DNA from: Opitutia bacterium
Lineage (GTDB): Bacteria > Verrucomicrobiota > Verrucomicrobiia > Opitutales > Opitutaceae
Direction: 5' to 3'
DNA: 64,000 bases
NCBI GenBank assembly: GCA_016187945.1
Contig: JACPIT010000005.1
Span: forward strand, 1,426,001 to 1,490,000
Position 1 is the stretch's first letter. Every line of letters starts with the position of its first letter. The notes beneath the pieces are model-generated. The model worked only from the letters and a program-made list of their open reading frames with translations. It was not told the origin of the DNA and ran no database searches. Made by a program: the position numbers and the translations under genes. Of this stretch, positions 1-64,000 are shown piece by piece.

Positions 1-191
1 TCGTCGGCGGAGAGCGACGTGTCCTCGCCCAGCAGTTGGCCGATTTCCTGCGCCTCGACTTCGTGCAGCAACTCGAGGCCGTGCTCGATCTGGTGGTTGA
101 GCAGCAGGCCGCCCGCGAGCAGCACGGCGATCGTGATCGACGTGACGAGCAGCGCGAGGCGACGGGTGACCTGGACGCGGAAGGAACTCAT
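1..191 (-). CDS. Sensor histidine kinase, N-terminal fragment
   Basis: Only the first 63 codons are inside the window; the gene runs off the left edge. The protein starts MSSFRVQVTRRLALL, followed by one hydrophobic segment at about residues 12-32, then the start of a periplasmic region. This is the usual beginning of a membrane-bound sensor kinase. The ATG overlaps the stop of the response regulator gene by ATGA, so the two are translationally coupled and very probably form a cognate pair. The regulator resembles the CusR/CopR heavy-metal type and the charged, short N-terminus here fits a CusS-type kinase, but the catalytic domains are out of view. The kinase identity rests on context and topology only. 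Confidence 0.7.
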   Translation of the reverse strand, partial: MSSFRVQVTRRLALLVTSITIAVLLAGGLLLNHQIEHGLELLHEVEAQEIGQLLGEDTSLSAD

Positions 192-856
192 GCGAGCTGA
201 TAGCCGGTGCCGCGGATCGTCTTGATGAACGGCGGGCCGTCCGGGCGCTCGAATTTTTGCCGCAGGCGGCGGACGTAGACGTCGATCAGGTTCGTTTCGA
301 GATCGTAGGAGGCGTCCCAGATTTTCTCGGCGATGAGCGTGCGCGTGAGCACGCGGCGCGGGTTTTGCAGGAACAGCTCGAGCAGGGCGAATTCGCGCGC
401 GGTCAGCTCGACGGGGCGGCCGGCGACTTCGGCGGTGCGCGAGAGGAGGTCGAGCTTCACGCCGCCGTGCTCGAGCACCGTGGCGCGCGGGCCGGTCGCC
501 TGGCGCCGCAGCAGCGAGCGCACGCGCGCGACGAGTTCGTCGACGCTGAAAGGTTTCGGCAGGTAGTCGTCCGCGCCGAGATTGAGCCCGCGGATGCGGT
601 CCGCGACGGCATCGCGCGCGCTGAGGATCAGCACGGGCTCGTTGAAACCGGCGCCGCGCCACTCCTGCAGCAGCGTGAGGCCGTCGGCGTCGGGCAGGCC
701 GAGGTCGAGGACGATGGCGTCGTAGGGTTCGTCGGCGAGCGCATCGCGCGCGGCGGCGGCGGTGCCGACGAGCTTCACCGTGTAAGCTTGCTCGGAGAGA
801 GCGCGCTCCACGAACTGGCCGACTTTGCGTTCGTCTTCGACGATGAGGATTTTCAT
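188..856 (-). CDS. OmpR/PhoB-family response regulator (CusR-like)
   Basis: A 222-residue two-component regulator with a receiver domain (residues 1-115) and a winged-helix DNA-binding domain (about 125-222). The phosphoacceptor is Asp51 in AIVLDLGLPD, the acidic pocket is formed by the VEDE stretch near residue 6, and the conserved Lys is Lys101 in YLPKPF. The C-terminal half contains ELTAREFALLELF and DVYVRRLRQK, close to the copper-responsive CusR/CopR subgroup by eye. It is the penultimate gene of the eight-gene block, 12 nt after the dihaem cytochrome and overlapping the kinase start by ATGA. It may control this operon in response to metal or redox state, which is an inference. Confidence 0.95.
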   Translation of the reverse strand: MKILIVEDERKVGQFVERALSEQAYTVKLVGTAAAARDALADEPYDAIVLDLGLPDADGLTLLQEWRGAGFNEPVLILSARDAVADRIRGLNLGADDYLPKPFSVDELVARVRSLLRRQATGPRATVLEHGGVKLDLLSRTAEVAGRPVELTAREFALLELFLQNPRRVLTRTLIAEKIWDASYDLETNLIDVYVRRLRQKFERPDGPPFIKTIRGTGYQLA

Positions 857-868
857 GCGGTTGCCTCG

Positions 869-1753
869 TCAGTGCTTTTGCCAGGAGCGGACAAGGCGGG
901 CGAGCCCAAGCACGTCGGTGTCGGGCAGCGTCTCGTGGCCGGCCATCGGCGAACCGGGCAGGCCGAACTTGACGATGCGCGCGAGTGCGAGTTCGACGTC
1001 GGCATCGGGCGGAACGCGGCGCCAGCCCTGCGCGGGCCAGTCCGGCGGACGCACGCTCAGGCGCGCGGCGAGCGGGCCGTCGCCGTGGCCGGCGGGGCCG
1101 TGACAGGGCGTGCAGAGCTGCGCGAAAATCCGCCGCGCGTGCGCGGCGTCGGTCGGCGGCGCCGAGCGGTCGGGGCGCCACGCGCTGGTTTGTGCGAGCC
1201 GTTGCGGAATCGTGTCGGCGCCGAGCGAGGCGAGGTAGGCGACGAGCGCTTCGCCGTCGGACTCGTCGCCGCCGCGGCGGAAAAGATGCGCATACGACGG
1301 CATGCGCGAGCCCGGCGAGACGGCGCGCGGCTTTTGCAGATGCAGCCGGTTCCACTCGGCGGAGCGGCGATTGGCGACATTCGCGAGATCGGGGCCGTTG
1401 CGGCGGTTGCCCGGCAACGGCGGTTGGTCGGCGGCGAGTTTCGCCCAATCGCTCGCCGGGCCCCAGCGTTCGACGTCGGCGGGCACGCGCGGGCGGACAT
1501 ACTGCGAGTGGCAGTGGATGCAGCCTTCGTGGATGTAGACTTCGTGGCCGTGCGCGACGAGCGGATCGGTCGCGAGCGCGGCGGCGCGCGCGACTGAGGC
1601 ACAGGTCGCCAGCGCGAGAACAGCGGCGACGGCGTGAAAACCGATCGGCGCGAGCACGCGGCCGGTCGGGATGGCGCGACGCGCCAGCCGGCGCGGGAGA
1701 ATTTTCAGCGCGGGCTGAAGCACCGGGCTATCCATTGCGGTGGCGCGTCTCAT
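869..1753 (-). CDS. CcoO-like cytochrome c fused to a second cytochrome c domain
   Basis: A 294-residue dihaem c-type cytochrome. After an N-terminal hydrophobic segment (about residues 28-52), the first haem site CIHCH (about residue 76) sits in CIHCHSQYVRP, the signature of FixO/CcoO subunits of cbb3 oxidases. The following GPDLANV, EWNRLHL and MPSYAHL blocks, including the likely axial Met, also match CcoO. A second domain carries CTPCHG (about residue 213) and resembles the small cytochromes of CcoP type. The ATG at 1753 overlaps the stop of the CcoN-like gene by ATGA, which decides the start; a second ATG six codons downstream is possible. It probably passes electrons to or from the membrane partner upstream in the operon. 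CcoO normally has one haem, so the fusion is unusual. Confidence 0.88.
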   Translation of the reverse strand: MRRATAMDSPVLQPALKILPRRLARRAIPTGRVLAPIGFHAVAAVLALATCASVARAAALATDPLVAHGHEVYIHEGCIHCHSQYVRPRVPADVERWGPASDWAKLAADQPPLPGNRRNGPDLANVANRRSAEWNRLHLQKPRAVSPGSRMPSYAHLFRRGGDESDGEALVAYLASLGADTIPQRLAQTSAWRPDRSAPPTDAAHARRIFAQLCTPCHGPAGHGDGPLAARLSVRPPDWPAQGWRRVPPDADVELALARIVKFGLPGSPMAGHETLPDTDVLGLARLVRSWQKH

Positions 1754-2997
1754 GTCTGGCGGAAGTCGAGCAGCCAGCGGATCGATGCGGCCGTCATCGC
1801 GATGCCGGCGGCGAGGCGCAGCGCGAGCAGCGCCTGCGTCCAGTTTTCGCTGCGAAACAGCTCGGCCTCGTGCTCGCTTTCGACGGCCCCCAGCGCGAGC
1901 AGCGCCGCGACGAACACGGCAAAGCCGATTTGCCACGTGGCGAAGACACCGCGCGGCGCAGGACGGCGGACGAGCGTGGTGAGCATCATCGCATTCACGC
2001 TCGTCACGAGTCCGGCCATGGCGAGGTGGGCGTGCGCGACGAAACCGTGGGTGAATTTCAGCGCCTCGGAAACGCGCGGCAAAAAACTCGCCCAGCCGCT
2101 CGCGACGAGCAGCGCCCACCAGACGAGCGCGGCACGCAGCCACGGTCGCGCCGCGTCGCTCCACGCGTAGCCGCGCCAGTGCCGCGCGAGGAGCGGAATC
2201 CACGCGAGCAACGAGCCGAGCGACACGATCGCCGCGAGCGCGTGGTGCGAGACGTTGCCGTGCTCGATCGCGGCGAAGACGAGCCAGTTCACCGCGAGCG
2301 CCGCCACGATCCCGCGCGAGCGGCGCGGCCGGACGGCGTTGGCCGAGGGGAGGCGCAAGAGCACGGGCACGAGGAGAAAAATCGTCACGATGCCGAGCGT
2401 CGATCCGAGCAACGCCGCGCCCGTGGCGCCGCCGCTGTCGGGATTGACCGCGGGATAAACGTCGCGGCCCATCGACCAGAACAGCGCCGCGGGCACCGGC
2501 AGCAGCAGCGCGAGCGCGGCGACGCGCGCGAGGCGTTCGCGCGTCGCGAGCGCGGGCCAGCGACGGTTGGTCGCGAGGGCGAGCACGCCCCACAGCGCGA
2601 GCATCGCGACGGGCAGCAGCGGCCGCGCCCAGCCGGTCCAGTCGAGGAAAAGCTTTCCGCTCGTCTCTCCCGCGAGCCAGCTCGCGCCGCCGAGGACGAG
2701 GGTCAGCGACCAGAGGCGCAGCGCGGTTTGCGCGCCGCGGATGCGCTGATCGCCGGCGAACCACGCGAGCAGCGCGCCGACGGCCGGCAGCGACATCCAG
2801 CCGTAGAGTTGCCAGTCGAGATGCAGGGGCACCCAGCGACCGTAAGTGAGCGGCGCGAGCGCGTCGCCGGCGGCGGGCCAGAGCAGCACGACGGCGAGCC
2901 AGAGGCCGACGAGATTGGCGGCGACGAGCCAGCCGAGACTGTGCCGCGCCACGCTCCGAGCGAGATCGACGGGCGCGGGTTCGCCCGCGGAGTTCAC
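1750..2997 (-). CDS. CcoN-like haem-copper oxidase subunit, apparently lacking one CuB histidine
   Basis: A 415-residue multispanning membrane protein. Aligned by eye to cbb3 subunit I, it keeps His59 in VPLHLDWQ (helix II, low-spin haem ligand), His251-His252 in NVSHHALAA (helix VII, two CuB ligands) and His322/His324 in VAHAHLAMAG (helix X, high- and low-spin haem ligands). The helix VI segment, where CcoN has the motif GHNAV with the third CuB histidine, reads SGGATGAALLG and has no His. The protein is also shorter than typical CcoN (about 470 residues or more). The start is a GTG whose GTGA overlaps the stop of the ABC ATPase. Its coupling to a CcoO-like cytochrome supports an electron-transfer role, but oxygen reduction is doubtful. 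The helix assignment is manual. Confidence 0.8.
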   Translation of the reverse strand: MNSAGEPAPVDLARSVARHSLGWLVAANLVGLWLAVVLLWPAAGDALAPLTYGRWVPLHLDWQLYGWMSLPAVGALLAWFAGDQRIRGAQTALRLWSLTLVLGGASWLAGETSGKLFLDWTGWARPLLPVAMLALWGVLALATNRRWPALATRERLARVAALALLLPVPAALFWSMGRDVYPAVNPDSGGATGAALLGSTLGIVTIFLLVPVLLRLPSANAVRPRRSRGIVAALAVNWLVFAAIEHGNVSHHALAAIVSLGSLLAWIPLLARHWRGYAWSDAARPWLRAALVWWALLVASGWASFLPRVSEALKFTHGFVAHAHLAMAGLVTSVNAMMLTTLVRRPAPRGVFATWQIGFAVFVAALLALGAVESEHEAELFRSENWTQALLALRLAAGIAMTAASIRWLLDFRQT

Positions 2998-3677
2998 GAC
3001 GGCACCTCGCTGATTTCGCCGTTGCGGACGCGCACGATGCGGTCGCACGCCTCGGCGAAGCGTCGTTCGTGCGTCGCGAGCACGACGGCGATGCCGTCGC
3101 GGGCGGCGAGTTCCTTGAGCAACCCGAAGACGGATTCGCCGGTTGCCTCGTCGAGCGAGCCGGTGGGCTCGTCGGCGAGGAGCAGGCGCGGAGAATTCAT
3201 CAGCGCGCGGCAAATCGCGACGCGCTGACGCTCGCCGCCGGAGATGTCCTGCACGCGGTGCGCGAGCCGGTGATCGAGGCCGACGCGGCGCGTCAGCTCG
3301 GCGATGCGCGCCTCGGCGGCGGCGCGGGGCGTGCCGAGTGCGATGGCGGGGACGCGGAGATTCTCGCCGACGGTGAGATCGGCGATGAGGTTGTGCAGTT
3401 GGAAAACGAAACCGAGGTGGTGACGGCGCAGGACGAGGCGGTCGGCTTCGCGGCGCGGGTCGAGACCGCAGACGCTCAACTCACCGCGGTCCGGCACGTC
3501 GAGGCCGCCGAGCAGGTGGAGCAGCGTGCTCTTGCCGGAGCCGGACGCGCCCCAGAGCGCGACCATCTCGCCGGCGCGCACATCGAGGCTCACATCGCGC
3601 AGGACGGCGACGCGGCCGCCGTCGTAGGATTTCGAGACGTTGCGGGCGGAGGCGAGGATTTCGCGGGCGTTATTCAT
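2994..3677 (-). CDS. ABC transporter ATP-binding protein, LolD/MacB type
   Basis: A 227-residue ATPase with Walker A GASGSGKST (about residues 43-51), Q-loop in VFQLHNLI, signature ISGGERQRV, Walker B LLLADEPTGSLDE and an H-loop in LATHERR. The sequence and size match the LolD/MacB/FtsE group, which powers FtsX-fold permeases that act mechanically on lipoproteins, peptides or periplasmic substrates rather than forming classic channels. It overlaps the permease gene by 8 nt and the next gene by GTGA, so it belongs to the same transcript. The substrate is not evident. The isoprenoid genes upstream and haem proteins downstream hint at cofactor handling or membrane redox assembly, which is inference. 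Confidence 0.95.
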   Translation of the reverse strand: MNNAREILASARNVSKSYDGGRVAVLRDVSLDVRAGEMVALWGASGSGKSTLLHLLGGLDVPDRGELSVCGLDPRREADRLVLRRHHLGFVFQLHNLIADLTVGENLRVPAIALGTPRAAAEARIAELTRRVGLDHRLAHRVQDISGGERQRVAICRALMNSPRLLLADEPTGSLDEATGESVFGLLKELAARDGIAVVLATHERRFAEACDRIVRVRNGEISEVPS

Positions 3678-4782
3678 AGCGCAGCGCCTCCGCGGGTTGG
3701 ATTTTCATCGCGAAACGCGCCGGGTAGATCGCGCCGAGCGCGGCAGTGACGAACGCGGTCGCGACGATGCCGGCGAGGACGACGGGTTGCGTCGTGGCCT
3801 GGATGTAGCCGTTGAACTGCGGCACGCGCTCGAGGACGGCGAGCAGCGCGAAGCCGATCGCGAAACCGGCGACGACGCCGGCGGCGGCGATGCAGGTCGC
3901 TTCGCCAAAGATCAGCGCGGCGACCTGCGGGCGCGAGAAGCCGCAGACGCGCAGCACGGCGATCTCGCGGATGCGCGTGAAGACGGACAGCAGCATCGTG
4001 TTAGCGACGCCGAGGCCGCCGAGGCAGAACGCGCAGATGCCGACGGCCCAGGCAGTGAAGTTCAGGATTTTGAAACTGTTGTAGGTCGAGTTGAACTCGC
4101 GGTTCTCGAGCGCGATCACGCCCGGCTGCGCGGCTTCGAGCGCGCGCTTGAACGTCGCGCCCTGCGACTGGTCGCGGAGCTTGACCGTGACGACCGACGC
4201 CGCGCCGTCGCGGTGAAAAAACTCCTGCGCGGCGCCGAGCGGCAGAAAGACGCCGCCATCCTCGAAGCCGTTTTCGGTTTTGAAAATGCCGCCGACGCGG
4301 AAGCGGCCGCGCCCGATCTCCACCTCGTCGCCGGCGTGGGCGGAAAGGAATTCCGCGGCGCGCGAGCCGAGGAAGATTTCTCCGGTGCGCCGGCCGAAAT
4401 CCGCGACGGAGCCCGCGAGCCATTCGGCTTTGGCGAGCCGCGGATCGCTCGCCTCGACGCCGAAGCAGGTGATGACCGGCCGGCCCGGCGCCGACACGAT
4501 GCTGAAGAGCACCGGGTGCGCCTCCGCGACTTCCGGGCGAGCGCGGATCGCGGCGACTTGCGCAGGTGTGACGGAGCTGAAGAACAAGTCGGAGACGTTT
4601 CGCTCGAAGACGAGGTAGTGGCTGTCGCTCGAGAGCAGCCGCTGGAACATGCCGATCGCGCCGGTGACGATCGCGAGGATCGCGAGCATGGCGGCGACAC
4701 CGAACGCGATGCCGGCGGTGCCGATGAGCGCACGCCAGCGATGGCGGACGAGATTGATGAAGACGAGCGGGAGGACGTTCAT
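3670..4782 (-). CDS. ABC transporter permease, FtsX/MacB fold
   Basis: A 370-residue permease with the typical FtsX layout. There is one transmembrane helix near the N-terminus (about residues 15-45), a large periplasmic MacB-like domain (about 50-240), then three helices with the FtsX signature region starting around LGGLGVANTMLLSVF and ending IYPARFAMKIQPAEALRYE. That final motif is characteristic of MacB/LolC-type permeases. It is a half-size permease, so a homodimer is expected. The ATG at 4782 lies 18 nt after the polyprenyl synthase stop, and the gene overlaps the ATPase by 8 nt. No outer-membrane or membrane-fusion partner is visible in the window. Confidence 0.93.
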   Translation of the reverse strand: MNVLPLVFINLVRHRWRALIGTAGIAFGVAAMLAILAIVTGAIGMFQRLLSSDSHYLVFERNVSDLFFSSVTPAQVAAIRARPEVAEAHPVLFSIVSAPGRPVITCFGVEASDPRLAKAEWLAGSVADFGRRTGEIFLGSRAAEFLSAHAGDEVEIGRGRFRVGGIFKTENGFEDGGVFLPLGAAQEFFHRDGAASVVTVKLRDQSQGATFKRALEAAQPGVIALENREFNSTYNSFKILNFTAWAVGICAFCLGGLGVANTMLLSVFTRIREIAVLRVCGFSRPQVAALIFGEATCIAAAGVVAGFAIGFALLAVLERVPQFNGYIQATTQPVVLAGIVATAFVTAALGAIYPARFAMKIQPAEALRYE

Positions 4783-4800
4783 GCGCGCGGGCTCCGTGCG

Positions 4801-5766
4801 TCACGCGGCGCGGTGTTGGTGGTCGGCCTCCGGCGCAGCGCGACGGATGAGCGATGCGTGCGCGGCCCAGAGATAATCCCAGCGCCGGCCGCCGCGGTCG
4901 CGGAGCGTTTGCAGCGCGCGCTGGGCCTGGCGGGCGAGGCGCATCCAGCGTGCCTGCGCGCGTTCGCGGCCGAGGGCGAGCGCGAGATTGGGGCGGCTGA
5001 GGAGACGGTCGCGGCCGGTGGTCTTGCCGGTCGCCGCGGCGCTATCGAGCACATCGCTGAGATCATCGGCGATTTGGTAGAGTTGCCCCCAGTAAACGGC
5101 AAGGGCGGCGAGCGCGCGGCGCTCGATGCGGCTCGGGCGCGCGATCGCGGCCGGCAATTCGAGGGCGAGCGTGAGAAGCGCGCCGGTCTTGCCCGCCGCG
5201 ATGCGGCTGACGAGCGACGCGGGACGCTCGGTGGAAGCGAACGCCAGATCCCACGCCTGGCCGCCCACGAGCCCGGCGGCGCCGAGCGCGCGATCGAGCG
5301 CGGTCGCGGCGCGTTGGCGTGCGGCGCGGGTCTCGCGGGCGAACGCGGAGGCGACGAGCGCGTAGGCGCGGTTGATCAACGCGAGCGCCGCGAGGATGGC
5401 GGTGGCTTCGCCGTGGACGCGGTGCACGCAGAGCTGGTTGCGGCGCTGCACGGCGTCGTCCATGCACGGCAGATCGTCGAGGAGGAGCGAGGCGGTGTGA
5501 AAATACTCGACGGCGGTCGCGAGTTCGAGCGCCCGGGCGCGAGCGAGGCCGTGCGCGAGAGCGGCGGCGAGAACGAGGCGACCGCGAATCATTTTTCCCG
5601 GATGCGCGACGCATTGCCGCAGCGCCGCGAGCAGACGGGGTTCGCCGCGCGACGGGAGCGGGAGATGACGCTGCAACGCGGCCGGAAGCGCCCGCTCCGC
5701 GGCGGCGGCGGCGAGGCTGGCGCTCGGGCGGCGAGAGCGGGTGCGGCGGAGCGCGCGGGAGCTCAT
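4801..5766 (-). CDS. Polyprenyl (geranylgeranyl-type) diphosphate synthase
   Basis: A 321-residue trans-isoprenyl diphosphate synthase of the IspA/CrtE family, which condenses isopentenyl diphosphate onto an allylic primer. The first aspartate-rich motif is LLLDDLPCMDD (about residues 95-103), of the DDx4D form common in bacterial farnesyl and geranylgeranyl synthases. The second is QIADDLSD (about 232-239). GKMIRGRLVLAAA supplies the diphosphate-binding basic residues. The ATG at 5766 overlaps the YceI-like gene stop by ATGA, which decides the start. Coupling to a YceI-fold protein, a family known to bind isoprenoids including ubiquinone, suggests the product is a quinone side chain, haem farnesyl group or related lipid used by this operon. 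That link is inferred. Confidence 0.9.
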   Translation of the reverse strand: MSSRALRRTRSRRPSASLAAAAAERALPAALQRHLPLPSRGEPRLLAALRQCVAHPGKMIRGRLVLAAALAHGLARARALELATAVEYFHTASLLLDDLPCMDDAVQRRNQLCVHRVHGEATAILAALALINRAYALVASAFARETRAARQRAATALDRALGAAGLVGGQAWDLAFASTERPASLVSRIAAGKTGALLTLALELPAAIARPSRIERRALAALAVYWGQLYQIADDLSDVLDSAAATGKTTGRDRLLSRPNLALALGRERAQARWMRLARQAQRALQTLRDRGGRRWDYLWAAHASLIRRAAPEADHQHRAA

Positions 5767-6314
5767 GCCGCCTTCGCCTGGAAGTGGAAGCGGACGTGGA
5801 CGAGCGGGTCGACCTTCAGCGCGAGCATCAGGCGGATGACCGGCAGACCGTAGTCGCGCGTGTCGATCGCGGCATCGCCGTCGATCGCGTAGGTCGGGCC
5901 GTGCTGGCTGATCGTCACGGGAAAACGGAGCTCGCGCGTGACGCCGTGGAACGTGAACCGGCCGCGCGCCTCGGTCGCGCCGGCGGCGGCGTTCAGCGTG
6001 ACGAGCGTGAACTTCGCGTCGGGAAAATCGTCGGTGTGCTGCCATTCGTGCATCGCGGCATCGCGCTTCGGTTTGCCGGTGGCGACGTCGCGGAAGCGGA
6101 ACGCGAGCTCGGCGCCGGTGATGTGGCCGGCATCGTCGACCGTGCCGGTGAGAGCGTAGTTTTTGAGGGCGCCGACGAACGAATCGACCGTGGCCTTGAC
6201 CGCGACTTCGATGGTGGACTGGTCGCGGTCGAATTTCAGCGCGCGATCGGCGGCGGCGAGCGGCGCGGCGACGAGGGCCAGCGCCGCGAGCGAGAGAAGG
6301 AGGCGAGGGTTCAC
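5763..6314 (-). CDS. YceI-family periplasmic lipocalin-like protein
   Basis: A 183-residue exported protein. A GTG start at 6314 gives a clean signal peptide (PRLLLSLAALALVAAPLAAAD, read in two parts, cleavage near residue 24). The mature part begins LKFDRDQSTIEVAVKATVDSF, the typical YceI opening, and continues through FRDVATGKPKRDAAMHEW and RFTFHGVTREL, the repeated strand motifs of this beta-barrel family. Known members bind polyisoprenoids. It heads the minus-strand block and overlaps the polyprenyl synthase by ATGA. The ORF-track start at 6491 would place about 60 charged residues before the signal peptide and cross the hairpin at 6348, so the GTG is preferred. Confidence 0.88.
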   Translation of the reverse strand: MNPRLLLSLAALALVAAPLAAADRALKFDRDQSTIEVAVKATVDSFVGALKNYALTGTVDDAGHITGAELAFRFRDVATGKPKRDAAMHEWQHTDDFPDAKFTLVTLNAAAGATEARGRFTFHGVTRELRFPVTISQHGPTYAIDGDAAIDTRDYGLPVIRLMLALKVDPLVHVRFHFQAKAA

Positions 6315-6347
6315 GCCGCAGCTTCGCGGGTGAAAATGAACGGGCGT

Positions 6348-6379
6348 TGAACGGCGGATGAATCGCCGTTCATTTTTTT
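6348..6379. promoter_or_regulatory. Inverted repeat with T-run upstream of the YceI gene
   Basis: TGAACGGCG and CGCCGTTCA form perfect 9-bp arms separated by 7 nt, followed on the plus strand by seven T. Read on the plus strand it looks like an intrinsic terminator, but no plus-strand gene ends nearby. Read on the minus strand it lies 34 nt before the GTG of the YceI gene, and a third partial half-site, CGCCCGTTCA, follows. An operator or 5' leader hairpin for the minus operon is the more natural reading. Confidence 0.45.
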
Positions 6380-6417
6380 CGACGCGCGCGGCGGGTGCGG
6401 CGAGGTGTTGGCCGTTG

Positions 6418-6442
6418 CTCGGGTGCGGTCGCTCGACCCGAG
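6418..6442. repeat. 7-bp inverted repeat, possible operator
   Basis: CTCGGGT and ACCCGAG are perfect inverted arms with an 11-nt spacer (centre-to-centre 18 bp). The site lies about 265 nt before the TonB receptor start. It could be a regulator site or a chance palindrome in GC-rich DNA. Confidence 0.25.
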
Positions 6443-6706
6443 GAGGAAAGAAGTCGCGCGCTCGCGTGGGGCGATTTCCGATGCGGCTCATGGGGCGATT
6501 CCCGAAAGTTTCGGCGCGGAGCTTTGCCGGCGGCGGTGTTTTTCACTCGGAAAACGCGCGGCATCGGCACGGCGTGCTGCGGTCGGGCGGCGCATCCGGT
6601 GTTGAGGCCGCGCGGTCGGATTGTTTCAGGAAGGGTGGGCCCGGGGTTGTCGGCGGCGTCCACGCCCAAAGCGCTGCCTCCACGAAATCACGCCAGTTGA
6701 CCGACC

Positions 6707-8611
6707 ATGACCACGCTTGGCTACCGCGTCTTTTTGCTGCTGGCGGTCGTTGCCGGCAGCTCATTCGCCTCGAATGCGCCCGAGCCGCGCTCGTTGGCGC
6801 AGCTCAAGGAACTGTCACTCGAGGAATTGCTGAGCCTGCAGGTTTCCACGGCGTCGCGCACCGACGAGAGCTGGTGGAAACTGCCGTCGGGGATCGACGT
6901 CGTGACGGCGGACGACATCCGGCGCGCCGGCGTGCTGAATCTGCCCGATGCGCTGCGCCTCGCGACGGGCGTGCAGGTGGGGCAGTCGAGCACGCGCTCG
7001 TGGGCGGTGAGCGTTCGCGGCATGGGCGTGCTCGCGGGGAACAAGATCAACGTGATGATGGACGGGCGCAGTTTGTTCAGCCCGTTTTTCTCCGGCGTGT
7101 TGTGGGACGCGCAGGACACGCTGCTCGAGGACATCGATCGCATCGAGGTGGTGCGCGGGCCGGTGGGCTCGTTGTGGGGCGCGTTTGCGGTGAACGGGCT
7201 GATCCAAATCCTGACGAAGCCCGCCTCGGCGACGCAGGGCTGGCTGGCGTCGGCGGGCGGCGGCAGCGAGGATCCGCGTTTCGCGTCGTTCCGCTACGGC
7301 GGGCGTTTCGGCGAGGCGGTTTTCTACCGGGTTTACGCGAAGTATGCGGAAACCGACTGGACCTACAACGCGGCCGGGCAGCACGCGCAGCCTTCGGCGG
7401 ATTTTTTCCAGACGGGATTCCGGCTCGATGGCACGAGCGCGTCCGGAGCGACGTTCGGTTTTCAGGGCGATTACTATACCAACCAGGATTTGCCGCGCGA
7501 TCGCGTGCAGACGGAGATCGACGGCTTCAACGTGCTCGGGCGGTGGGGCAAGGGCGACGCGGACGAGGGGCGGCTCGAATTTCTCTCCTATTACGATCAG
7601 ACCTACCGGCTCATTCCGCTGCAATTCGAGGAGGCGCGGCGCACGGCGGCGGCGAGCGCGAAGTTCGAGCGGCGCACCGGAATCCACCACGTGCTGGTCG
7701 GCGGCGACGCGTCGTTCTCGCGCGATCGGATCGGCAACTTCGGCGTCGCGAAACTCCTGCCGGCGCGGCGGACGACGCACGCGGTCGGCGCGTTTCTCCA
7801 GGACGTGGTTCAGGTCGCGGCGAAACACGAACTGACGGCCGGCGTGAAGCTGGAGCACAACTCGTTTTCCGGTTTCGAGTATCAACCCACGCTCCGGCAC
7901 GCGTGGTTGCCGGACGAGCGCACGACGGTGTGGGGCGCGGTGTCGCGCGCGGTGCGGCCGCCGGTGCGCATCGACCGCGATCTGGTGATCGAAGTGCCGG
8001 GGCGGCGGGTTTTCGAGGCCGCGGAGGATTTCGCGACCGAGATCAGCTACTCGGCCGAAATCGGCTTTCGGCGGCGGGTGGCGGATGCGCTCAGCGTGGA
8101 CGTGTCCGGATTCCGCTACTGGTATGACCGCCTGCGCAGCACGGAATTCGTCGCGGCCGGCCAGCCGCTGACCTTCGGCAACCGCTTGAACGCGGACTCG
8201 TGGGGCGGCGAGCTCACGATGCATTGGCAGCCGGCGCGGGCAGTGCTGTTGAAGGCGAGCTACCGTTACCTCGATCTGCAGTTCGATCGCGATCCCGGCA
8301 GCACCGACACCAGCGGCGGCAGCGCCGAGGGCAACGACGCGAAGCACGTCGCCACGCTCGCGGCGCACTTCGATCTGCCACGCGGCTGGGAGTTCGATGC
8401 GTTCGTGCGGCACGCGAGCGATCTGCCGCGTCCGGCGCTGCCGGGCTACACGGTGGCCGATCTGCGGCTCGGGTGGCGCGGCGCGCGATGGGAGTGGTCG
8501 ATCGCGGCGCGCAATCTGGGCGACCGGCAGTTCCCGGAATTCATCACGACCAACAGCCTCAATCAGGAGGTGAGCCGTCGCTGGACGGCGAAAGTCACAT
8601 GGCGCTACTGA
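6707..8611 (+). CDS. TonB-dependent receptor (small, signalling-operon type)
   Basis: A 634-residue outer-membrane receptor. Residues 1-22 form a signal peptide ending near SSFA. The motif LSLEELLSLQVSTASR precedes the plug and is common in receptors paired with YfiR-like proteins. The plug (about residues 50-165) includes GIDVVTADDIRRAG, VSVRGMGVLAGN, VMMDGRSLFSP and DRIEVVRGPVGSLWG. The rest is a beta-barrel ending in aromatic-rich WRY. It is shorter than the sugar-type receptors further along the window. It is the first gene of a coupled operon with a YfiR-like protein (13-nt overlap), a histidine kinase and a receiver, so it may supply a ligand signal rather than bulk uptake. Confidence 0.93.
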   Translation: MTTLGYRVFLLLAVVAGSSFASNAPEPRSLAQLKELSLEELLSLQVSTASRTDESWWKLPSGIDVVTADDIRRAGVLNLPDALRLATGVQVGQSSTRSWAVSVRGMGVLAGNKINVMMDGRSLFSPFFSGVLWDAQDTLLEDIDRIEVVRGPVGSLWGAFAVNGLIQILTKPASATQGWLASAGGGSEDPRFASFRYGGRFGEAVFYRVYAKYAETDWTYNAAGQHAQPSADFFQTGFRLDGTSASGATFGFQGDYYTNQDLPRDRVQTEIDGFNVLGRWGKGDADEGRLEFLSYYDQTYRLIPLQFEEARRTAAASAKFERRTGIHHVLVGGDASFSRDRIGNFGVAKLLPARRTTHAVGAFLQDVVQVAAKHELTAGVKLEHNSFSGFEYQPTLRHAWLPDERTTVWGAVSRAVRPPVRIDRDLVIEVPGRRVFEAAEDFATEISYSAEIGFRRRVADALSVDVSGFRYWYDRLRSTEFVAAGQPLTFGNRLNADSWGGELTMHWQPARAVLLKASYRYLDLQFDRDPGSTDTSGGSAEGNDAKHVATLAAHFDLPRGWEFDAFVRHASDLPRPALPGYTVADLRLGWRGARWEWSIAARNLGDRQFPEFITTNSLNQEVSRRWTAKVTWRY

Positions 8612-9138
8612 GCGGTCGGACACGCGTGGCCTCCTTCGTCGGGATGCTCCTTCTGGGCGTTTCGCCGCTCGTCGCGGCGCCGCGCGATCTCGACGTGAAG
8701 GCGGTGTTTCTTTTTCGTTTCGCGCAATTCGTGGAGTGGCCGGCGGACGCGTTTCCGACGCCGGACGCCCCGATCGTGATCGCGGTGGTCGGCGAGGACG
8801 CGCTCGCGGCCGCGCTCGATCGCGTCGTGGCGGGCGAGCGTTTGCAGGGCCGGCCCTTCGAGGTCCGGCGTTACCATCGGCCCGATCAGGTCGAGCGCTG
8901 CCATGTGTTGTATATCGCTCCGAGCAACGCGGGCGACGTCGCGCAAGTGCTCGTCCGCCTCCGCGGGCAGCCGACGCTCACGGTGGGCGATGCGCCGGAA
9001 TTCGCCCGGACCGGCGGCATGATCCGTTTTTTCTCCCACCAAGGCCGGCTGCGCCTCGAGGTCAACAACACGGCGGCGCGGGGCGCGGGGCTCGCGCTCA
9101 GTTCCAAGCTGCTTCGGATCGCCGAAATCGTCCGCTGA
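8599..9138 (+). CDS. yfiR: YfiR-family periplasmic protein (DUF4154)
   Basis: A 179-residue protein with a signal peptide (residues 1-27, ending SPLVAA) and a YfiR/DUF4154 domain. Family hallmarks are VKAVFLFRFAQFVEWP, IVIAVVGEDALAAAL, HVLYIAPSN, PTLTVGDAPEFARTGGMIRFF and LEVNNTAARGAGLALSSKLL. YfiR of Pseudomonas is a periplasmic repressor that binds the periplasmic sensor domain of the diguanylate cyclase YfiN. Here the coupled downstream gene is a histidine kinase whose sensor domain resembles that of YfiN. The ATG lies 13 nt inside the receptor gene and the stop overlaps the kinase start (TGATG), so all three should be translated together. Confidence 0.9.
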   Translation: MALLSGRTRVASFVGMLLLGVSPLVAAPRDLDVKAVFLFRFAQFVEWPADAFPTPDAPIVIAVVGEDALAAALDRVVAGERLQGRPFEVRRYHRPDQVERCHVLYIAPSNAGDVAQVLVRLRGQPTLTVGDAPEFARTGGMIRFFSHQGRLRLEVNNTAARGAGLALSSKLLRIAEIVR

Positions 9139-10586
9139 TGCCCTTCTTTCGCGACATACCGCTGCGCCGGAAACTCCTCTACGGTTTCCTCCTCACCACG
9201 GGCGTGTCGCTCGTGGCCGCGCGGTTGACGTTCTTCGGCTACGAATACGCGACGTTCCGGCGCGCGCTGCGCGGCCAGATCGAAGTGGTCGGCGGCATCG
9301 TGGCCGGCAACAGCACGGCGGCGATCGCGTTCGAGAACGCCGGGGATGCGCACGACATCCTGCGCGCGCTCCGGGCCGAGCCGCACATCTCCGCCGCCGC
9401 GCTCTACAAAGGCGACGCCTTGTTCGCGCACTATCCGGAGAGCGCGGGCGCCGACGCGTTTCCGGAGCGGCCGGGGCCTGCGGGCTTCGCGTTCGCGCCA
9501 GGACGCCTCGCCGGTTTCACGCGCGTGGAGGAGCAGGGACGTCCGCTCGGGTGGTTGTATCTGCGCGTCGACACTGCCGCGCTGGTTCTCGACTGGGTGA
9601 GCGATTCGGCGCTCCTCGGCCTCACGCTGCTGCTCCTGTTTCTGGCGGGGGCGTATGGCGTGGCGCGCTGGCTGACGCGGCGCATTTCGGAGCCGATCCT
9701 CTCGCTCGCCCAGGTCGCGCGTCGCGTCGCGGAGCACGGCGACTACGAGGCCGTCGCGCCGCAATTGGGCCGCGACGAACTCGGCCAGCTCGCCGCCGAT
9801 TTCAACTCGATGCTTCGCCGCATCGCCGAGCAGGATCGCGAGATTCGCGGGCTCAACGCCGGCCTCGAACGCCGGGTCGCGGAGCGGACCACGCAGTTGG
9901 AAACGCTCAACCGCGAGCTCGAGGCGTTTTCCTACTCGGTGTCGCACGATCTGCGCGCGCCGCTGCGGCACGTCGACGGTTTCGTGCAACTGCTCCAGCA
10001 GCGTGCGGGGCCGAAGCTCGACGACGCCGAGCGCCGTTACCTCGGCGTCATCGCCCAGTCGGCGCGCAACATGGGCGTGCTGATCGACGAGCTGCTCGCC
10101 TTCTCGCGGATGGCGCGCACGGAGCTGCGGCGCGTGCCGGTCGACACTGCGGCGCTCGTTGCCGAAGTGATCCGCGAGCTCCAGCCGCCCGACCGCCGCA
10201 TCGAGTGGCACGTCGGCGCGCTGCCCGCGGTGAAGGCCGACGCCGCGATGCTCCGGCAAGTCTGGCGCAACCTGATCGGCAACGCCGTCAAATACACCGC
10301 GCTGCGCGAGGTCGCGACCATCGCGATCGACGGCGAAGCGGTCGACGAGGGCGCGCGGTTCCGCATCGCCGACAACGGCGCGGGCTTCGACATGAAATAC
10401 GCGCGAAAACTCTTCGGGGTTTTCCAACGCCTGCACGCGGCCACGGAGTTCGAGGGCACCGGCATCGGGCTCGCGAACGTCCGCCGCATCGTCGAGCGCC
10501 ACGGCGGCCGCGTGTGGGCCGAGGCGGCCGTCGATCGCGGCGCCACATTTTATTTCACGCTGCCCTCCGCCGAAACGAACTTATGA
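9138..10586 (+). CDS. Sensor histidine kinase with YfiN-like CHASE8 periplasmic domain
   Basis: A 482-residue membrane kinase. It has a transmembrane helix at about residues 12-38 and a periplasmic domain (about 40-150, with NSTAAIAFENAGDAHDIL and ISAAALYKGD) similar by eye to the CHASE8 domain of YfiN. A second helix (about 152-175), a HAMP segment (RISEPILSLAQ to DFNSMLRRI) and a coiled coil follow. The HisKA domain has phosphoacceptor His in FSYSVSHDLRAPL. The ATPase domain carries NLIGNAVKYT, DNGAGFDMKYARKLFGVFQRLH and GTGIGLANVRRI. The kinase core is the phytochrome-like type that pairs with Rcp1 receivers, and such a receiver follows with an ATGA overlap. YfiR probably controls it through the periplasmic domain. 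Confidence 0.9.
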   Translation: MPFFRDIPLRRKLLYGFLLTTGVSLVAARLTFFGYEYATFRRALRGQIEVVGGIVAGNSTAAIAFENAGDAHDILRALRAEPHISAAALYKGDALFAHYPESAGADAFPERPGPAGFAFAPGRLAGFTRVEEQGRPLGWLYLRVDTAALVLDWVSDSALLGLTLLLLFLAGAYGVARWLTRRISEPILSLAQVARRVAEHGDYEAVAPQLGRDELGQLAADFNSMLRRIAEQDREIRGLNAGLERRVAERTTQLETLNRELEAFSYSVSHDLRAPLRHVDGFVQLLQQRAGPKLDDAERRYLGVIAQSARNMGVLIDELLAFSRMARTELRRVPVDTAALVAEVIRELQPPDRRIEWHVGALPAVKADAAMLRQVWRNLIGNAVKYTALREVATIAIDGEAVDEGARFRIADNGAGFDMKYARKLFGVFQRLHAATEFEGTGIGLANVRRIVERHGGRVWAEAAVDRGATFYFTLPSAETNL

Positions 10587-11038
10587 AAACCGCCCGCCCG
10601 ATCCTGTTTGCCGACGACAATCCCCACGACGTCGAATTGACGCTCACCGCGCTGCACGACCACCGGATCGCGAACGAGATCGTGGTCGTGCACGACGGCG
10701 CCGACGTGCTGGACTATCTGCATTGCCGCGGGCGCTTCGCCCAACGCCCGCCGGTGATGCCCGCGCTGATCCTGCTCGACCTCAAGATGCCGAAGCTCGA
10801 CGGCCTCGAAGTGCTGCGGGAGGTGAAGGACGATCCGATCCTGCGCGCCGTGCCGGTGGTGATGCTCACGTCGTCGCGCGAGGAGCAGGATCTCGCGCGC
10901 AGCTACAGCCTCGGCGTGAATTCCTACGTGCTGAAGCCGGTCGATTTCGCCGGTTTCGCCGATGCGATCAAAGCGCTGGGCATTTATTGGACGGTGCACA
11001 ACGAGGCGCCGTCGCCCGCGTCGTCCTCGCCGTGGTGA
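10583..11038 (+). CDS. Single-domain response regulator, Rcp1 type
   Basis: A 151-residue stand-alone receiver. Asp10-Asp11 of LFADDNPHD form the acidic pocket and Asp66 in LILLDLKMPKLDG is the phosphoacceptor. The conserved Lys is in YVLKPVDF, and VVMLTSSREEQDL supplies the switch Thr/Ser. The 8-11 residue insert before the phosphoacceptor and the C-terminal IYWTVHNEAP are typical of Rcp1-like regulators that partner phytochrome-type kinases. There is no output domain, so it must act by protein contact or pass phosphate on. It overlaps the kinase by ATGA and ends the operon. The last residues PSPASSSPW are a low-complexity tail. Confidence 0.93.
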   Translation: MKTARPILFADDNPHDVELTLTALHDHRIANEIVVVHDGADVLDYLHCRGRFAQRPPVMPALILLDLKMPKLDGLEVLREVKDDPILRAVPVVMLTSSREEQDLARSYSLGVNSYVLKPVDFAGFADAIKALGIYWTVHNEAPSPASSSPW

Positions 11039-11055
11039 GCGACGCTCGGCGCCGC

Positions 11056-11082
11056 GCGCGAGGAGCCGGGGCGGCCTCGCGC
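11056..11082. terminator. Hairpin between convergent operons
   Basis: GCGCGAGG and CCTCGCGC are perfect 8-bp arms with an 11-nt loop, lying between the stops of two converging genes (11038 plus, 11090 minus). There is no T-run on either strand, so it is at most a weak bidirectional terminator or an mRNA-stabilising stem. Confidence 0.35.
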
Positions 11083-11089
11083 CGCGAGT

Positions 11090-13786
11090 TCAAGCGACGA
11101 CCGGTGCGAGGAGCTGCTGGATCGCACGCAAAAACACGTCGTTGCTGAACGGCTTGGCGAGAAACGCGTCGGAAAAATCCGCGGCCTGATCGGTCACGCG
11201 GCGACTGACGAGACCGCTCATCGCCAGGATCTTTATCTCCGGACGCATGGAGCGAATGACGCGCGCGAGCGAAGCGCCGTCGAGCCGCGGCATGTCGAGA
11301 TCCGTGATGACCAGGGCAAATTCCGCCGGACTGGCGGAGAAAATCAGGGCCGCCTCGGCGCCGTCCGCGGCGATGGTGACATGGTAGCCCGCTCTTTTGA
11401 GGAGGGCGGCGGCGGTCTCGCGGATGGGCTCCTCGTCATCCACCAGCAGGATCGGTTCTCCGTGGCCGCGGCCGGCGACGAGGTCGGGAGCCGTCGAGCG
11501 GCTGCTGCCGGACGACTCCGTCGCCGGGAGATAGACCCGGAAGGCGGCACCCTGCCCGGGAGCGGTTTCCACCGTGACGAAGCCGCGATGCGATTCGACG
11601 ATTCCGCGCACGGTGGAAAGACCGAGGCCGGTGCCCTTTTCGGGTTCCTTGGTGGTGAAAAACGGCTCCCAGATGCGCGGGAGCACGTCGGCCGGGATGC
11701 CCGTGCCGCTATCTTCCACGTGGAGCACCAGCCAATCGCCCGCTCGGACGCCGGCCTCGGGATGCGCTGCGGCGAGCTCGGCGGCGCGGGACGCGTCGAG
11801 TGTGTCGTTCTCCGCCAGCAGACGGAGTCGACCGCCATTGGGCATGGCGTCGCGAGCGTTGACGCAGAGGTTGAGCAGCACCTGGTGAATCTGCGTCGGA
11901 TTGCCCAGCACCGGCCAAAGATCGCTGGGAATCCTGTTTTCGAGGCTGATCGATTTGGGAAAGGTCTCGGCCATGACCTGGACGACGTCGCGCAGCAGGT
12001 GCTTCACCTGCACGATGCGCGGCTCGCCGCCGATGCCGTGGGCGAAGCCGAGGATCTGTTGCACGAGGTCGGCGCCGCGCGAGGAGGATTTTTCGAGCGT
12101 ATCGAGCAACCGATGATCGCCGGGCGCGGCGGCGATAGCCCGGAGCAACGGCACCGCCATGCGGATCGGCGCGAGCACGTTGTTGAGATCGTGAGCGATG
12201 CCGGCGGCCAGCATCCCGAGGCTTTCGAGGCGCTGCGCACGGAGAAACTGCTCGTGGAGTTTTTTCGCCTCGGTGATGTCGGTGCTGATGCTCAGTCGAC
12301 CGATCGGCTGGCCGGACTCGCCGCGAAGCACGGTGATACTGGTCGAGAACACGAGCGACGCGCCCGCGCGGTTGCGACCGTGGATCTCGCCGCGCCAATC
12401 GGCGAAAGTGGCGAACGCGGCGTGCACGGCGGCATCGGCGCCGACTTCGCCCAACGCAAAAATATCCGCGACCGGTCGGCCGAGCATTTCGGCGGAGGTC
12501 CAGCCCGAAAGGCGCTCGGCGCCGCGACTCCAGAAGGTGATCCGGTCGGCGAGGTCGCTCACGACGATGGCTTCGTTGGCTTTGTCGAGAACCTCGGCCT
12601 GTTCGCGGAGCCGGCGTTCGGTTTCCTTGCGGGCGGTGATGTCGCGCATGATCCCGAACGCATGCCACTGGTCTTTGAGCCGGGTGGCGGAGATGGACAA
12701 TTCGACCGGAATTTCCACGCCGTCCTTGCGCAACGCCGACAACTCCAAGGTGCGCCCCACCGCTGCGCCCTGGCCGGTGTGCCGAAAAGCGGCATACCCG
12801 CTTCGGGAGGCCGTCCGATACCGCTCCGGCACCAGCCAATCGTGCAATTGCCGCCCCATGACTTCGTGCCGCGAATAACCGAGGATCGCGGTGGCCGAGT
12901 CGTTCCAAAAAACCACCCGCCCCTCGCTGTCCAGCATGATGATCCCGTCGCGGGCCGTGGTGGTCGTCAGACGGAATTTTTCTTCGCTCTCCCGCAGCGC
13001 CGCCTCGGCCTGCTTGCGCCCGGTGATGTCGCGATCGATGCCGCGATAGCCGCGCCACGTGCCCGCCGGATCGAAAATGGGAACCCCGCTGGTTTCGAGG
13101 ACGACCAGGCCGCCGTTCTTGTGGCGGTTGACGTTTTCCAGGAGGTGGAACGGCTGGCGTTCGGCCAGGATGGGACCAAACAGCGCGCCGACGCGCTGCG
13201 CCTCTTCCGGCGGCATGAAATCGAACGGCGTCTTGCCGACTACTTCCGCCGGCAGGAAGCCGAGCGCCTCTCTCACTCGCGGGCTGACATAGACGTAGAT
13301 GCCGTGCTCGTTGAGTTCCCAGATCCAGTCGGTGCTCGTCTCCACGAGGCCGCGAAAACGCTCCTCGCTTTGGCGGAGCGCTTCCTCGACCGATCGGCGT
13401 CGCCGGCGCTGCGCAGCTTCGCGCAGTTCGCGCGCGACGGCCGCCGGCAATCGCGCCAGCCGGTCCTTCATCACGTAATCGTGCGCGCCCGCCCGCATCG
13501 CCTCGACGGCGATCTCCTCGCCCACCGTCCCGGAGACGATGATGAAGGGCAGATCGAGTCCGCCTGACTGCGACACTTCGAGCGCCGTGCGGGCGTCGAA
13601 ATGCGGCAGCCGATAGTCGCACAACACCACGTCCCAGGGTTGGCGGGCGAGGGCGTCGCGCATTCCGACCTCCGTCTCGACTCGCACGGAAGCCACGGCA
13701 AAGCCGCCCTCCGTCAACGTATCGACGACGAGCCGTGCGTCGTCGGCGTTGTCTTCCACCAGCAGGACGCGCAGGGGAGTGCTCAT
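11090..13786 (-). CDS. Hybrid histidine kinase: receiver, three PAS, kinase core, receiver
   Basis: An 898-residue soluble protein. An N-terminal receiver (phosphoacceptor Asp57 in VVLCDYRLPHFD) is followed by three PAS/PAC modules (about residues 145-270, 275-390 and 395-510, each ending in a RDIT or TDIT PAC motif). The HisKA helix is ESLGMLAAGIAHDLNNVLAP (His near 532), followed by an ATPase domain (DARDAMPNGGRL, VEDSGTGIP, GTGLGLSTV) and a C-terminal receiver (VITDLDMPRLDG, Asp near 829). The core is the NtrB-like HDLNN type. No transmembrane segment is visible, so it should sense a cytosolic signal. The ATG overlaps the upstream receiver gene by ATGA; the longer ORF-track start at 14482 is the reverse of other genes. 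Confidence 0.93.
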   Translation of the reverse strand: MSTPLRVLLVEDNADDARLVVDTLTEGGFAVASVRVETEVGMRDALARQPWDVVLCDYRLPHFDARTALEVSQSGGLDLPFIIVSGTVGEEIAVEAMRAGAHDYVMKDRLARLPAAVARELREAAQRRRRRSVEEALRQSEERFRGLVETSTDWIWELNEHGIYVYVSPRVREALGFLPAEVVGKTPFDFMPPEEAQRVGALFGPILAERQPFHLLENVNRHKNGGLVVLETSGVPIFDPAGTWRGYRGIDRDITGRKQAEAALRESEEKFRLTTTTARDGIIMLDSEGRVVFWNDSATAILGYSRHEVMGRQLHDWLVPERYRTASRSGYAAFRHTGQGAAVGRTLELSALRKDGVEIPVELSISATRLKDQWHAFGIMRDITARKETERRLREQAEVLDKANEAIVVSDLADRITFWSRGAERLSGWTSAEMLGRPVADIFALGEVGADAAVHAAFATFADWRGEIHGRNRAGASLVFSTSITVLRGESGQPIGRLSISTDITEAKKLHEQFLRAQRLESLGMLAAGIAHDLNNVLAPIRMAVPLLRAIAAAPGDHRLLDTLEKSSSRGADLVQQILGFAHGIGGEPRIVQVKHLLRDVVQVMAETFPKSISLENRIPSDLWPVLGNPTQIHQVLLNLCVNARDAMPNGGRLRLLAENDTLDASRAAELAAAHPEAGVRAGDWLVLHVEDSGTGIPADVLPRIWEPFFTTKEPEKGTGLGLSTVRGIVESHRGFVTVETAPGQGAAFRVYLPATESSGSSRSTAPDLVAGRGHGEPILLVDDEEPIRETAAALLKRAGYHVTIAADGAEAALIFSASPAEFALVITDLDMPRLDGASLARVIRSMRPEIKILAMSGLVSRRVTDQAADFSDAFLAKPFSNDVFLRAIQQLLAPVVA

Positions 13787-14205
13787 GGCGGCGTTTCGTT
13801 GAGCAGCAGCCAGTAGAGACCGAGCTGCTGGACGGCGGCCATGAACTGGTCGAAGTCCACCGGCTTGCGGATGTAGCTGTTGGCATGCAGGTCGTAGCTG
13901 GCGAGGAGATCCCGCTCCTCGGACGAACTGGTGAGGATGACCACCGGGAGATGCTTCGTCGTCGGTTCGGCCCGGATGCGGCGCAGCACCTCGAGGCCGC
14001 CGACCTTCGGCAATTTGAGATCGAGCAGCACGACGGCCGGTCGCGCCGGCGGCGCGTCGGTCGCGCCGTAGAGGTGCTCGAGCGCCGCGACGCCGTCGCG
14101 CACGACCTCGACCCGGTTCGCCACGCGGGACTGCTGAAACGCGTCGAGCGTCAGCGCCACGTCGTCGGCGTTGTCCTCCACGAGCAGGATGTAGCTTTTT
14201 TTCAT
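13783..14205 (-). CDS. Single-domain response regulator, Rcp1 type
   Basis: A 140-residue receiver with Asp11 in LLVEDNADD, phosphoacceptor Asp62 in VVLLDLKLPKVGG, switch residues in VVILTSSSEERDL and Lys in YIRKPVDF. The C-terminal QLGLYWLLLNETPP matches Rcp1-type regulators. The ATGA overlaps on both sides (with the kinase at 14202 and the hybrid kinase at 13786) place it between two kinases in one translationally coupled unit. It probably relays phosphate between the multi-PAS kinase upstream and the hybrid kinase downstream. It resembles the receiver at 10583, as expected for paralogues serving similar kinase cores. Confidence 0.93.
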   Translation of the reverse strand: MKKSYILLVEDNADDVALTLDAFQQSRVANRVEVVRDGVAALEHLYGATDAPPARPAVVLLDLKLPKVGGLEVLRRIRAEPTTKHLPVVILTSSSEERDLLASYDLHANSYIRKPVDFDQFMAAVQQLGLYWLLLNETPP

Positions 14206-17018
14206 GTTCCGATTTCTCCTTCCGGCAGGGTGAAATAGAAGCGGGCGCCCGCCCCGACGGCGCTCTCTGCCCACACGCGCCCGCCATGCCGGTGGACGAT
14301 GCGCTGCACGGTCGCCAAGCCGATGCCGGTGCCCGGAAACTCGTCGGCGGAATGCAGCCGCTGGAACACGCCGAAAAGTTTGTCCGCATACGCCATGTCG
14401 AAGCCCGCGCCGTTGTCGCGCACGCAGAAGACGCGCTCGCCGTCCTGCTCGCCGACGGAGAACTCGATCTGCGCGTCGGCATTGCGCGCGGTGAACTTCC
14501 ACGCGTTGCCCAGCAGGTTTTCGAGCACGAGACGCATGAGCGTGGCGTCGGCGCACGCCGGCAGGGCGGGTGCGATGCGCCAGGCCACGTGCCGCGTCGG
14601 CTCGGCCGCGTCGAACTCGGCGGCGATCGCGCGGGCCACGACCGCGAGATCGAACGGCATGCGGCGGAACTCGCAGCGCGCCGTGCGCGAAAGCCGGAGC
14701 AAATCGTCGATGAGTGCGGCCATGCGCTGCGTGGCGGCGCGGATGCGCGTGAGATTTTCCCGGCCCCGGTCGCTCAGGGTGGAGACCTCGTCCCGCAGGA
14801 GGATGCGGCCAAAGCCATCGATGCTGCGCAGGGGCGCGCGCAGGTCGTGCGACACGGAGTAGGCGAACGCCTCGAGCTCGCGGTTGACGGCCTCGAGCTC
14901 GGCGGTGCGCTCGCGCACCCGCTGTTCGAGGTCGGTGTTGAGTCGCAGAATCTCCGCCCGCGCCTTTTTCGTCTCGGTGATGTCGATGCCCATCTCGAGG
15001 ATGAGCTTGGCGCCGTTGGCGTCGGTGAACGGGAAGTCGCTGATGTCGTAGTTGTGGCCGTCGGGTCCGAGCCATTCCCAGCGGTGCGGTGCACGGGTGT
15101 CGAAGGGCTTGAAACTCTCGCAGATCGTGCACGGCTCGGTGCGGTTGAACAGATACTCGTAGCAACGCCGGCCGCGCGCCTGGCCGAAGCGCTCCTCGAA
15201 AAATCGGTTGGCGAACGGCACGTGGTAGCCGGGCGTGAGGAGCACGACGTAGGCGGGCAGCAGATCGAGCACATCGTGGAAACGCTGCTCGCTCTCGCGC
15301 AGGGCGGCTTCTGCGCGCCGGCGTCCCGCGCGCTCGCGCAACGCCGCCACGCCGAACGCGAGATCCTCCCCGAATTGGAGCAGCCACTTGGCCTCCTGCT
15401 CGCCAAACGCCTCGGGTTCGCCGGCGTAGATGGACAACGCCCCAAACGCGCGACCCTCGTGCAGGAGCGGCAGCACGATCGACGATGCGAGGCCGCGGGC
15501 GAGCGCCGCCTCGCGCCACGGGGCGAAGCGCGGATCGGCGAGCATGTCCTGGCAGATCGCCGGCTGTCCCGTCCGGATTGCGCGTCCGGTGGGCCCGCCC
15601 CCCAGCTCGTTGTCGGCCCAGTTGATCCGCGCGGCCGCCACGTAGCCGTCGTCATGGCCGGCGACCGCGACGGGCCGCACCGTCTTTGCCGCGTCGTCTT
15701 CGGCGAAGCCGACCCAGGCCATCCGGTAGCCGGCCTCGTCGACGAGGACGCGGCAGATTTCATGCAGCAGCGCGGCCTCGTCCGTGGCGTGGACGAGCGC
15801 CTGGTTGCAGGCCGTGGTCGCGCGCAGCGCGCGATTGACCCGGCTGAGTTCCACCTCCGTGCGCCGGCGCGCGGTGATGTCGCGCGCCGCTGCGAAGACG
15901 CCGCTCGCTTCGCCGCGCTCGTCCTTGAAAATCGAGGCGTTGTAGAGCACTGACTGCACGCGCCCATCCCGGTGCCGCAGCTCCAGCGGGTAGTCGCGCA
16001 CGGCGCCTTCGCGGAAAACCTGCTCGTAGCCGGCGCGCGCTTTGTCCGGCGCGGTGAAGTAATTCGAAAAATCGGTGCCGACGAGCTGCTCGCGCGGCAC
16101 GCCGGTGGCCTGCACGGAGGCCTCGTTCACGTCGGTGATCTTGCCTTCGGCGCTGATGGTGACGAGCGGGTCGAGCGACGCTTCGATCAGCGAGCGCGCG
16201 TAGGCGGAGGAGGCGCGCTGGAGTTCCTCGGCCAGCTTGCGCTGCGTGACGTCGCGCGCGGCGGCGAACACCCCGAGCACCCGGCCCTTGTCGTCCTTGT
16301 AGAGGGCGGCGTTGTAGAGCACGTCGGTGACGCGCCCGGAAGCGTGCCGGAGAGCGAGCGGGTAGTCGCGCACGAAGCCTTGGGAGAACACCTGCTGGTA
16401 GCCGTCGCGCGCGCGCTTCGGCTCGGTGAAGTAGTTCGAGAAATCCGTGCCGATGAGGCGCTGACGCGGGATGCCGGTGACGAGCTCAGTGGCCTGATTG
16501 ACATCCGTGATCTTGCCTTCGGCGCTGATGGTGACGAGCGGGTCGAGCGACACCTCGATGAGCGAGCGCGCGTAGAATTGCGCCGCCTTGAGCTCCGCGG
16601 TGAGTCGCACTTCGGCGGTGATGTCCTTCGAGATGAGGAGATATCCGATGGGCCGCCCCGTCGAGTCGCGACGCGGATTGACGACCACGCTGGCCGTGAA
16701 CCGGCTGCCATCCTTGCGCTGCCGGGTGACCATGCCCTCCCACTTTCCGTCGCGCAGCGCGGCCGTCATGATCTCCTGGTGCTTGCCGGCCCGGACATCC
16801 TCGGCGACGTGCAATATCGAAGTGTTGGCGCGGCCCACGACTTCGGCCGGCTCGTAACCGTAGAGGCGGCGCGCGCCCTCGTTCCAGAGGAGGATGCGAC
16901 CGTCGAGGTCTTCGCCGATGATCGAATACTCGGTCGACGACTCGAGGATGTTGCCGATGAAGTCGAGCGCCTGTTCGGCCGTGCCGAGGATGGTCGAGTC
17001 AAAGAGTTCTGTATGCAT
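14202..17018 (-). CDS. Multi-PAS/GAF sensor histidine kinase
   Basis: A 938-residue soluble kinase. PAS1 spans about residues 22-140. Two nearly identical PAS modules follow at about 150-273 and 274-390, both containing SLDPLVTISAEGKITDVN and GTDFSNYF. A GAF domain (about 400-545, with HEICRVLVDEAGYRMAW) and a PAS with cysteine-bearing RTEPCTICESF (about 565-690) come next. The HisKA domain has LEAFAYSVSHDLRAPL, and the ATPase domain has NLLGNAWKFT, DNGAGFDMAYADKLFGVFQRLH and GTGIGLATVQRI. The core is the phytochrome-like type paired with Rcp1 receivers; one is coupled directly downstream. The ATG at 17018 is preferred over an in-frame GTG at 17045 because GGAAAG precedes it at a plausible distance and it opens the conserved region. 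Confidence 0.9.
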   Translation of the reverse strand: MHTELFDSTILGTAEQALDFIGNILESSTEYSIIGEDLDGRILLWNEGARRLYGYEPAEVVGRANTSILHVAEDVRAGKHQEIMTAALRDGKWEGMVTRQRKDGSRFTASVVVNPRRDSTGRPIGYLLISKDITAEVRLTAELKAAQFYARSLIEVSLDPLVTISAEGKITDVNQATELVTGIPRQRLIGTDFSNYFTEPKRARDGYQQVFSQGFVRDYPLALRHASGRVTDVLYNAALYKDDKGRVLGVFAAARDVTQRKLAEELQRASSAYARSLIEASLDPLVTISAEGKITDVNEASVQATGVPREQLVGTDFSNYFTAPDKARAGYEQVFREGAVRDYPLELRHRDGRVQSVLYNASIFKDERGEASGVFAAARDITARRRTEVELSRVNRALRATTACNQALVHATDEAALLHEICRVLVDEAGYRMAWVGFAEDDAAKTVRPVAVAGHDDGYVAAARINWADNELGGGPTGRAIRTGQPAICQDMLADPRFAPWREAALARGLASSIVLPLLHEGRAFGALSIYAGEPEAFGEQEAKWLLQFGEDLAFGVAALRERAGRRRAEAALRESEQRFHDVLDLLPAYVVLLTPGYHVPFANRFFEERFGQARGRRCYEYLFNRTEPCTICESFKPFDTRAPHRWEWLGPDGHNYDISDFPFTDANGAKLILEMGIDITETKKARAEILRLNTDLEQRVRERTAELEAVNRELEAFAYSVSHDLRAPLRSIDGFGRILLRDEVSTLSDRGRENLTRIRAATQRMAALIDDLLRLSRTARCEFRRMPFDLAVVARAIAAEFDAAEPTRHVAWRIAPALPACADATLMRLVLENLLGNAWKFTARNADAQIEFSVGEQDGERVFCVRDNGAGFDMAYADKLFGVFQRLHSADEFPGTGIGLATVQRIVHRHGGRVWAESAVGAGARFYFTLPEGEIGT
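15926..16570 (-). repeat. Tandem PAS-domain duplication, 372-bp period
   Basis: Within the kinase gene, two consecutive PAS-coding units repeat with a period of 372 bp (124 codons). The best-preserved stretch, about 60 nt beginning TTGCCTTCGGCGCTGATGG at 16141 and again at 16513, differs at only three positions. The protein copies share SLDPLVTISAEGKITDVN and DFSNYF. This is a recent internal duplication. Confidence 0.75.
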
Positions 17019-17415
17019 GGCCACAGTAACTTTCCGCAGGCGCACACGAAAAATAGTGCACGCACCGGCGATTGGCCCGATCGCACGGAGTCAGCGAAGA
17101 GTCCGGTTGACTGAGGGAGATTGCGTTCGCGATGTGCTCGGCGGGGTAGGCGGTGACTGAGGGCGGATTATAGGCTCCGCGTCTCCGCGTTGCTGCGCAT
17201 GCGTTGTTTTTTGGCGCATCGTGAGGTCGGTCGCCCTTCCCCTCCGTTGGGCGCCAGATGCGAACCAAGACTCCGGTCTCGCTTCGGAGTGAGACGCCTT
17301 TCCCGGAGTGCTCGCTGCAGAACGGCCGCCGGGAACGGCGATCGTTCCGGGCAGAAAATCCAAACGACCGCTCGTGGCGCCGCTTGGAAAATGGACGCTC
17401 GGGGAGCGTGCCGCG
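17019..17415. other. Intergenic region (397 bp) between kinase and glpD
   Basis: It holds the promoter of the kinase operon near 17019-17060 (AT-rich GAAAAATAGTGC on the plus strand) and the 3' end of the glpD operon. Near 17270-17295 two interlocking inverted repeats (ACTCCG/CGGAGT and GTCTC/GAGAC) could form alternative hairpins downstream of the glycerol-phosphate operon. No conserved ORF, tRNA or terminator with a T-run was recognised. Confidence 0.5.
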
Positions 17416-18876
17416 CTAGCAGCAGGAGGGCATCGACTGGTCGACGAGCTGGTGGTAGCGCTCGATCTGGTCCTCCACCGCCTCGGGCGACCAGTTCAAC
17501 AGCGGCGCCATCCAGGCCGCGACGCGTCGCGCCTGCTCTTCCGTGTCGCAGTGGTAGTAATGCCAACTGCTCCGGCGCACGAGCACGTCGTCGAGATTGC
17601 GCGCCCATTCGCTCCGGACGTAGTGCTCGACCGCGGCGCGCGTGCAGGCGCCGGGCACGATCGAGCTGAACGCCGCGTCGCGCGCGTCGGGCAGCAACGG
17701 CTCGTCCGCCGTCCGGCTGCGCGATTGCCCGCGGCCGAGGAAACGGACGAGGTGGTCGCCCGCTTGCTGCGCCATCAGGCGATAGGTCGTGAGCTTGCCA
17801 CCTGTGATGTCCCACCAGCCCGGCTCGGGCGAAAGAATCTGGTGCTCGCGCGAGACGTCGGACGGCGTGCCGTCGGGATTGGCGACGAGCGGACGGAGTC
17901 CCGCCCACGAGCTGATGACGTCCGCCGTCGATAATCTTGCCTGAGGGAAAAACCGCGCGACCGTGTCGAGGACGTAGCGCACGTCCTCCGGTTGGACGCG
18001 GACGGCTTCGGGCGCGCCGTCGTAGTCGGTGTCGGTCGTGCCGACGATCGTGCGTTCGCCCCACGGCAGGACGAAGAGCAGGCGTTTGCCTTCGGTGATG
18101 ACCACGGCTTCGCGCGTCGCGAGCCGCGTGCGATCGACAACGATGTGAATGCCTTTGCTCAACCGCAGCTTCACGGCGCTGTGCGGAATCGCCTCCGCCC
18201 ACGGGCCCGTGGCGTTCACGACGCTGCGCGCGCGGACGGTGGCCGTCCGACCGCTGAGTTCGTCGCGGATTTCGCAGTGCCACACGTCGCCGCGACGGGC
18301 GGCGTCGACGAGTCGCGTGTAGTTTGCGACGACGGCGCCGTGGCGCGTGGCGGCGCGCAGCGTGTCGAGCACGAGGCGCGCGTCGTTGGTGAGGCCGTCG
18401 TAGTAGAGGACGGCGCCGACGAGCTGGTCGATCTTGAGCTGTGGGGCGAGATGTTGCGTGGCGGGCACGTCGAGCCGGCGCGACGGCTTCAGGTTCCGAC
18501 CGCCGCAGAGGAGATCGTAGAGCTTCACGCCGATGCCGAGCTGCCAGAGCGGGCGACCTTCGCCGCGGTAGGCGGGGAACACGAAGCCGAGAGGCTGCGC
18601 GAGATGCGGCGCGAGTTTGTGCAGGAGCATCTTCTCGACGCTCGCTTCGCGCACGAGGCGCACGCGGCCTTGCTCCAGATATCGCAGGCCGCCGTGCAGC
18701 AGGCGGCTCGAGCGGCTGCTGGTGCCGAACGCGAAGTCGTGCCGGTCGACGAGAGCGACCCGCAGGCCGCGCATCGCGGCGTCGCGCGCGACGCCCGCGC
18801 CGACGATGCCGCCGCCGACCACGAACGTGTCGAAGATTTCCTCAGTGAGTTGCGCAAACACAGTCTCTCTTTTCAT
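17416..18876 (-). CDS. glpD: Aerobic glycerol-3-phosphate dehydrogenase
   Basis: A 486-residue FAD-dependent enzyme that oxidises sn-glycerol 3-phosphate to dihydroxyacetone phosphate at the membrane, passing electrons to quinone. The FAD-binding motif is VVGGGIVGAGVARDAA (about residues 18-33), followed by FAFGTSSRSSRLLHGGLRYLE, a GlpD/GlpA hallmark. VVNATGPWAE, GTTDTDYDG and WWDITGGKLTTYRLMAQ complete the family pattern. The C-terminal domain (from about 385) is short. The ATG at 18876 overlaps the HAD gene stop by ATGA. It is the last gene of the four-gene glycerol-phosphate operon. The track ORF beginning 19284 extends into the HAD gene in another frame and is wrong at its start. Confidence 0.95.
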   Translation of the reverse strand: MKRETVFAQLTEEIFDTFVVGGGIVGAGVARDAAMRGLRVALVDRHDFAFGTSSRSSRLLHGGLRYLEQGRVRLVREASVEKMLLHKLAPHLAQPLGFVFPAYRGEGRPLWQLGIGVKLYDLLCGGRNLKPSRRLDVPATQHLAPQLKIDQLVGAVLYYDGLTNDARLVLDTLRAATRHGAVVANYTRLVDAARRGDVWHCEIRDELSGRTATVRARSVVNATGPWAEAIPHSAVKLRLSKGIHIVVDRTRLATREAVVITEGKRLLFVLPWGERTIVGTTDTDYDGAPEAVRVQPEDVRYVLDTVARFFPQARLSTADVISSWAGLRPLVANPDGTPSDVSREHQILSPEPGWWDITGGKLTTYRLMAQQAGDHLVRFLGRGQSRSRTADEPLLPDARDAAFSSIVPGACTRAAVEHYVRSEWARNLDDVLVRRSSWHYYHCDTEEQARRVAAWMAPLLNWSPEAVEDQIERYHQLVDQSMPSCC

Positions 18877-19745
18877 GTCCGAAAGGGGGCCGCGCGACGG
18901 GCCGCGGCGAGCAGCTCGCCGAATTCCGCCAGGCTCGGCACGACGAGGTCCGGCGGCGGGTGGGCGCGGGCGGCGTCCTCGGCCGTCGCCTCGCCGGTGA
19001 GGACGAGCACGCCGAGCGCGCGGGCGCGCCGCGCCATCGCGATGTCGGTGTAGATGCGGTCGCCCACCATCGCGACCGCTTCGGGCGCGACGCGGTGGCG
19101 GCGCAGGATGCCGTCGAGCATCGACGGGTCGGGTTTGCCGAAGACGAGGTTGGGCGCGCGACCGGTGGCGGCCTGGAGCGCGGCGCAAATCGAGCCGCAG
19201 TCGACCAGCACGGTCGGCTGGTCGGTCGGGCAAACGAAGTCGGGATTCGTCGCGAAATACGGTTGGCCCTGTTTCACCCACCACGCGGCTCGACAGAGGC
19301 GCGCGTAAACGAGCGTGAGATCGAAGCCGACGACGACGGCGTCAGGCGCATCGGCCGCGCTGTCGTCCGTCAGCTCGAAACCCGCTTCGCGGAATTGCGC
19401 GAGCATGCTCGGCGTGCCGAGCACGAAGAGCCGCCGGAACGACGGGTGTTGCGCGCGCAGGTGATCGATCACGGCGAGCGCGGAGGTGTGCAGCTCGTCG
19501 GCGCTCGCGGTCAGTCCCATCTTGCGCAGATGCGCGAGATAGTCGGTCGGACTTTTCGACGGATTATTGGTGAGGAATGTGTAGCCGATGCCGAGTTCGC
19601 GCAGGCGGGCGAGGAATGGCAGCGTGCAGGCGAAGAGCGTCCCGCCTTTGTAGATCGTGCCGTCCATGTCGAGGGCGACGTGAGTGATGCCGGCGAGACG
19701 CGTCGACACGGCGGCTGGAAGAGAAACTGGCAGCGGCGCAGCCAT
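18873..19745 (-). CDS. HAD-IIA phosphatase, NagD/phosphoglycolate type
   Basis: A 290-residue HAD-superfamily hydrolase of subclass IIA. Motif I is ALDMDGTIYKG (nucleophile Asp26, acid/base Asp28), motif II is TFLTNNPSKS, and motif III/IV is GKPDPSMLDG followed by MVGDRIYTDIAMA. A C2-type cap lies between motifs II and III. Family members dephosphorylate small phosphoesters such as p-nitrophenyl phosphate, nucleotide monophosphates, phosphoglycolate or glycerol phosphate. Sitting between GlpT and GlpD genes with TGATG and ATGA overlaps, it may hydrolyse or repair glycerol-phosphate-like compounds. The exact substrate cannot be read from the sequence. Confidence 0.9.
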   Translation of the reverse strand: MAAPLPVSLPAAVSTRLAGITHVALDMDGTIYKGGTLFACTLPFLARLRELGIGYTFLTNNPSKSPTDYLAHLRKMGLTASADELHTSALAVIDHLRAQHPSFRRLFVLGTPSMLAQFREAGFELTDDSAADAPDAVVVGFDLTLVYARLCRAAWWVKQGQPYFATNPDFVCPTDQPTVLVDCGSICAALQAATGRAPNLVFGKPDPSMLDGILRRHRVAPEAVAMVGDRIYTDIAMARRARALGVLVLTGEATAEDAARAHPPPDLVVPSLAEFGELLAAARRAAPFRT

Positions 19746-21049
19746 CAGGTCGCCTCCTCGTAGCCGTGCGCTTTGGCGGGCCAGGCGAGCACGAACATGA
19801 TCGTGCCCAGCGCGCCGATCGCGAGCAGCGCGCCGAAAGCGGTGTTCCAGCCGGCGCGTTGCACGAGATAACCCAGGCCCCAGCCCGACACCAGCGTGCT
19901 CAGGTAGCCGAAGAGTCCGGTGAGTCCCGCGGCGGTCGCGGCGGCGCGATTCGTCGCGAGATTTGCAGCGGTGATGCCGATCAGCGCCTGCGGTCCGTAG
20001 ATGAAAAACCCGGCGAGCCCGAGGAAGCCGATCGTCAGCCAGGGCGTCGTGCCGAGTTTCCAGAAGGCCAGCATCGCGAGGCTGCCGCCGATCATGCAGA
20101 ACACGCACGTGCGCGAGCCGCGGCCGCCGAAGACGCGATCGGTGACCCAGCCGGCGATGAGCATGCCGATCAAGCCGGCGATCTCGAATCCGATCACAAC
20201 CCAGCTCGCGTGTTGGAGCGAGAAGCCCTTCATCTCTTTCAGCAGCGTCGGGCCCCAATCGAGCACCGCGAACCGCAGGATGTAGACGAAGAAATTCGCG
20301 AACGAGATCCACCACAGGTGCGGGTTGCCGAAGACATGCTCGCGCACGAACGCGCGGTATTCCGCGGAACCCTTGTCCTCGCCAGCCGTTTTTTTCGCCT
20401 GATGAATTTCCGGCAGCCCGACCGAGCTCGGCGTGTCGCGCAGCATCCAGAACAGGATCAACCCCGCGACCGTGCAGAGAATCGCCGGCCCGTGGAAGCA
20501 CCAGCGCCAGCTCGCGCGCTCCACGATGTAGCCGCAGAAGCCCAGTGCCAGCCACGCGCCGATCGAGTGCGACGTGTTCCAGATCGACATCTTGGTCGCG
20601 AGCTTCTCGGGCGGAAACCAGTGCGTCATCAACCGGCAGCACGGCGGGAAGCCCATGCCTTGCACCCAGCCGTTGACCATCCACGCCACGCCGAGCAGCA
20701 GCACGCTCGAGCTGAAACCGAAGAACACGTTCGCGACGACCGAGAGGAGCAGCCCCGCGACCATGAAGTAGCGGGCGTTGGTGCGGTCGGCCCACGGGCC
20801 GTTGAAGAATTTCGAGAGACCGTAGAGCACGCCGTGCGCGGTGAGAAAACCGCCGAGCTGGGCCTTCGTGATGTGCAGGTCCGCCTCGATGGCGGGCATC
20901 GCGACGCTCATGTTTTTGCGGACGAAATAAAACGCCGCGTAGCCGAACATCGTCGCGATCAGCGTGCGCGTCTGCCAGTAGTGAAAACGTTTTTCCACCT
21001 GGGCGGGCGCTTCGGCGGCGGCGGCGGGAGCGATGTTCGAGACGGTCAT
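19745..21049 (-). CDS. glpT: GlpT/UhpT-type organophosphate:phosphate antiporter
   Basis: A 434-residue major facilitator transporter with about 12 membrane helices. The N-terminal FGYAAFYFVRKNMSVAMPAI matches the GlpT/UhpT family opening, including the Arg (YFVRKN) that contributes to phosphate binding. NGWVQGMGFPPCCRLMTHWF is the characteristic family loop. Members exchange inorganic phosphate for glycerol 3-phosphate or hexose phosphate across the inner membrane. The operon context (glycerol-1-phosphate dehydrogenase, phosphatase, GlpD) points to glycerol phosphates. The ATG at 21049 overlaps the AraM gene stop by ATGA and the stop overlaps the HAD start by TGATG. Confidence 0.93.
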   Translation of the reverse strand: MTVSNIAPAAAAEAPAQVEKRFHYWQTRTLIATMFGYAAFYFVRKNMSVAMPAIEADLHITKAQLGGFLTAHGVLYGLSKFFNGPWADRTNARYFMVAGLLLSVVANVFFGFSSSVLLLGVAWMVNGWVQGMGFPPCCRLMTHWFPPEKLATKMSIWNTSHSIGAWLALGFCGYIVERASWRWCFHGPAILCTVAGLILFWMLRDTPSSVGLPEIHQAKKTAGEDKGSAEYRAFVREHVFGNPHLWWISFANFFVYILRFAVLDWGPTLLKEMKGFSLQHASWVVIGFEIAGLIGMLIAGWVTDRVFGGRGSRTCVFCMIGGSLAMLAFWKLGTTPWLTIGFLGLAGFFIYGPQALIGITAANLATNRAAATAAGLTGLFGYLSTLVSGWGLGYLVQRAGWNTAFGALLAIGALGTIMFVLAWPAKAHGYEEAT

Positions 21050-22434
21050 GCGGGGGCGCCCCAGGGGCCGGTCGGGGCGAAGAGGGTTTCGAGGCACCGG
21101 TCCAAAAGACCCGTGCGCACCGCGATGTCGAGCACGGTGAACCGACGGCGCAGGTGGTAGGCCCGGACGAAGCTCGCGCGGAGGCGCTCGCGAGTGAGGC
21201 CGATCTCTTCCGGCATTGTGGGCGCGCCCGCGAGCTGGAGGCGGCGACGGAGTTCGCGCGAGGAGACGAGTTGCGCCGCGAGCTGCGGACGAAGGTCGGG
21301 CCACAGCGCGATCGCGCGGAGCAACTGCGCGCGCAGTTCGTCGCGCGAAGCGTGTTTCGCGAGCGATTCCTGCACCGCCGTCTCGACGAAATCGGTGTCC
21401 GCGAACCGCCGGCGCACGTCGGCTTCGAGCTGCGCGCGATCGGGCCAGGCGGCGCAGCAGGCGTCGACGTCGAGTTGCTGGAGCGGGCGCGCGAGGAGTT
21501 GCTCGTAGAGCGTGGTGACGGCGAGCGTGGCGATGCCGACCTTGAAGCCATGGGACGGCGCCACGCCGGCGTGCGTGTGATGCTCCATGTCCCAGAGATG
21601 GCTGAACTGGTGCTCCGCGCCCGAGGCGGGCCGGCTGGACTTGGTCCACTGCATCGCGAAACCGCCCAGCATCAGCCCCTCCACCAGCGGCGTGACGGCC
21701 GCCGGCTGTCCGGCGCGAGCGCCGGCCGGATCGGCGAGCGCGGCCTCGAGACCGCCTTGCACGATGGTCCACGCGCGCGACTCGATCGGCTCGACGCCGA
21801 GGGCATCGGCGAGCAGCCAGTCGGCGCCGGCGGTGATCTTAGCCTGGAGATCGGCGTAGCCCGACGCAGTCATCTCCGGCGGCGCCCGACGAATGACGTC
21901 GATGTCGGCCACGACGGCGCGCGGCGCCGGGCAATTGAAGGTCTGCTTCGCTCCGCGAAACGTGATCGAAGCGCCGAACGCAGTGTAGCCGTCCATCGAT
22001 GCCGCCGTGGCGACGCACAGATAGGAACGGCCGGCGCGATGCGCGGCGAGTTTCACGAGGTCGTTGATCGTGCCGGACCCGACCGCCACCGGGACTGCGT
22101 CATGGAGCGCGAGCGCCTCCTCCAACTGCGCGACGAAACGGTGTTCGGCGTAGAGCGACGGATCGCGAAACACGAACGGCTCCGGTCGCGCCTGATCGGC
22201 GGCGAGCAGCTCAGCTTGGACCGCTTGCCCGGCGACCCGCCAGGTGGTCGCGTCGCAAATCACGATGGCACGGGCGCCGGGGAAATTTTCGCGGAACACC
22301 GCCGGCACGCGGGCGAGGATGCCGGCGCCGATCAGCAGGGCGCGGGTTTCGCGGGCGGAGCCCAGGGCGTCGGCGACGCCGACCGGGGCGGGTCGAATGG
22401 AAAAGGAGGGCGATACGATGGAGGCAGCGCGCAT
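21046..22434 (-). CDS. araM: sn-glycerol-1-phosphate dehydrogenase (AraM/EgsA family)
   Basis: A 462-residue member of the AraM/EgsA branch of the iron-containing dehydrogenase fold, which interconverts sn-glycerol 1-phosphate and dihydroxyacetone phosphate with NAD(P). The nucleotide site is VAVGSGTINDLVKLAA (about residues 110-125) with ATAASMDGYTAF downstream. Likely metal ligands are the Asp in SGYADLQAKI (about 193) and the His residues in SHLWDMEHH (about 281) and APSHGFKVG (about 294). It is longer than Bacillus AraM (about 394 residues) because of an extended C-terminus. It is the first gene of the operon. No PcrB-type prenyltransferase follows, so a catabolic rather than lipid-making role is plausible. 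Confidence 0.9.
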   Translation of the reverse strand: MRAASIVSPSFSIRPAPVGVADALGSARETRALLIGAGILARVPAVFRENFPGARAIVICDATTWRVAGQAVQAELLAADQARPEPFVFRDPSLYAEHRFVAQLEEALALHDAVPVAVGSGTINDLVKLAAHRAGRSYLCVATAASMDGYTAFGASITFRGAKQTFNCPAPRAVVADIDVIRRAPPEMTASGYADLQAKITAGADWLLADALGVEPIESRAWTIVQGGLEAALADPAGARAGQPAAVTPLVEGLMLGGFAMQWTKSSRPASGAEHQFSHLWDMEHHTHAGVAPSHGFKVGIATLAVTTLYEQLLARPLQQLDVDACCAAWPDRAQLEADVRRRFADTDFVETAVQESLAKHASRDELRAQLLRAIALWPDLRPQLAAQLVSSRELRRRLQLAGAPTMPEEIGLTRERLRASFVRAYHLRRRFTVLDIAVRTGLLDRCLETLFAPTGPWGAPA

Positions 22435-22972
22435 AGGCCGGGTGCTCGGAAAACCAAGTCCCCGGTCGCGCCGGAGGCAAGGAATAAACAGACAGAATAT
22501 ATATGCGACAGTGGTAGGGGGGCGAAATTCCCCTCGCCCTGGCGCCGCTAGCCTTCGGGGTGGTTACTTCGGCTTCACGCCTGTCGTTGCGCCGTCTGTC
22601 CGCCGGCGGCGATGGCGCGCCGCGACGAAGCCGCCGGGCGAAGCGGGGGCACGACACCCGTGCGCGCTGGATCGCGCCGGGGAGGGCAGCGGTAGCTTCG
22701 GCCACGTTTGCCCGCGCCGGGCTCGCGCCGGCAGGAAGAGGGAGGACTGGCGCGGCTGCGCCCCCGCCTGGAGCCAGGGCATCGCTGAAGCGGGCTTGTT
22801 GCTTAATAGCCCCAATCGCCCGAAACCATCCCGTTTGCCTTAGCCGCAACGGCGCAATGGCCTCTTCCTTCCCTGCCGAGATTGCGCGTATCGACCTCAA
22901 TGCGCTTCAGGCTTGGGTCGCGGAAAGCGGGTTGAGGTCAACGCGCTTTACTCTCGATTGCGTTGCTCCGAC
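22435..22972. other. Intergenic region (538 bp) between SorC-type regulator and araM
   Basis: It should hold the araM promoter: an AT-rich island (GAATATATATGC) lies about 65 nt before the araM ATG, and GGAATAAACAGACA at 22481 weakly resembles the palindromes flanking the regulator gene. The middle (about 22560-22860) is very GC-rich with arginine/proline shadow ORFs and no recognisable gene. Near 22508 a GTAG is followed by GGGCGA and TCGCCC arms, a possible REP-like element, and a clearer palindrome lies at 22924. Nothing else was identified. Confidence 0.5.
22924..22949. repeat. REP-like palindrome (GTTGAGGTCAAC core)
   Basis: Two 12-nt arms with one mismatch flank a GG centre. The 17-mer GTTGAGGTCAACGCGCT is shared exactly with the palindrome at 39952. 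It lies 23 nt past the stop of the SorC-type gene, so it could also act as a 3' mRNA stem. A related half-element, GACCTCAATGCGCTT, occurs about 30-50 nt away on the other side. Confidence 0.5.
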
Positions 22973-23947
22973 TTAGCGCGCCTTGCGTCGAGAGGGGAGG
23001 GGGCTGCTGGCCAGGAGGGCGGCGGCGCCCGACTCGTCGATCACGAGCCCCCCGATGAGCTTTCCCCGGACGGCAGCCGCGATGGCGCCGGAGCGATCGT
23101 TGCCGGAGACGACGCCGACGGTCTGGGGAATCTTGCGCAACTGCGCGAGGTCGGCGCTCATCACCTGATCGCGCCAATCCGTGTCGCACTCCTCGCCATT
23201 CTTGTCGAAGAACCGGCCGCACACTTCGCCGACCGCGCCGGCCTCGCGGAGCTCCTGGATGTCGTCCGGGCTGAGCACGCCGCGTTCGACGAACACCGAG
23301 TTCTCCAGCGTGCCAAGACCGACGATGGCGACTTGCGCGCGATCGAGGTGGTCGTGCACGGCGCGCACCTGCGGCAGCTTGAGCAGCGTGTCGCGCGTGC
23401 GCTTTTCGGGGATGTAGGCGGGCGCGTTGAGAGCGAGAAAGCTGCCGCCGAGCCGCTGCGCGACGACGCGACCGACTTCCTGGGCGTCGAACGCGCTGAC
23501 GCTGGAATCGACGCTGCCCATGGCCTGGACGATCGTGAGCGCCTTGTTACGCGCTTCGGGGAGGTGATGCACGAGTTCGTGAATGGTCCGTCCGCCCGCG
23601 ATGGCGACGACGTCGCCCGGCTTGATCAGCGCGTTGAGGGCATCGGCGGCGAAATGTCCGACCGCCTTGCGCAGGTCGGTGTTCGTGAAGCCCTCGACCG
23701 TTTTGATGACCACGACGGTGCCGAGACCGAAGCGGGCGCGGATTTGCGCTTCCAGCTCGGTGTGGCGCGGCTCGTAGTCGGCCACCGTGATGCGAACGAT
23801 GCCGCGCTCGCGCGCGAGCGCGAGGAGGCGGGAAACCTTCGCTTGCGAGACTTTGACGAACTTGGCCACCTCGTTCTGGCCGAGGCCATCGATGTAGTAG
23901 AGGCGGGCCGCGAGGCGGAGGCGGTCGTCGGAATAGAGATTCGGCAT
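22973..23947 (-). CDS. SorC-family sugar-binding transcriptional regulator
   Basis: A 324-residue regulator with an N-terminal helix-turn-helix (LRLAARLYYIDGLGQNEVAK, then VSQAKVSRLLALARERG, residues about 8-45) and a SorC/DeoR-type effector domain (about 60-320, with VAIAGGRTIHELVHHL, VGLGTLENS, GAVGEVCGRFFD and GVVSGNDRSGAIAAAVRGK). Such proteins sense phosphorylated sugars or polyols. It sits upstream of the glycerol-phosphate operon and is the best candidate to control it, with a glycerol phosphate as effector. In-frame ATGs at 24088 and 24145 would add a proline-rich leader; the ATG at 23947 directly precedes the conserved fold and is preferred, though 24088 is possible. Confidence 0.88.
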   Translation of the reverse strand: MPNLYSDDRLRLAARLYYIDGLGQNEVAKFVKVSQAKVSRLLALARERGIVRITVADYEPRHTELEAQIRARFGLGTVVVIKTVEGFTNTDLRKAVGHFAADALNALIKPGDVVAIAGGRTIHELVHHLPEARNKALTIVQAMGSVDSSVSAFDAQEVGRVVAQRLGGSFLALNAPAYIPEKRTRDTLLKLPQVRAVHDHLDRAQVAIVGLGTLENSVFVERGVLSPDDIQELREAGAVGEVCGRFFDKNGEECDTDWRDQVMSADLAQLRKIPQTVGVVSGNDRSGAIAAAVRGKLIGGLVIDESGAAALLASSPLPSRRKAR

Positions 23948-24327
23948 GGTGAGAGAAAGGATGGAGTCCGGGTGGCGGGGAGGCGTTGCTAAGTTGGGCG
24001 GGGTTGCCGGCGATGTCGATGCCGGGTCGGCGGCGGGCGGCGGGCCCGGTGCGGGCTTGACAGGCGGGCTCGTTCTCGTCTTTTTCATTTGAATCAGAAT
24101 GCTGAATAGAAATTCAGCAAGCCTGAAATACCCCCATGACCCCAAAAAAACCTGCCGGCCGGCGCGGATGCCGCGCGGGCCTCCTCCGACGGCCCCCCGG
24201 GCCGGTTGCGCGGTTTCTTATCTGGATTCCGCCGCTCCCCGCCCGGCCGTCACCGAATCTTAACCTCGCGGCGCGCTTTCGGGTTTGTCTGCCCGCGGGC
24301 CGTTCGAGTGGGCTGTGAATACAGCAC
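23948..24327. other. Divergent intergenic region (380 bp) between SorC-type gene and TonB receptor
   Basis: This region holds two similar palindromes at its ends (24100-24119 and 24329-24342) plus a third inverted repeat at 24312. If the regulator starts at 24088, the first 140 bp are its coding leader. A TTGACA near 24058 has no matching -10 element. The centre is GC-rich with no recognisable gene. Confidence 0.5.
24100..24119. promoter_or_regulatory. Perfect palindrome, candidate SorC-regulator operator
   Basis: TGCTGAAT and ATTCAGCA are perfect 8-bp inverted arms around AGAA. The inner 14 nt, TGAATAGAAATTCA, match TGAATAAACATTCA at the opposite end of the intergenic region at 12 of 14 positions. 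It lies 12 nt before the alternative ATG at 24088 and about 150 nt before the preferred start. Autoregulation is likely but unproven. Confidence 0.55.
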
Positions 24328-24342
24328 ATGAATAAACATTCA
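24312..24342. promoter_or_regulatory. Paired palindromes at the TonB receptor start
   Basis: GCTGT-GAAT-ACAGC (24312-24325) is followed at once by TGAAT-AAAC-ATTCA (24329-24342), the second overlapping the annotated ATG. The second palindrome shares its arms and spacer length with the site at 24100. A regulator bound here would block transcription or translation initiation of the receptor. Overlap with the start codon may also mean that translation begins at the next ATG (24373). Confidence 0.45.
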
Positions 24343-27300
24343 CCCTCCTTGATTCCGGAATCGCTTTCTCTCATGCTCCACGTCCTCCGTCACCGTCTCC
24401 GTCGTTGCCTCGGCTCGAAGCCGATTCTGTCCCTGGCCTTCGCTCTGCCGTTTCTCGTTGCGCAGCCGCTTGCGGCCCAGAATGCCGCCACCGGCAGCGT
24501 GCGCGGCCGGGTATTCAATGCCGCGACGCGCGAATACATCCGCAATGCCGAGATTCGCGTCGTCGGCACGCCGATCGTCGTCTATTCGGAGGACGGCGGC
24601 AATTTCATCGTCCCCGCCGTGCCGGCGGGCGAAGTCACGCTCGTGGCCAATTACACCGGTCTTCAGGAGACGAAAGCCGCCGTGAGGATCCTGCCCGCGC
24701 AGGCGGTGGCGTGCGACCTCACGCTGAACGAAAGCTCCCTCGCCGGCGCCGCCGCGAACGAAAAAGTGGTGCAGCTCGAAAAATTCGAGGTCGCCGGGAC
24801 GCGCAGCGGTCAGGCGAAGGCCATCATGGAACGCCGCGCCGCGACCAATGCCAAGAACGTCGTCGCGGCCGACAACTACGGCGAGCTCACGATGGGCGAC
24901 GTGGGCGAGTTCATGAAATCGATGCCGGGCCTCTCGCTCGATTACGTCGAGGTGGACACCAGCGCGGTGCGCATCGGCGGTCTCGATCCGAAGTATTCGA
25001 ACTTCACCACCGACGGCGCGCGCATGGCGACGGCGACCTCCAACAACACCGTCGGCCGCCAGAATTCGTTCGAGCAGATGTCGATCACCGGCATCGAATC
25101 GATCGAGTTCAACAACACCCTGACCGCCAACATGGACGCCGATTCGCCCGGCGGCTCGATCAATCTCCGCAGCAAATACGCCTTCCAGCGCAACCACCGC
25201 TCCGTGGTCTTTCAACTCTACGGCGTCGGCACCTCGGACGCCGACCTGAAGCGCGAGTATTTCCCCGACGACAAGAAGCACTCGCGGCTCTTCCCGTCCG
25301 GCCAGTTCGGCTACGCCGACATTTTCCTCGGCGGGCGTCTCGGCGTGGAGTTCAACACGAGCTACAACGCCAACTTCGTCCAGCAGGACCGCAACCAGGT
25401 CCGCTACAACTACACCGCGTCCGGCGCGACCGTCGATAATCCGAAGATCAACGACATCATGTGGCGCCCCGGCCCGAAGATGACGCACCGCGAAGCCGCG
25501 AACCTCAGCGTCGACTACAAGCTCACGCCCAACCTCGTCGCCTCGCTGCGCGGCACCTACTCGTTCTACGACGTCGAGTATGTGAACCAATACACCTTCC
25601 TCTACTCGCCCGTCGCGACCCAGCCGGCCGGCAGCACGATCACGCACGTCGTCGCGCAGCCGACCAACGCCACCACCGGGGCGACGACCACCGGCAGCAG
25701 CAGCCCGCGCCTCAGCACCGAGTATTCGCACCGCTACGCCGGCACCCCCGTCTGGCTCTTCTCGCCGAAGCTCGAATACAAGGGCGACACCTGGCAGGCC
25801 ACGCTGCGCGGCAGCTACTCCAGCGCGGAATACAACTTCCGCGACACCGCGAAAGGTTTCTTCCAGCGCACCGACAACTGGCTCACGCGCCTCGGCTTCA
25901 CGGCCGATCGCGCCTCGGCGGATTCGCCGACGTGGACGGTCACGCAGACTGCCGGCCGCCCGTGGGGCGATGCGACGAACTGGAACCGCGACGACGCGCG
26001 CGGCGTGAACATCCGCAACGCCGCCTCGGATAGCATCAACGAGCAATACACCGGTTACCTCGACCTGAAGAAGAGCCTCACGGTGCGCAACGCCCCGGTC
26101 ACGATCCTCGGCGGCATTGGCGCGCGCACGAACGATTGGAAAACCAACGAAGGCTCCTACAAGGCCTACACCTACGTCGGTCCCACCGGCAAACAGACGG
26201 ACACCGCGGCGGTCATCCCCGCGACGGAGAACTACAAGTTCGACTTCGGCCTCGACGGCAAGGGCGGCAACATCACTGCCCAGAATTGGCGCGCGGACAG
26301 TAATTACGCGACCTACGACATCTTCCAGCAGCACCCCGAATACTTTACGCCCGATACGAACGGCAACCTCACGCGCCAACTCCAGAACAACAAGAAAATC
26401 TCCGAGGAAATCGGCTCGGGCTACCTCGAAGGGCAGACGCGCCTCGGCCGCGCCCGCTTCGATCTCGGCCTCCGCTACGAGAAGACCAAGACGGCGGCGC
26501 TCGTCGCCGACGTTCGCCCCGACAAGGAAGTGGTCGCGGCCGGTTACGCGACGAACACCGTCGCCGGCATCCTCTACAAATACCACAACGGCGAGCAGAC
26601 GACCCGGCACGGCGAATACGACAACTGGTTTCTCAGCGGCGGCTTCAAATTCGACTTCACCAAGAAACTCGTCGGCCAGCTTGCGTTCAGCGATTCGATC
26701 CTCCGCCCCGACTACGCCAACCTCGGCGGCGTCACCACGGTCAACGACTCCACGCAGATCGTCACGGTGCCGAATCCCGAGTTGAAGCCCGAGCGGTCGC
26801 GCAAGTATTACGCCGGTCTCCAATACTTCCTCGAGCCGTCCGGCGTCGTCGGCGTTTCCTACTACAAGCTCGACGTGAAGGATCTCCAGCAAACCGGTTT
26901 CACCGTCGATCCCGAGGACGTCGGCTACAGCGCCAGCGATTATCCCGGCTACACTTTTGTCAGCGCGCAGAATGCCCCCGGCACCTCGACGACCGACGGC
27001 ATCACCTTTGAATACAGCCAGCAGCTCACGTTCCTGCCGGGCGCGTTCAAGGGCCTCAGCCTCTACGGTTCCGTCACGCGCGTCATCGCCGACGGCGTGC
27101 GCATCGGCACGCCGAACAAGGTGGCGAATTGGGGCGTGCGTTACCGCTACGGTCGCTTCAACGCCCAGATCAACGGCAACTGGCAGGCGGCTTCGCGGCT
27201 CGGCGCCGTGGGCGACACGCTGACGACGAACAACACCGGCATCCGCTGGCTCGCGTCGCGCGAGCTCTGGAGCATCAGCGCCAGCTACCGTCTGAACAAG

Positions 27301-27435
27301 CACCTCGAGCTCATGCTCGCCGGCCGCAACATCTTCAACGCGCCCTCGATCCAATACTCCAACGTCCCCGGTCGCATCTACCTCTACGATTCCTACGGCT
27401 CGCTGTGGAGCGCCGGTATCAAGGGCACGTTCTGA
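24328..27435 (+). CDS. TonB-dependent receptor with carboxypeptidase-like N-terminal domain
   Basis: A 1035-residue outer-membrane receptor of the SusC/CirA-like sugar type. A signal peptide (about residues 28-52, ending QPLAAQ) leads into a carboxypeptidase-regulatory-like domain (GSVRGRVFNAATREYIRNAEI, read to about residue 135). The plug (about 150-280) contains EFMKSMPGLSLDYVEVD, VRIGGLDPKY and SIEFNNTLTANMDADSPGG. A 22-strand-type barrel follows, closing with SLWSAGIKGTF. The start is uncertain: ATG 24328 overlaps a palindrome and lies far before the signal peptide; ATG 24373 (MLHVLRHRL) would be a more usual beginning. A strong terminator follows, so it is probably monocistronic. Confidence 0.92.
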   Translation: MNKHSPSLIPESLSLMLHVLRHRLRRCLGSKPILSLAFALPFLVAQPLAAQNAATGSVRGRVFNAATREYIRNAEIRVVGTPIVVYSEDGGNFIVPAVPAGEVTLVANYTGLQETKAAVRILPAQAVACDLTLNESSLAGAAANEKVVQLEKFEVAGTRSGQAKAIMERRAATNAKNVVAADNYGELTMGDVGEFMKSMPGLSLDYVEVDTSAVRIGGLDPKYSNFTTDGARMATATSNNTVGRQNSFEQMSITGIESIEFNNTLTANMDADSPGGSINLRSKYAFQRNHRSVVFQLYGVGTSDADLKREYFPDDKKHSRLFPSGQFGYADIFLGGRLGVEFNTSYNANFVQQDRNQVRYNYTASGATVDNPKINDIMWRPGPKMTHREAANLSVDYKLTPNLVASLRGTYSFYDVEYVNQYTFLYSPVATQPAGSTITHVVAQPTNATTGATTTGSSSPRLSTEYSHRYAGTPVWLFSPKLEYKGDTWQATLRGSYSSAEYNFRDTAKGFFQRTDNWLTRLGFTADRASADSPTWTVTQTAGRPWGDATNWNRDDARGVNIRNAASDSINEQYTGYLDLKKSLTVRNAPVTILGGIGARTNDWKTNEGSYKAYTYVGPTGKQTDTAAVIPATENYKFDFGLDGKGGNITAQNWRADSNYATYDIFQQHPEYFTPDTNGNLTRQLQNNKKISEEIGSGYLEGQTRLGRARFDLGLRYEKTKTAALVADVRPDKEVVAAGYATNTVAGILYKYHNGEQTTRHGEYDNWFLSGGFKFDFTKKLVGQLAFSDSILRPDYANLGGVTTVNDSTQIVTVPNPELKPERSRKYYAGLQYFLEPSGVVGVSYYKLDVKDLQQTGFTVDPEDVGYSASDYPGYTFVSAQNAPGTSTTDGITFEYSQQLTFLPGAFKGLSLYGSVTRVIADGVRIGTPNKVANWGVRYRYGRFNAQINGNWQAASRLGAVGDTLTTNNTGIRWLASRELWSISASYRLNKHLELMLAGRNIFNAPSIQYSNVPGRIYLYDSYGSLWSAGIKGTF

Positions 27436-27443
27436 TTTCTGCA

Positions 27444-27480
27444 GGGCGTGGCGGTCGAGAGGCCCCATGCCCTTTTTTTT
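27444..27480 (+). terminator. Intrinsic terminator of the TonB receptor gene
   Basis: GGGCGTGG and CCATGCCC form an 8-bp stem (one G-U pair) with a 13-nt loop, followed by eight T. It begins 9 nt after the receptor stop at 27435. It also shows that the ORF-track start at 27467 for the next gene lies inside the terminator. Confidence 0.8.
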
Positions 27481-27529
27481 CCGCGCCTGCACGCGCACGT
27501 TTGTCGTCTCCTCCTCAACCCCTATCGCC

Positions 27530-28459
27530 ATGACACGCACTCTTTCTTCCCTCGCCACCCTGCTTTCTTTTCTCGCGCTTCCGCTCGCGGCCAGCGCCGC
27601 CTACTACAACACCTACACGACCCTCGCCACGCTCCCCAACGCCAACAACTGCTACGCCACGCAGGGCTTCGACACCGGGAGCACCTACGCCTACAGCGCC
27701 AAAGTCAGCAGCGATAACGCGCGCGCCATCCTCTTGCGCACGAGCAAGAGCGACGGCTCGACGACGTTGATGACCAACGGCGACAACGGCACGACGTATT
27801 GCACCTACCTCGATCACGCCAACGACCTCACGCTCTCCAGCATCGACGGCGGCACCTACATGTTCGTGACGACGATGACGCAGGGCAGCCTCAGTCTGGT
27901 GAAACTCCAGTATAGCGGTGCGACCTACTACAAGGTCGGCAACTTCACTCTGAGTTACAACGGGAACAACGTCTCGATGTCCGGCATCAAGAAGATCATG
28001 GCCGATACGGCCAACGACTACTTCCTCTTCAAAAGCGGTCTGAATTACTACTGGGGCACCGTGCCGAAGAACTCGAACAGCGGGACGATCAACCTGACCT
28101 TCGGCTTCACGATCAACATCGTCGACGCGCTGGTGAACGGCAGCAAGGTGTCCAACATCACGAGCTACACCGGCCAGGGCATCGGCTACTCGTTTGCGAA
28201 CGACCGACTGTTCGTCCCGCTGACGTATCAGAACGTCAGCATCGTGCTGGTGTATGAAAATATCACGACCGCCTCCGGCACGATCACGTCGAACCCGAAT
28301 CTCTCCTTCCGCATCACGTCGAGCACCTACTCCGATCTGTTCGAGATCGAGTCCTGCGCGGTCGAGGACGGGAAACTCTACTTCAACTGCAACCGTCGCA
28401 CCGATCCGAACGACACCGCCCACGACGCGGTGTGCTATTTCAACGGTTACGTCGACTAG
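27530..28459 (+). CDS. Secreted protein of unknown function, helveticin-J-like propeller suspected
   Basis: A 309-residue exported protein with a clear signal peptide (MTRTLSSLATLLSFLALPLA, cleavage near ASA-AYY). The mature part is rich in Asn, Thr, Ser and Tyr and full of short beta-strand blocks (GSTYAYSAKV, LVKLQYSGATYYKVG, GIGYSFANDRLFVPLTYQN, EIESCAVEDGKLYFNCN), which suggests an all-beta, propeller-like fold. Weak resemblance to helveticin-J-type proteins was noted by eye and is not firm. It lies between a terminated receptor gene and a lipoprotein gene 62 nt downstream. The ATG at 27530 is chosen because the upstream start lies in the terminator. Confidence 0.6.
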   Translation: MTRTLSSLATLLSFLALPLAASAAYYNTYTTLATLPNANNCYATQGFDTGSTYAYSAKVSSDNARAILLRTSKSDGSTTLMTNGDNGTTYCTYLDHANDLTLSSIDGGTYMFVTTMTQGSLSLVKLQYSGATYYKVGNFTLSYNGNNVSMSGIKKIMADTANDYFLFKSGLNYYWGTVPKNSNSGTINLTFGFTINIVDALVNGSKVSNITSYTGQGIGYSFANDRLFVPLTYQNVSIVLVYENITTASGTITSNPNLSFRITSSTYSDLFEIESCAVEDGKLYFNCNRRTDPNDTAHDAVCYFNGYVD

Positions 28460-28521
28460 TCCGCTCGCGCTCTCGACGGTGGTGCTCCCGCCATCCGTCC
28501 GGTCTCCACTCTCCACCGCCA

Positions 28522-29697
28522 ATGAACCTTCGTCACTTCTTCGTCCCTCTGGCGCTGCTTGTTTTTGCGTTCGTCTCTGCGTGTGCGACCGCCGACACGC
28601 CCGCTCCCTCGCGTCCGCTTCCGCCGCTCACGCAACACGGCGGCACCTGGCCGACGAGCCACGTCCAAGGCATCGCGGTCGATCTTCAGGGCGGCTACGT
28701 CTACTACTCGTTCACCACGCTGCTCGCGAAATACGACTTCAACGGCAAACTCGTCGGCACGCTCGTCGGCTGGGCCGGCCACCTCGGCGACCTCGATTTC
28801 AACCCGCGCGACGGCCGCGTCTACGGCTCACTCGAATACAAGAAGGACAAGGCGTTCTACGTCGCGATCATCGACGTCAGCCGCCTCGATCACGTCGGCA
28901 TCGACGCGGCGACTTCGGAAATTTTCCGCACCGTCTATCTCCCCGAGGTGGCGAACGACTACGCCGCCGACCTGAACGGCGACGGCAGATTCGACGGCGA
29001 CGTCGCGAACACGCTCGATCACCGCTACGGCTGCTCCGGCATCGACGGCGTGAGTTTCGGTCCGGAGTTCGGCCACACCGACGGCCCGCGCTACCTCACC
29101 GTCGCCTACGGCATCTACGCGAACACCGCGCGCACCGACGACGACCACCAAGTCCTCCTGCAATACGACATCGGCGACTGGGACCGCTGCGCGCGCCCAC
29201 TCACGGAAGCGTCGCCCCACCGCAGCGGCCCGAACGAGCCGCACGGCAAATTTTTCGTCCGCACTGGCAACACCACCTACGGCGTGCAAAACCTCGCCTA
29301 CGACGAGACGCAGCAGCGCTGGTTCATGGGCGTCTACAAAGGCACAAAGCCATCGTTCCCGAACTATCTGCTGTTCGCGATCGACGCACGCACGCCGCCG
29401 GCCGACGCCGACCTCGTCGGCGTGCCGGCGGCCGGAGGCCACGGCTTCGAGAAAGGCAAACTCCTCTCACTCGCCGCCGACGGTCTCGTCGACACCGCCA
29501 CCGGCATCCGCGGCTGGAACCAAAAAGCCGACGTCGGCCTGCAACCCATCGGCGGCGGCCTCTTCTATCTCGCCGTCAACTCCGGCACGAAGGGCAAGCA
29601 AACCGGCGACATCACGCTGCACCGCTGGACGGGCGAACCCCCCGCGCCGCTCGTCCCCGCGACGGCGGCGGACATTCAGCGGTTGCGCGCTCGCTGA
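28522..29697 (+). CDS. Propeller-like lipoprotein of unknown function
   Basis: A 391-residue protein with a lipoprotein signal peptide ending FAFVSACAT (lipobox Cys near residue 21), so it is probably membrane-anchored. Repeated YVYYSFTTLLAKYDFNGKL and LGDLDFNPRDGRVYGSLEY blocks suggest a beta-propeller like the SMP-30 or NHL folds. DLNGDGRFDGD is an EF-hand/dockerin-style calcium loop (about residues 150-162). No catalytic signature was recognised. It is flanked by the secreted protein and a GH3 enzyme, so binding or modifying a carbohydrate at the cell surface is a reasonable guess. The ATG at 28522 is chosen over the longer track start because it begins the signal peptide. Confidence 0.7.
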   Translation: MNLRHFFVPLALLVFAFVSACATADTPAPSRPLPPLTQHGGTWPTSHVQGIAVDLQGGYVYYSFTTLLAKYDFNGKLVGTLVGWAGHLGDLDFNPRDGRVYGSLEYKKDKAFYVAIIDVSRLDHVGIDAATSEIFRTVYLPEVANDYAADLNGDGRFDGDVANTLDHRYGCSGIDGVSFGPEFGHTDGPRYLTVAYGIYANTARTDDDHQVLLQYDIGDWDRCARPLTEASPHRSGPNEPHGKFFVRTGNTTYGVQNLAYDETQQRWFMGVYKGTKPSFPNYLLFAIDARTPPADADLVGVPAAGGHGFEKGKLLSLAADGLVDTATGIRGWNQKADVGLQPIGGGLFYLAVNSGTKGKQTGDITLHRWTGEPPAPLVPATAADIQRLRAR

Positions 29698-29724
29698 CGT
29701 TCGCCGGGAATCCGGCAATCTCTC

Positions 29725-32010
29725 ATGCAGCTCTCGATCGGCCCGCTGACACTTCCTCCATTTTCAGCGCGCGCTCCTCGCACAGTGGCTTTGCTGCTGT
29801 GTTTCGTCGGCCTCATCGCCGCAGCCCCCGCGCAAGCTCCACGTTTTCGCGATGCCGCGCTCCCGCTCGATGAACGCGTCGAGGATCTGCTCTCGCGCCT
29901 CACGCTCGAGGAAAAAATCGCGCTGGTGCACGCCGACACGAAATTCACCAACGCCGGCGTGCCGCGCCTCGGCATTCCGCCGCTGCGGATGTCCGACGGC
30001 CCGCACGGCGTGCGCGAAGAGATCAGCCCCGATTCCTGGAAACCGGCCGGGCGCACCGACGACTTTGCCACGGCGCTGCCGGTCGGCGCCGCACTCGCCG
30101 CGACGTGGAACGTCGACCTCGCCCGCGCCTACGGCGGCGTGATCGCCGCGGAGGCGCGCCAGCGCGGCAAACACATCATGCTCACGCCGGGAGTGAACAT
30201 CGTGCGCACGCCGCTTGGCGGACGCAATTTCGAGTATTTCGGCGAAGACCCGTGGCTCGCCTCGCGCTTTGCGGTCGCGACGATCCAAGGCCTGCAGGCG
30301 GGCGACGTCGCCGCATGCGTGAAGCATTTCGCGCTCAACAACCAGGAGCGCTACCGCGGCTCCATCGACGTCGTCGTGTCCGAGCGCGCGCTGCGCGAAC
30401 TCTACCTGCCGGCCTTCGAGGCCGCCGTGCGCGAGGCCGGCGTGCTCTCCGTCATGGGCGCCTACAACAAATACCTCGGCGCGCACTGCTGCGAAAACGA
30501 CCGGCTGCTGAATCGGATTTTGAAGGGCGAGTGGGGCTTTCGCGGACTCGTGATGTCCGACTGGAACGCCGTGCACGGCACGCGCGAAGCTTTCCTCGGC
30601 GGTCTCGATCTCGAGATGGGCACGCGAAAGCCATTCGACGAATTCTATTTCGCCCGCCCGCTGCTCGAGGCCGTGAAGCGCGGCGATCTTCCGCTCGCGC
30701 CGCTCGACGACAAGGTGCGGCGCAACCTCCGCGTGCTGCTCGCGACCCGCGCGCTCGACGGCCGCGCCCCGGGCGCGATGAACACGCCCGAGCACCAGGC
30801 GGTCGCGCGACAGGTCGCGGCGGAATCGATCGTGTTGCTGAAAAACTCGGCCGACTTGCTGCCGCTCGACCTCGCACGCGTGAAAACGATCGCCGTGATC
30901 GGCGACAACGCCACGCGCCTTCAATGCCACGCCGGCGGCAGCTCCGCGATCAAGGCACTCTATGAAATCACGCCGCTCGCCGGCATCATCGAGCGGGTCG
31001 GAGGCCGTGCGACCGTGATCCACGCCGCCGGTTATCAGCCACCGGTCGAGCGCGGCACCGGCAAGATCGACGCCGCGGGTATCGCGCAGACCGAACTCGA
31101 CGCCGCCGCGGAAAAAGCCGCCGCGAACGAACTCATCGATCGCGCCGTCGCGGCCGCGAGACTCGCGGATGTCGCGATCGTGGTGGGCGGCCTGAACCAC
31201 GGACGCGACCAGGACGCCGAAGGCGCCGATCGTTTGTCGTTGGCGCTGCCGTTCGGCCAGGACGAGCTCATCGCGCGTGTCGCGGCCGCGAATCCGCACA
31301 CCGTCGTCGTGCTCGTGGCCGGCTCGCCCGTCGCGATGGACCCGTGGCTCGAGCGGCCTCCGTCGGTCGTGCTGGCGTGGTATGGCGGCATGGAAGCCGG
31401 TCACGCGCTCGCGGACGTGCTGTTCGGCGACGTAAACCCGTCGGGCAAACTGCCGGTGACGTTCCCGCGGCGCCTCGCCGATTCGCCCACGCACGCCAGC
31501 GGCTCCGTGCGAAATTACCCGGGCGAAAACGGCCGCGTGTTCTACGACGAGGACTTGCTCGTCGGCTACCGCTGGTTCGACGCGAAGGCGATCGAGCCGC
31601 TGTTCCCCTTCGGTCACGGCCTGAGCTATACGAAATTTGATTTCTCGCCCCTGCGCGTCAGCTCCACGGGCAGCGGTGCCGATCTGCGAGTCACCGTCGA
31701 GTGCGAGGTGCGCAACTCCGGCCTGCGCGCCGGCGCGGAAGTGGTGCAGCTCTACATCGAGCCAGTCGGCGCCGACGTGGAGCGTCCGCCGCAGGAACTG
31801 AAAGCGTTCGCGAAAGTCGCGCTCGCCCCGGGCGAATCGAAGCCGGTGCGCCTGACATTGGACGCGCGCTCGTTTGCGACTTACGACCCGACCGTGTCGG
31901 CGTGGCGCGTCGCGGCGGCTGCGTTTCGCCTCCACGTCGGCGGATCCTCGCGCGACCGGCGGCAGACCGTGGAATTCCACCCGCCGGCCGCCGTGGTGTT
32001 GCCCCGCTGA
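29725..32010 (+). CDS. Glycoside hydrolase family 3 (beta-glucosidase-like)
   Basis: A 761-residue enzyme with an N-terminal signal sequence (about residues 1-38). The GH3 barrel opens with RVEDLLSRLTLEEKIALVH and MSDGPHGVR. The substrate-site KHFALNN is near residue 200, and the catalytic nucleophile is Asp in LVMSDWNAVHGT (about 277). The alpha/beta sandwich domain (about 350-600, with VLLKNSADLLPLD and VVLVAGSPVAMDPW) and a C-terminal fibronectin-III-like domain follow (HGLSYTKFDFS onward). GH3 enzymes release terminal beta-linked glucose, xylose, arabinose or N-acetylglucosamine by retention. The exact specificity cannot be read. It is 27 nt after the lipoprotein gene, suggesting co-transcription. 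Confidence 0.95.
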   Translation: MQLSIGPLTLPPFSARAPRTVALLLCFVGLIAAAPAQAPRFRDAALPLDERVEDLLSRLTLEEKIALVHADTKFTNAGVPRLGIPPLRMSDGPHGVREEISPDSWKPAGRTDDFATALPVGAALAATWNVDLARAYGGVIAAEARQRGKHIMLTPGVNIVRTPLGGRNFEYFGEDPWLASRFAVATIQGLQAGDVAACVKHFALNNQERYRGSIDVVVSERALRELYLPAFEAAVREAGVLSVMGAYNKYLGAHCCENDRLLNRILKGEWGFRGLVMSDWNAVHGTREAFLGGLDLEMGTRKPFDEFYFARPLLEAVKRGDLPLAPLDDKVRRNLRVLLATRALDGRAPGAMNTPEHQAVARQVAAESIVLLKNSADLLPLDLARVKTIAVIGDNATRLQCHAGGSSAIKALYEITPLAGIIERVGGRATVIHAAGYQPPVERGTGKIDAAGIAQTELDAAAEKAAANELIDRAVAAARLADVAIVVGGLNHGRDQDAEGADRLSLALPFGQDELIARVAAANPHTVVVLVAGSPVAMDPWLERPPSVVLAWYGGMEAGHALADVLFGDVNPSGKLPVTFPRRLADSPTHASGSVRNYPGENGRVFYDEDLLVGYRWFDAKAIEPLFPFGHGLSYTKFDFSPLRVSSTGSGADLRVTVECEVRNSGLRAGAEVVQLYIEPVGADVERPPQELKAFAKVALAPGESKPVRLTLDARSFATYDPTVSAWRVAAAAFRLHVGGSSRDRRQTVEFHPPAAVVLPR

Positions 32011-32097
32011 GGCGGCGGCCGACGGAAGGTCATTTTTCATACGCGAAAGGTCATAATGCCGATTCCCGGCCGAGCGGAGCTGCGCTACATTACGCCC

Positions 32098-32126
32098 GTG
32101 CATATTAACACAGAATAAATATGCAC
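32098..32126. promoter_or_regulatory. 9-bp perfect inverted repeat before TonB receptor
   Basis: GTGCATATT and AATATGCAC are perfect arms separated by 11 nt inside an AT-rich patch, 38 nt before the receptor ATG. AT-rich DNA is rare here, so this is probably the promoter/operator of the rhamnoside locus. The symmetry suits a dimeric regulator. Confidence 0.6.
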
Positions 32127-32164
32127 TGCGTCTCGCTCTGCTCCCCAAGCCTTCGAACTGCTGT

Positions 32165-35100
32165 ATGAACTCACCCCGCCCGTTCGCCTTCCGCGGCGCC
32201 GTCTTTGCCGCGTCGTTTCTCGCCGCCACCTTCGCGCCCGCCCAGACCGCGGTCTCGTCTTTGGACGAGAAATCCAAGTCCGAGGAACCGCTTCAGCTCA
32301 GCCCGTTCGTCGTCAAAGCGGATCACGACACCGGCTACACCGCCACCGATTCGCTCGCCGGCACGCGCCTGCGCACGCCGCTCAAGGACATTGCGGCGTC
32401 GGTGAGCGTCGTCACCAAAGACCTGATGGACGACCTCGGCGCCAAGGGCTCGGCCGATCTGCTCGTCTACACCACCGGCACGGAAGTCGTCGGCGTCGGC
32501 GGCAACTACTCCGGCTCCACGCAGGAAACTGCCGCGCAGACCTTCGATCCGGTGCGCGAGTCGACGAGTCCCACCACGCGCGTGCGCGGCCTCGCCGCCG
32601 CCGATGAGACGCGCAACTACTTCCTCACGCCCGGCATCCCGTTCGATTCCTACAACACCCAGAGCGTGACCCTGAATCGCGGCGCCAACTCCATCCTCTT
32701 CGGCTTCGGCAGTCCCGCGGGCATCATCGAGAACACCCTCATCGCGCCGGTCTTCAAAGACAGAACCCAGGTCAAGGTCTCCGCCGGCAGCTACGGCACT
32801 TACCGGCAGTCGCTCGATTTCGAGCGCGTCATCATCCCCGGCAAGCTCTCCCTGCGCCTCGCGCAACTCGACGACAACCGCCGCTACGAGCAGGACTTCA
32901 CCTTCCGCGACCAGGAGCGCTATTTCGCCTCCGCCACCTACCAGCCGTTCCGCAACACCACGCTGCGCGTCAACGCCGAGCACGGCCACCTCGACCAGCG
33001 CATGCCGCGCGTCGATCCGCCGGTCGACAGCCTGACGACGTGGTGGGACTTCGGAAAGCCGACCCGCGACAACAACTTCACCTCCACCGCCACGAAGAAC
33101 TACCAGCGCGCCAATAATCTCGACGGCATGGCCGGCAACTGGTCGCAAAACGTCGGCCTGGTTTATTACGGCTCCGACCAAGGCAACCCGAGTGACGCCC
33201 TCGTGCCCTACGCGACCGCGCCGGGCATCACCTATCGCTTCCTCGCTCCGCGCAGCAGCCAGGAAATCGCCGCCAGCGTCACCGCGAATCCGCTCGCGGG
33301 TTTCATGGTCGGCAAGCAGCTCATCGATCGCTCGATCTTCGATTACCGCAAGCAACTCCTCGACGGCCCGAACAGCGGCACGTGGATGGATTTCGACACC
33401 CAGAACGTCGCCCTCGAGCAGCTCTTCCTCGACGGCGACGCCGGCGTCGAACTCGTCTACGACCACCAGCAAGCCGACTCGTCCGTGCTCCGCGGCATCA
33501 GCAACAGCTATCGCGGCAACAACATCTTCATCGACGTCAACACCGTCACCACCGACGGCCGCCCGAATCCGAACTTCGGCCGTCCCTTCATCGCGTCGAA
33601 CGGCTTCTTTTATCTCTACGACAACGAATACGAGACCAGCCGCGCGACCGCGTTTCTGCGCCACGACTTCACGAAGCACGGCAAGGGTTTCCTCTGGCGC
33701 CTTCTCGGCAAGCAAACGGTCACGGGCATGTTCTCCGACTTCAAGCGCGAGCAATACACGCTGTCCGGCTACCCGCAGGTCGTCGGCCCCGCATTCCGCG
33801 ACGGTCTGAACGGCAACACCATCTCGACCAGCCGCAAGATCACGAGCGTCGTCTACCTCGGGCCGTCGATGGCGAACCTGGCGAGCCCCACCGGCGCCAA
33901 CCTCCAAGGCGTGCAGACCGAGCTCCTCGTCCCCGACACCGTCAACGTCATGGTCGAGAACGTCGGCACCGGCTACGCGTGGACACGCCAGAGCGTGCCG
34001 ACCTACACCTACCTCGACGATCTGCCCTGGCTCGTCACCGGCAACACCGCGCTCTCCAATCGCGCCAAATCCAACGCGCTCATCTGGCAGGGCGACTGGT
34101 GGAGCAACCACCTCGTCTCCATCCTCGGCTGGCGCCGCGACGAAGTGGAAAGCGCCAGCGGCACCAACTCGACGACCGACCCGACCACCGGCGCCCGCAC
34201 GCTCGATCGCCCGATCTTCGGTGAACCGCTCACCACCAAACGCAGCACGTTCAGCTACGGCCTCGCCCTGCACGTTCCGACGCGCTGGCTGGAGAAAATT
34301 CCCAGCCGGCCCGCGCTGTCGCTCTACTACAACCAGTCCGAGAACTTCGACGTCTCCGCCGGCGCGCGCTACAACATCCTCGGCGACTACCTCGCTCCGC
34401 AGGAAGGCAGCACGCAGGAATACGGTCTCGGCGTCCGCTTGTTCAACGACCGCCTCACGCTCCGCGCCACGCGCTACGAGACCACGCAGGACAACATGAC
34501 CGATTCACGCGTCTCCGGCGTGCTCGTCCGCGTCGTCGACCTCGAGGCGCGCATCACCGCCTCACTCTCCAAGTCCTTTCTCGATTCCATCGGCTACGTC
34601 GGCTTCGACAGCCCGCAAGCCTCCGAGACGTTCAAGCGCTACCTCGCGAACTACGACTTCTCGGTCGGCGCCGTCCGCTCCGACGGCACGCGCAACGCCG
34701 AATACTCCGGCCCCGCCGCCACGGTCGAAACCACCAGCTCCGTCTCGAAGGGTTACGAGTTCGAGGCCGTCTTCAACGCGACGCGCAACTGGCGCATGGC
34801 CCTGAACGTCGCGAAACAGGAGGCCGTCCGCGGCGACACCAGCCCGATCCTCACCGCGCTCGTCGCCGAGCGTCTCGAACAATGGAAAAATCCCGCGCTC
34901 TGGCCGCTCACCCTCGCCGGCGGCGTGCAGCGCGTCGATTCCTATGCGACCACCTACATGATCAACCCGCTGACGACCGCGAAGCTCTCGATCGGCGAGC
35001 GCACGCCCGAGCTCCGCGAGTGGCGCGCCAACTTTGTCACGAACTACACCTTCGACCGCGACTCGCGCCTCAAGGGCTGGGGCATCGGCGGCGCCGTCCG

Positions 35101-35416
35101 CTGGCAGGACAAAGTTTCGATCGGTTACCCGGTCATCAACGACCCCGCGCTCGGCCTCGTCACCGACGTGAAGCACCCGTTCATGGGCCCGGATCAAACC
35201 TACTTCGACGGCTGGGTCAGCTACCAGCGCAAGCTCTGGCACAACAAGGTCGGCTGGAAAATCCAGCTCAATGTCCGAAATCTCCTCAACGACAACCTCA
35301 TGATCCCCGTGAAGGCGAACCCCGTCACCGTCGGCGATCTCAACACCTACGACATCGCCGCCTGGCGCATCGGCGAAGCGCGCACGTGGGAGATCAGCTC
35401 GACGTTCTCATTCTGA
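32165..35416 (+). CDS. TonB-dependent receptor of the rhamnoside locus
   Basis: A 1083-residue outer-membrane receptor. A signal peptide (residues 1-26, ending TFAPAQ) precedes a short linker with LQLSPFVVKADHDTGYTATDSLAGTR (read in parts), typical of Opitutus-type receptors. The plug (about 45-200) includes ASVSVVTKDLMDDLG, TRVRGLAAADETRN and VTLNRGANSILFGFGSPAG. The barrel ends RTWEISSTFSF with the expected terminal Phe. Following genes encode a TagC-like protein, a rhamnosidase, RhaT and a second rhamnosidase family, so rhamnose-containing oligosaccharides are the likely ligand. The inverted repeat at 32098 lies just upstream. Confidence 0.93.
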   Translation: MNSPRPFAFRGAVFAASFLAATFAPAQTAVSSLDEKSKSEEPLQLSPFVVKADHDTGYTATDSLAGTRLRTPLKDIAASVSVVTKDLMDDLGAKGSADLLVYTTGTEVVGVGGNYSGSTQETAAQTFDPVRESTSPTTRVRGLAAADETRNYFLTPGIPFDSYNTQSVTLNRGANSILFGFGSPAGIIENTLIAPVFKDRTQVKVSAGSYGTYRQSLDFERVIIPGKLSLRLAQLDDNRRYEQDFTFRDQERYFASATYQPFRNTTLRVNAEHGHLDQRMPRVDPPVDSLTTWWDFGKPTRDNNFTSTATKNYQRANNLDGMAGNWSQNVGLVYYGSDQGNPSDALVPYATAPGITYRFLAPRSSQEIAASVTANPLAGFMVGKQLIDRSIFDYRKQLLDGPNSGTWMDFDTQNVALEQLFLDGDAGVELVYDHQQADSSVLRGISNSYRGNNIFIDVNTVTTDGRPNPNFGRPFIASNGFFYLYDNEYETSRATAFLRHDFTKHGKGFLWRLLGKQTVTGMFSDFKREQYTLSGYPQVVGPAFRDGLNGNTISTSRKITSVVYLGPSMANLASPTGANLQGVQTELLVPDTVNVMVENVGTGYAWTRQSVPTYTYLDDLPWLVTGNTALSNRAKSNALIWQGDWWSNHLVSILGWRRDEVESASGTNSTTDPTTGARTLDRPIFGEPLTTKRSTFSYGLALHVPTRWLEKIPSRPALSLYYNQSENFDVSAGARYNILGDYLAPQEGSTQEYGLGVRLFNDRLTLRATRYETTQDNMTDSRVSGVLVRVVDLEARITASLSKSFLDSIGYVGFDSPQASETFKRYLANYDFSVGAVRSDGTRNAEYSGPAATVETTSSVSKGYEFEAVFNATRNWRMALNVAKQEAVRGDTSPILTALVAERLEQWKNPALWPLTLAGGVQRVDSYATTYMINPLTTAKLSIGERTPELREWRANFVTNYTFDRDSRLKGWGIGGAVRWQDKVSIGYPVINDPALGLVTDVKHPFMGPDQTYFDGWVSYQRKLWHNKVGWKIQLNVRNLLNDNLMIPVKANPVTVGDLNTYDIAAWRIGEARTWEISSTFSF

Positions 35417-35427
35417 GACCGCGCGTC

Positions 35428-35451
35428 GTAGCAGCCGGCGTCAGCCGGCTG
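35428..35451 (+). repeat. REP-like palindrome starting GTAG
   Basis: GTAG is followed by CAGCCGGC-GTCA-GCCGGCTG, a perfect 8-bp stem with a 4-nt loop. The GTAG tetranucleotide plus short palindrome is the standard form of REP sequences mobilised by RAYT transposases. It lies 12 nt after the receptor stop. Confidence 0.65.
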
Positions 35452-35475
35452 AAAATAGCTCGCGTCGCAACGTGG

Positions 35476-35495
35476 GTGGCGCGCTTGCGCGCCAC
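35476..35495. repeat. Perfect 9-bp palindrome
   Basis: GTGGCGCGC-TT-GCGCGCCAC forms a very stable stem 60 nt after the TonB receptor stop. It could serve as a weak terminator or another member of the REP population; the following bases TCTTTC do not form a T-run. Confidence 0.5.
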
Positions 35496-35565
35496 TCTTT
35501 CGCGAAACCTCCTCGGCTCCCCAACCGCCATGGCGCTCCCGTTTCTAGCCCTGATATTTCACCGT

Positions 35566-35627
35566 GTAGCGGAAGCCGTGAGGCTTTCGCGAGCGGCGAA
35601 CCGCGAAATTCTCACGAATTCCGCTAC
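35566..35627. repeat. REPIN: two inverted GTAG-type REPs
   Basis: Left REP: GTAG, CGGAAGCC-GTGA-GGCTTTCG. Right REP on the other strand: GTAG, CGGAATTC-GTGA-GAATTTCG. The two share ends, loop and outer stem but differ in three inner stem pairs. Those changes occur on both sides, so pairing is kept. A 14-nt spacer separates them. It lies 47-108 nt before the TagC-like gene start. Confidence 0.8.
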
Positions 35628-35673
35628 CACGCTGCGCACGTCGCGCCGTTCCGGTTGTGAACGATGCGGACTA

Positions 35674-36654
35674 ATGATCCTGACGGCGCTCGCGCTCGCC
35701 GCGAGCCCAACCGGCGCGGAAACGCCGCTGCCGCTTCCGCCCACCGGCCGTTTCGATCTGCAGGCCGAGCCGCACGTCGTCTTCCTCGGGCAGTGGCTGC
35801 ATGACCGGCGCCACGTGCCGCAGTCGTTCGCCTTCGACGACGCGAACGGCTTTCTCTACACGCTTCAAGTCGAAGGAGCCAACGCCGCCGGCACCTTCGA
35901 GGAGCACGGCCGGCGCGGCGATCTGACGCTCACGAAACTCGCGCGCGACGGTCGCACCATTGCCGGTCACATGACGCTGCGTGGATTCGGCCACGGCGTC
36001 GCGCTGGGCATCGAACCGGTCGGCCGCGACGTGTTTCTCTGGACCGAAGTCGATTCGCAGCCGAACGACAACGCCAGCGGTCGCGGCACGCGCATCGGTC
36101 GTTTCCGGTTCGAGTCGGGCGCGACGCTCGATACCGCATCGCCGAAAATCGAGAAATTCGATCTCATGCCCGGCGCGCACACCTGCACCCCGAGCCTCGA
36201 TCTGACGCATGGCCGCCTTGCGCTGCGTCACGTGCGCGACGGCGAAATGCGCGTGACGCTCTACAACCTCGCCTCCGTGGCATCCGGTCGCAGTCGCACG
36301 CCGCCGCTGCGTGAGATTTCGCTGCAATTGCCCTTCGGAACCGTGCAGGGCTGGTGCACCTACGGCAGCTACGTTTACGTGCTCGCCGGCCAGGCTTACG
36401 GTCCGAAAAACCCGCCGCCCGGCAACGCGACCGTGTGGTGCCTCGACTGGAGCACCGGCGCCGTCGTCGATCACGAGCCCGTGCGCGCGCTCGCCGATCT
36501 CGCCTATCGCGAGCCGGAAGGCATCGCGGTGCAGGTGCTCGACGGTGTGCCGCGTCTCTGCATCGGCTTCGGCGCCTCGGTGTCGGCGCACGACTCGCGG
36601 CGCCAGCTCAGCGTCGTCGCCTTCCCAAAATTTCTTCCCGCCACAACGCCATGA
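35674..36654 (+). CDS. TagC-like beta-propeller protein
   Basis: A 326-residue protein. QSFAFDDANGFLYTLQVEG, GDLTLTKLARDG, MTLRGFGHGVALGIEPVG and DVFLWTEVDS match the P68-RBP/TagC-like propeller family (often labelled teichoic acid biosynthesis protein C), which includes phage receptor-binding and secreted proteins. No catalytic residues are known for it. The start at ATG 35674 gives a short hydrophobic stretch (MILTALALAASPTGAE) that may be a clipped signal peptide; the track start at 34882 belongs to the antisense/other frame of the receptor. The gene overlaps the GH78 gene by ATGA, so the product is probably needed with rhamnosidase, perhaps for binding a rhamnose polymer. Confidence 0.7.
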   Translation: MILTALALAASPTGAETPLPLPPTGRFDLQAEPHVVFLGQWLHDRRHVPQSFAFDDANGFLYTLQVEGANAAGTFEEHGRRGDLTLTKLARDGRTIAGHMTLRGFGHGVALGIEPVGRDVFLWTEVDSQPNDNASGRGTRIGRFRFESGATLDTASPKIEKFDLMPGAHTCTPSLDLTHGRLALRHVRDGEMRVTLYNLASVASGRSRTPPLREISLQLPFGTVQGWCTYGSYVYVLAGQAYGPKNPPPGNATVWCLDWSTGAVVDHEPVRALADLAYREPEGIAVQVLDGVPRLCIGFGASVSAHDSRRQLSVVAFPKFLPATTP

Positions 36655-39600
36655 CCAAGCTCCCTCGCTTCCACCTCTCGCTCGGTGTTTGGGTTTTGTT
36701 TTCGCTGCTGCTCGCTCGCGCCGCCGGCGCGCCGCTCGAAGCCTACGACCTGCGGTGCGATGTTGCGGAAAATCCCCTCGGCATCGACTCCGCCCCGCCG
36801 CGTCTCGCGTGGAAACTCCGCGCGACCGGCAACGACGAGCGGCAAACCGCGTGGCAGGTGCTCGTCGCGTCTTCGCGGGAACTGCTCGCGCAGGATCGCG
36901 GCGACGTGTGGGACAGCGGCCGCCAGACCGGCGACGCTCAGCTCAACGTCTCCTACGCGGGCCGCGCGCTGCGTTCTTCGGAACAGGTTTTCTGGAAAGT
37001 GCGCGCGTGGAACCGCGACGGCGTCGCTTCCGCGTGGAGCGAGCCGGCGACGTGGACGATGGGCGTGTTGAAACCCGACGAGTGGCGCGCGCGCTGGATC
37101 ACCGACGCGGAACTGCTGCGCTGGGCGCGTCCGAAAATCGGGTTCCACTCGCAGCCGTCGCCCGACGACACGTCGAAAAAATGGCTCACGGTCGACCTCG
37201 GCGCATCCAAGCCGATCTCCGCCGTCCGCGTCTATCCCGTGCGCCAGACGATCGAGGAAGGGCAGGGCATGCCGCTGCGCTTCGTCCTCGAAGCGTCCGA
37301 CACCGCCGATTTCGCATCGGCGACCGTGATCGCCGATCACTCTCAAAAACCGTTCGGCTGGGCCTCTACGACCGAGAAGACGACCGTGCCGACGTTCCCC
37401 GTTCCGGGCGGTGCAATCAACGCCCGCTACGTGCGCCTGACGACGCACCAGCTCCGCCGCGACGGCGACGTGAGTTATTTCGCCCTCAGCCAGATCGAGA
37501 TTGTCGCTGACGGCAAAAACGTCGCGCCCGGCTCACGCGTCACGGCGAGCGACAGCCTGGAGGATGACCGCTGGAGTCTCGCCTCCGTCGTCGACGGCCT
37601 CGAAGTGCGTGGCGCCAACCCGCGCGAAAACGCCACGCTGCTCGCGCGTCGCGAGTTCGCCGTGAAGCCCGCTCTCCGCCGCGCGCTCGTGCACGTGAGC
37701 GGCCTCGGCCACTATGAGCTTTCGGTCAACGGCCAGCGCGTCGGCCAGGATCTGTTTTCGCCGGGTTGGACGACCTACGAAAAAGTCGTGCTCTACGACA
37801 CGCACGACGTCACCGCACTCGTGCGCGCCGGCGGCAACGCCATCGGCGTCACGCTCGGCGGTGGCATGTTCAACGTCCGTGCCGGTCGCTACGTGAAGCT
37901 CGAGACCCGCTTCCGCCCGCTCACCGTCATCGCGCAGCTCCGCCTCGAATACGCGGACGGCTCCGTCGAATTCCTCGGCACCGACGAGCAGTGGCAAGTG
38001 CGTCCCGGCCCAATCACGTTCTCCAACATGTATGGCGGCGAGGACTACGACGCGCGGCTCGAGCCGACCGGCTGGGACAAGCCGGGCTTCGCCGCGAAAG
38101 ATTGGTCGCGCGCCGCGATCGCGCCCGGCCCCGGCGGCGAGTTGCGCGGCGCCTCGCACGCGCCGCCGCCGATTCGCGCGTTCGACGTGCTGCCGCCGCG
38201 GGCGACCAACGCGTTGCGCCCGGGCGTGACGGTCTACGACCTCGGCCAAAACGCCTCGCTCATGCCGCGCCTTCGCGTGCGCGGTCCGGCGGGCACGGTC
38301 GTGCGGATCATTCCCGCCGAGTTGCTCGACAAGGACGGCGCGGTCGACCGCCGCTCGTGCAGCCGCGGCACCGGCGAGGCGTGGTGGCAATACACGCTCG
38401 CTGGTCGCCCCGAAGGCGAGGAGTGGTTCTCGAAGTTTTTTTATCACGGCGCGCGCTACTTGCAGGTCGAGCTTTCAGCTCCGGCCGGCGCGGACGCGGC
38501 GAAGCTGCCCGTCGTCGATTCGCTCGTCGGCATCGTCGTGCACACGGCGTCGCCGCCCGCGGGCGAATTCGCGTGCTCGAACGACCTCTTCAACCGCACG
38601 CGCACGCTCATACGCTGGGCGCAGCGCAGCAACTTGATGAGCGTGATCACCGACTGCCCGCACCGCGAGCGGCTCGGCTGGCTCGAGCAATACCACCTCA
38701 ACGGTCCGGCGCTGCGCTACGAATTCGACCTCACGCGCCTCTACGCGAAAACCTTCGACGACATGGAGGCCGCGCAAACTCCCACCGGCCTCGTGCCCGA
38801 CATCGCGCCGGAATACGTCGTCTTCTCGCACGCCTTCCGCGATTCGCCGGAGTGGGGCAGCGCGATCATCCTCGCCGCGTGGCAGCACTACCAGTTCACC
38901 GGCGACGAGCGTCCGCTGCGCCTGCACTACGACGCGATGTGCCGCTACGTGGCTTACCTCCGCGGCAAATCGAAGGGCGGCCTGCTCTCGCACGGCCTCG
39001 GCGACTGGTATGATATCGGCCCGAAAGGCCCCGGCCGCTCGCAACTCACGCCGATTCCGCTCACGGCGACCGCGACGTTCTTCGAAGACCTGAAAACGCT
39101 CGCGGCGATCGCGACGCTCTTGGGCAAACCGGCCGACGCGCAGCAATTCGCCGCCGAGGCCGCCGCGGTGAAAACCGCGTTCAACCGCGAGTTCTTCCAC
39201 GCCGACACCGGCAGCTACGCGACCGGCTCGCAATGCGGCAACGCCATGCCGCTCGTGTTCGACCTCGTCGAGCCCGCCGCACGCTCGCGCGTGGTCGACG
39301 CACTCGTGCGCGACGTGCAGACGCGCGGACTCACGGCGGGCGACGTCGGTTATCGTTACCTGCTGCGTGCGCTCGCCGACGGCGGTCGCTCGGACGTCGT
39401 CTACGCGCTGAACAACCAGTCGGAGAAGCCCGGCTACGGCTACCAACTCGCGCACGGCGCCACGAGCCTCACCGAGGCATGGAATGCCGGCCGCGGCTCG
39501 TCGCAGAATCATTTCATGCTCGGGCAAATCATGGAGTGGTTCTACCACGACCTCGCCGGCATCCAGCCCGATCCCGCCGGTCCTGGATTTCAGAAAATCG

Positions 39601-39818
39601 TCATCCGCCCCGCGATCGTCGGCGACCTCACGTGGGTGAAAGCCAGCTACGAATCCCCGCGCGGCCCGATCGCCGTCGCCTGGCAGCGCGATGGACGCGC
39701 CGTGACGCTCGACGTGACGATTCCCGCCAACACCACCGCGACCGTCCACGTGCCCGGCGAAACGTCGCCGCGCTCCGTCGGCTCGGGCGCGTATCGGTTC
39801 ACGGGCTCCGCGCCGTGA
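36651..39818 (+). CDS. Alpha-L-rhamnosidase, GH78, with discoidin-like insert
   Basis: A 1055-residue exported enzyme (signal peptide about residues 1-26) releasing alpha-L-rhamnose by inversion. The N-terminal fibronectin-like part has ENPLGIDSAPPRLAWKLR. Residues about 175-310 (KWLTVDLGASKPISAVRVYPV, YVRLTTHQL) look like an F5/8 discoidin carbohydrate-binding insert. The Bac_rhamnosid_N domain follows (HYELSVNGQRVG, PGWTTYEK). The catalytic alpha/alpha barrel carries TDCPHRERLGWLEQ (about 665) and GDWYDIGPKGPG, and the C-terminal sandwich closes near TVHVPGETSPRSVGSG. It is translationally coupled to the TagC-like gene by ATGA. A REPIN lies 29 nt after its stop. Confidence 0.95.
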   Translation: MTKLPRFHLSLGVWVLFSLLLARAAGAPLEAYDLRCDVAENPLGIDSAPPRLAWKLRATGNDERQTAWQVLVASSRELLAQDRGDVWDSGRQTGDAQLNVSYAGRALRSSEQVFWKVRAWNRDGVASAWSEPATWTMGVLKPDEWRARWITDAELLRWARPKIGFHSQPSPDDTSKKWLTVDLGASKPISAVRVYPVRQTIEEGQGMPLRFVLEASDTADFASATVIADHSQKPFGWASTTEKTTVPTFPVPGGAINARYVRLTTHQLRRDGDVSYFALSQIEIVADGKNVAPGSRVTASDSLEDDRWSLASVVDGLEVRGANPRENATLLARREFAVKPALRRALVHVSGLGHYELSVNGQRVGQDLFSPGWTTYEKVVLYDTHDVTALVRAGGNAIGVTLGGGMFNVRAGRYVKLETRFRPLTVIAQLRLEYADGSVEFLGTDEQWQVRPGPITFSNMYGGEDYDARLEPTGWDKPGFAAKDWSRAAIAPGPGGELRGASHAPPPIRAFDVLPPRATNALRPGVTVYDLGQNASLMPRLRVRGPAGTVVRIIPAELLDKDGAVDRRSCSRGTGEAWWQYTLAGRPEGEEWFSKFFYHGARYLQVELSAPAGADAAKLPVVDSLVGIVVHTASPPAGEFACSNDLFNRTRTLIRWAQRSNLMSVITDCPHRERLGWLEQYHLNGPALRYEFDLTRLYAKTFDDMEAAQTPTGLVPDIAPEYVVFSHAFRDSPEWGSAIILAAWQHYQFTGDERPLRLHYDAMCRYVAYLRGKSKGGLLSHGLGDWYDIGPKGPGRSQLTPIPLTATATFFEDLKTLAAIATLLGKPADAQQFAAEAAAVKTAFNREFFHADTGSYATGSQCGNAMPLVFDLVEPAARSRVVDALVRDVQTRGLTAGDVGYRYLLRALADGGRSDVVYALNNQSEKPGYGYQLAHGATSLTEAWNAGRGSSQNHFMLGQIMEWFYHDLAGIQPDPAGPGFQKIVIRPAIVGDLTWVKASYESPRGPIAVAWQRDGRAVTLDVTIPANTTATVHVPGETSPRSVGSGAYRFTGSAP

Positions 39819-39847
39819 GCAACAGAAGAAGAGTGCCGTTGATGGAG

Positions 39848-39911
39848 GTAGGGCGGGACCGCTGGGCCCGCCGCGAACGAGTTTTCGGCGCGACCAGCGG
39901 TCCCGCCCTAC
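39848..39911. repeat. REPIN with long perfect arms
   Basis: Two inverted GTAG-starting elements, each GTAG then GGCGGGACC-GCT-GG, face each other. Including flanking bases, the outer arms (39845-39865 and 39894-39914) match perfectly over 21 bp around a 28-nt spacer. Each half is itself an imperfect hairpin. It lies between the GH78 stop and rhaT, where it may also protect or terminate the upstream mRNA. Confidence 0.75.
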
Positions 39912-39951
39912 CTCAAACGCGGAGCGTTCATCCTTTCCGTAGTTCCGCGTC

Positions 39952-39976
39952 GAGCACGTTGAGGTCAACGCGCTCC
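39952..39976. repeat. REP-like palindrome starting GGAG on the minus strand
   Basis: On the minus strand: GGAG, then CGCGTTGA-CC-TCAACGTG and CTC; arms of 11 nt with one mismatch. It shares GTTGAGGTCAACGCGCT exactly with the palindrome at 22924. GGAG is the alternative conserved start of REP elements. It ends 20 nt before the rhaT ATG. Confidence 0.55.
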
Positions 39977-39996
39977 ATCTGACTCCGCACTTTCGC

Positions 39997-41178
39997 ATGT
40001 CTCCGAACCCTTTTCTCGGCGTTCTCTTCCACTGGCTCGGCGGCCTCGCGTCGGGCTCGTTCTACGTGCCCTACAAGGGCGTGAAGAAATGGTCGTGGGA
40101 AACCTACTGGCTCGTGGGCGGCGTGTTCTCGTGGATCGTCTGCCCGTGGGCGCTCGGCCTCGTGCTCACGCACGATCTGGTCGGCGTGCTGCGCCAGCAG
40201 AGCGCCGGCACGCTGGGCTGGACGTATTTCTTCGGCGCGCTGTGGGGGCTCGGCGGCCTGACGTTCGGGCTCACGATGCGCTACCTCGGCATGTCGCTGG
40301 GCATGGGCGTGGCGCTCGGGTATTGCGCGGCGTTCGGCACGCTGCTGCCGCCGATCTTCAAGAGCTTCGCGCCGACGATTCCCGTCGCGCAGACGATCGG
40401 TGAAATCGCGGCGACGACGCCCGGGCGCGTCACGCTCGCCGGCGTCGCCATCTGTCTGCTCGGCATCGGCGTCGCTGCGCTCGCGGGGCTGAACAAAGAG
40501 CGCGAGATGCCTGACGCGGAGAAGAAAAAGGCGATCGCGGAATTCGCGTTCACGAAGGGGATTCTCGTCGCGACCTTCTCCGGCGTGATGAGCGCGTGCT
40601 TCGCGTTCGCGCTCACCGCGGGCAACCCGATCGGCGAGGCCTCGCTCGCGGCGGGCACCGATCCGATTTGGACCGGACTGCCGAAACTCGTCGTCGTGCT
40701 CCTCGGCGGCTTCACGACCAACTTCATCGCCTGCGTCGCGCTGAACTGGCGCAACCGCACCGGCTATCAGTATTTCGCCGCGCAGGTCCGCCCCGAGCAC
40801 GCACAGCTCACGGTCGCCGGTGGCGAACACGGCGGCGGTCGCGCGGGCGCGGTCGGCGAAGTCGTCGCGGCGCGCGACCTGAAGGTGCCGGTGCTGTCGA
40901 ACTACCTCTTCTCCGCGCTCGCGGGCGCGACGTGGTATTTCCAATTTTTCTTCTACACAATGGGTGAAACGCAGATGGGCCGCTTCGGCTTCACGTCCTG
41001 GACGCTGCACATGGCGAGCATCATCATCTTCAGCACGCTCTGGGGCGTGTATTTCCGCGAGTGGCGCGGCAGCAGCCGACGCACGCACGCGCTCATCACC
41101 GCCGGGCTCGCTGTGCTCGTGCTCTCGACGCTCGTGATCGGCTACGGCACTTACCTCGGCTCGGGAGGCGCGCACTGA
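39997..41178 (+). CDS. rhaT: L-rhamnose:proton symporter
   Basis: A 393-residue inner-membrane transporter of the RhaT family with about ten helices. Family features include the start FLGVLFHWLGGLASGSFYVPYKGVKKWSWETYWLVGG (read in parts), GLTFGLTMRYLGMSLGMGVALGYCAAFGT, and FSGVMSACFAFALTAGNPI. It is longer than the E. coli protein (344 residues), with an extra hydrophilic loop around residues 265-290 (EHAQLTVAGGEHGGGRAG). It imports L-rhamnose released by the GH78 and GH106 enzymes encoded on either side. The GH106 gene overlaps its stop by TGATG, so the two are coupled. Confidence 0.95.
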   Translation: MSPNPFLGVLFHWLGGLASGSFYVPYKGVKKWSWETYWLVGGVFSWIVCPWALGLVLTHDLVGVLRQQSAGTLGWTYFFGALWGLGGLTFGLTMRYLGMSLGMGVALGYCAAFGTLLPPIFKSFAPTIPVAQTIGEIAATTPGRVTLAGVAICLLGIGVAALAGLNKEREMPDAEKKKAIAEFAFTKGILVATFSGVMSACFAFALTAGNPIGEASLAAGTDPIWTGLPKLVVVLLGGFTTNFIACVALNWRNRTGYQYFAAQVRPEHAQLTVAGGEHGGGRAGAVGEVVAARDLKVPVLSNYLFSALAGATWYFQFFFYTMGETQMGRFGFTSWTLHMASIIIFSTLWGVYFREWRGSSRRTHALITAGLAVLVLSTLVIGYGTYLGSGGAH

Positions 41179-44174
41179 TGAGCGGCCGTTTCCGGGTTCA
41201 ATTGCTCGCGATCGTGGCAGTGACGCTTGCGGCTCATATGTCCGCGGAACAGCCATCGCCACTCGCCGCGCTGCGTCGCGAGTTCGCCACGCCGCCCGCC
41301 GCGGCTCGTCCGGGTTGCTATTGGTGGTGGCTCGATGGGCTGGTGAACAAGGCCGCGATCACGCGCGACCTCGAAGAGTTCGCCGCGAAGGGCATCGGCG
41401 AAGTGCTGCTGGTGAATTCGGCCAATCTGCGCGCGACGCCGGGCTTCACCGGCGGCGTGAAATTCCTCTCGCCCGAGTGGCGCGAGTTGTATCGCCACGC
41501 GCTGCGGGAGGCCGACCGCCTCGGCATCGAAGTCGGCGTGAATCTCTGCGGCGGCTGGTGCATGGGCGGGCCGTGGATTCCGCCCGAGCACGCCGGCCGC
41601 TGGTTTCTCCAGTCGCGACTCACGGTCGAAGGGCCGCGGAAATTTTCCGAACCACTGCCGCTGCCGGGTCGTCGCGATGGCTACGACCACGTCTTCAATC
41701 CGCCCGGCTTCAAGGACTACATCGACCTGCCGCTCGAGAAACTCGATTACCGCGACACCGCGATCGTGGCGTTCCCCGCCCCCGCCGACGAAAAGGCCGC
41801 GAAGCTCAGCGGCCCGCGCGCCAAGCTGCTTCCTGCGAAAACCAATCGCCGCGACGCGACGAACTTCCCGCGCGCGCGCGACGTGATGGGCCCGACGCTC
41901 GAGCCGTGGCTCGACGCGCCGACCGATCGGCCGATTGCGCCGGAGAAAATCATCGATCTCACCGCGAAGCTCACGCGCGACGGCCGCCTCGAGTGGGATG
42001 TGCCGCCGGGCCGCTGGACGACCGTGCGCACCGGCCACCGCATGACCGGCTCGCGCGTGATGATCCCGCCGCCGGAGACCGACGGCCTCTCGATCGGCTG
42101 GCTGTCGTCCGAAGGCGTCGAGTTGCAGTTCAAACACCTCGGCGAACTGCTCCTCGCCGACGCCGCCGCGGCCGGCGTGAAGCTGAAATATTTTTGCGAC
42201 GACAGCTTCGAGGACGGTTTTCCGAATTGGACCGCGCAGATCGTCGAGCGCTTCCAGCACTACCGCGGCTACGACCCGACGCCGTATCTGCCGGTGCTCG
42301 CGGGCTACATCGTCGGCAGCGCGGAGCAGTCCGACCGCTTTCTCCACGACTATCGCAAGACCGTCGCCGACTGCATGGCCGACGGGCACTACCGGCGCTT
42401 CGCCGAGCTGTGCCACGAGCGCGGCCTGCTCGTGCAAAACGAAGCCGCCGGCCCGAGCCGCTCCGGCACGATGTGCATGGACGGCCTGAAAAATCTCGGC
42501 CGCAGCGACCTGCCACAGGGCGAATTCTGGCTCGGGCTCCGCCACGACGAGGAAGGCGGCCTCGATCCGAAACTCGGCTACGGCGTGACACGACTCGAGG
42601 ACGGACAGAACAAGGTGACGAAAATGGTCGCGTCCGCGGCGCACATCTACGGCCGCCCGCTCGCGTCGGCGGAGTCGTTCACGAGCAACCGCCACTGGCT
42701 CGATTCGCCCGCGACGCTGAAGTCGCCCGCGGACCGCGCGCTGTGCGAGGGCATCAACCGCTTCATGATCCATTGCTCGACGCTCGCGCGCGACGAGGAC
42801 GGCAAACCCGGCTACGAGTATTACGCCGGCACGCACTTCAACCCGAACGTCACGTGGTGGCCGCAAGTCGGACCGTTCCTCACTTACCTCGCGCGTTGCC
42901 AGCACCTGCTGCGGCAAGGTCTCTTCGTGGCCGACGTGCTTTACTACACCGGCGACGGCGCGCCGAACGTGGCCGTGCCGAAGCACGTCGATCCGTCGCT
43001 CGGCCGCGGCTTCGACTACGACGTGTGCAACGCCGAGGTGCTGCTCGAGTGCGTCTCCGTGCGCGACGGCCGCCTCGTGCTGCCCGACGGGATGAGTTAC
43101 CGCCTGCTCGTGTTGCCGAACGACGTGCGGATGCCGGTCGAGATCGCCCGAAAAATCCGCGACCTCGTCGCCGCCGGCGCGACGGTCGTCGGCCCGCGCC
43201 CCGAACGCGATCCGGGCCTGCGCAATTTTCCGGAGTGCGACCGCGAGGTGCGCCGCCCCGCCGCGGAGGTGTGGGGCGATTGCGACGGCCGCGCCGTGAA
43301 ACAGCACGCGTTCGGTCGCGGCCGCGTGTTCTGGGGCGAAACGCTCCGCGACATTCTGCACGCGGACGGCGTTGGACCGGACTTCGAGCACGCGCCCGTC
43401 GAGGGCGTGACGCTCGACTTCATCCATCGGCGCACCGCGGACGCGGAAATTTATTTCGTGGCGAATCTCCACCCGCGCGCCGTCGCGCTCGACTGCGCGT
43501 TTCGCGTCAGCGGCGCCGCGCCGGAAATTTGGGACGCGGTCACCGGCGAGACGCGCGCGGCGGCGAGTTTTCGCTCGACCGGGACGCGGACCATCGTGCC
43601 GCTGGAGTTCGCGCCGCATCAGTCGTTCTTCGTCGTGTTTCCGCGCGGCGCGGACCGTAGCGCCGGTCTCCGACCGGCGTCACGCCCGTCACAGACGGGC
43701 GCTGCTGAACTCGCCGGCCCGTGGACCGTGCGCTTCGACCCGCGCTGGGGCGGGCCGGCGGAGACGACGTTCGCCACGCTCGAGGATTGGACGGCGCGGC
43801 CGGAGTTCGGCATCCGTCACTACTCGGGCACGGCGACCTACGTGAAGCGCTTCGAGCGGCCGGCGGACGCGACTGGCCGGCTGTTCCTCGACCTCGGGTC
43901 GGTGAAAAACATCGCGCGCGTCCGTCTCAACGGTCGCGATCTCGGCATCGTGTGGACGGCACCGTGGCGCATCGAAATCACCGACGCGTTGCAGCCGGCG
44001 GGCAACGAGCTCGAGATCGACGTGACGAATCTCTGGCCGAATCGCCTGATTGGCGACGCGACACTGCCGCCAGAGCAACGACTGACGCGCACGAACATCG
44101 CGCTCGATCCGCAGGCCAAGCTGCTGCCGTCCGGCCTGCTCGGGCCGGTGCGGATTCTTCGTTCTTCTCCATGA
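41178..44174 (+). CDS. GH106-family alpha-L-rhamnosidase with an in-frame REPIN insertion
   Basis: A 998-residue exported protein (signal peptide about residues 1-23). The opening PGCYWWWLDGLVNKAAITRDLEEFAAKGIGEVLLVN (read in parts) and NLCGGWCMGGPWIPPEHAG are hallmarks of GH106, a family of alpha-L-rhamnosidases acting on pectin. Glu-rich DDSFEDGFPNW and NEAAGPSRSGTMCMDG fall in the barrel. The C-terminal jelly-roll runs from LAGPWTVRFDPRW to the end. Between barrel and jelly-roll, residues about 827-843 (RSAGLRPASRPSQTGA) are encoded by a 50-bp REPIN that keeps the frame. The gene overlaps rhaT and the isomerase gene by TGATG and ATGA. Confidence 0.9.
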   Translation: MSGRFRVQLLAIVAVTLAAHMSAEQPSPLAALRREFATPPAAARPGCYWWWLDGLVNKAAITRDLEEFAAKGIGEVLLVNSANLRATPGFTGGVKFLSPEWRELYRHALREADRLGIEVGVNLCGGWCMGGPWIPPEHAGRWFLQSRLTVEGPRKFSEPLPLPGRRDGYDHVFNPPGFKDYIDLPLEKLDYRDTAIVAFPAPADEKAAKLSGPRAKLLPAKTNRRDATNFPRARDVMGPTLEPWLDAPTDRPIAPEKIIDLTAKLTRDGRLEWDVPPGRWTTVRTGHRMTGSRVMIPPPETDGLSIGWLSSEGVELQFKHLGELLLADAAAAGVKLKYFCDDSFEDGFPNWTAQIVERFQHYRGYDPTPYLPVLAGYIVGSAEQSDRFLHDYRKTVADCMADGHYRRFAELCHERGLLVQNEAAGPSRSGTMCMDGLKNLGRSDLPQGEFWLGLRHDEEGGLDPKLGYGVTRLEDGQNKVTKMVASAAHIYGRPLASAESFTSNRHWLDSPATLKSPADRALCEGINRFMIHCSTLARDEDGKPGYEYYAGTHFNPNVTWWPQVGPFLTYLARCQHLLRQGLFVADVLYYTGDGAPNVAVPKHVDPSLGRGFDYDVCNAEVLLECVSVRDGRLVLPDGMSYRLLVLPNDVRMPVEIARKIRDLVAAGATVVGPRPERDPGLRNFPECDREVRRPAAEVWGDCDGRAVKQHAFGRGRVFWGETLRDILHADGVGPDFEHAPVEGVTLDFIHRRTADAEIYFVANLHPRAVALDCAFRVSGAAPEIWDAVTGETRAAASFRSTGTRTIVPLEFAPHQSFFVVFPRGADRSAGLRPASRPSQTGAAELAGPWTVRFDPRWGGPAETTFATLEDWTARPEFGIRHYSGTATYVKRFERPADATGRLFLDLGSVKNIARVRLNGRDLGIVWTAPWRIEITDALQPAGNELEIDVTNLWPNRLIGDATLPPEQRLTRTNIALDPQAKLLPSGLLGPVRILRSSP
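43657..43706. repeat. REPIN inside the GH106 coding sequence
   Basis: Left element: GTAG, CGCCGGTC-TCC-GACCGGCG. Right element on the minus strand: GCAG, CGCCCGTC-TGT-GACGGGCG. The stems differ at one inner base pair changed on both sides, as in the REPIN at 35566. The 50-bp unit contributes about 17 codons without a stop and lies in a domain linker. Confidence 0.75.
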
Positions 44175-45601
44175 ATCCCTCTCCGCTTCGCATCGGACTT
44201 TTCGGCATCGGCCTCGACGCCTACTGGCCGCAGTTCGCCGGTTTGAAGGAACGTCTCGAAGGTTACGTCGCCCAGGTCGCCGCGCGCCTCGCCCGGCCCG
44301 GCGTCGAGGTCGTCAACGTCGGCCTGGTCGACAATCCCGATCGCGCGCACGCCGCGGGTCGCGAGCTGCGACGCGCGGACGTCGACGTGATTTTCCTGCA
44401 CGTGACGACCTACGCGCTCTCGTCGACCGTGCTGCCGGTCGTGCTGCGCGCCAGGGTGCCGGTGATCGTCCTGAACCTCACGCCGTCGGCGGCGATAGAT
44501 TACGCGGCGTTCAACGCGCTCGGCGACCGCACGCGCATGACCGGCGAGTGGCTGGCGTATTGCGCAGCGTGCCCGGTGCCGGAGATCGCCAACGTCTTCC
44601 AGCGCGCGAGCGTGCGATTTCATCAAGTCACCGGCGTGCTCGATGAAGATCCGGCATGCTGGCGCGAGATCGACGCATGGGTCGAGGCCGCGCGCGTGGC
44701 CGCGGCGATGCAAGGCAACCGCCTCGGGCTGATGGGGCATTACTACAGCGGCATGCTCGACATCCAGTCGGACGTGACGCTCCAGTGCGCGACGTTCGGC
44801 ACGCACGTCGAGCATCTCGAAGTCGACGAGCTGTCGGCGCTGCGGCGCGACGTTTTGGCGGCCGACGTGCAGGCGCGCATGAGCGAGTTTCGAGAAAAAT
44901 TCGACGTGCAGGGCGACTGCGGCGCGGACGATTTGCTCGAAGCGGCGCGCACGTCGGTGGCGCTCGATCGCCTTGTGGCGCAGCATCGGCTCGGCTCGCT
45001 CGCTTACTACTACAAGGGCACCGGCGTCGCCGAAAACGAGACGACGGTCGCGTCGATCATCCTCGGTTGCTCGCTGCTCACGGCGCGCGGCGTGCCGGTC
45101 GCGGGCGAATACGAGGTGAAGAACGTTCAGGCGATGAAGATCATGGACCTGTTCGGCGCCGGCGGGTCGTTCACCGAATACTACGCGATGGATTTCAAGG
45201 ACGACGTCGTGCTGATGGGCCACGACGGTCCGGGGCACATCGCGATCGCCGAGGGCCGGACAAAAGTGCGACCGCTGAAGGTTTATCACGGCAAGGTCGG
45301 CCGCGGCGTCTCGGTCGAGATGGCGGTGAAACACGGCCCCGTCACGTTGCTTTCCGTGATCGAGCAGCCGGGCGGCAAACTTGCGCTCCTTTGCGCGGAG
45401 GCCGACTCGGTGCCCGGTCCGATTCTCGAAATCGGCAACACGAACAGCCGCTATCGTTTCGCGTGCGGCGCGCGGGAATTCGTCAATCGCTGGAACAGCC
45501 ACGGCCCCGCGCACCATTGCGCCGTCGGCGTCGGGCATATTTCGGCCAAAATCGAAAAACTCGGCGCGCTGCTCGGCTTGGAGACGATCCGCGTGACGTG
45601 A
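44171..45601 (+). CDS. L-arabinose/L-fucose isomerase-like protein
   Basis: A 476-residue protein of the AraA/FucI isomerase fold, which interconverts aldoses and ketoses using a divalent metal. The start LRIGLFGIGLDAYWPQFAGL and VDVIFLHVTTYALSS form the N-terminal domain. Candidate metal ligands and catalytic residues are Glu in GTGVAENETT, Glu in AGEYEVKN, His in GHDGPGHIA and His in NSHGPAHHCAVG. It overlaps the GH106 gene by ATGA at the end of a rhamnose-release and uptake cluster, so L-rhamnose or another deoxy or pentose sugar from the same polymer is a likely substrate. No RhaA, kinase or aldolase gene lies beside it. The exact sugar is unknown. Confidence 0.8.
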   Translation: MNPSPLRIGLFGIGLDAYWPQFAGLKERLEGYVAQVAARLARPGVEVVNVGLVDNPDRAHAAGRELRRADVDVIFLHVTTYALSSTVLPVVLRARVPVIVLNLTPSAAIDYAAFNALGDRTRMTGEWLAYCAACPVPEIANVFQRASVRFHQVTGVLDEDPACWREIDAWVEAARVAAAMQGNRLGLMGHYYSGMLDIQSDVTLQCATFGTHVEHLEVDELSALRRDVLAADVQARMSEFREKFDVQGDCGADDLLEAARTSVALDRLVAQHRLGSLAYYYKGTGVAENETTVASIILGCSLLTARGVPVAGEYEVKNVQAMKIMDLFGAGGSFTEYYAMDFKDDVVLMGHDGPGHIAIAEGRTKVRPLKVYHGKVGRGVSVEMAVKHGPVTLLSVIEQPGGKLALLCAEADSVPGPILEIGNTNSRYRFACGAREFVNRWNSHGPAHHCAVGVGHISAKIEKLGALLGLETIRVT

Positions 45602-45629
45602 TCCGCGTCGTCGCGAGGTGCGTTCCGCC

Positions 45630-45698
45630 GCCGGCGAGCACGATGTCGATGAAGACGATGCTCAGAAACGCGACGAGCGAGGCGGGAGCGGTGTGCAT
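45630..45698 (-). pseudogene. TerC/YjbE-family membrane protein remnant
   Basis: The ATG overlaps the CoA-transferase stop by TGATG, and the first 23 residues, MHTAPASLVAFLSIVFIDIV plus LAG, match the opening of YjbE-type TerC proteins, in which LAG is followed by DNAVVIALA. Here the match stops exactly at that point (near 45630) and the frame runs on into the reverse of the isomerase gene. The rest of the gene, about 200 codons, is gone. The break lies within 30 nt of the convergent isomerase stop, marking a deletion or rearrangement junction. The resemblance is short, so some doubt remains. Confidence 0.5.
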
Positions 45699-46930
45699 CA
45701 GGAATCGCCGGCCTCGACCACGATGCCATCGCGCTGGAGTTGCGCGTAGCGCGCGGCGTCGCAGCCGATCTCGCCAAGCAGTTCGCGGTTGTGCTCGCCG
45801 AGCCGCGGAGCGGGCGTGCGGATGCTGCCGGGTGTGCCGAGGAGCCGCGGCACGACGTGGTGCATCGGCAACCGATCCATCTCCGCGTCCGGGTAGTCGG
45901 CGACAATCTCGCGCTCGACGAAATGCGGGTCGTCGAGGATTTGCCGCACGTCGTAGATCGGACCGACGGTCACCTCGGCGCGTTCGAAGAACGCGACGTT
46001 CTCCGCCTGCGTGCGCTGCGCGATGAACGCGCCGACGATCGCGTCGAGCTCCGGTGCGTGGGCGACGCGGGCGGCGTTGGTGCGGAAACGCGGGTCGTCG
46101 ATCAACTCGGCGCGACCGATCGCGCGCAGGAGTCGCTCCGCCATCGCCTGCGTCGAGCCGGAGAGCGCGACGTAGGCGCCGTCGGCACACCGGTAGCAAT
46201 TACGCGGTGCGGAATTCGTCGAGCGGCTGCCGGTGCGCGGCTTCACTTGCCCGGTGAGACGGAAATTGGCGGCCTGCGGACTCAGGATCGCGAACAGCGG
46301 GTCGAGCAGCGGCAGGTCGATCACCTGGCCGCGGCCGCCGTTTTGTTCGACGTGCCGCAGTGCGATCATCACGGCCGAGGCGCCGTAGAGGCCAGCGACG
46401 CCGTCGGCGAGATACATCGGGGGCAACACTGGCTCGCGATCGGCAAAACCGTTGAACGAGGCGAAGCCCGACATGCCCTCGACGATCGTGCCGAAGCCGG
46501 GGCGCTGGCTGTAAGGGCCGTCCTGGCCCCAGCCGGAGATGCGGACGATCACGAGCCGCGGGTTCAGCCGCAGCAATTCGTCGGGCGCGAGTCCCATCTT
46601 TTCCAGCACGCCGGGGCGGAAGCTCTCGATGAGCAGCGTGGCGCTCGGCACGAGCTGGCGGACAATCTCCGCGGCCTCCGGGCGGCGCAAGTCGAGCGCG
46701 AGGCTCTTCTTGTTTCGCGCATAGATTTTCCAGTGCGTCGAGACTCCCTGCGTCTGCCAGGCGCGCAACGTGTCGCCCTCGGGCGGCTCGACCTTGATGA
46801 CCTCCGCGCCGAAATCGCCGAGGATCTGGGTGAGCACGTTGCCGGCGAAAAGGCGCGAGAGGTCGAGGACGCGCACGCCGTTCAAGGGACCGGGCGCCGC
46901 CGGCGTGTAGTCGCGTGGGTGGAGCGGCAT
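45698..46930 (-). CDS. Class III CoA-transferase (CaiB/BaiF family)
   Basis: A 410-residue enzyme that moves CoA between carboxylic acids. Family blocks are GVRVLDLSRLFAGNVLTQILGDFGAEVIKVEPPEGDT (read in parts), NKKSLALDLRRPE, IESFRPGVLEKMGL and the catalytic Asp in PPMYLADGVAGLYGA (about residue 175). The C-terminal domain has VGPIYDVRQILDDPHF and HHVVPRLLGTPGSIRTPAPRLGEHN. It lies 3 nt after the CitE-like gene and shares an operon with it under a LacI-type operator. Together they could activate an acid to its CoA ester and cleave it. The substrate is unknown. Confidence 0.93.
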   Translation of the reverse strand: MPLHPRDYTPAAPGPLNGVRVLDLSRLFAGNVLTQILGDFGAEVIKVEPPEGDTLRAWQTQGVSTHWKIYARNKKSLALDLRRPEAAEIVRQLVPSATLLIESFRPGVLEKMGLAPDELLRLNPRLVIVRISGWGQDGPYSQRPGFGTIVEGMSGFASFNGFADREPVLPPMYLADGVAGLYGASAVMIALRHVEQNGGRGQVIDLPLLDPLFAILSPQAANFRLTGQVKPRTGSRSTNSAPRNCYRCADGAYVALSGSTQAMAERLLRAIGRAELIDDPRFRTNAARVAHAPELDAIVGAFIAQRTQAENVAFFERAEVTVGPIYDVRQILDDPHFVEREIVADYPDAEMDRLPMHHVVPRLLGTPGSIRTPAPRLGEHNRELLGEIGCDAARYAQLQRDGIVVEAGDS

Positions 46931-46933
46931 GGC

Positions 46934-47785
46934 TTAGCGAGTGGCGGCGTTCGCGGCGGCGGCGAGGACCGCGTGCGCGCGACGGATGAACGGCGCGTCG
47001 ATCATCCGGCCATCGAGGGTGAAGGCGCCGGCGTGGACCTTCGCGGCTTCGACGACGCGGCGCGCGAAATCGATCTCCGCGGCGCTGGGCTGGAAAACCT
47101 CGTTGGCGATCGCGATCTGGCTGGGGTGAACGCAGGACTTGCCCAGAAAACCGAGATGCTTCGCGCCGGTCGCCTCGGCGCGGAAACCGTCGGCGTCCTT
47201 GATCGCGCCGTAGGCGGCGTCGTAGGCCCAGATGCCGGCCTCGCCGGCTGCGAGTCGCACGGCGAGTTGGAGCTGCTGGATGACGGCGGCGTTCGTGCGA
47301 TCGATGCCGAGCGGTTCGAGCAGGTCGGCGAAGGCGAGTTGGAGGCCCACGACGCGTGAGTCAGCCGCAGCGATCTCGGCCGCGCAACGCAGCGCGCGCG
47401 GCGTCTCGATGTTCGCCAGGATGGCGATGCGGCGATCGAGGCCGCGCGCCTGTTCGAGTTGCGCGAGCGCCGCGCTCGCAACGCGGATGTCGGCGGCCGA
47501 ATCGACTTTCGGCAGGTTCACGTAATCGAGACGCGCGTGCACGATCGCGGCGAGATCGGCGGCGAAGTGCGGCGTCGTGATCGCGTTCACGCGCGCGATC
47601 ATGATTTTCGTCGTGGCCGCAAACTCGGGCGAGGCGAGTGCTGCGGCGAGATTTCCTCTCGCCGCGTCCTTGTGTTCCTCGGCGACGGCGTCCTCGAGGT
47701 CGAACGAAAGGCTGTCAGCGGCGCTGGCGAGCGCCTTCGGGAAAAGCTCGGGACGCGAGGCGGGGACGAACAGCTTGCTGCGCAT
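46934..47785 (-). CDS. CitE-like CoA-ester lyase (HpcH/HpaI superfamily)
   Basis: A 283-residue TIM-barrel enzyme of the CitE branch. Key motifs are MRSKLFVPASRPELFPKALA, SLSFDLEDAVAEEHKDAAR (Mg-binding Glu/Asp), YVNLPKVDSAADI, ANIETPRALRCAAEI and LGKSCVHPSQI. Relatives cleave citryl-CoA, citramalyl-CoA, malyl-CoA or beta-methylmalyl-CoA by retro-Claisen or retro-aldol chemistry. No CitF or CitD partner is present, so this is a stand-alone lyase. It starts 5 nt from the end of the upstream barrel protein gene and 3 nt before the CoA-transferase, indicating a single transcript. Confidence 0.92.
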   Translation of the reverse strand: MRSKLFVPASRPELFPKALASAADSLSFDLEDAVAEEHKDAARGNLAAALASPEFAATTKIMIARVNAITTPHFAADLAAIVHARLDYVNLPKVDSAADIRVASAALAQLEQARGLDRRIAILANIETPRALRCAAEIAAADSRVVGLQLAFADLLEPLGIDRTNAAVIQQLQLAVRLAAGEAGIWAYDAAYGAIKDADGFRAEATGAKHLGFLGKSCVHPSQIAIANEVFQPSAAEIDFARRVVEAAKVHAGAFTLDGRMIDAPFIRRAHAVLAAAANAATR

Positions 47786-47789
47786 GGGA

Positions 47790-49982
47790 TCAGGAGACGT
47801 CGGCCGCGCAGCGGAAGCCGATCATGCCGCTGCGGTCCTTGCTGGGCGCCATGAGCAGGTATTTGCCGTGCTGGTCGAGTTGGTAGGCGGGGGGGAAATA
47901 CCAATGCGAGCTTTGCGGCTGATAGGCGCTGCCGCCGCGCAGCGCTGCGGCGCGCGTGTGCGCATCGCGGAATTCGTCGGTCCACTGCCAGACGTTGCCG
48001 ACGAGGTCCATGACGCCGAACGGGCTCGCGCCGTCCGGGTGGGCGTCGACGTCGTCGGGCGGCACGAGCGTGCGGCCGCGATTCGGTTTCGGCATCGCCG
48101 CGGGGCGCCAGTCGTTGCCCCACGGATAGAGGCGGCCGTCGACACCTTGCGCGGCGTAGTGCCACTCCCACTCGCGGGGCAGGCGCTTGCCGGCCCACGC
48201 GGCGTAGGCGCGCGCATCTTCGAGCGAGACCCAAGTGACGGGCTTTTTCTCCCAGCCCGCGAGTGGTGCGCCGTGCCGCCAGTGACGGAGAAAATTATGC
48301 TCGTCGTCGGGCCGATAGCCGGAGGCGTCGAGGAAGACTTTGAAGTCGGCATTCGTAACCGGGAAACGGTCGAGGTGGAACGCCGGAACGTGCAGGCGAT
48401 GCCAATGGGCGCGGCGCGGCGTGGATTCCCACGGGTATTGAAAATCGAGTCCGCTCCACGTGAAACCTTCGATCTCGACCCCCATCACCTTGAAATCGAA
48501 TTCGCCGGCGGGGATCGTCACCATGCCGCGCGGAGCGGCCGCGAACGGCGGCGTGGCGGCGATGGGCACGATCTCCTGCGGGAGCGCCCGCCACTCGGCC
48601 GAGAGCGATTGCAGCGGCGTGCGGGCGAGCGCGGCCACGCGCGCGAGGAAATTTTCCAGATCCGCGACTTCGCAGCCGGGTTCGAGCGCGAGCACTGCAC
48701 CGAAGCCGCGCGTCTCGAGCGGGAAGGCGAGCGTGGCCTGGCCGCCGGCGAGGCGCGGTGTCAGCGCGCCGCCGTTCCACACATCGAAGTAGCGCCGGCC
48801 TTCGCGGTGCTCGACGACGAGCTGGTCGCCGGCGAGTTCGTGTTCGTTGCGATTGACGACGGTCCAGAGCGTCGAATCGGCCGTCGGGAAGCGCGACGCG
48901 AACACGTTGTGCTGCACGGTCGCCGCGTAAGGTTCCCACTCGAGGCTCACGACGTGTCGCGGGAATTGCCGGTAGATCGTCGCGATGCGGCGCAGCGTCT
49001 CGGCGTCGCGGGGCGTGAGCTGGTTCCAGACGCCCCAGATGTTTTCCCAGGCGTTGTAGCCGATGCCGTTGAAAAAAATGTAGTGGAAGTCGTTCGCGCG
49101 GTCGCGGCCCCAGCGGTTCTCGATGTTGCTCATGTGCCGCGGCTCGAGCCATTTCAATTTGCTCACGGCCGGGATCACTTCGGTGGGGATGTGTTTGCCC
49201 CAGCTCTGCAGGTTCCACATCAGCGCCTCGTCGGAGAGCGGCACGGCTTCGGGCTGGAAGACGAGCGGGTGGCCGATGGCGTCGGCGGCGTCGAGGAACG
49301 CGCGCGGCACGCCGCTGTAAGTATCGCCGTTCACGCCGTCGGCCCCGACTTCCTTCGCGAGGCGCGCGATCGCCACCCAGTCGGGGATTCCGGCGGGGCA
49401 CGTGCCGTTGTCCCACGGCATCGTCGGAATGAAGACCTTCACGCCGCGCCGGTGAAAATCGGCCACGACCTGGCGCAACCCTGCGAGTCCGCCCGGCAGA
49501 TCGGCGGCGAGCTCGAATTGGTTGCGGTCGTCGATGCCGACGTTCGGGTAAACATACCACAGCAGCACGCTGTCGATGCCGCCGAAGCGCGCCTCCAGGT
49601 CGTCGAGGTAGCGATCGACCGTGTAGCGGCGCGCGACCGGGTCGTAGAAGAAGCGGTCCTCGACCATCAACTGCGCATGCACGAAATTCCGCTGCGCCCA
49701 CGCGAACTCGGGACGCTCGTAATTCGCGCCGCTGTAGCCCATCCGCGTCAGGTGCTCGCGCCGCCAGTCGCGAAAATCGCGGCGCCAGGCCTCCGCGCGC
49801 GTGCGGATGTCCATTTTCCAATGGCCGATGTTTTGAAACGGCCAGCCGGGCGCGCTGGCGGGCAGGGGCAGGTGCGGGCCATTGCGGGCGTGCGAGAGCT
49901 GGAACTCGGCCGCCGACGCGGACGGAGCCCGTTGCGGCGGGGGCAGGGGAGCGGGAGTTCCCGCGGCGGAGGCGTCGGACAT
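47790..49982 (-). CDS. Glycosidase-like barrel fused to a sulfatase-modifying-factor-like domain
   Basis: A 730-residue protein of two parts. Residues about 40-430 look like a TIM-barrel carbohydrate-active protein (SVLLWYVYPNVGIDDRNQF, GADGVNGDTYSG, FHYIFFNGIGYNAWENIWGVWNQ). Residues about 490-730 form an FGE/EgtB-like domain (GMVTIPAGEF, FPVTNADFKVFLDASGY, PVTWVSLEDARAYAAWAGKRLPREWEWHYAAQ read in parts, MDLVGNVWQWTDEF, IGFRCAADVS). The catalytic Cys pair of true formylglycine-generating enzyme is not present; the corresponding stretch reads HWYFPPAYQLDQHGK. No signal peptide is evident. The ATG at 49982 is chosen over the track start because the leader beyond it crosses toward the operator. 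The gene heads the operon divergent from the LacI gene. Confidence 0.8.
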   Translation of the reverse strand: MSDASAAGTPAPLPPPQRAPSASAAEFQLSHARNGPHLPLPASAPGWPFQNIGHWKMDIRTRAEAWRRDFRDWRREHLTRMGYSGANYERPEFAWAQRNFVHAQLMVEDRFFYDPVARRYTVDRYLDDLEARFGGIDSVLLWYVYPNVGIDDRNQFELAADLPGGLAGLRQVVADFHRRGVKVFIPTMPWDNGTCPAGIPDWVAIARLAKEVGADGVNGDTYSGVPRAFLDAADAIGHPLVFQPEAVPLSDEALMWNLQSWGKHIPTEVIPAVSKLKWLEPRHMSNIENRWGRDRANDFHYIFFNGIGYNAWENIWGVWNQLTPRDAETLRRIATIYRQFPRHVVSLEWEPYAATVQHNVFASRFPTADSTLWTVVNRNEHELAGDQLVVEHREGRRYFDVWNGGALTPRLAGGQATLAFPLETRGFGAVLALEPGCEVADLENFLARVAALARTPLQSLSAEWRALPQEIVPIAATPPFAAAPRGMVTIPAGEFDFKVMGVEIEGFTWSGLDFQYPWESTPRRAHWHRLHVPAFHLDRFPVTNADFKVFLDASGYRPDDEHNFLRHWRHGAPLAGWEKKPVTWVSLEDARAYAAWAGKRLPREWEWHYAAQGVDGRLYPWGNDWRPAAMPKPNRGRTLVPPDDVDAHPDGASPFGVMDLVGNVWQWTDEFRDAHTRAAALRGGSAYQPQSSHWYFPPAYQLDQHGKYLLMAPSKDRSGMIGFRCAADVS

Positions 49983-50056
49983 GGCTTCTGAGGCGGCAGG
50001 ATGGCGTTTTGCGGCGGCTGTGCAGGGCGAAACTGCGGCGGAGGGCAAGAAAACGG

Positions 50057-50068
50057 GCAAACGTTTGC
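50057..50068. promoter_or_regulatory. LacI-type operator 1
   Basis: GCAAACGTTTGC, a perfect 12-bp palindrome with the central CG typical of LacI-family sites, lies in the 223-bp region between the barrel-protein operon (minus, start 49982) and the LacI gene (plus, start 50206). It can control both directions, giving autoregulation. Confidence 0.9.
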
Positions 50069-50205
50069 GCGAAGCTGGGCGTAAAGTCTACCAAATTAAT
50101 CCGCGCGCGACGGAGGCGGGGCTTGCTTGGCGGCGGAGGCGGGCGCACAACATCCTCCGAACCGCGACGCGCTTTCGTGCGCCGCGGCCTCGCCCCCCTC
50201 TGCTC

Positions 50206-51210
50206 ATGCCGAAAACTCCCAGCCTGATCGACGTCGCCCGCCGGGCGAAGGTGAACATCTCCACCGTTTCGCGCGTGCTGAACGGCACCGGCAAGATCGG
50301 CGAGGAGACGCGCGCCCGCGTGCTCAAGGTCATGCGCGAGACCGGCTACAAGCCGAACCGCGTCGCCCGCCGCCTGCGCACGACGGGCGGCACCAGCCAC
50401 CTGCTCGGCCTGATCATCCCGAACATCCAGAACATTTTCTTTGCGGATCTCGCGCGCGGCGTCGAGGACGTGGCCTACAGCAACAATTTCGCCGTCCTGC
50501 TCTGCAACTACGACGAGGACGAGGCGCGCGAGCGTTTTTATCTCGATGTAATGCAGTCGGAGTCGGTCGACGGCATCATCCTGCCGCCGATTCACGAGCA
50601 CGATCCCGCGGTGATGCAGGTCGTGAAGTCCGGCGTGCCAGTCGTGTGCGTCGACCGCAGCCTGGCGGTCGGAAACCTCGACAAGGTGGAAGTCGACAAC
50701 CACCGCGGCGCGCTCGAAGCGGTGAATCACATCATCGCCCAAGGGCACAAGCGCATCGGGCTGATCGGCGGTCCGGCCGATTCCTCCACGGGCCGCGAGC
50801 GCCTGCGCGGCTACAAGGACGCGCACGCGGCGGCGGGCCTGTCGGTCAAGGCTGAGCTGATGCGCTTCGGCGATTACAAGCAGGGCTCCGGCCAGGTGCT
50901 GGCGAACGAGCTGCTCTCGTTGTCCGATCCGCCGACGGCGCTCTTCGTGTGCAACGGCCTGATGACGGCGGGCGCGCTGGAGGCAATCGCTTCGCGCGGC
51001 CTGAAGATTCCGAAGCAGGTGGCGATCGTCGGTTTCGACGAGATGCCATTGGCGAGCGTGTTCAACCCGCCGCTCACCGTCGTGCGCCAGCCGGCCTACG
51101 AGGTGGGAAAGTGCGCGGCGGAGCTGCTGCTGAAACGCATCGAGGCTCCGAATCGCCCCGCCACCAGCCTCCGCTTGGTGCCGGACCTGATGGTGCGGAA
51201 GTCCTGCTGA
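50206..51210 (+). CDS. LacI-family transcriptional regulator
   Basis: A 334-residue regulator. The N-terminal helix-turn-helix and hinge helix (SLIDVARRAKVNISTVSRVLNGTGK, then YKPNRVARRLRTTGG, residues about 5-60) precede a periplasmic-binding-protein-like sugar domain (about 65-330, with GLIIPNIQNIFFADLARG, VVCVDRSL, HKRIGLIGGPADSSTGRERLRGY read in parts, VAIVGFDEMPLASVFNPPLTVVRQP). It is intact and full length. Four identical GCAAACGTTTGC sites lie next to its own gene, the kinase gene, and the GH127 and TonB receptor genes. It is therefore the probable repressor of this sugar regulon, with an arabinose-like sugar as candidate effector. Confidence 0.95.
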   Translation: MPKTPSLIDVARRAKVNISTVSRVLNGTGKIGEETRARVLKVMRETGYKPNRVARRLRTTGGTSHLLGLIIPNIQNIFFADLARGVEDVAYSNNFAVLLCNYDEDEARERFYLDVMQSESVDGIILPPIHEHDPAVMQVVKSGVPVVCVDRSLAVGNLDKVEVDNHRGALEAVNHIIAQGHKRIGLIGGPADSSTGRERLRGYKDAHAAAGLSVKAELMRFGDYKQGSGQVLANELLSLSDPPTALFVCNGLMTAGALEAIASRGLKIPKQVAIVGFDEMPLASVFNPPLTVVRQPAYEVGKCAAELLLKRIEAPNRPATSLRLVPDLMVRKSC

Positions 51211-51251
51211 GGACGTGTCGCGCGACAGGATTCACTTGACGCCGAAGTAAG

Positions 51252-51263
51252 GCAAACGTTTGC
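51252..51263. promoter_or_regulatory. LacI-type operator 2
   Basis: GCAAACGTTTGC lies 36 nt before the ribokinase-like gene start and 41 nt after the LacI gene stop. The kinase therefore has its own regulated promoter. Confidence 0.9.
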
Positions 51264-51299
51264 TCTACGTCCGTCCTCCTCAACCCCCTTTCGTGTTTC

Positions 51300-52277
51300 A
51301 TGGCCTCCGCTCCTCAGGTCGTCGTCGTCGGCAGCATCATGCAGGATCTCACGCTCGCTTGCGCCGAGTTTCCGCAGCCCGGTGAAACCACCGTCGGAAA
51401 ACTGCGCACCGGGCAGGGCGGCAAGGGCTCCAATCAGGCGATCGCGTGCGGCAAGACCGGCGTGCGCACGGTCTTCGTGGGAGCGATGGGCGACGATGCT
51501 TACGCTCGGCAGGTGGCGGCGTTCTACCGGCGCGAAAAGATCGGCTGCCGGCTCGCGCTGAAGCCCGACCAGGCCACGGGCACGGCGGTGATTTTGATCA
51601 ACGACCGCGGACAAAACGAAATCGTCATCGAGGCTGGCGCGAATGCGGCGCTGCGCGCGCGCGACATTCCGGCCACTCTCCTCGCGCGGACGAAAGTTCT
51701 GATCACGCAGTTGGAGTCGAATCTTTCGACCACGGCGCACGCGCTGCGCGTGGCGCGAGATGCGGGCACCCTCACCGTGCTGAACCCGGCGCCGATGCGA
51801 GTGGATTTCGATGCGCGGCTGCTGCGGCATGTCGACGTGTTGATTCCGAACGAGAGCGAGTTCGCCGCGCTGGTGCGCGTGTTGCCGCAGGTGCGGGAAA
51901 CCGGGTTCGACGAACGGACGCTCCACGCGCTTGCGGATGCGGAGTTGCACGCGCTCTGCCGGAAGATCGGCGTCGCCACTGTCATCATCACGCTCGGGGA
52001 GCGCGGTTGTTTTGTTTCGGAGCGCGACGCGTTCACGCGCGTGCCGGCGCATCGCGGGCTCAAGGTGGTCGACACGACCGGCGCGGGCGACGCGTTTTGC
52101 GGCGGCTTCGCTGCCGGTCTCGTGCGGAGCGGCGGAAAAATCGTCGATGCCGTTCGCCTCGGCACCGCGGTTGCGGCGTTGTCGGTGACGAAGGCGGGCG
52201 CGGCTCCGTCGATGCCGAGTCGTGCCGAGCTCAAGCGGTTTCTCGGGCGCGAGCAGTCCGCGGCGTGGGGCCTCTGA
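51300..52277 (+). CDS. rbsK: Ribokinase-like PfkB-family sugar kinase
   Basis: A 325-residue PfkB-family kinase with the ribokinase signatures GQGGKGSNQAIACGKTG (substrate-binding region, about residues 38-54), NPAPMRVDFD, IPNESEFAAL and the catalytic-base motif VVDTTGAGDAFCGGFAAG (about 258-275). It phosphorylates a pentose or related furanose at the terminal hydroxyl using ATP. With a LacI-type operator upstream and a GH127 arabinofuranosidase gene converging 1 nt away, an arabinose- or ribose-derived substrate is plausible. The rbsK label follows sequence similarity; the true sugar is not established. Confidence 0.85.
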   Translation: MASAPQVVVVGSIMQDLTLACAEFPQPGETTVGKLRTGQGGKGSNQAIACGKTGVRTVFVGAMGDDAYARQVAAFYRREKIGCRLALKPDQATGTAVILINDRGQNEIVIEAGANAALRARDIPATLLARTKVLITQLESNLSTTAHALRVARDAGTLTVLNPAPMRVDFDARLLRHVDVLIPNESEFAALVRVLPQVRETGFDERTLHALADAELHALCRKIGVATVIITLGERGCFVSERDAFTRVPAHRGLKVVDTTGAGDAFCGGFAAGLVRSGGKIVDAVRLGTAVAALSVTKAGAAPSMPSRAELKRFLGREQSAAWGL

Positions 52278-52278
52278 A

Positions 52279-54138
52279 CTAGTCCGGCGCGAGCGAAAAC
52301 CACGTGAGCCGCCACGTGCGATCGCGCCGGCCGCCGGCCTCGAAGTAAGGCTGCAACATCAACGGCTCGCGGTAGCCCAGATCGAGGCGCAGCGCGGGAC
52401 CGATCGCATCGGCGGGCGGCGGCAAGGTCTCGATCCGCGGCTCCTCCGGCAGCCGCAGCGTTTCGTCGGTTTTGAAGCCGTCGATCAGCGCCGAGGCGTA
52501 GACGAGCGGCCCGTGTGTGATCGCCGCGTATTCGAAGCGCAGCACTTCCTGCGCGACCGGAGATCCGTCCGGTGCGCGGGACTCCTGAACGTTGCGATTG
52601 GTCCGCCGATGCACGCGCGGGCGCATTTCCATTTCGACGGCCACGATGTCGCCGGGCGACCAGACGCGATCGAGTTCGAGATAGCCTGCGGCGTGCGGCG
52701 TGGCGCGATGGGTGGCATCGCCGACTGTTGCGGTGAAACTCTCCGCCCAACTCGGCGTGCGCAGACGCAGCGCGAATTTCGCCGGGCGCTCCGGCGACAC
52801 GTGAATCCGGACGGAGCCGGCGAACGGATACTGCGTTTCCTGCCGCACGCGCACGGAGCCGGCGACGGGATGAACCAGGGAGGCGTCGGCCGGACCGTAG
52901 AGGTTCACCGCGATGCCGCCGTCGGGCGCGAGCGAATAGGTCGCGAGCGGCAGTTCCTCGAGCGCCATCGGCCCGCTCGATTTGCAGCAGCGCCAATACG
53001 TCGTGAAGATGCGCCGGCCGTTCGGAAACGAGTAGTAGCACCAGTTGTCGCCGCCGGGAGCCTGGGCGCCGAGCAGGTCGTTGTAGGCGGATTTTTCGAT
53101 TTCCTCGGCGAATTGCGCCTCACCGGTTTGGAGCAGCAACTCGCGATTCAACTGAATCCAGGCGAGCGTCGAGCACGTCTCGACGTAGCCGTGCGGATCG
53201 AACACCGGCCGCGGATTGAAGACTTCGCGCGAGCGATGCGCCACGCCGCCCCACGGTCCGCCGCCGAGAGTGAGGTGGTGATCGCGGATGTTTTGCCACG
53301 CGCTGCGGACGGCGCGCGCGAGACGCTCGTCGCTCGTGGCGCGGCCGAGCTTGGCGATGCCGACGAGATTCCAGCAGAGCTGGTAGGCTTTGCCGGTGGC
53401 CAGATTCGCGGCGTCGACGTCCGACAGGATTTGCTCGACGAGATTGAGCGCGGGCGTCGCTTCGATTTCCGCGAGGATCAATCGCGCCAGCGCCAGGTAG
53501 CGCGGCTCGCCCGTGGCGAAGTAGAGTTCCATCGCGGGGTCGATCAGCACCGTGGCCGAGAGTCCATGGTGGTTGCCGAGTGAGGTGACGGGAATTTTCT
53601 GATCGTGAAATGTGCGCGAGCACAGGTCGCCGATGCGCCGGGCCGCTTGCAGGTAACGCGGCTCGGCGAGTGCGCGCGAGGCCTCGAGCAACCCGAGAAT
53701 CAGGTAGCTGTGCACCCAGATGTCCCACGTGCGCTGCGCCGGCGCGCCGTCCCACGTGAGCGGCGCCGGACCTTGGCGGCACATGAATCGTCGGTTCGAC
53801 GCGTAGGTGCCCAGATAGCCGTCGGCATCCTGCCGCTGCACGAGAAAATCCGCCACGCGGCGCACACTCGCCGCAAGCACGGAGTCGGACGCCTGCGCCG
53901 CGGCGCGCGCGGCGGCGACGAGCCACTTGCCCGCGTGCTCGCCATACCAGTCTCCCTCCTGATTGCCGCACACCTGCTCGGCGCGAAACAGCGCGATCGC
54001 CGGACTGGCTTCGCTCTCGATGAACGTGGCGAGGTGATGTTGGCGGCTCAGTCGCAGCGCGTCGCCCAGGACGCCGGCGAGAGCGACGCGGGTGAGGGAC
54101 GAATGGGCGAACCGGTCCGAAGGATTCACTGGGATCAT
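52279..54138 (-). CDS. GH127-family beta-L-arabinofuranosidase-like enzyme
   Basis: A 619-residue alpha/alpha-barrel protein of the former DUF1680 family. GH127 enzymes remove beta-L-arabinofuranose by retention using a cysteine nucleophile held by zinc. The required residues are visible: Glu and Cys in YVETCSTLAW (about residue 320) and the Cys pair in YWRCCKSSGP (about 385). Other family blocks are DWYGEHAGKWLVAAA, DADGYLGTY and HLTLGGGPWGGVA. No signal peptide was seen, so it may be cytoplasmic and act on imported oligosaccharides. LacI-type operator 3 lies 46 nt before the ATG; the gene diverges from a TonB receptor. Confidence 0.92.
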   Translation of the reverse strand: MIPVNPSDRFAHSSLTRVALAGVLGDALRLSRQHHLATFIESEASPAIALFRAEQVCGNQEGDWYGEHAGKWLVAAARAAAQASDSVLAASVRRVADFLVQRQDADGYLGTYASNRRFMCRQGPAPLTWDGAPAQRTWDIWVHSYLILGLLEASRALAEPRYLQAARRIGDLCSRTFHDQKIPVTSLGNHHGLSATVLIDPAMELYFATGEPRYLALARLILAEIEATPALNLVEQILSDVDAANLATGKAYQLCWNLVGIAKLGRATSDERLARAVRSAWQNIRDHHLTLGGGPWGGVAHRSREVFNPRPVFDPHGYVETCSTLAWIQLNRELLLQTGEAQFAEEIEKSAYNDLLGAQAPGGDNWCYYSFPNGRRIFTTYWRCCKSSGPMALEELPLATYSLAPDGGIAVNLYGPADASLVHPVAGSVRVRQETQYPFAGSVRIHVSPERPAKFALRLRTPSWAESFTATVGDATHRATPHAAGYLELDRVWSPGDIVAVEMEMRPRVHRRTNRNVQESRAPDGSPVAQEVLRFEYAAITHGPLVYASALIDGFKTDETLRLPEEPRIETLPPPADAIGPALRLDLGYREPLMLQPYFEAGGRRDRTWRLTWFSLAPD

Positions 54139-54184
54139 GACAAAAAAGTTGACACCGGACGTAAAACGAAAATGGTGCGGTCAC

Positions 54185-54196
54185 GCAAACGTTTGC
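54185..54196. promoter_or_regulatory. LacI-type operator 3
   Basis: GCAAACGTTTGC upstream of the GH127 gene (minus). A degenerate extra copy, GCGACGTTTGC, follows at 54205. Together with operator 4 it brackets the divergent promoter region. Confidence 0.9.
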
Positions 54197-54362
54197 CTAA
54201 CCACGCGACGTTTGCCGAGTCACCCCTCTCCGCAAGCTCAATCATGCCTCAGCCCACCCCGGCTCCCCGGTTCGCTCGTGTCGCGTTTGTCCGTGGCCGG
54301 GAGTGGTCCACGCCTTGATTTCCCCTCGGCTTCCGTCGGCGGCCTACCTTTTTCATCGTAGA

Positions 54363-54374
54363 GCAAACGTTTGC
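54363..54374. promoter_or_regulatory. LacI-type operator 4
   Basis: GCAAACGTTTGC ends 15 nt before the TonB receptor ATG, a position that would block transcription start or early elongation when occupied. Its centre is 178 bp from that of operator 3. Confidence 0.9.
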
Positions 54375-54389
54375 CTGACCCCAAACCCC

Positions 54390-56570
54390 ATGAACTCAAA
54401 TCAGTCTAGCAAGAAGACCAACGCCGCGGCGGCCTGCTCGCTGCTGCTCGCGCTCGGCGTGCTGCCCGCGTTCGCGCAGGAAGCGGCGCCGGCATCGAAG
54501 GACGAAAAACAGCCCGCGAAAAACGAAGAGGTCGTCAACCTCGGCACGTTCACCGTCACGACCGGCTACCGTTCGCCGAAGTCCGTCGACCAGATTCCCG
54601 GTGCGGTGAAGCTGATCACACCGGACGAGATTGCGCACACCACCTTGCTCACGGAGGACGCGACAGCGGTGCTGTCCCGCACGGTCCCGGGCTACGCGGA
54701 AGCCACGCAGTCGATGAACAACACCGGCGAGACATTGCGCGGCCGCGTCGCGCTGCGTCTGTTCGACGGCATCTCGCAGACGACGCCGCTGCGCGAGGGC
54801 AGCCGCAACGCCACCTTCACCGACATGGGCATCGTGGACCGCATCGAAGTGATCAACGGCCCGTCGGCGGTCGAGGGCATCGGCGCCGCCGGCGGCATCA
54901 TCAACTACATCTCGAAGAGCGCCACGAAGGAGGGAAGCGAGGCGACGCTCACGACGCGCTACTCGTCCCAGGGCTACGACGACAGCGAAAACTGGAAAGT
55001 CGGCCTCAATTACGCGCACAAGGACGGTCCGACCGACGTCTATTTCGCAACGGCCTTCGCGGATCGCGGCATGGCCTACGACGCGCACGGCCGCCGCATG
55101 GGCATGAGCCAGAGCGGTTCGATCAACGACTCCGAGGAGCGCAATCTCTTCATCAAGGTCGGACGCAACTTCGGCGCGAATAATTCGCAGCGGGTCGCGC
55201 TCACCGTCAGCCGCTTCATGCTCGAGGGCAAAGGCAACTACGTGCAGGATCTCGGCAATCGCGCCACCGGGCTCACCGATTCGTCGAAGCGCGGCGTGCC
55301 GTTCGGTGCGAAGACGGAGTTCAACCGTTTCAACCAGGTCGCGCTCGGCTATACGAACAACAACCTCCTCGGCGGCACGCTCACGCTCAACGCCTACAAA
55401 GCTAGCCAAGCCATGCGCTTCGTCGCGGAGAAGGGCGGCGCCGACAAGCAGGATCCGCTCATCGCGCCGCTCGGCGAACTCACCGACCAGTCGGAAATCA
55501 ACTCGCAGAAGAAGGGCGTGCGCAGCTCCTGGTCCGGCGAGAATCTTTTCAAGATCGACGGCTCCGAACTTCAGGTCGGCTACGATTATCTCGACGAGAC
55601 CGCGCAACAGCTCCTCGCGCTCACCGGCCGCGTCTGGGTGCCGCCGATGAACTACACGAGCAACGCGCCGTTCGCGCAGGCTTCCTACACGCAGGGGCCC
55701 GTCACCGTCAGCGGCGGCGTCCGCCGCGAGGACGGTCGTCTCCAGGTCGACGACTACACCACCACCTATTTCCGCAACCGCGTGGCCGTCACCGGCGGCA
55801 CTTTGAAATACAAGGCGACGCTCCCGAACGCCGGCGTGATCGTGCGCCTGCCGCAGGGCTGGTCCGTGTTCGGCTCCTACAGCAAGGGCTTCACGCTGCC
55901 GAACGTCGGCATCCCGCTGCGCAACGTGAACACGCCCGGCCAATCCGTCGCCGGCATCCTCGATCTCCAGGCCGTCATCGTGGACAACAAGGAGGGTGGC
56001 GTCTCCTGGCACGGCAAGCGCGCGAGCTTCAGCGCGTCCTACTATCGCTCGTATTCCGCGCTCGGTGTCTCGCTGACCGTCGATCCGGTGACGAAGGACT
56101 TCATCATGCAGCGCCGTCCGGTGCGCATCACGGGTTTCGAGTTCACCGGCGACTACAAGATCACGCCGGACCTCAAATTCACCGCGCTCTACTCGCACAC
56201 GAAGGGCATGACCGTCGCCACCGAGGGCGGCCCGCTCGTGGTCCAGCAAGGTGTTTCGACGGTGAGTCCGGACAAGATCGGCACCTCGCTCAGTTGGAAC
56301 GTCAATCCGAAGGCCACGCTCACGCTCAGCAGCACCACGCTGCTCGACCGCGAGATCAATGTCGGCCTCGGCTCCTACGAAAAAACCACCGGCTACACGC
56401 TCGTGAACCTCACCGCCACCTACCGCACGAAGTGGGGCGATCTCTCCCTCGGCGTCGAGAACCTCCTCGACAAATACTACATCCTCACCTGGGCGCAGAT
56501 TGACCAGTTCCAGAATTATTTCGCGGGACGCGGCCGCGTGGTGTCGCTCACGCACTCGATCAAATTCTGA
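54390..56570 (+). CDS. TonB-dependent receptor of the LacI regulon
   Basis: A 726-residue outer-membrane receptor with a signal peptide (residues 1-30, ending PAFAQ). The plug domain (about 50-180) includes FTVTTGYRSPKSVDQIPGAVKLI, TLRGRVALRLFDGISQ and VDRIEVINGPSAVEGIGAAGGIINYI (read in parts). The barrel ends GRGRVVSLTHSIKF with the terminal Phe signal. It resembles FecA/siderophore-sized receptors more than the long SusC-like ones elsewhere in the window, yet LacI-type control and the downstream symporter and esterase imply a sugar-derived ligand. The ATG at 54390 is chosen because the track start at 54303 would include operator 4 in the coding sequence. Confidence 0.93.
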   Translation: MNSNQSSKKTNAAAACSLLLALGVLPAFAQEAAPASKDEKQPAKNEEVVNLGTFTVTTGYRSPKSVDQIPGAVKLITPDEIAHTTLLTEDATAVLSRTVPGYAEATQSMNNTGETLRGRVALRLFDGISQTTPLREGSRNATFTDMGIVDRIEVINGPSAVEGIGAAGGIINYISKSATKEGSEATLTTRYSSQGYDDSENWKVGLNYAHKDGPTDVYFATAFADRGMAYDAHGRRMGMSQSGSINDSEERNLFIKVGRNFGANNSQRVALTVSRFMLEGKGNYVQDLGNRATGLTDSSKRGVPFGAKTEFNRFNQVALGYTNNNLLGGTLTLNAYKASQAMRFVAEKGGADKQDPLIAPLGELTDQSEINSQKKGVRSSWSGENLFKIDGSELQVGYDYLDETAQQLLALTGRVWVPPMNYTSNAPFAQASYTQGPVTVSGGVRREDGRLQVDDYTTTYFRNRVAVTGGTLKYKATLPNAGVIVRLPQGWSVFGSYSKGFTLPNVGIPLRNVNTPGQSVAGILDLQAVIVDNKEGGVSWHGKRASFSASYYRSYSALGVSLTVDPVTKDFIMQRRPVRITGFEFTGDYKITPDLKFTALYSHTKGMTVATEGGPLVVQQGVSTVSPDKIGTSLSWNVNPKATLTLSSTTLLDREINVGLGSYEKTTGYTLVNLTATYRTKWGDLSLGVENLLDKYYILTWAQIDQFQNYFAGRGRVVSLTHSIKF

Positions 56571-56606
56571 GTTTGCCGCCGTCGCTGGCGTTCAGCACCA
56601 ACCCTC

Positions 56607-58991
56607 ATGCGTTTCCTGCCGGCCCGGCTTCTCGGACTGCTGCTTCTGCTTCCGGGAAGTCTGGCGCTCGCGGAGAACCTGATTTCCGTCCGCACGGAGA
56701 TGCTGCCTGCGCTGCCGGACGGCGCGGACGGGCGCGGTGTGTTGTTCGCGGCGGAGCAACCGACGCTCCTTCGCGCCACCCAGGCATGGCGGCTCGAAGG
56801 CCGCCCCGCGCGCTGGACGGCGATTCCGGCTCCCGCGCCGTTTTCCGGCGTCGTCGGCGCGATCGAGCACGGCACGAATCCGTTTCTGATTTCAGGGGAT
56901 CGGGGGCAGCCGGGGGCGGTTGAAGTCCGCGCCTGGCGCACCGCACTCGCGCTGCCCCCCTTGCCCGAGCGGCTGACGAGCGTCGCGGGCGCCGTCGCGG
57001 GCGACGCGTTGCATGTCGCCGGGACCGACGCGGCGGGCGCGGCCCGCCTGTTCGTCCTCACTCCCGGCGCGCCCGATGCCGCGTGGCGGAGCGCCGCCGC
57101 GTGGCCATCCGCCGGCGAGGCCCGCGGCGCCGCGGCGCAGGAAGGCGCGTTTTTCCTCGTCGTGCGCGAGGTGGCGGTGGACGGGCTCTGGCGATGGTCG
57201 ACGAAGGATGGCTGGGCGCGCCAAGGCACATTGCCCGGCCAACTCGTCGACGGCACCCTGCGCGCCGTCGGTCAGGCGCACCTGCTCTTCGCCGTGCATC
57301 GCGCGGGCGGCGCGGATCGGCTGGCGACATTTCATCTCGTGACTCGCTCGTTCGCGTTTCAAGGGGCGGACCTGCCGGGCCGGATCGAGCGCGGCGTGGC
57401 GTGGCGCAACGGCCTGTTGCTCGAATCGCGCGATGCGATGGGCGCCGCGGCGTTCGTGGGCTGCGAGCTGGACGGCAGCAAGCAACTGCTCCGGCCGCTC
57501 GATTGGGTGGCGCTCTTCGCCTACCTCGGCGGCATCGCGGCCATCGGCTACTGGTGCTACGTGCGCGAGAAGAAGCAGTCGACCGCGTCGTTCTTCGTCG
57601 GCGGCCGCTCGATCCCGTTCTGGGCCGCCGGCATCAGCCTCTACGCGTCGAACTCGAGTTCGATCGGCTACATCGCGACGACCGCGAAAGCCTACACGAC
57701 CAACTGGCAGTATTTTCTCGGCAACATCGTCAACGTGTTCGCGCTCGTTTTCGTCGCGCTCTGCATCGTGCCGCTGCTGCGGCGGCTCGAGCTGATGTCG
57801 GTGTTCACCTATCTCGACAAACGTTTCCACCGCTCCGTCCGCATGGCGGCGAGCGGCATGTGCATCCTGATGCACCTCGGCGGACGGATGAGTGTGATCC
57901 TCTTCCTGCCTTCGCTCGCGATTTCGACGGTCACCGGGCTCGATGTGATCTGGAGCATCCTGATGATGGGCGTCGTCACGATCGCCTACACCGCGCTCGG
58001 CGGCATGAAGGCCGTCATCTGGACCGACGTCGCGCAGGTGATCGTGAAGTTCGGCGGCCTGTTCTTCGCGCTCGGTTTCATCCTCTGGTCGCTCAAGGGC
58101 GGCTCGCGCGAGTTCCTCGCGGTCGCGGCGGCCGACGACAAGATGCGCCTCGTCGATTGGAGCTTCGATCTCACGAAGGCGACGATCTGGTGCTTCGTGT
58201 TTCTGCAACTGATGGAAACGGTGCTCACGTTTCCGAAAGACCAGGTGCTGATGCAGCGGGTCTTCGCCACGAAATCGGTCAAGGAGGCGGGGCGCTCCGT
58301 GTGGATTTTCGCCGCGCTCGTGCTGCCTGGCAGTCTCATTCTCTACCTGATCGGCACGGGACTGTATGTTTACTACCACAGCTTTCCCGAGCGCATGAAT
58401 CCGCTGCTGCCGAACGACGCGACGCTGCCGCTCTTCATTGCGGCCGAGTTGCCCGCCGGCGTCACCGGGCTCGTGCTGGCGGGCCTGTTCTCCGCCGCGA
58501 TGGGCACGCTCTCGAGCATCCTCAACAGCGTGTCGACGCTGGTGTCGGTGGATTTCTACGAACGCCTCGCCGCGAAGCCCGATCCGAAGACGAGCATCCG
58601 CATCGCCGAGTGGGTGACCGTGCTCGCCGGCCTCATCGGCATCGGCCTCGCGATCCTGCTCTCGCGTTTCAACATCAGCTCGTTCCTCGACGTCGCGCTC
58701 GAGCTGGCCGGCCTGTTCGGTGGCGCGTTCGGCGGCGCCTACACGCTCGGCATGTTCACCCGTCGCGCGAACTGGCAGGGCGTGCTCATCGGCATGGGCT
58801 TCAGCTTCGTCGCGACCTTCGCGGTCTGGCTCGGGAAACTCGTGCATCCGTTCCTCTATCTCGCGATCTCGATCCTCTTCTCGATCGTGGTGGGCTACGT
58901 CGCGAGCCTGTTCTACCCGCCGCCCGCGCCCGAATCCCTCAAGGGCCTCACCATCCTGCGCGAACCGGACGATGCGCGCGCCACGAGCTGA
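56607..58991 (+). CDS. Sodium/solute symporter with an N-terminal periplasmic propeller-like domain
   Basis: A 794-residue fusion. A signal-like helix (residues 1-22) is followed by about 265 periplasmic residues with Kelch-like repeats (LPALPDGADGRGVLFAAEQP, ALPPLPERLTSVAGAVAGDALHVAGT read in parts, GLWRWSTKDGW), probably a beta-propeller. From about residue 298 the protein is an SSS-family transporter with around 13 helices (YWCYVREKKQSTASFFVGGRSIPFWAAG read in parts, GISLYASNSSSIGYIATT, YTALGGMKAVIWTDVAQVIV, GLFSAAMGTLSSILNSVSTL). The propeller may process or capture substrate before uptake. The gene follows the TonB receptor by 36 nt and overlaps the esterase gene by 20 nt. Confidence 0.92.
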   Translation: MRFLPARLLGLLLLLPGSLALAENLISVRTEMLPALPDGADGRGVLFAAEQPTLLRATQAWRLEGRPARWTAIPAPAPFSGVVGAIEHGTNPFLISGDRGQPGAVEVRAWRTALALPPLPERLTSVAGAVAGDALHVAGTDAAGAARLFVLTPGAPDAAWRSAAAWPSAGEARGAAAQEGAFFLVVREVAVDGLWRWSTKDGWARQGTLPGQLVDGTLRAVGQAHLLFAVHRAGGADRLATFHLVTRSFAFQGADLPGRIERGVAWRNGLLLESRDAMGAAAFVGCELDGSKQLLRPLDWVALFAYLGGIAAIGYWCYVREKKQSTASFFVGGRSIPFWAAGISLYASNSSSIGYIATTAKAYTTNWQYFLGNIVNVFALVFVALCIVPLLRRLELMSVFTYLDKRFHRSVRMAASGMCILMHLGGRMSVILFLPSLAISTVTGLDVIWSILMMGVVTIAYTALGGMKAVIWTDVAQVIVKFGGLFFALGFILWSLKGGSREFLAVAAADDKMRLVDWSFDLTKATIWCFVFLQLMETVLTFPKDQVLMQRVFATKSVKEAGRSVWIFAALVLPGSLILYLIGTGLYVYYHSFPERMNPLLPNDATLPLFIAAELPAGVTGLVLAGLFSAAMGTLSSILNSVSTLVSVDFYERLAAKPDPKTSIRIAEWVTVLAGLIGIGLAILLSRFNISSFLDVALELAGLFGGAFGGAYTLGMFTRRANWQGVLIGMGFSFVATFAVWLGKLVHPFLYLAISILFSIVVGYVASLFYPPPAPESLKGLTILREPDDARATS

Positions 58992-59928
58992 TTTTCTTCG
59001 GCGTCTCGCGACCGCGGTTGCGTTCGCCCTCGCCGCGCTCGCGCTGCGGGCCGACGAGACGCCGGGGCAGGGAACGCTCGTCGAGGAAAGCTGTGCGTCC
59101 GCCGCGCTCGGTCACGCGCTGGGATTTCTCGTCTATCTGCCGGCGGGCTACGACGCCGCGCCCGCGCGCACTTATCCGACGCTCTATCTCCTGCACGGTC
59201 GCGGCGATTCGATGCAGGCCTGGCGGCAAGCGAAGCCGCTCCTCGACGCGCTGATCGCCGACGGAAAAATCCCGCCGCTGATCGCGGTCATGCCCGACGC
59301 GCCTTCGAGCCGGCGCGCCGGCTATTACGTCGATTCGCAATTTGCCGGCACGGACCAACTGCCGGCGGGCGAGGCTGTCGAAACCGCGCTCACGCGCGAC
59401 CTCATCGCTCACGTCGATCGCACCTACCGCACCCGCGCGGAGCGCGACGGGCGCGCCGTCGCCGGCTACTCGATGGGCGGCTACGGCGCGGCGCGATTTG
59501 CGTTCGCGCATCCGGAGCTTTTTGCGTCCGCGATCGTGCTGAGCCCTGCGCTCTACGAACCGCTGCCACCGGTCGACTCGAGTGCGCGCACCTTCGGCGC
59601 CTTCGGACGTGGCGCGGCCCGCTTCGACGAGGCGATCTACCGCGATCTCGCCGCGCCGTGGCTCGACGTGAAAAATGACGAGCGTCTCCCGCTGCGCCTG
59701 TTCATCGCCGTCGGCGACGACGAGCCGATCCGCGACGCGACCGGTGAAAGCCTCACGACCGACGCCGTGCGTTTCCACCAACATTGTCGCCGGCACCCGC
59801 AGGTGGAAGCCCAGCTCCGCGTGCTCGACGGCGGGCACGACTGGAAAGTCTGGCGCGCCGGTCTCGCCGCCGGTTTCGAGTGGTGTTGGTCCGTCGCGCG
59901 GGTCCAGGCGAACGAAACGCAGCGATAG
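58972..59928 (+). CDS. Exported carbohydrate esterase, esterase D/feruloyl esterase type
   Basis: A 318-residue alpha/beta hydrolase with an N-terminal signal sequence (about residues 1-27, ending ALALRA). Family blocks are GFLVYLPAGYD, YPTLYLLHGRGDS, and the nucleophile Ser in AVAGYSMGGYGAARFA (about residue 167). The catalytic His is in DGGHDWKVWR (about 289), and an acid is likely in VGDDEPIRDA. It resembles the esterases that accompany xylanases and arabinofuranosidases and remove acetyl or feruloyl groups. The start lies 20 nt inside the symporter gene, so translation is coupled. It is the last gene of the LacI-controlled plus operon. Confidence 0.88.
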   Translation: MRAPRADFLRRLATAVAFALAALALRADETPGQGTLVEESCASAALGHALGFLVYLPAGYDAAPARTYPTLYLLHGRGDSMQAWRQAKPLLDALIADGKIPPLIAVMPDAPSSRRAGYYVDSQFAGTDQLPAGEAVETALTRDLIAHVDRTYRTRAERDGRAVAGYSMGGYGAARFAFAHPELFASAIVLSPALYEPLPPVDSSARTFGAFGRGAARFDEAIYRDLAAPWLDVKNDERLPLRLFIAVGDDEPIRDATGESLTTDAVRFHQHCRRHPQVEAQLRVLDGGHDWKVWRAGLAAGFEWCWSVARVQANETQR

Positions 59929-59956
59929 CGGTCGCGTTCTCGCCGCAACCTCCGGT

Positions 59957-62446
59957 TTACGGCTCGAACCGGAAGGTCGACGTTTGGGTCAGGCGCGCCG
60001 GGGACGTGTCCGTCGAAGTTACCGTGATCTGAACCGCGCCCGGTCTTCCCGTGGAGCGGAGGATCGCCAGCGCCCGGCCGCGAAACGTGGTCGTGTGCGA
60101 GTCCGTCAGCGAACCGACGGACGCCGGATCGCCGGTCCCGAACGCGCACAATTCCGCCTCGCCCGCGACTTCGATCGTGAGCGGCAGCGCGGCGTCCGGC
60201 ACGCGCGCGCCCGCAGCGTCGACCACGGAGATCGGCACGAAAATCAGCGCGGCGCGGTCCACGCGTCTGTGCGCCGGCTCGGGCTCGAGGCGCAGTTGCG
60301 CCGGCGCTCCGGTGGTGCGCAGCGATTTCGTGGCGAGCTCGCGTTGGCCGTCGAGCGCCGTCGCGGTGAGCGTGCCCGCGGACCACGGCACGGTGAAGCG
60401 CGCGGCGAGACCTTTCGCGGGATCGATGTCTTGTTCGCCGACGATCTTGCCGTCGAGTGCGAGGCGGACGCGCGGCGCGCGGCTGTAGACGGAAACTTGC
60501 AGCGGTTTTCCCTCCTGACCGGGCCAATTCCAGCTCGGCAACTCCGCCGGCCACCCCCACGAGCCGACTTTTTCTTTCTTCCCGGTCGGCACCGGCTCGT
60601 GCACGAGCAGCTCGATCGCGCTGCGCCGCCACACGACGTCACGATAAAGCGACTGCGGCTTCTTGTCGCCGATCACGTCGAGGTCGCCGCACCAGCTATT
60701 CCACACCGGCCACGGCTGATGCGCCGCGTCCTGTCCGTCGCCGACGATCGCGCTCGCGTCGACGTAGCCCGTGTGACCGATGCCGGACTCGCCGAGATAA
60801 TCCATCGCGCTCCAGACGAAATCGCCGATGACGAACGGCAGGCGCTCGACCGCGTTCCAGTTTTCCCAGGCCTCGTTCGGATACGACTCCGCGCCATACA
60901 TCACGCGACTCGGGTGCCGCAGGTGATCGCTCTCGTATTTCTGCCAGCGGTAGTTGTAGCCGCCGACGTCGAGGATGGAAAACGCCGCGTCGTTCAGCTC
61001 CCAGCGGTCGCCGACCGACGGATCTTCCCACAGCAAGTTGACCGACGCAGTCACGCCGCGGCGCGGATCCTCGCGATGCACCAGCTCCGCGAGTCGCCGG
61101 CCGATCGCGACGCCGGCCGGATTGAACCGCTCCGGAATCTCGTTGCCGATGCTCCAGAGGACGACCGACGGGTGGTTGAAATCGCGCGCGATCATCGTCG
61201 CGAGGTCGCGCTCGGCGTGCGTGTCGAAGTAGCGCTGGTAGCCGTTGCGCTTCTTCGGGAGCTGCCAGCTATCCGCGAACTCGTCGATGACGAGCATGCC
61301 TTCCTCGTCGCACGCTTCGAGAAACGCGATCGACGGCGGATTGTGCGCGGTGCGAATCGCGTTGAAGCCGTTCGCCTTCATCAAGCGCACGCGGCGACGC
61401 TCGGCGTCGGGAAACGCGCGCGCGCCGAGCAGGCCGTTGTCGTGATGAAGATTGCCTCCGCGCAGTTCGAGCGGCCGGCCGTTGAGGCGGAAACCGTGCT
61501 CCGCGTCGATCGCGACGGTGCGCACGCCGAAGCGCGTCGTCAGGTCGTCGATCGCGCGGCCATGCTCGCGGACGCGAAAATGCGCGCGGTAGAGCTGCGG
61601 TGTTTCCAGCGACCAGAGCTGCGCCTTGCTCAGCCACAACCAGGCGTTCGCCCACTCGGTGGCGGACGGGGCGAGCCGGAGCTGGCCGAGTTCGTGTCGC
61701 GTCGTCGTGCCGTCGGGCGCGGTCAATTCGAGTTCGAGGTCGGCATCGCGCGGGACGGCCCGTTCGTTGCACACCTGGACGCGCACGTGCACGCTGGCGC
61801 GGTCGTTCTGCGGATCGATCCAGATTGTGTCGACGCGCGCGCCCCACGTCGGAACGAACAGATCGTCGTGTCCGCGCAGCGTGACGCTGCGGTAGAGGCC
61901 CGAGCCGGAATACCAGCGGGAGTTGTTCTCGGGATTGGCGACGCGGATCGCGATCGTGTTCGGCTCGGGGCGCGGGCGGAGAAAACGGCCGATCTCCACG
62001 CGCGCGGGCACGTAGCCGTGCGGCTGAAAGGCCGCGTGCGTGCCGTTGACCCAGACATCGCACTCCTGCTGTGCGCCGTGGACGATCAACTCGAGTCCGC
62101 TGCCGGCCGGCCGCTCGGCATCGGTCAGCGTGCGTCGATACCAACCCACGCCGCCGCGCGCGTAGCCGACGTCGGAGCCGCTCGGGGCGTTGCGATCGTG
62201 CGGTCCGGCAACGCCGTCGGCGGCCGGCAAATCCTCGATGCTCCAGTCGTGCGGCAGATCCAGCGCGCGCCACGCCGAGTCGTCGAACTCGCGCGCTTCC
62301 GCGCCCGCGACGTCGCCGCGGTGGAAACGCCAGCCGAGGTCGAGCGCTTGTTCCGCAGCGATGGCACTGGCGGCGGAGAGCAAGAGCGAGGACGCGACGG
62401 CCAGGACAGGAAACGCGGGGAGGGGAGGCGTGCGGGGCGACAGCAT
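59957..62446 (-). CDS. Glycoside hydrolase family 2 (beta-galactosidase-like)
   Basis: An 829-residue exported enzyme (signal peptide about residues 1-31, ending ASAIAA). The sugar-binding domain has WRALDLPHDWSIEDLP and GVGWYRRTL, followed by an immunoglobulin-like domain. The catalytic barrel begins FRLNGRPLELRGGNLHHDNG, with the acid/base Glu in LWSIGNEIPERFN (about residue 433) and the likely nucleophile Glu in YGAESYPNEAW (about 518). Two further beta domains follow (GQEGKPLQVSVYS, VFVPISVVDAAG-like). Typical activities are beta-galactosidase or beta-glucuronidase. The ATG at 62446 starts the signal peptide; the longer track start is rejected. Confidence 0.93.
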   Translation of the reverse strand: MLSPRTPPLPAFPVLAVASSLLLSAASAIAAEQALDLGWRFHRGDVAGAEAREFDDSAWRALDLPHDWSIEDLPAADGVAGPHDRNAPSGSDVGYARGGVGWYRRTLTDAERPAGSGLELIVHGAQQECDVWVNGTHAAFQPHGYVPARVEIGRFLRPRPEPNTIAIRVANPENNSRWYSGSGLYRSVTLRGHDDLFVPTWGARVDTIWIDPQNDRASVHVRVQVCNERAVPRDADLELELTAPDGTTTRHELGQLRLAPSATEWANAWLWLSKAQLWSLETPQLYRAHFRVREHGRAIDDLTTRFGVRTVAIDAEHGFRLNGRPLELRGGNLHHDNGLLGARAFPDAERRRVRLMKANGFNAIRTAHNPPSIAFLEACDEEGMLVIDEFADSWQLPKKRNGYQRYFDTHAERDLATMIARDFNHPSVVLWSIGNEIPERFNPAGVAIGRRLAELVHREDPRRGVTASVNLLWEDPSVGDRWELNDAAFSILDVGGYNYRWQKYESDHLRHPSRVMYGAESYPNEAWENWNAVERLPFVIGDFVWSAMDYLGESGIGHTGYVDASAIVGDGQDAAHQPWPVWNSWCGDLDVIGDKKPQSLYRDVVWRRSAIELLVHEPVPTGKKEKVGSWGWPAELPSWNWPGQEGKPLQVSVYSRAPRVRLALDGKIVGEQDIDPAKGLAARFTVPWSAGTLTATALDGQRELATKSLRTTGAPAQLRLEPEPAHRRVDRAALIFVPISVVDAAGARVPDAALPLTIEVAGEAELCAFGTGDPASVGSLTDSHTTTFRGRALAILRSTGRPGAVQITVTSTDTSPARLTQTSTFRFEP

Positions 62447-62582
62447 GTGTGACGAGCGTGCGGAGTGGATCGGCGAAGACAATCCGCCGCTCGCGCGCAG
62501 CGAGTCATCGGACGCGCGAGCTTTCTGCGGCACGCGGCGAAATCGTGTCGCGCGGCGCGGCGAGATTGCTTCGATTGGTTGA

Positions 62583-64000
62583 ATGGATTCCCGCTCTGCG
62601 GTCGTTCGATTTTCGCCTCTCCGTTGCAGCTTCCGTGCGTGGTTCGGCACAGCGGCGCTCGCCTGCGCGTGCCTCGCGCCCGTCCCGGCGCGCGCGCTGT
62701 CGGTCGCGCACGTGACGACCAACGCGCGCGTCAACCCGCTCGGCATCGCGGCCGACGACGTTTCGTTTGCGTGGAGCGCGGCCGCCGAGGCGCGCGGCAC
62801 GGTCCAGCGCGCCTACCGCATCCGCGTCGGCGCGACGGAAGGCGGCGCCGAGGTGTGGGATTCCGGGCGTGTTGCGGCGGAGCGGCAGATCGACGTGGTG
62901 CTCCCGCGCTCGGTCCGGCTCGCCGCGGCGACGCGGTATTTCTGGCAGGTGAAAATCTGGGACGCGGCGGACCGCGAGAGCGACTGGAGTGCGCCTGCGT
63001 GGTTCGAGACGGCGCTGCTCTCGCCCGCCGACTGGACGGACGCGCGCTGGATCGCCGCTCCGCGCTCGAGCGCGGCGACGGAGGAGACGCCGCTCCCGCT
63101 GCTGCGCCGCGGATTCACGCTCGCAAAACCCGTGCAGAGCGCGCGGCTCTACGCTTCGGCGCGCGGCATCTATCAGCTCTCGCTCAACGGCCAGCGCGTG
63201 GGCGACCAGTTGCTCGCGCCCGGCTGGACCGACTACCCGCGCCGCACGCAGTTTCAAACCTACGACGTCACGCCGCTGTTGCGCCCCGACGAGAACGCGA
63301 TCGGCGCAATGCTCGCCGACGGCTGGTTCCGCGGCAAAGTCGGCCTGAACTGGAAAGCCGTTTACGGCGACACGCTCGCCGTCATCGCCAAGCTCCGCGT
63401 GACCTACGCCGACGGCACGAGCGAGGAATTCAACACCGATGCCGACTGGCGCGCCGCCGCCGGCCCATTCACCCGCGCGGACCTGCAAGACGGCGAGAGC
63501 TACGACGCGCGCGGCGAGCGCGCCGGGTGGGACCGGCCGGGTTTCGACGCTTCGACGTGGGCGCCGGTGACCGTGCTCTCCGACGGCGTCGGCGCCCTCG
63601 TGCCGCAGCCGGACGAACCGGTGCGCGCGACCGAGGTGCTGACCGCGCGCACGCGGAACACGCCCGCGCCTGGCGAATACGTCTACGATCTCGGCCAAAA
63701 CATGGTCGGTGTCGCGCGCGTGCGCCTCCGCGGCAAGGCCGGCCAGACCGTCCGGCTTCGTTATGCCGAGGAACTCTATCGCTCCGGCGAGCAGAGCGGC
63801 CGATTCTACACGGACAACTTCCGCACGGCGAAGGTGACGGACACCTACACGTTCGCGCGCGACGAGACGGTCGTCTATCAGCCGACGTTCACGCAGCACG
63901 GTTTCCGCTACGTCGAAATCACCGGGCTCGACACTCCGCCGGAAGCGGGCGACGTGCAGGGCATCGTGCTCGGTTCGGATTTGCCGAACACGGGAGACCT
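62583..64000 (+). CDS. Alpha-L-rhamnosidase, GH78, N-terminal part (runs off the window)
   Basis: The first 472 codons of a second GH78 enzyme; the gene continues past the right edge and so is absent from the ORF track. A signal sequence (about residues 1-38, ending VPARA) precedes the fibronectin-like domain (TNARVNPLGIAADDVSFAW, YFWQVKIWD). The Bac_rhamnosid_N domain follows (YQLSLNGQRVGDQLLAPGWTDY, AMLADGWFRGKVG), then the second beta domain (DLQDGESYDARGERAGWDRPGF read in parts, YVYDLGQNMVGVARV, FRYVEITGL). Unlike the GH78 at 36651 there is no discoidin-like insert. It diverges from the GH2 gene across 136 bp, in which no LacI operator was seen. Confidence 0.93.
   Translation, partial: MDSRSAVVRFSPLRCSFRAWFGTAALACACLAPVPARALSVAHVTTNARVNPLGIAADDVSFAWSAAAEARGTVQRAYRIRVGATEGGAEVWDSGRVAAERQIDVVLPRSVRLAAATRYFWQVKIWDAADRESDWSAPAWFETALLSPADWTDARWIAAPRSSAATEETPLPLLRRGFTLAKPVQSARLYASARGIYQLSLNGQRVGDQLLAPGWTDYPRRTQFQTYDVTPLLRPDENAIGAMLADGWFRGKVGLNWKAVYGDTLAVIAKLRVTYADGTSEEFNTDADWRAAAGPFTRADLQDGESYDARGERAGWDRPGFDASTWAPVTVLSDGVGALVPQPDEPVRATEVLTARTRNTPAPGEYVYDLGQNMVGVARVRLRGKAGQTVRLRYAEELYRSGEQSGRFYTDNFRTAKVTDTYTFARDETVVYQPTFTQHGFRYVEITGLDTPPEAGDVQGIVLGSDLPNTGD

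Follow-up and report, generated by a model that had tools for sequence, protein, structure and literature searches.

Organisation of the locus

Within the window, by which we mean the whole 64,000-nucleotide stretch of Opitutia bacterium DNA that was analysed, a TonB-dependent receptor-like gene (32165-35416; weak matches to siderophore-receptor models) ends upstream of a REPIN at 35566-35627, and an open reading frame of the same direction begins on its other side with an ATG at 35674. The REPIN consists of two REP arms arranged head-to-head: a GCC/GGC-type arm on the plus strand (35566-35590), composed of GTA, a 9-bp stem and a GTGA loop, and a TTC/GAA-type arm on the minus strand (35603-35627), separated by a 12-nt spacer (35591-35602). 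Both arms were found to match exactly the 25-nt pattern GTAGCGGAANNCGTGAGNNTTTCGC, for which no match was expected by chance (100 shuffles), so that the REPIN recognised at these positions in a preliminary description of the window was confirmed. The same description had reported identical GTAG ends, GTGA loops and outer stems in the two REPs, in agreement with the sequence, together with three differing inner stem pairs (GCC/GGC versus TTC/GAA). The differences are indeed paired, but they affect two pairs only, REP positions 10-19 and 11-18, the third inner pair (12-17, C-G) being identical in both arms.

Folded as single-stranded DNA, the 25-nt arms gave z-scores of -4.6 and -5.1 relative to shuffled sequences, and the 62-nt unit a z-score of -4.95. 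The predicted fold of each arm was a hairpin of 9 bp closed by a GTGA loop and including one G.T pair, a wobble in the outer stem (7-22). On the complementary strands this pair becomes A.C, which lowers the stability of the fold. The whole unit could also be folded as a single long hairpin, interrupted by two internal loops at the positions of the arm differences.

Two further repeats were observed in the window. On the plus strand at 35428-35451 lies a lone REP from a different family, GTAGCAGCCGGC GTCA GCCGGCTG, which resembles repeats found beside the second related RAYT of the same genome (C2:366162). At 39845-39914, a 34-nt inverted repeat (GAGGTAGGGCGGGACCGCTGG..; 88% complementary, 2-nt gap) may belong to another palindromic repeat family.

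Covariation and unlike arms in the REP family

Searching the window's own genome (5.47 Mb, 16 contigs) with up to 3 mismatches recovered 82+77 (about 159) REP sites, compared to 1 in the reversed control, and 44 scattered inverted head-to-head pairs of this one family with short spacers, compared to 0 in the reversed control. The GTAG tag stood directly before the near-perfect hairpin in 114/127 own-genome arms. The family was present in 8 of the 57 genomes searched (own genome and relatives). Two planctomycete records also matched, as did named Opitutaceae and other Verrucomicrobia MAGs. One of the genomes, G015, carries 24 REPs of the window family, and none of the Y1 genes checked there was flanked by them.

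Stem covariation was analysed in 127 own-genome arms in distinct contexts. Both inner pairs were intact in 115 of these, compared to a mean of 41 and a maximum of 56 when 3' halves were re-dealt, and in 192/214 arms from other genomes (re-dealt maximum 83), these counts being non-independent as copies are related by shared ancestry. On distinct sequences, pairing was retained in 90% (own genome) and 87% (other genomes), versus 29-52% with the partner slid by 1-3 positions. Own-genome changes at the two pairs were two-sided in 28 and 24 cases, one-sided in 1 and 1, and broken in 6 and 6. The common inner stems were TTC/GAA, GCC/GGC, ACC/GGT and CGC/GCG, while the GTAG tag, the loop (GTGA, GTCA or GTAA) and the 7-22 wobble were near-constant across copies. 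The preliminary proposal that pairing is preserved by compensatory change was thus upheld once the genome copies had been gathered, and a search for copies that vary without pairing found an inner pair broken in only 12/127 own-genome arms.

Two unlike arms were present in 43 of the 44 REPINs, nearly every copy combining a TTC arm with a GCC or ACC arm. Same-type arms occurred once, compared to a mean of 11.4 under random assortment (1/28 versus 9.4 excluding the ACC class). The arm difference in the window is therefore the standard architecture of the family and not a divergence of the two arms at this site. Heterodimers have been described earlier in many GTAG families (PMC3733652). In silico, unlike arms lowered the stability of the long hairpin from between -32 and -35 to a mean of -19.5 kcal/mol and left the single hairpins unaltered, with the long form still the minimum; unlike arms may thereby weaken the whole-unit hairpin while each REP hairpin is preserved. 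The sole same-arm REPIN (L224:1501-1557, C9:259561; 57 bp) lies in frame within an RND-type transporter gene, adding about 17 residues absent from 14 homologues.

This organisation resembles that described for Pseudomonas fluorescens REPINs (Bertels and Rainey 2011, PMC3116915): REPs occur as inverted pairs, the spacer is less conserved than the arms, a cognate RAYT is present and changes are compensatory. The window family differs in its REP sequence, in its shorter spacer, in having unlike arms in nearly every copy and in a subfamily lying within IS1380-type ends. By the features described in Di Nocera 2013 (PMC3733652), a text without sequences, the family is also like the GTAG-class REP dimers that include families of Opitutus terrae, a member of the same bacterial family, sharing the GTAG tag, head-to-head heterodimers and subfamilies with alternative complementary stem residues.

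A probable cognate RAYT-like gene and the age of the population

The preliminary description had advised looking for a RAYT gene, and an open one was found amid REPs of the window family. A match to profile NF047646 at C1:327282-327635 lies within P0001, a 232-aa open frame on the minus strand (G000:C1:327039-327737) carrying both the HUH motif (PDHAHF) and the catalytic tyrosine motif (YIWENPVRAGLV) of Y1 transposases. P0001 scored below the family cut-off (50.2 bits versus 80 for NF047646; 15.6 versus 23 for Pfam Y1_Tnp), and is named RAYT-like by its motifs and context because its subfamily is divergent. Comparison of P0001 with PDB sequences gave chance-level matches only (TnpArep 4er8, E 0.83). 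REPs of the window family lie on both sides of the gene, one or two of them identical to window arm 1. In another genome, a RAYT at locus L168, 68% identical to P0001, lies among six such REPs, and a RAYT at L129 (48% identical) adjoins one.

RAYT-like genes number 12 in the own genome (loci L260, L262, L263 and others), and several of them are accompanied by distinct palindromes. A PF01797 search missed P0001, which NF047646 recovered; the 8 other RAYT-like genes of that search were rejected as cognate, having no window-family REP within 1.5 kb. At locus L267, the 3'-terminal coding part of the RAYT gene includes a REP (5146-5170; residues SGENLTVSAT), and a REP variant near the RAYT (about 5853-5875; GTAGCGAAATCGTCAGATTTCGC) lacks one stem base pair, both partners being gone.

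The GTAG repeats that flank sister RAYTs (in G022, G013 and G036, and a second copy in the own genome) share this kind of loop but have other stems, which agrees with published binding data for a group 3 enzyme (PMC8266576). The requirements of that enzyme, the Group 3 TnpA-REP of Stenotrophomonas maltophilia, are a GTAG tag, a G at the first loop position and an unbroken stem of fairly free sequence (PMC8266576). Its REPs are likewise perfect palindromes with a GTAG tag, and have a 3-nt loop, compared to the 4-nt GTNA loop of the window family. The REP family may serve as a natural record of what the RAYT probably reads, with tag and loop fixed and the stem changing in pairs, a record of stem changes seen both inside one genome and among sister RAYTs.

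Comparison with G007, a genome of the same genus that is 84-90% identical to the own genome in many REPIN flanks, gave 4 REP matches versus 147 in the own genome by the same search. Two sites with a REPIN in the own genome were empty in G007 (C9:30716 and C1:279737), and one decayed REPIN copy was common to both genomes (C9:299593). The low count and the empty sites indicate that the REP expansion is largely specific to the own lineage. Together with the open, motif-bearing RAYT frame, they lend only indirect support to the earlier proposal, by which the REPIN population may be active or recently active.

Three free REPINs (L270:4738-4801 at C1:279737, L220:1501-1556 at C9:30716 and L270:9416-9477 at C1:284415) occupy positions at which two genes of G007 overlap by an ATGA stop/start, and in the own genome ATGA flanks the REPIN on either side. 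At C1:279737 both REPIN flanks match the same approximately 38 bp of G007. These gene-boundary sites suggest a long target duplication (25-40 bp), which we do not claim; such a duplication is, to our knowledge, not expected of Y1 HUH enzymes.

A REPIN subfamily within an IS1380-type MITE

A feature missed in the preliminary description is that the window REPIN forms the centre of a composite of 122 bp (35549-35670), one of a set of elements bounded by the consensus CCCGGATATTTCACC at the start and the inverse of that sequence at the end. Twenty-one copies, including that of the window, were identified, 18 of them exactly 122 bp long. Their flanking 4-bp duplications matched at 62/84 positions, compared to 44.7 when re-paired, and YTAR-like sites were present at the flanks of most of the 21 copies. 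The unit is made up by ACC/TTC REPINs, whose common flanks extend well past the arms, and most GCC-type REPINs were without composite edges. In the window, the left YTAR-like target duplication, CTAG (35545-35548), is followed on the plus strand by the left terminal inverted repeat CCCTGATATTTCACC (35549-35563; 14/15 to the consensus). By comparison with the consensus, the inner right part (35628-35655) is partly decayed and the right terminal inverted repeat on the minus strand (35656-35670; 10/15) is decayed. The right duplication, CTAA (35671-35674), matches CTAG at 3/4 positions and ends on the first letter of the ATG at 35674.

Over 35628-35674 the window composite was identical to the consensus at 29/47 positions (shuffled mean 12.7). 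Its arms differed from the composite consensus by one compensated pair and nothing else, the right outer part and the spacer, identical to that of ACC-type composites at 4/12 positions, having changed far more. It follows that, as the remainder of the window element decayed, its hairpins were either retained or restored through exchange with other copies.

The own genome carries an IS1380 transposase gene (NF033539, 394 bits) with ends matching the composite. Six contig ends of the assembly carry the inverted repeat of the composite, one of them running into an IS1380 transposase gene, as expected because a multicopy IS breaks the assembly. The composites thus share CCCGGATATTTCACC-type terminal repeats with the genome's IS1380 element at contig junctions and, as in IS1380-derived MITEs, combine matching ends with a fixed short length and a 4-bp YTAR-like duplication; they differ from such MITEs in having a REPIN as core. 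As the window copy lies within an IS1380-type MITE, RAYT need not have been responsible for its spread; the probable agent is IS1380. A literature search of incomplete coverage found no report of a REPIN/MITE composite with IS1380 ends, and the available part of Di Nocera 2013 does not describe MITE enclosure of GTAG-class dimers (PMC3733652).

Two mobility systems are thus nested, and we consider it likely that the RAYT spread the free REPINs and that the IS1380 transposase multiplied the composite in trans. The RAYT, as a Y1 HUH nuclease, would recognise single-stranded REPs by their GTAG tag, GTNA loop and paired stem, which would permit only paired changes of stem bases. After the RAYT had spread free REPINs, one REPIN would have become enclosed between IS1380-type ends and the composite would then have been multiplied by the IS1380 transposase, the window copy being an older, partly decayed member. 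More tentatively, the REPIN may have two owners, its single-stranded hairpins being processed by the RAYT and its double-stranded DNA being moved by the IS1380 transposase via the outer ends; if true, copy number would be set by two unrelated transposases.

Spread by RAYT only, with the outer inverted repeats a wider conserved edge of one subfamily, would accord with the published model, in which RAYT spreads REPINs, and with the lack of such edges in most GCC-type REPINs. We regard it as unlikely here, given outer ends that match the own-genome IS1380 element, a constant length of 122 bp and the presence of a 4-bp duplication. We know of no HUH transposition that leaves a 4-bp target duplication. 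It is less probable still that stem pairing owes its retention to an RNA role (terminator, attenuator or mRNA-stabilising hairpin) instead of a transposase: the element does lie between two same-direction genes and G.T pairs are usable in RNA, but tag and loop are fixed as well, RAYT genes stand among the same repeats in several genomes, and copies are scattered in both orientations. That the 12-nt spacer is host DNA between separately inserted REPs was rejected as very improbable: GCC-type spacers show hardly any relatedness to one another (mean identity 0.376, against 0.313 for the composition null) between near-identical arms, but the spacer is absent from the orthologous G007 DNA at both clear empty sites.

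With the nested arrangement as the preferred reading, this is a known kind of REPIN/RAYT system whose covariation signal is well supported; what is new is a REPIN subfamily, the window copy included, enclosed in an IS1380-type MITE. Estimates of RAYT activity and of selection on REPINs draw on REPIN copy number and conservation, and need correction if some members of a REPIN population are MITE cargo.
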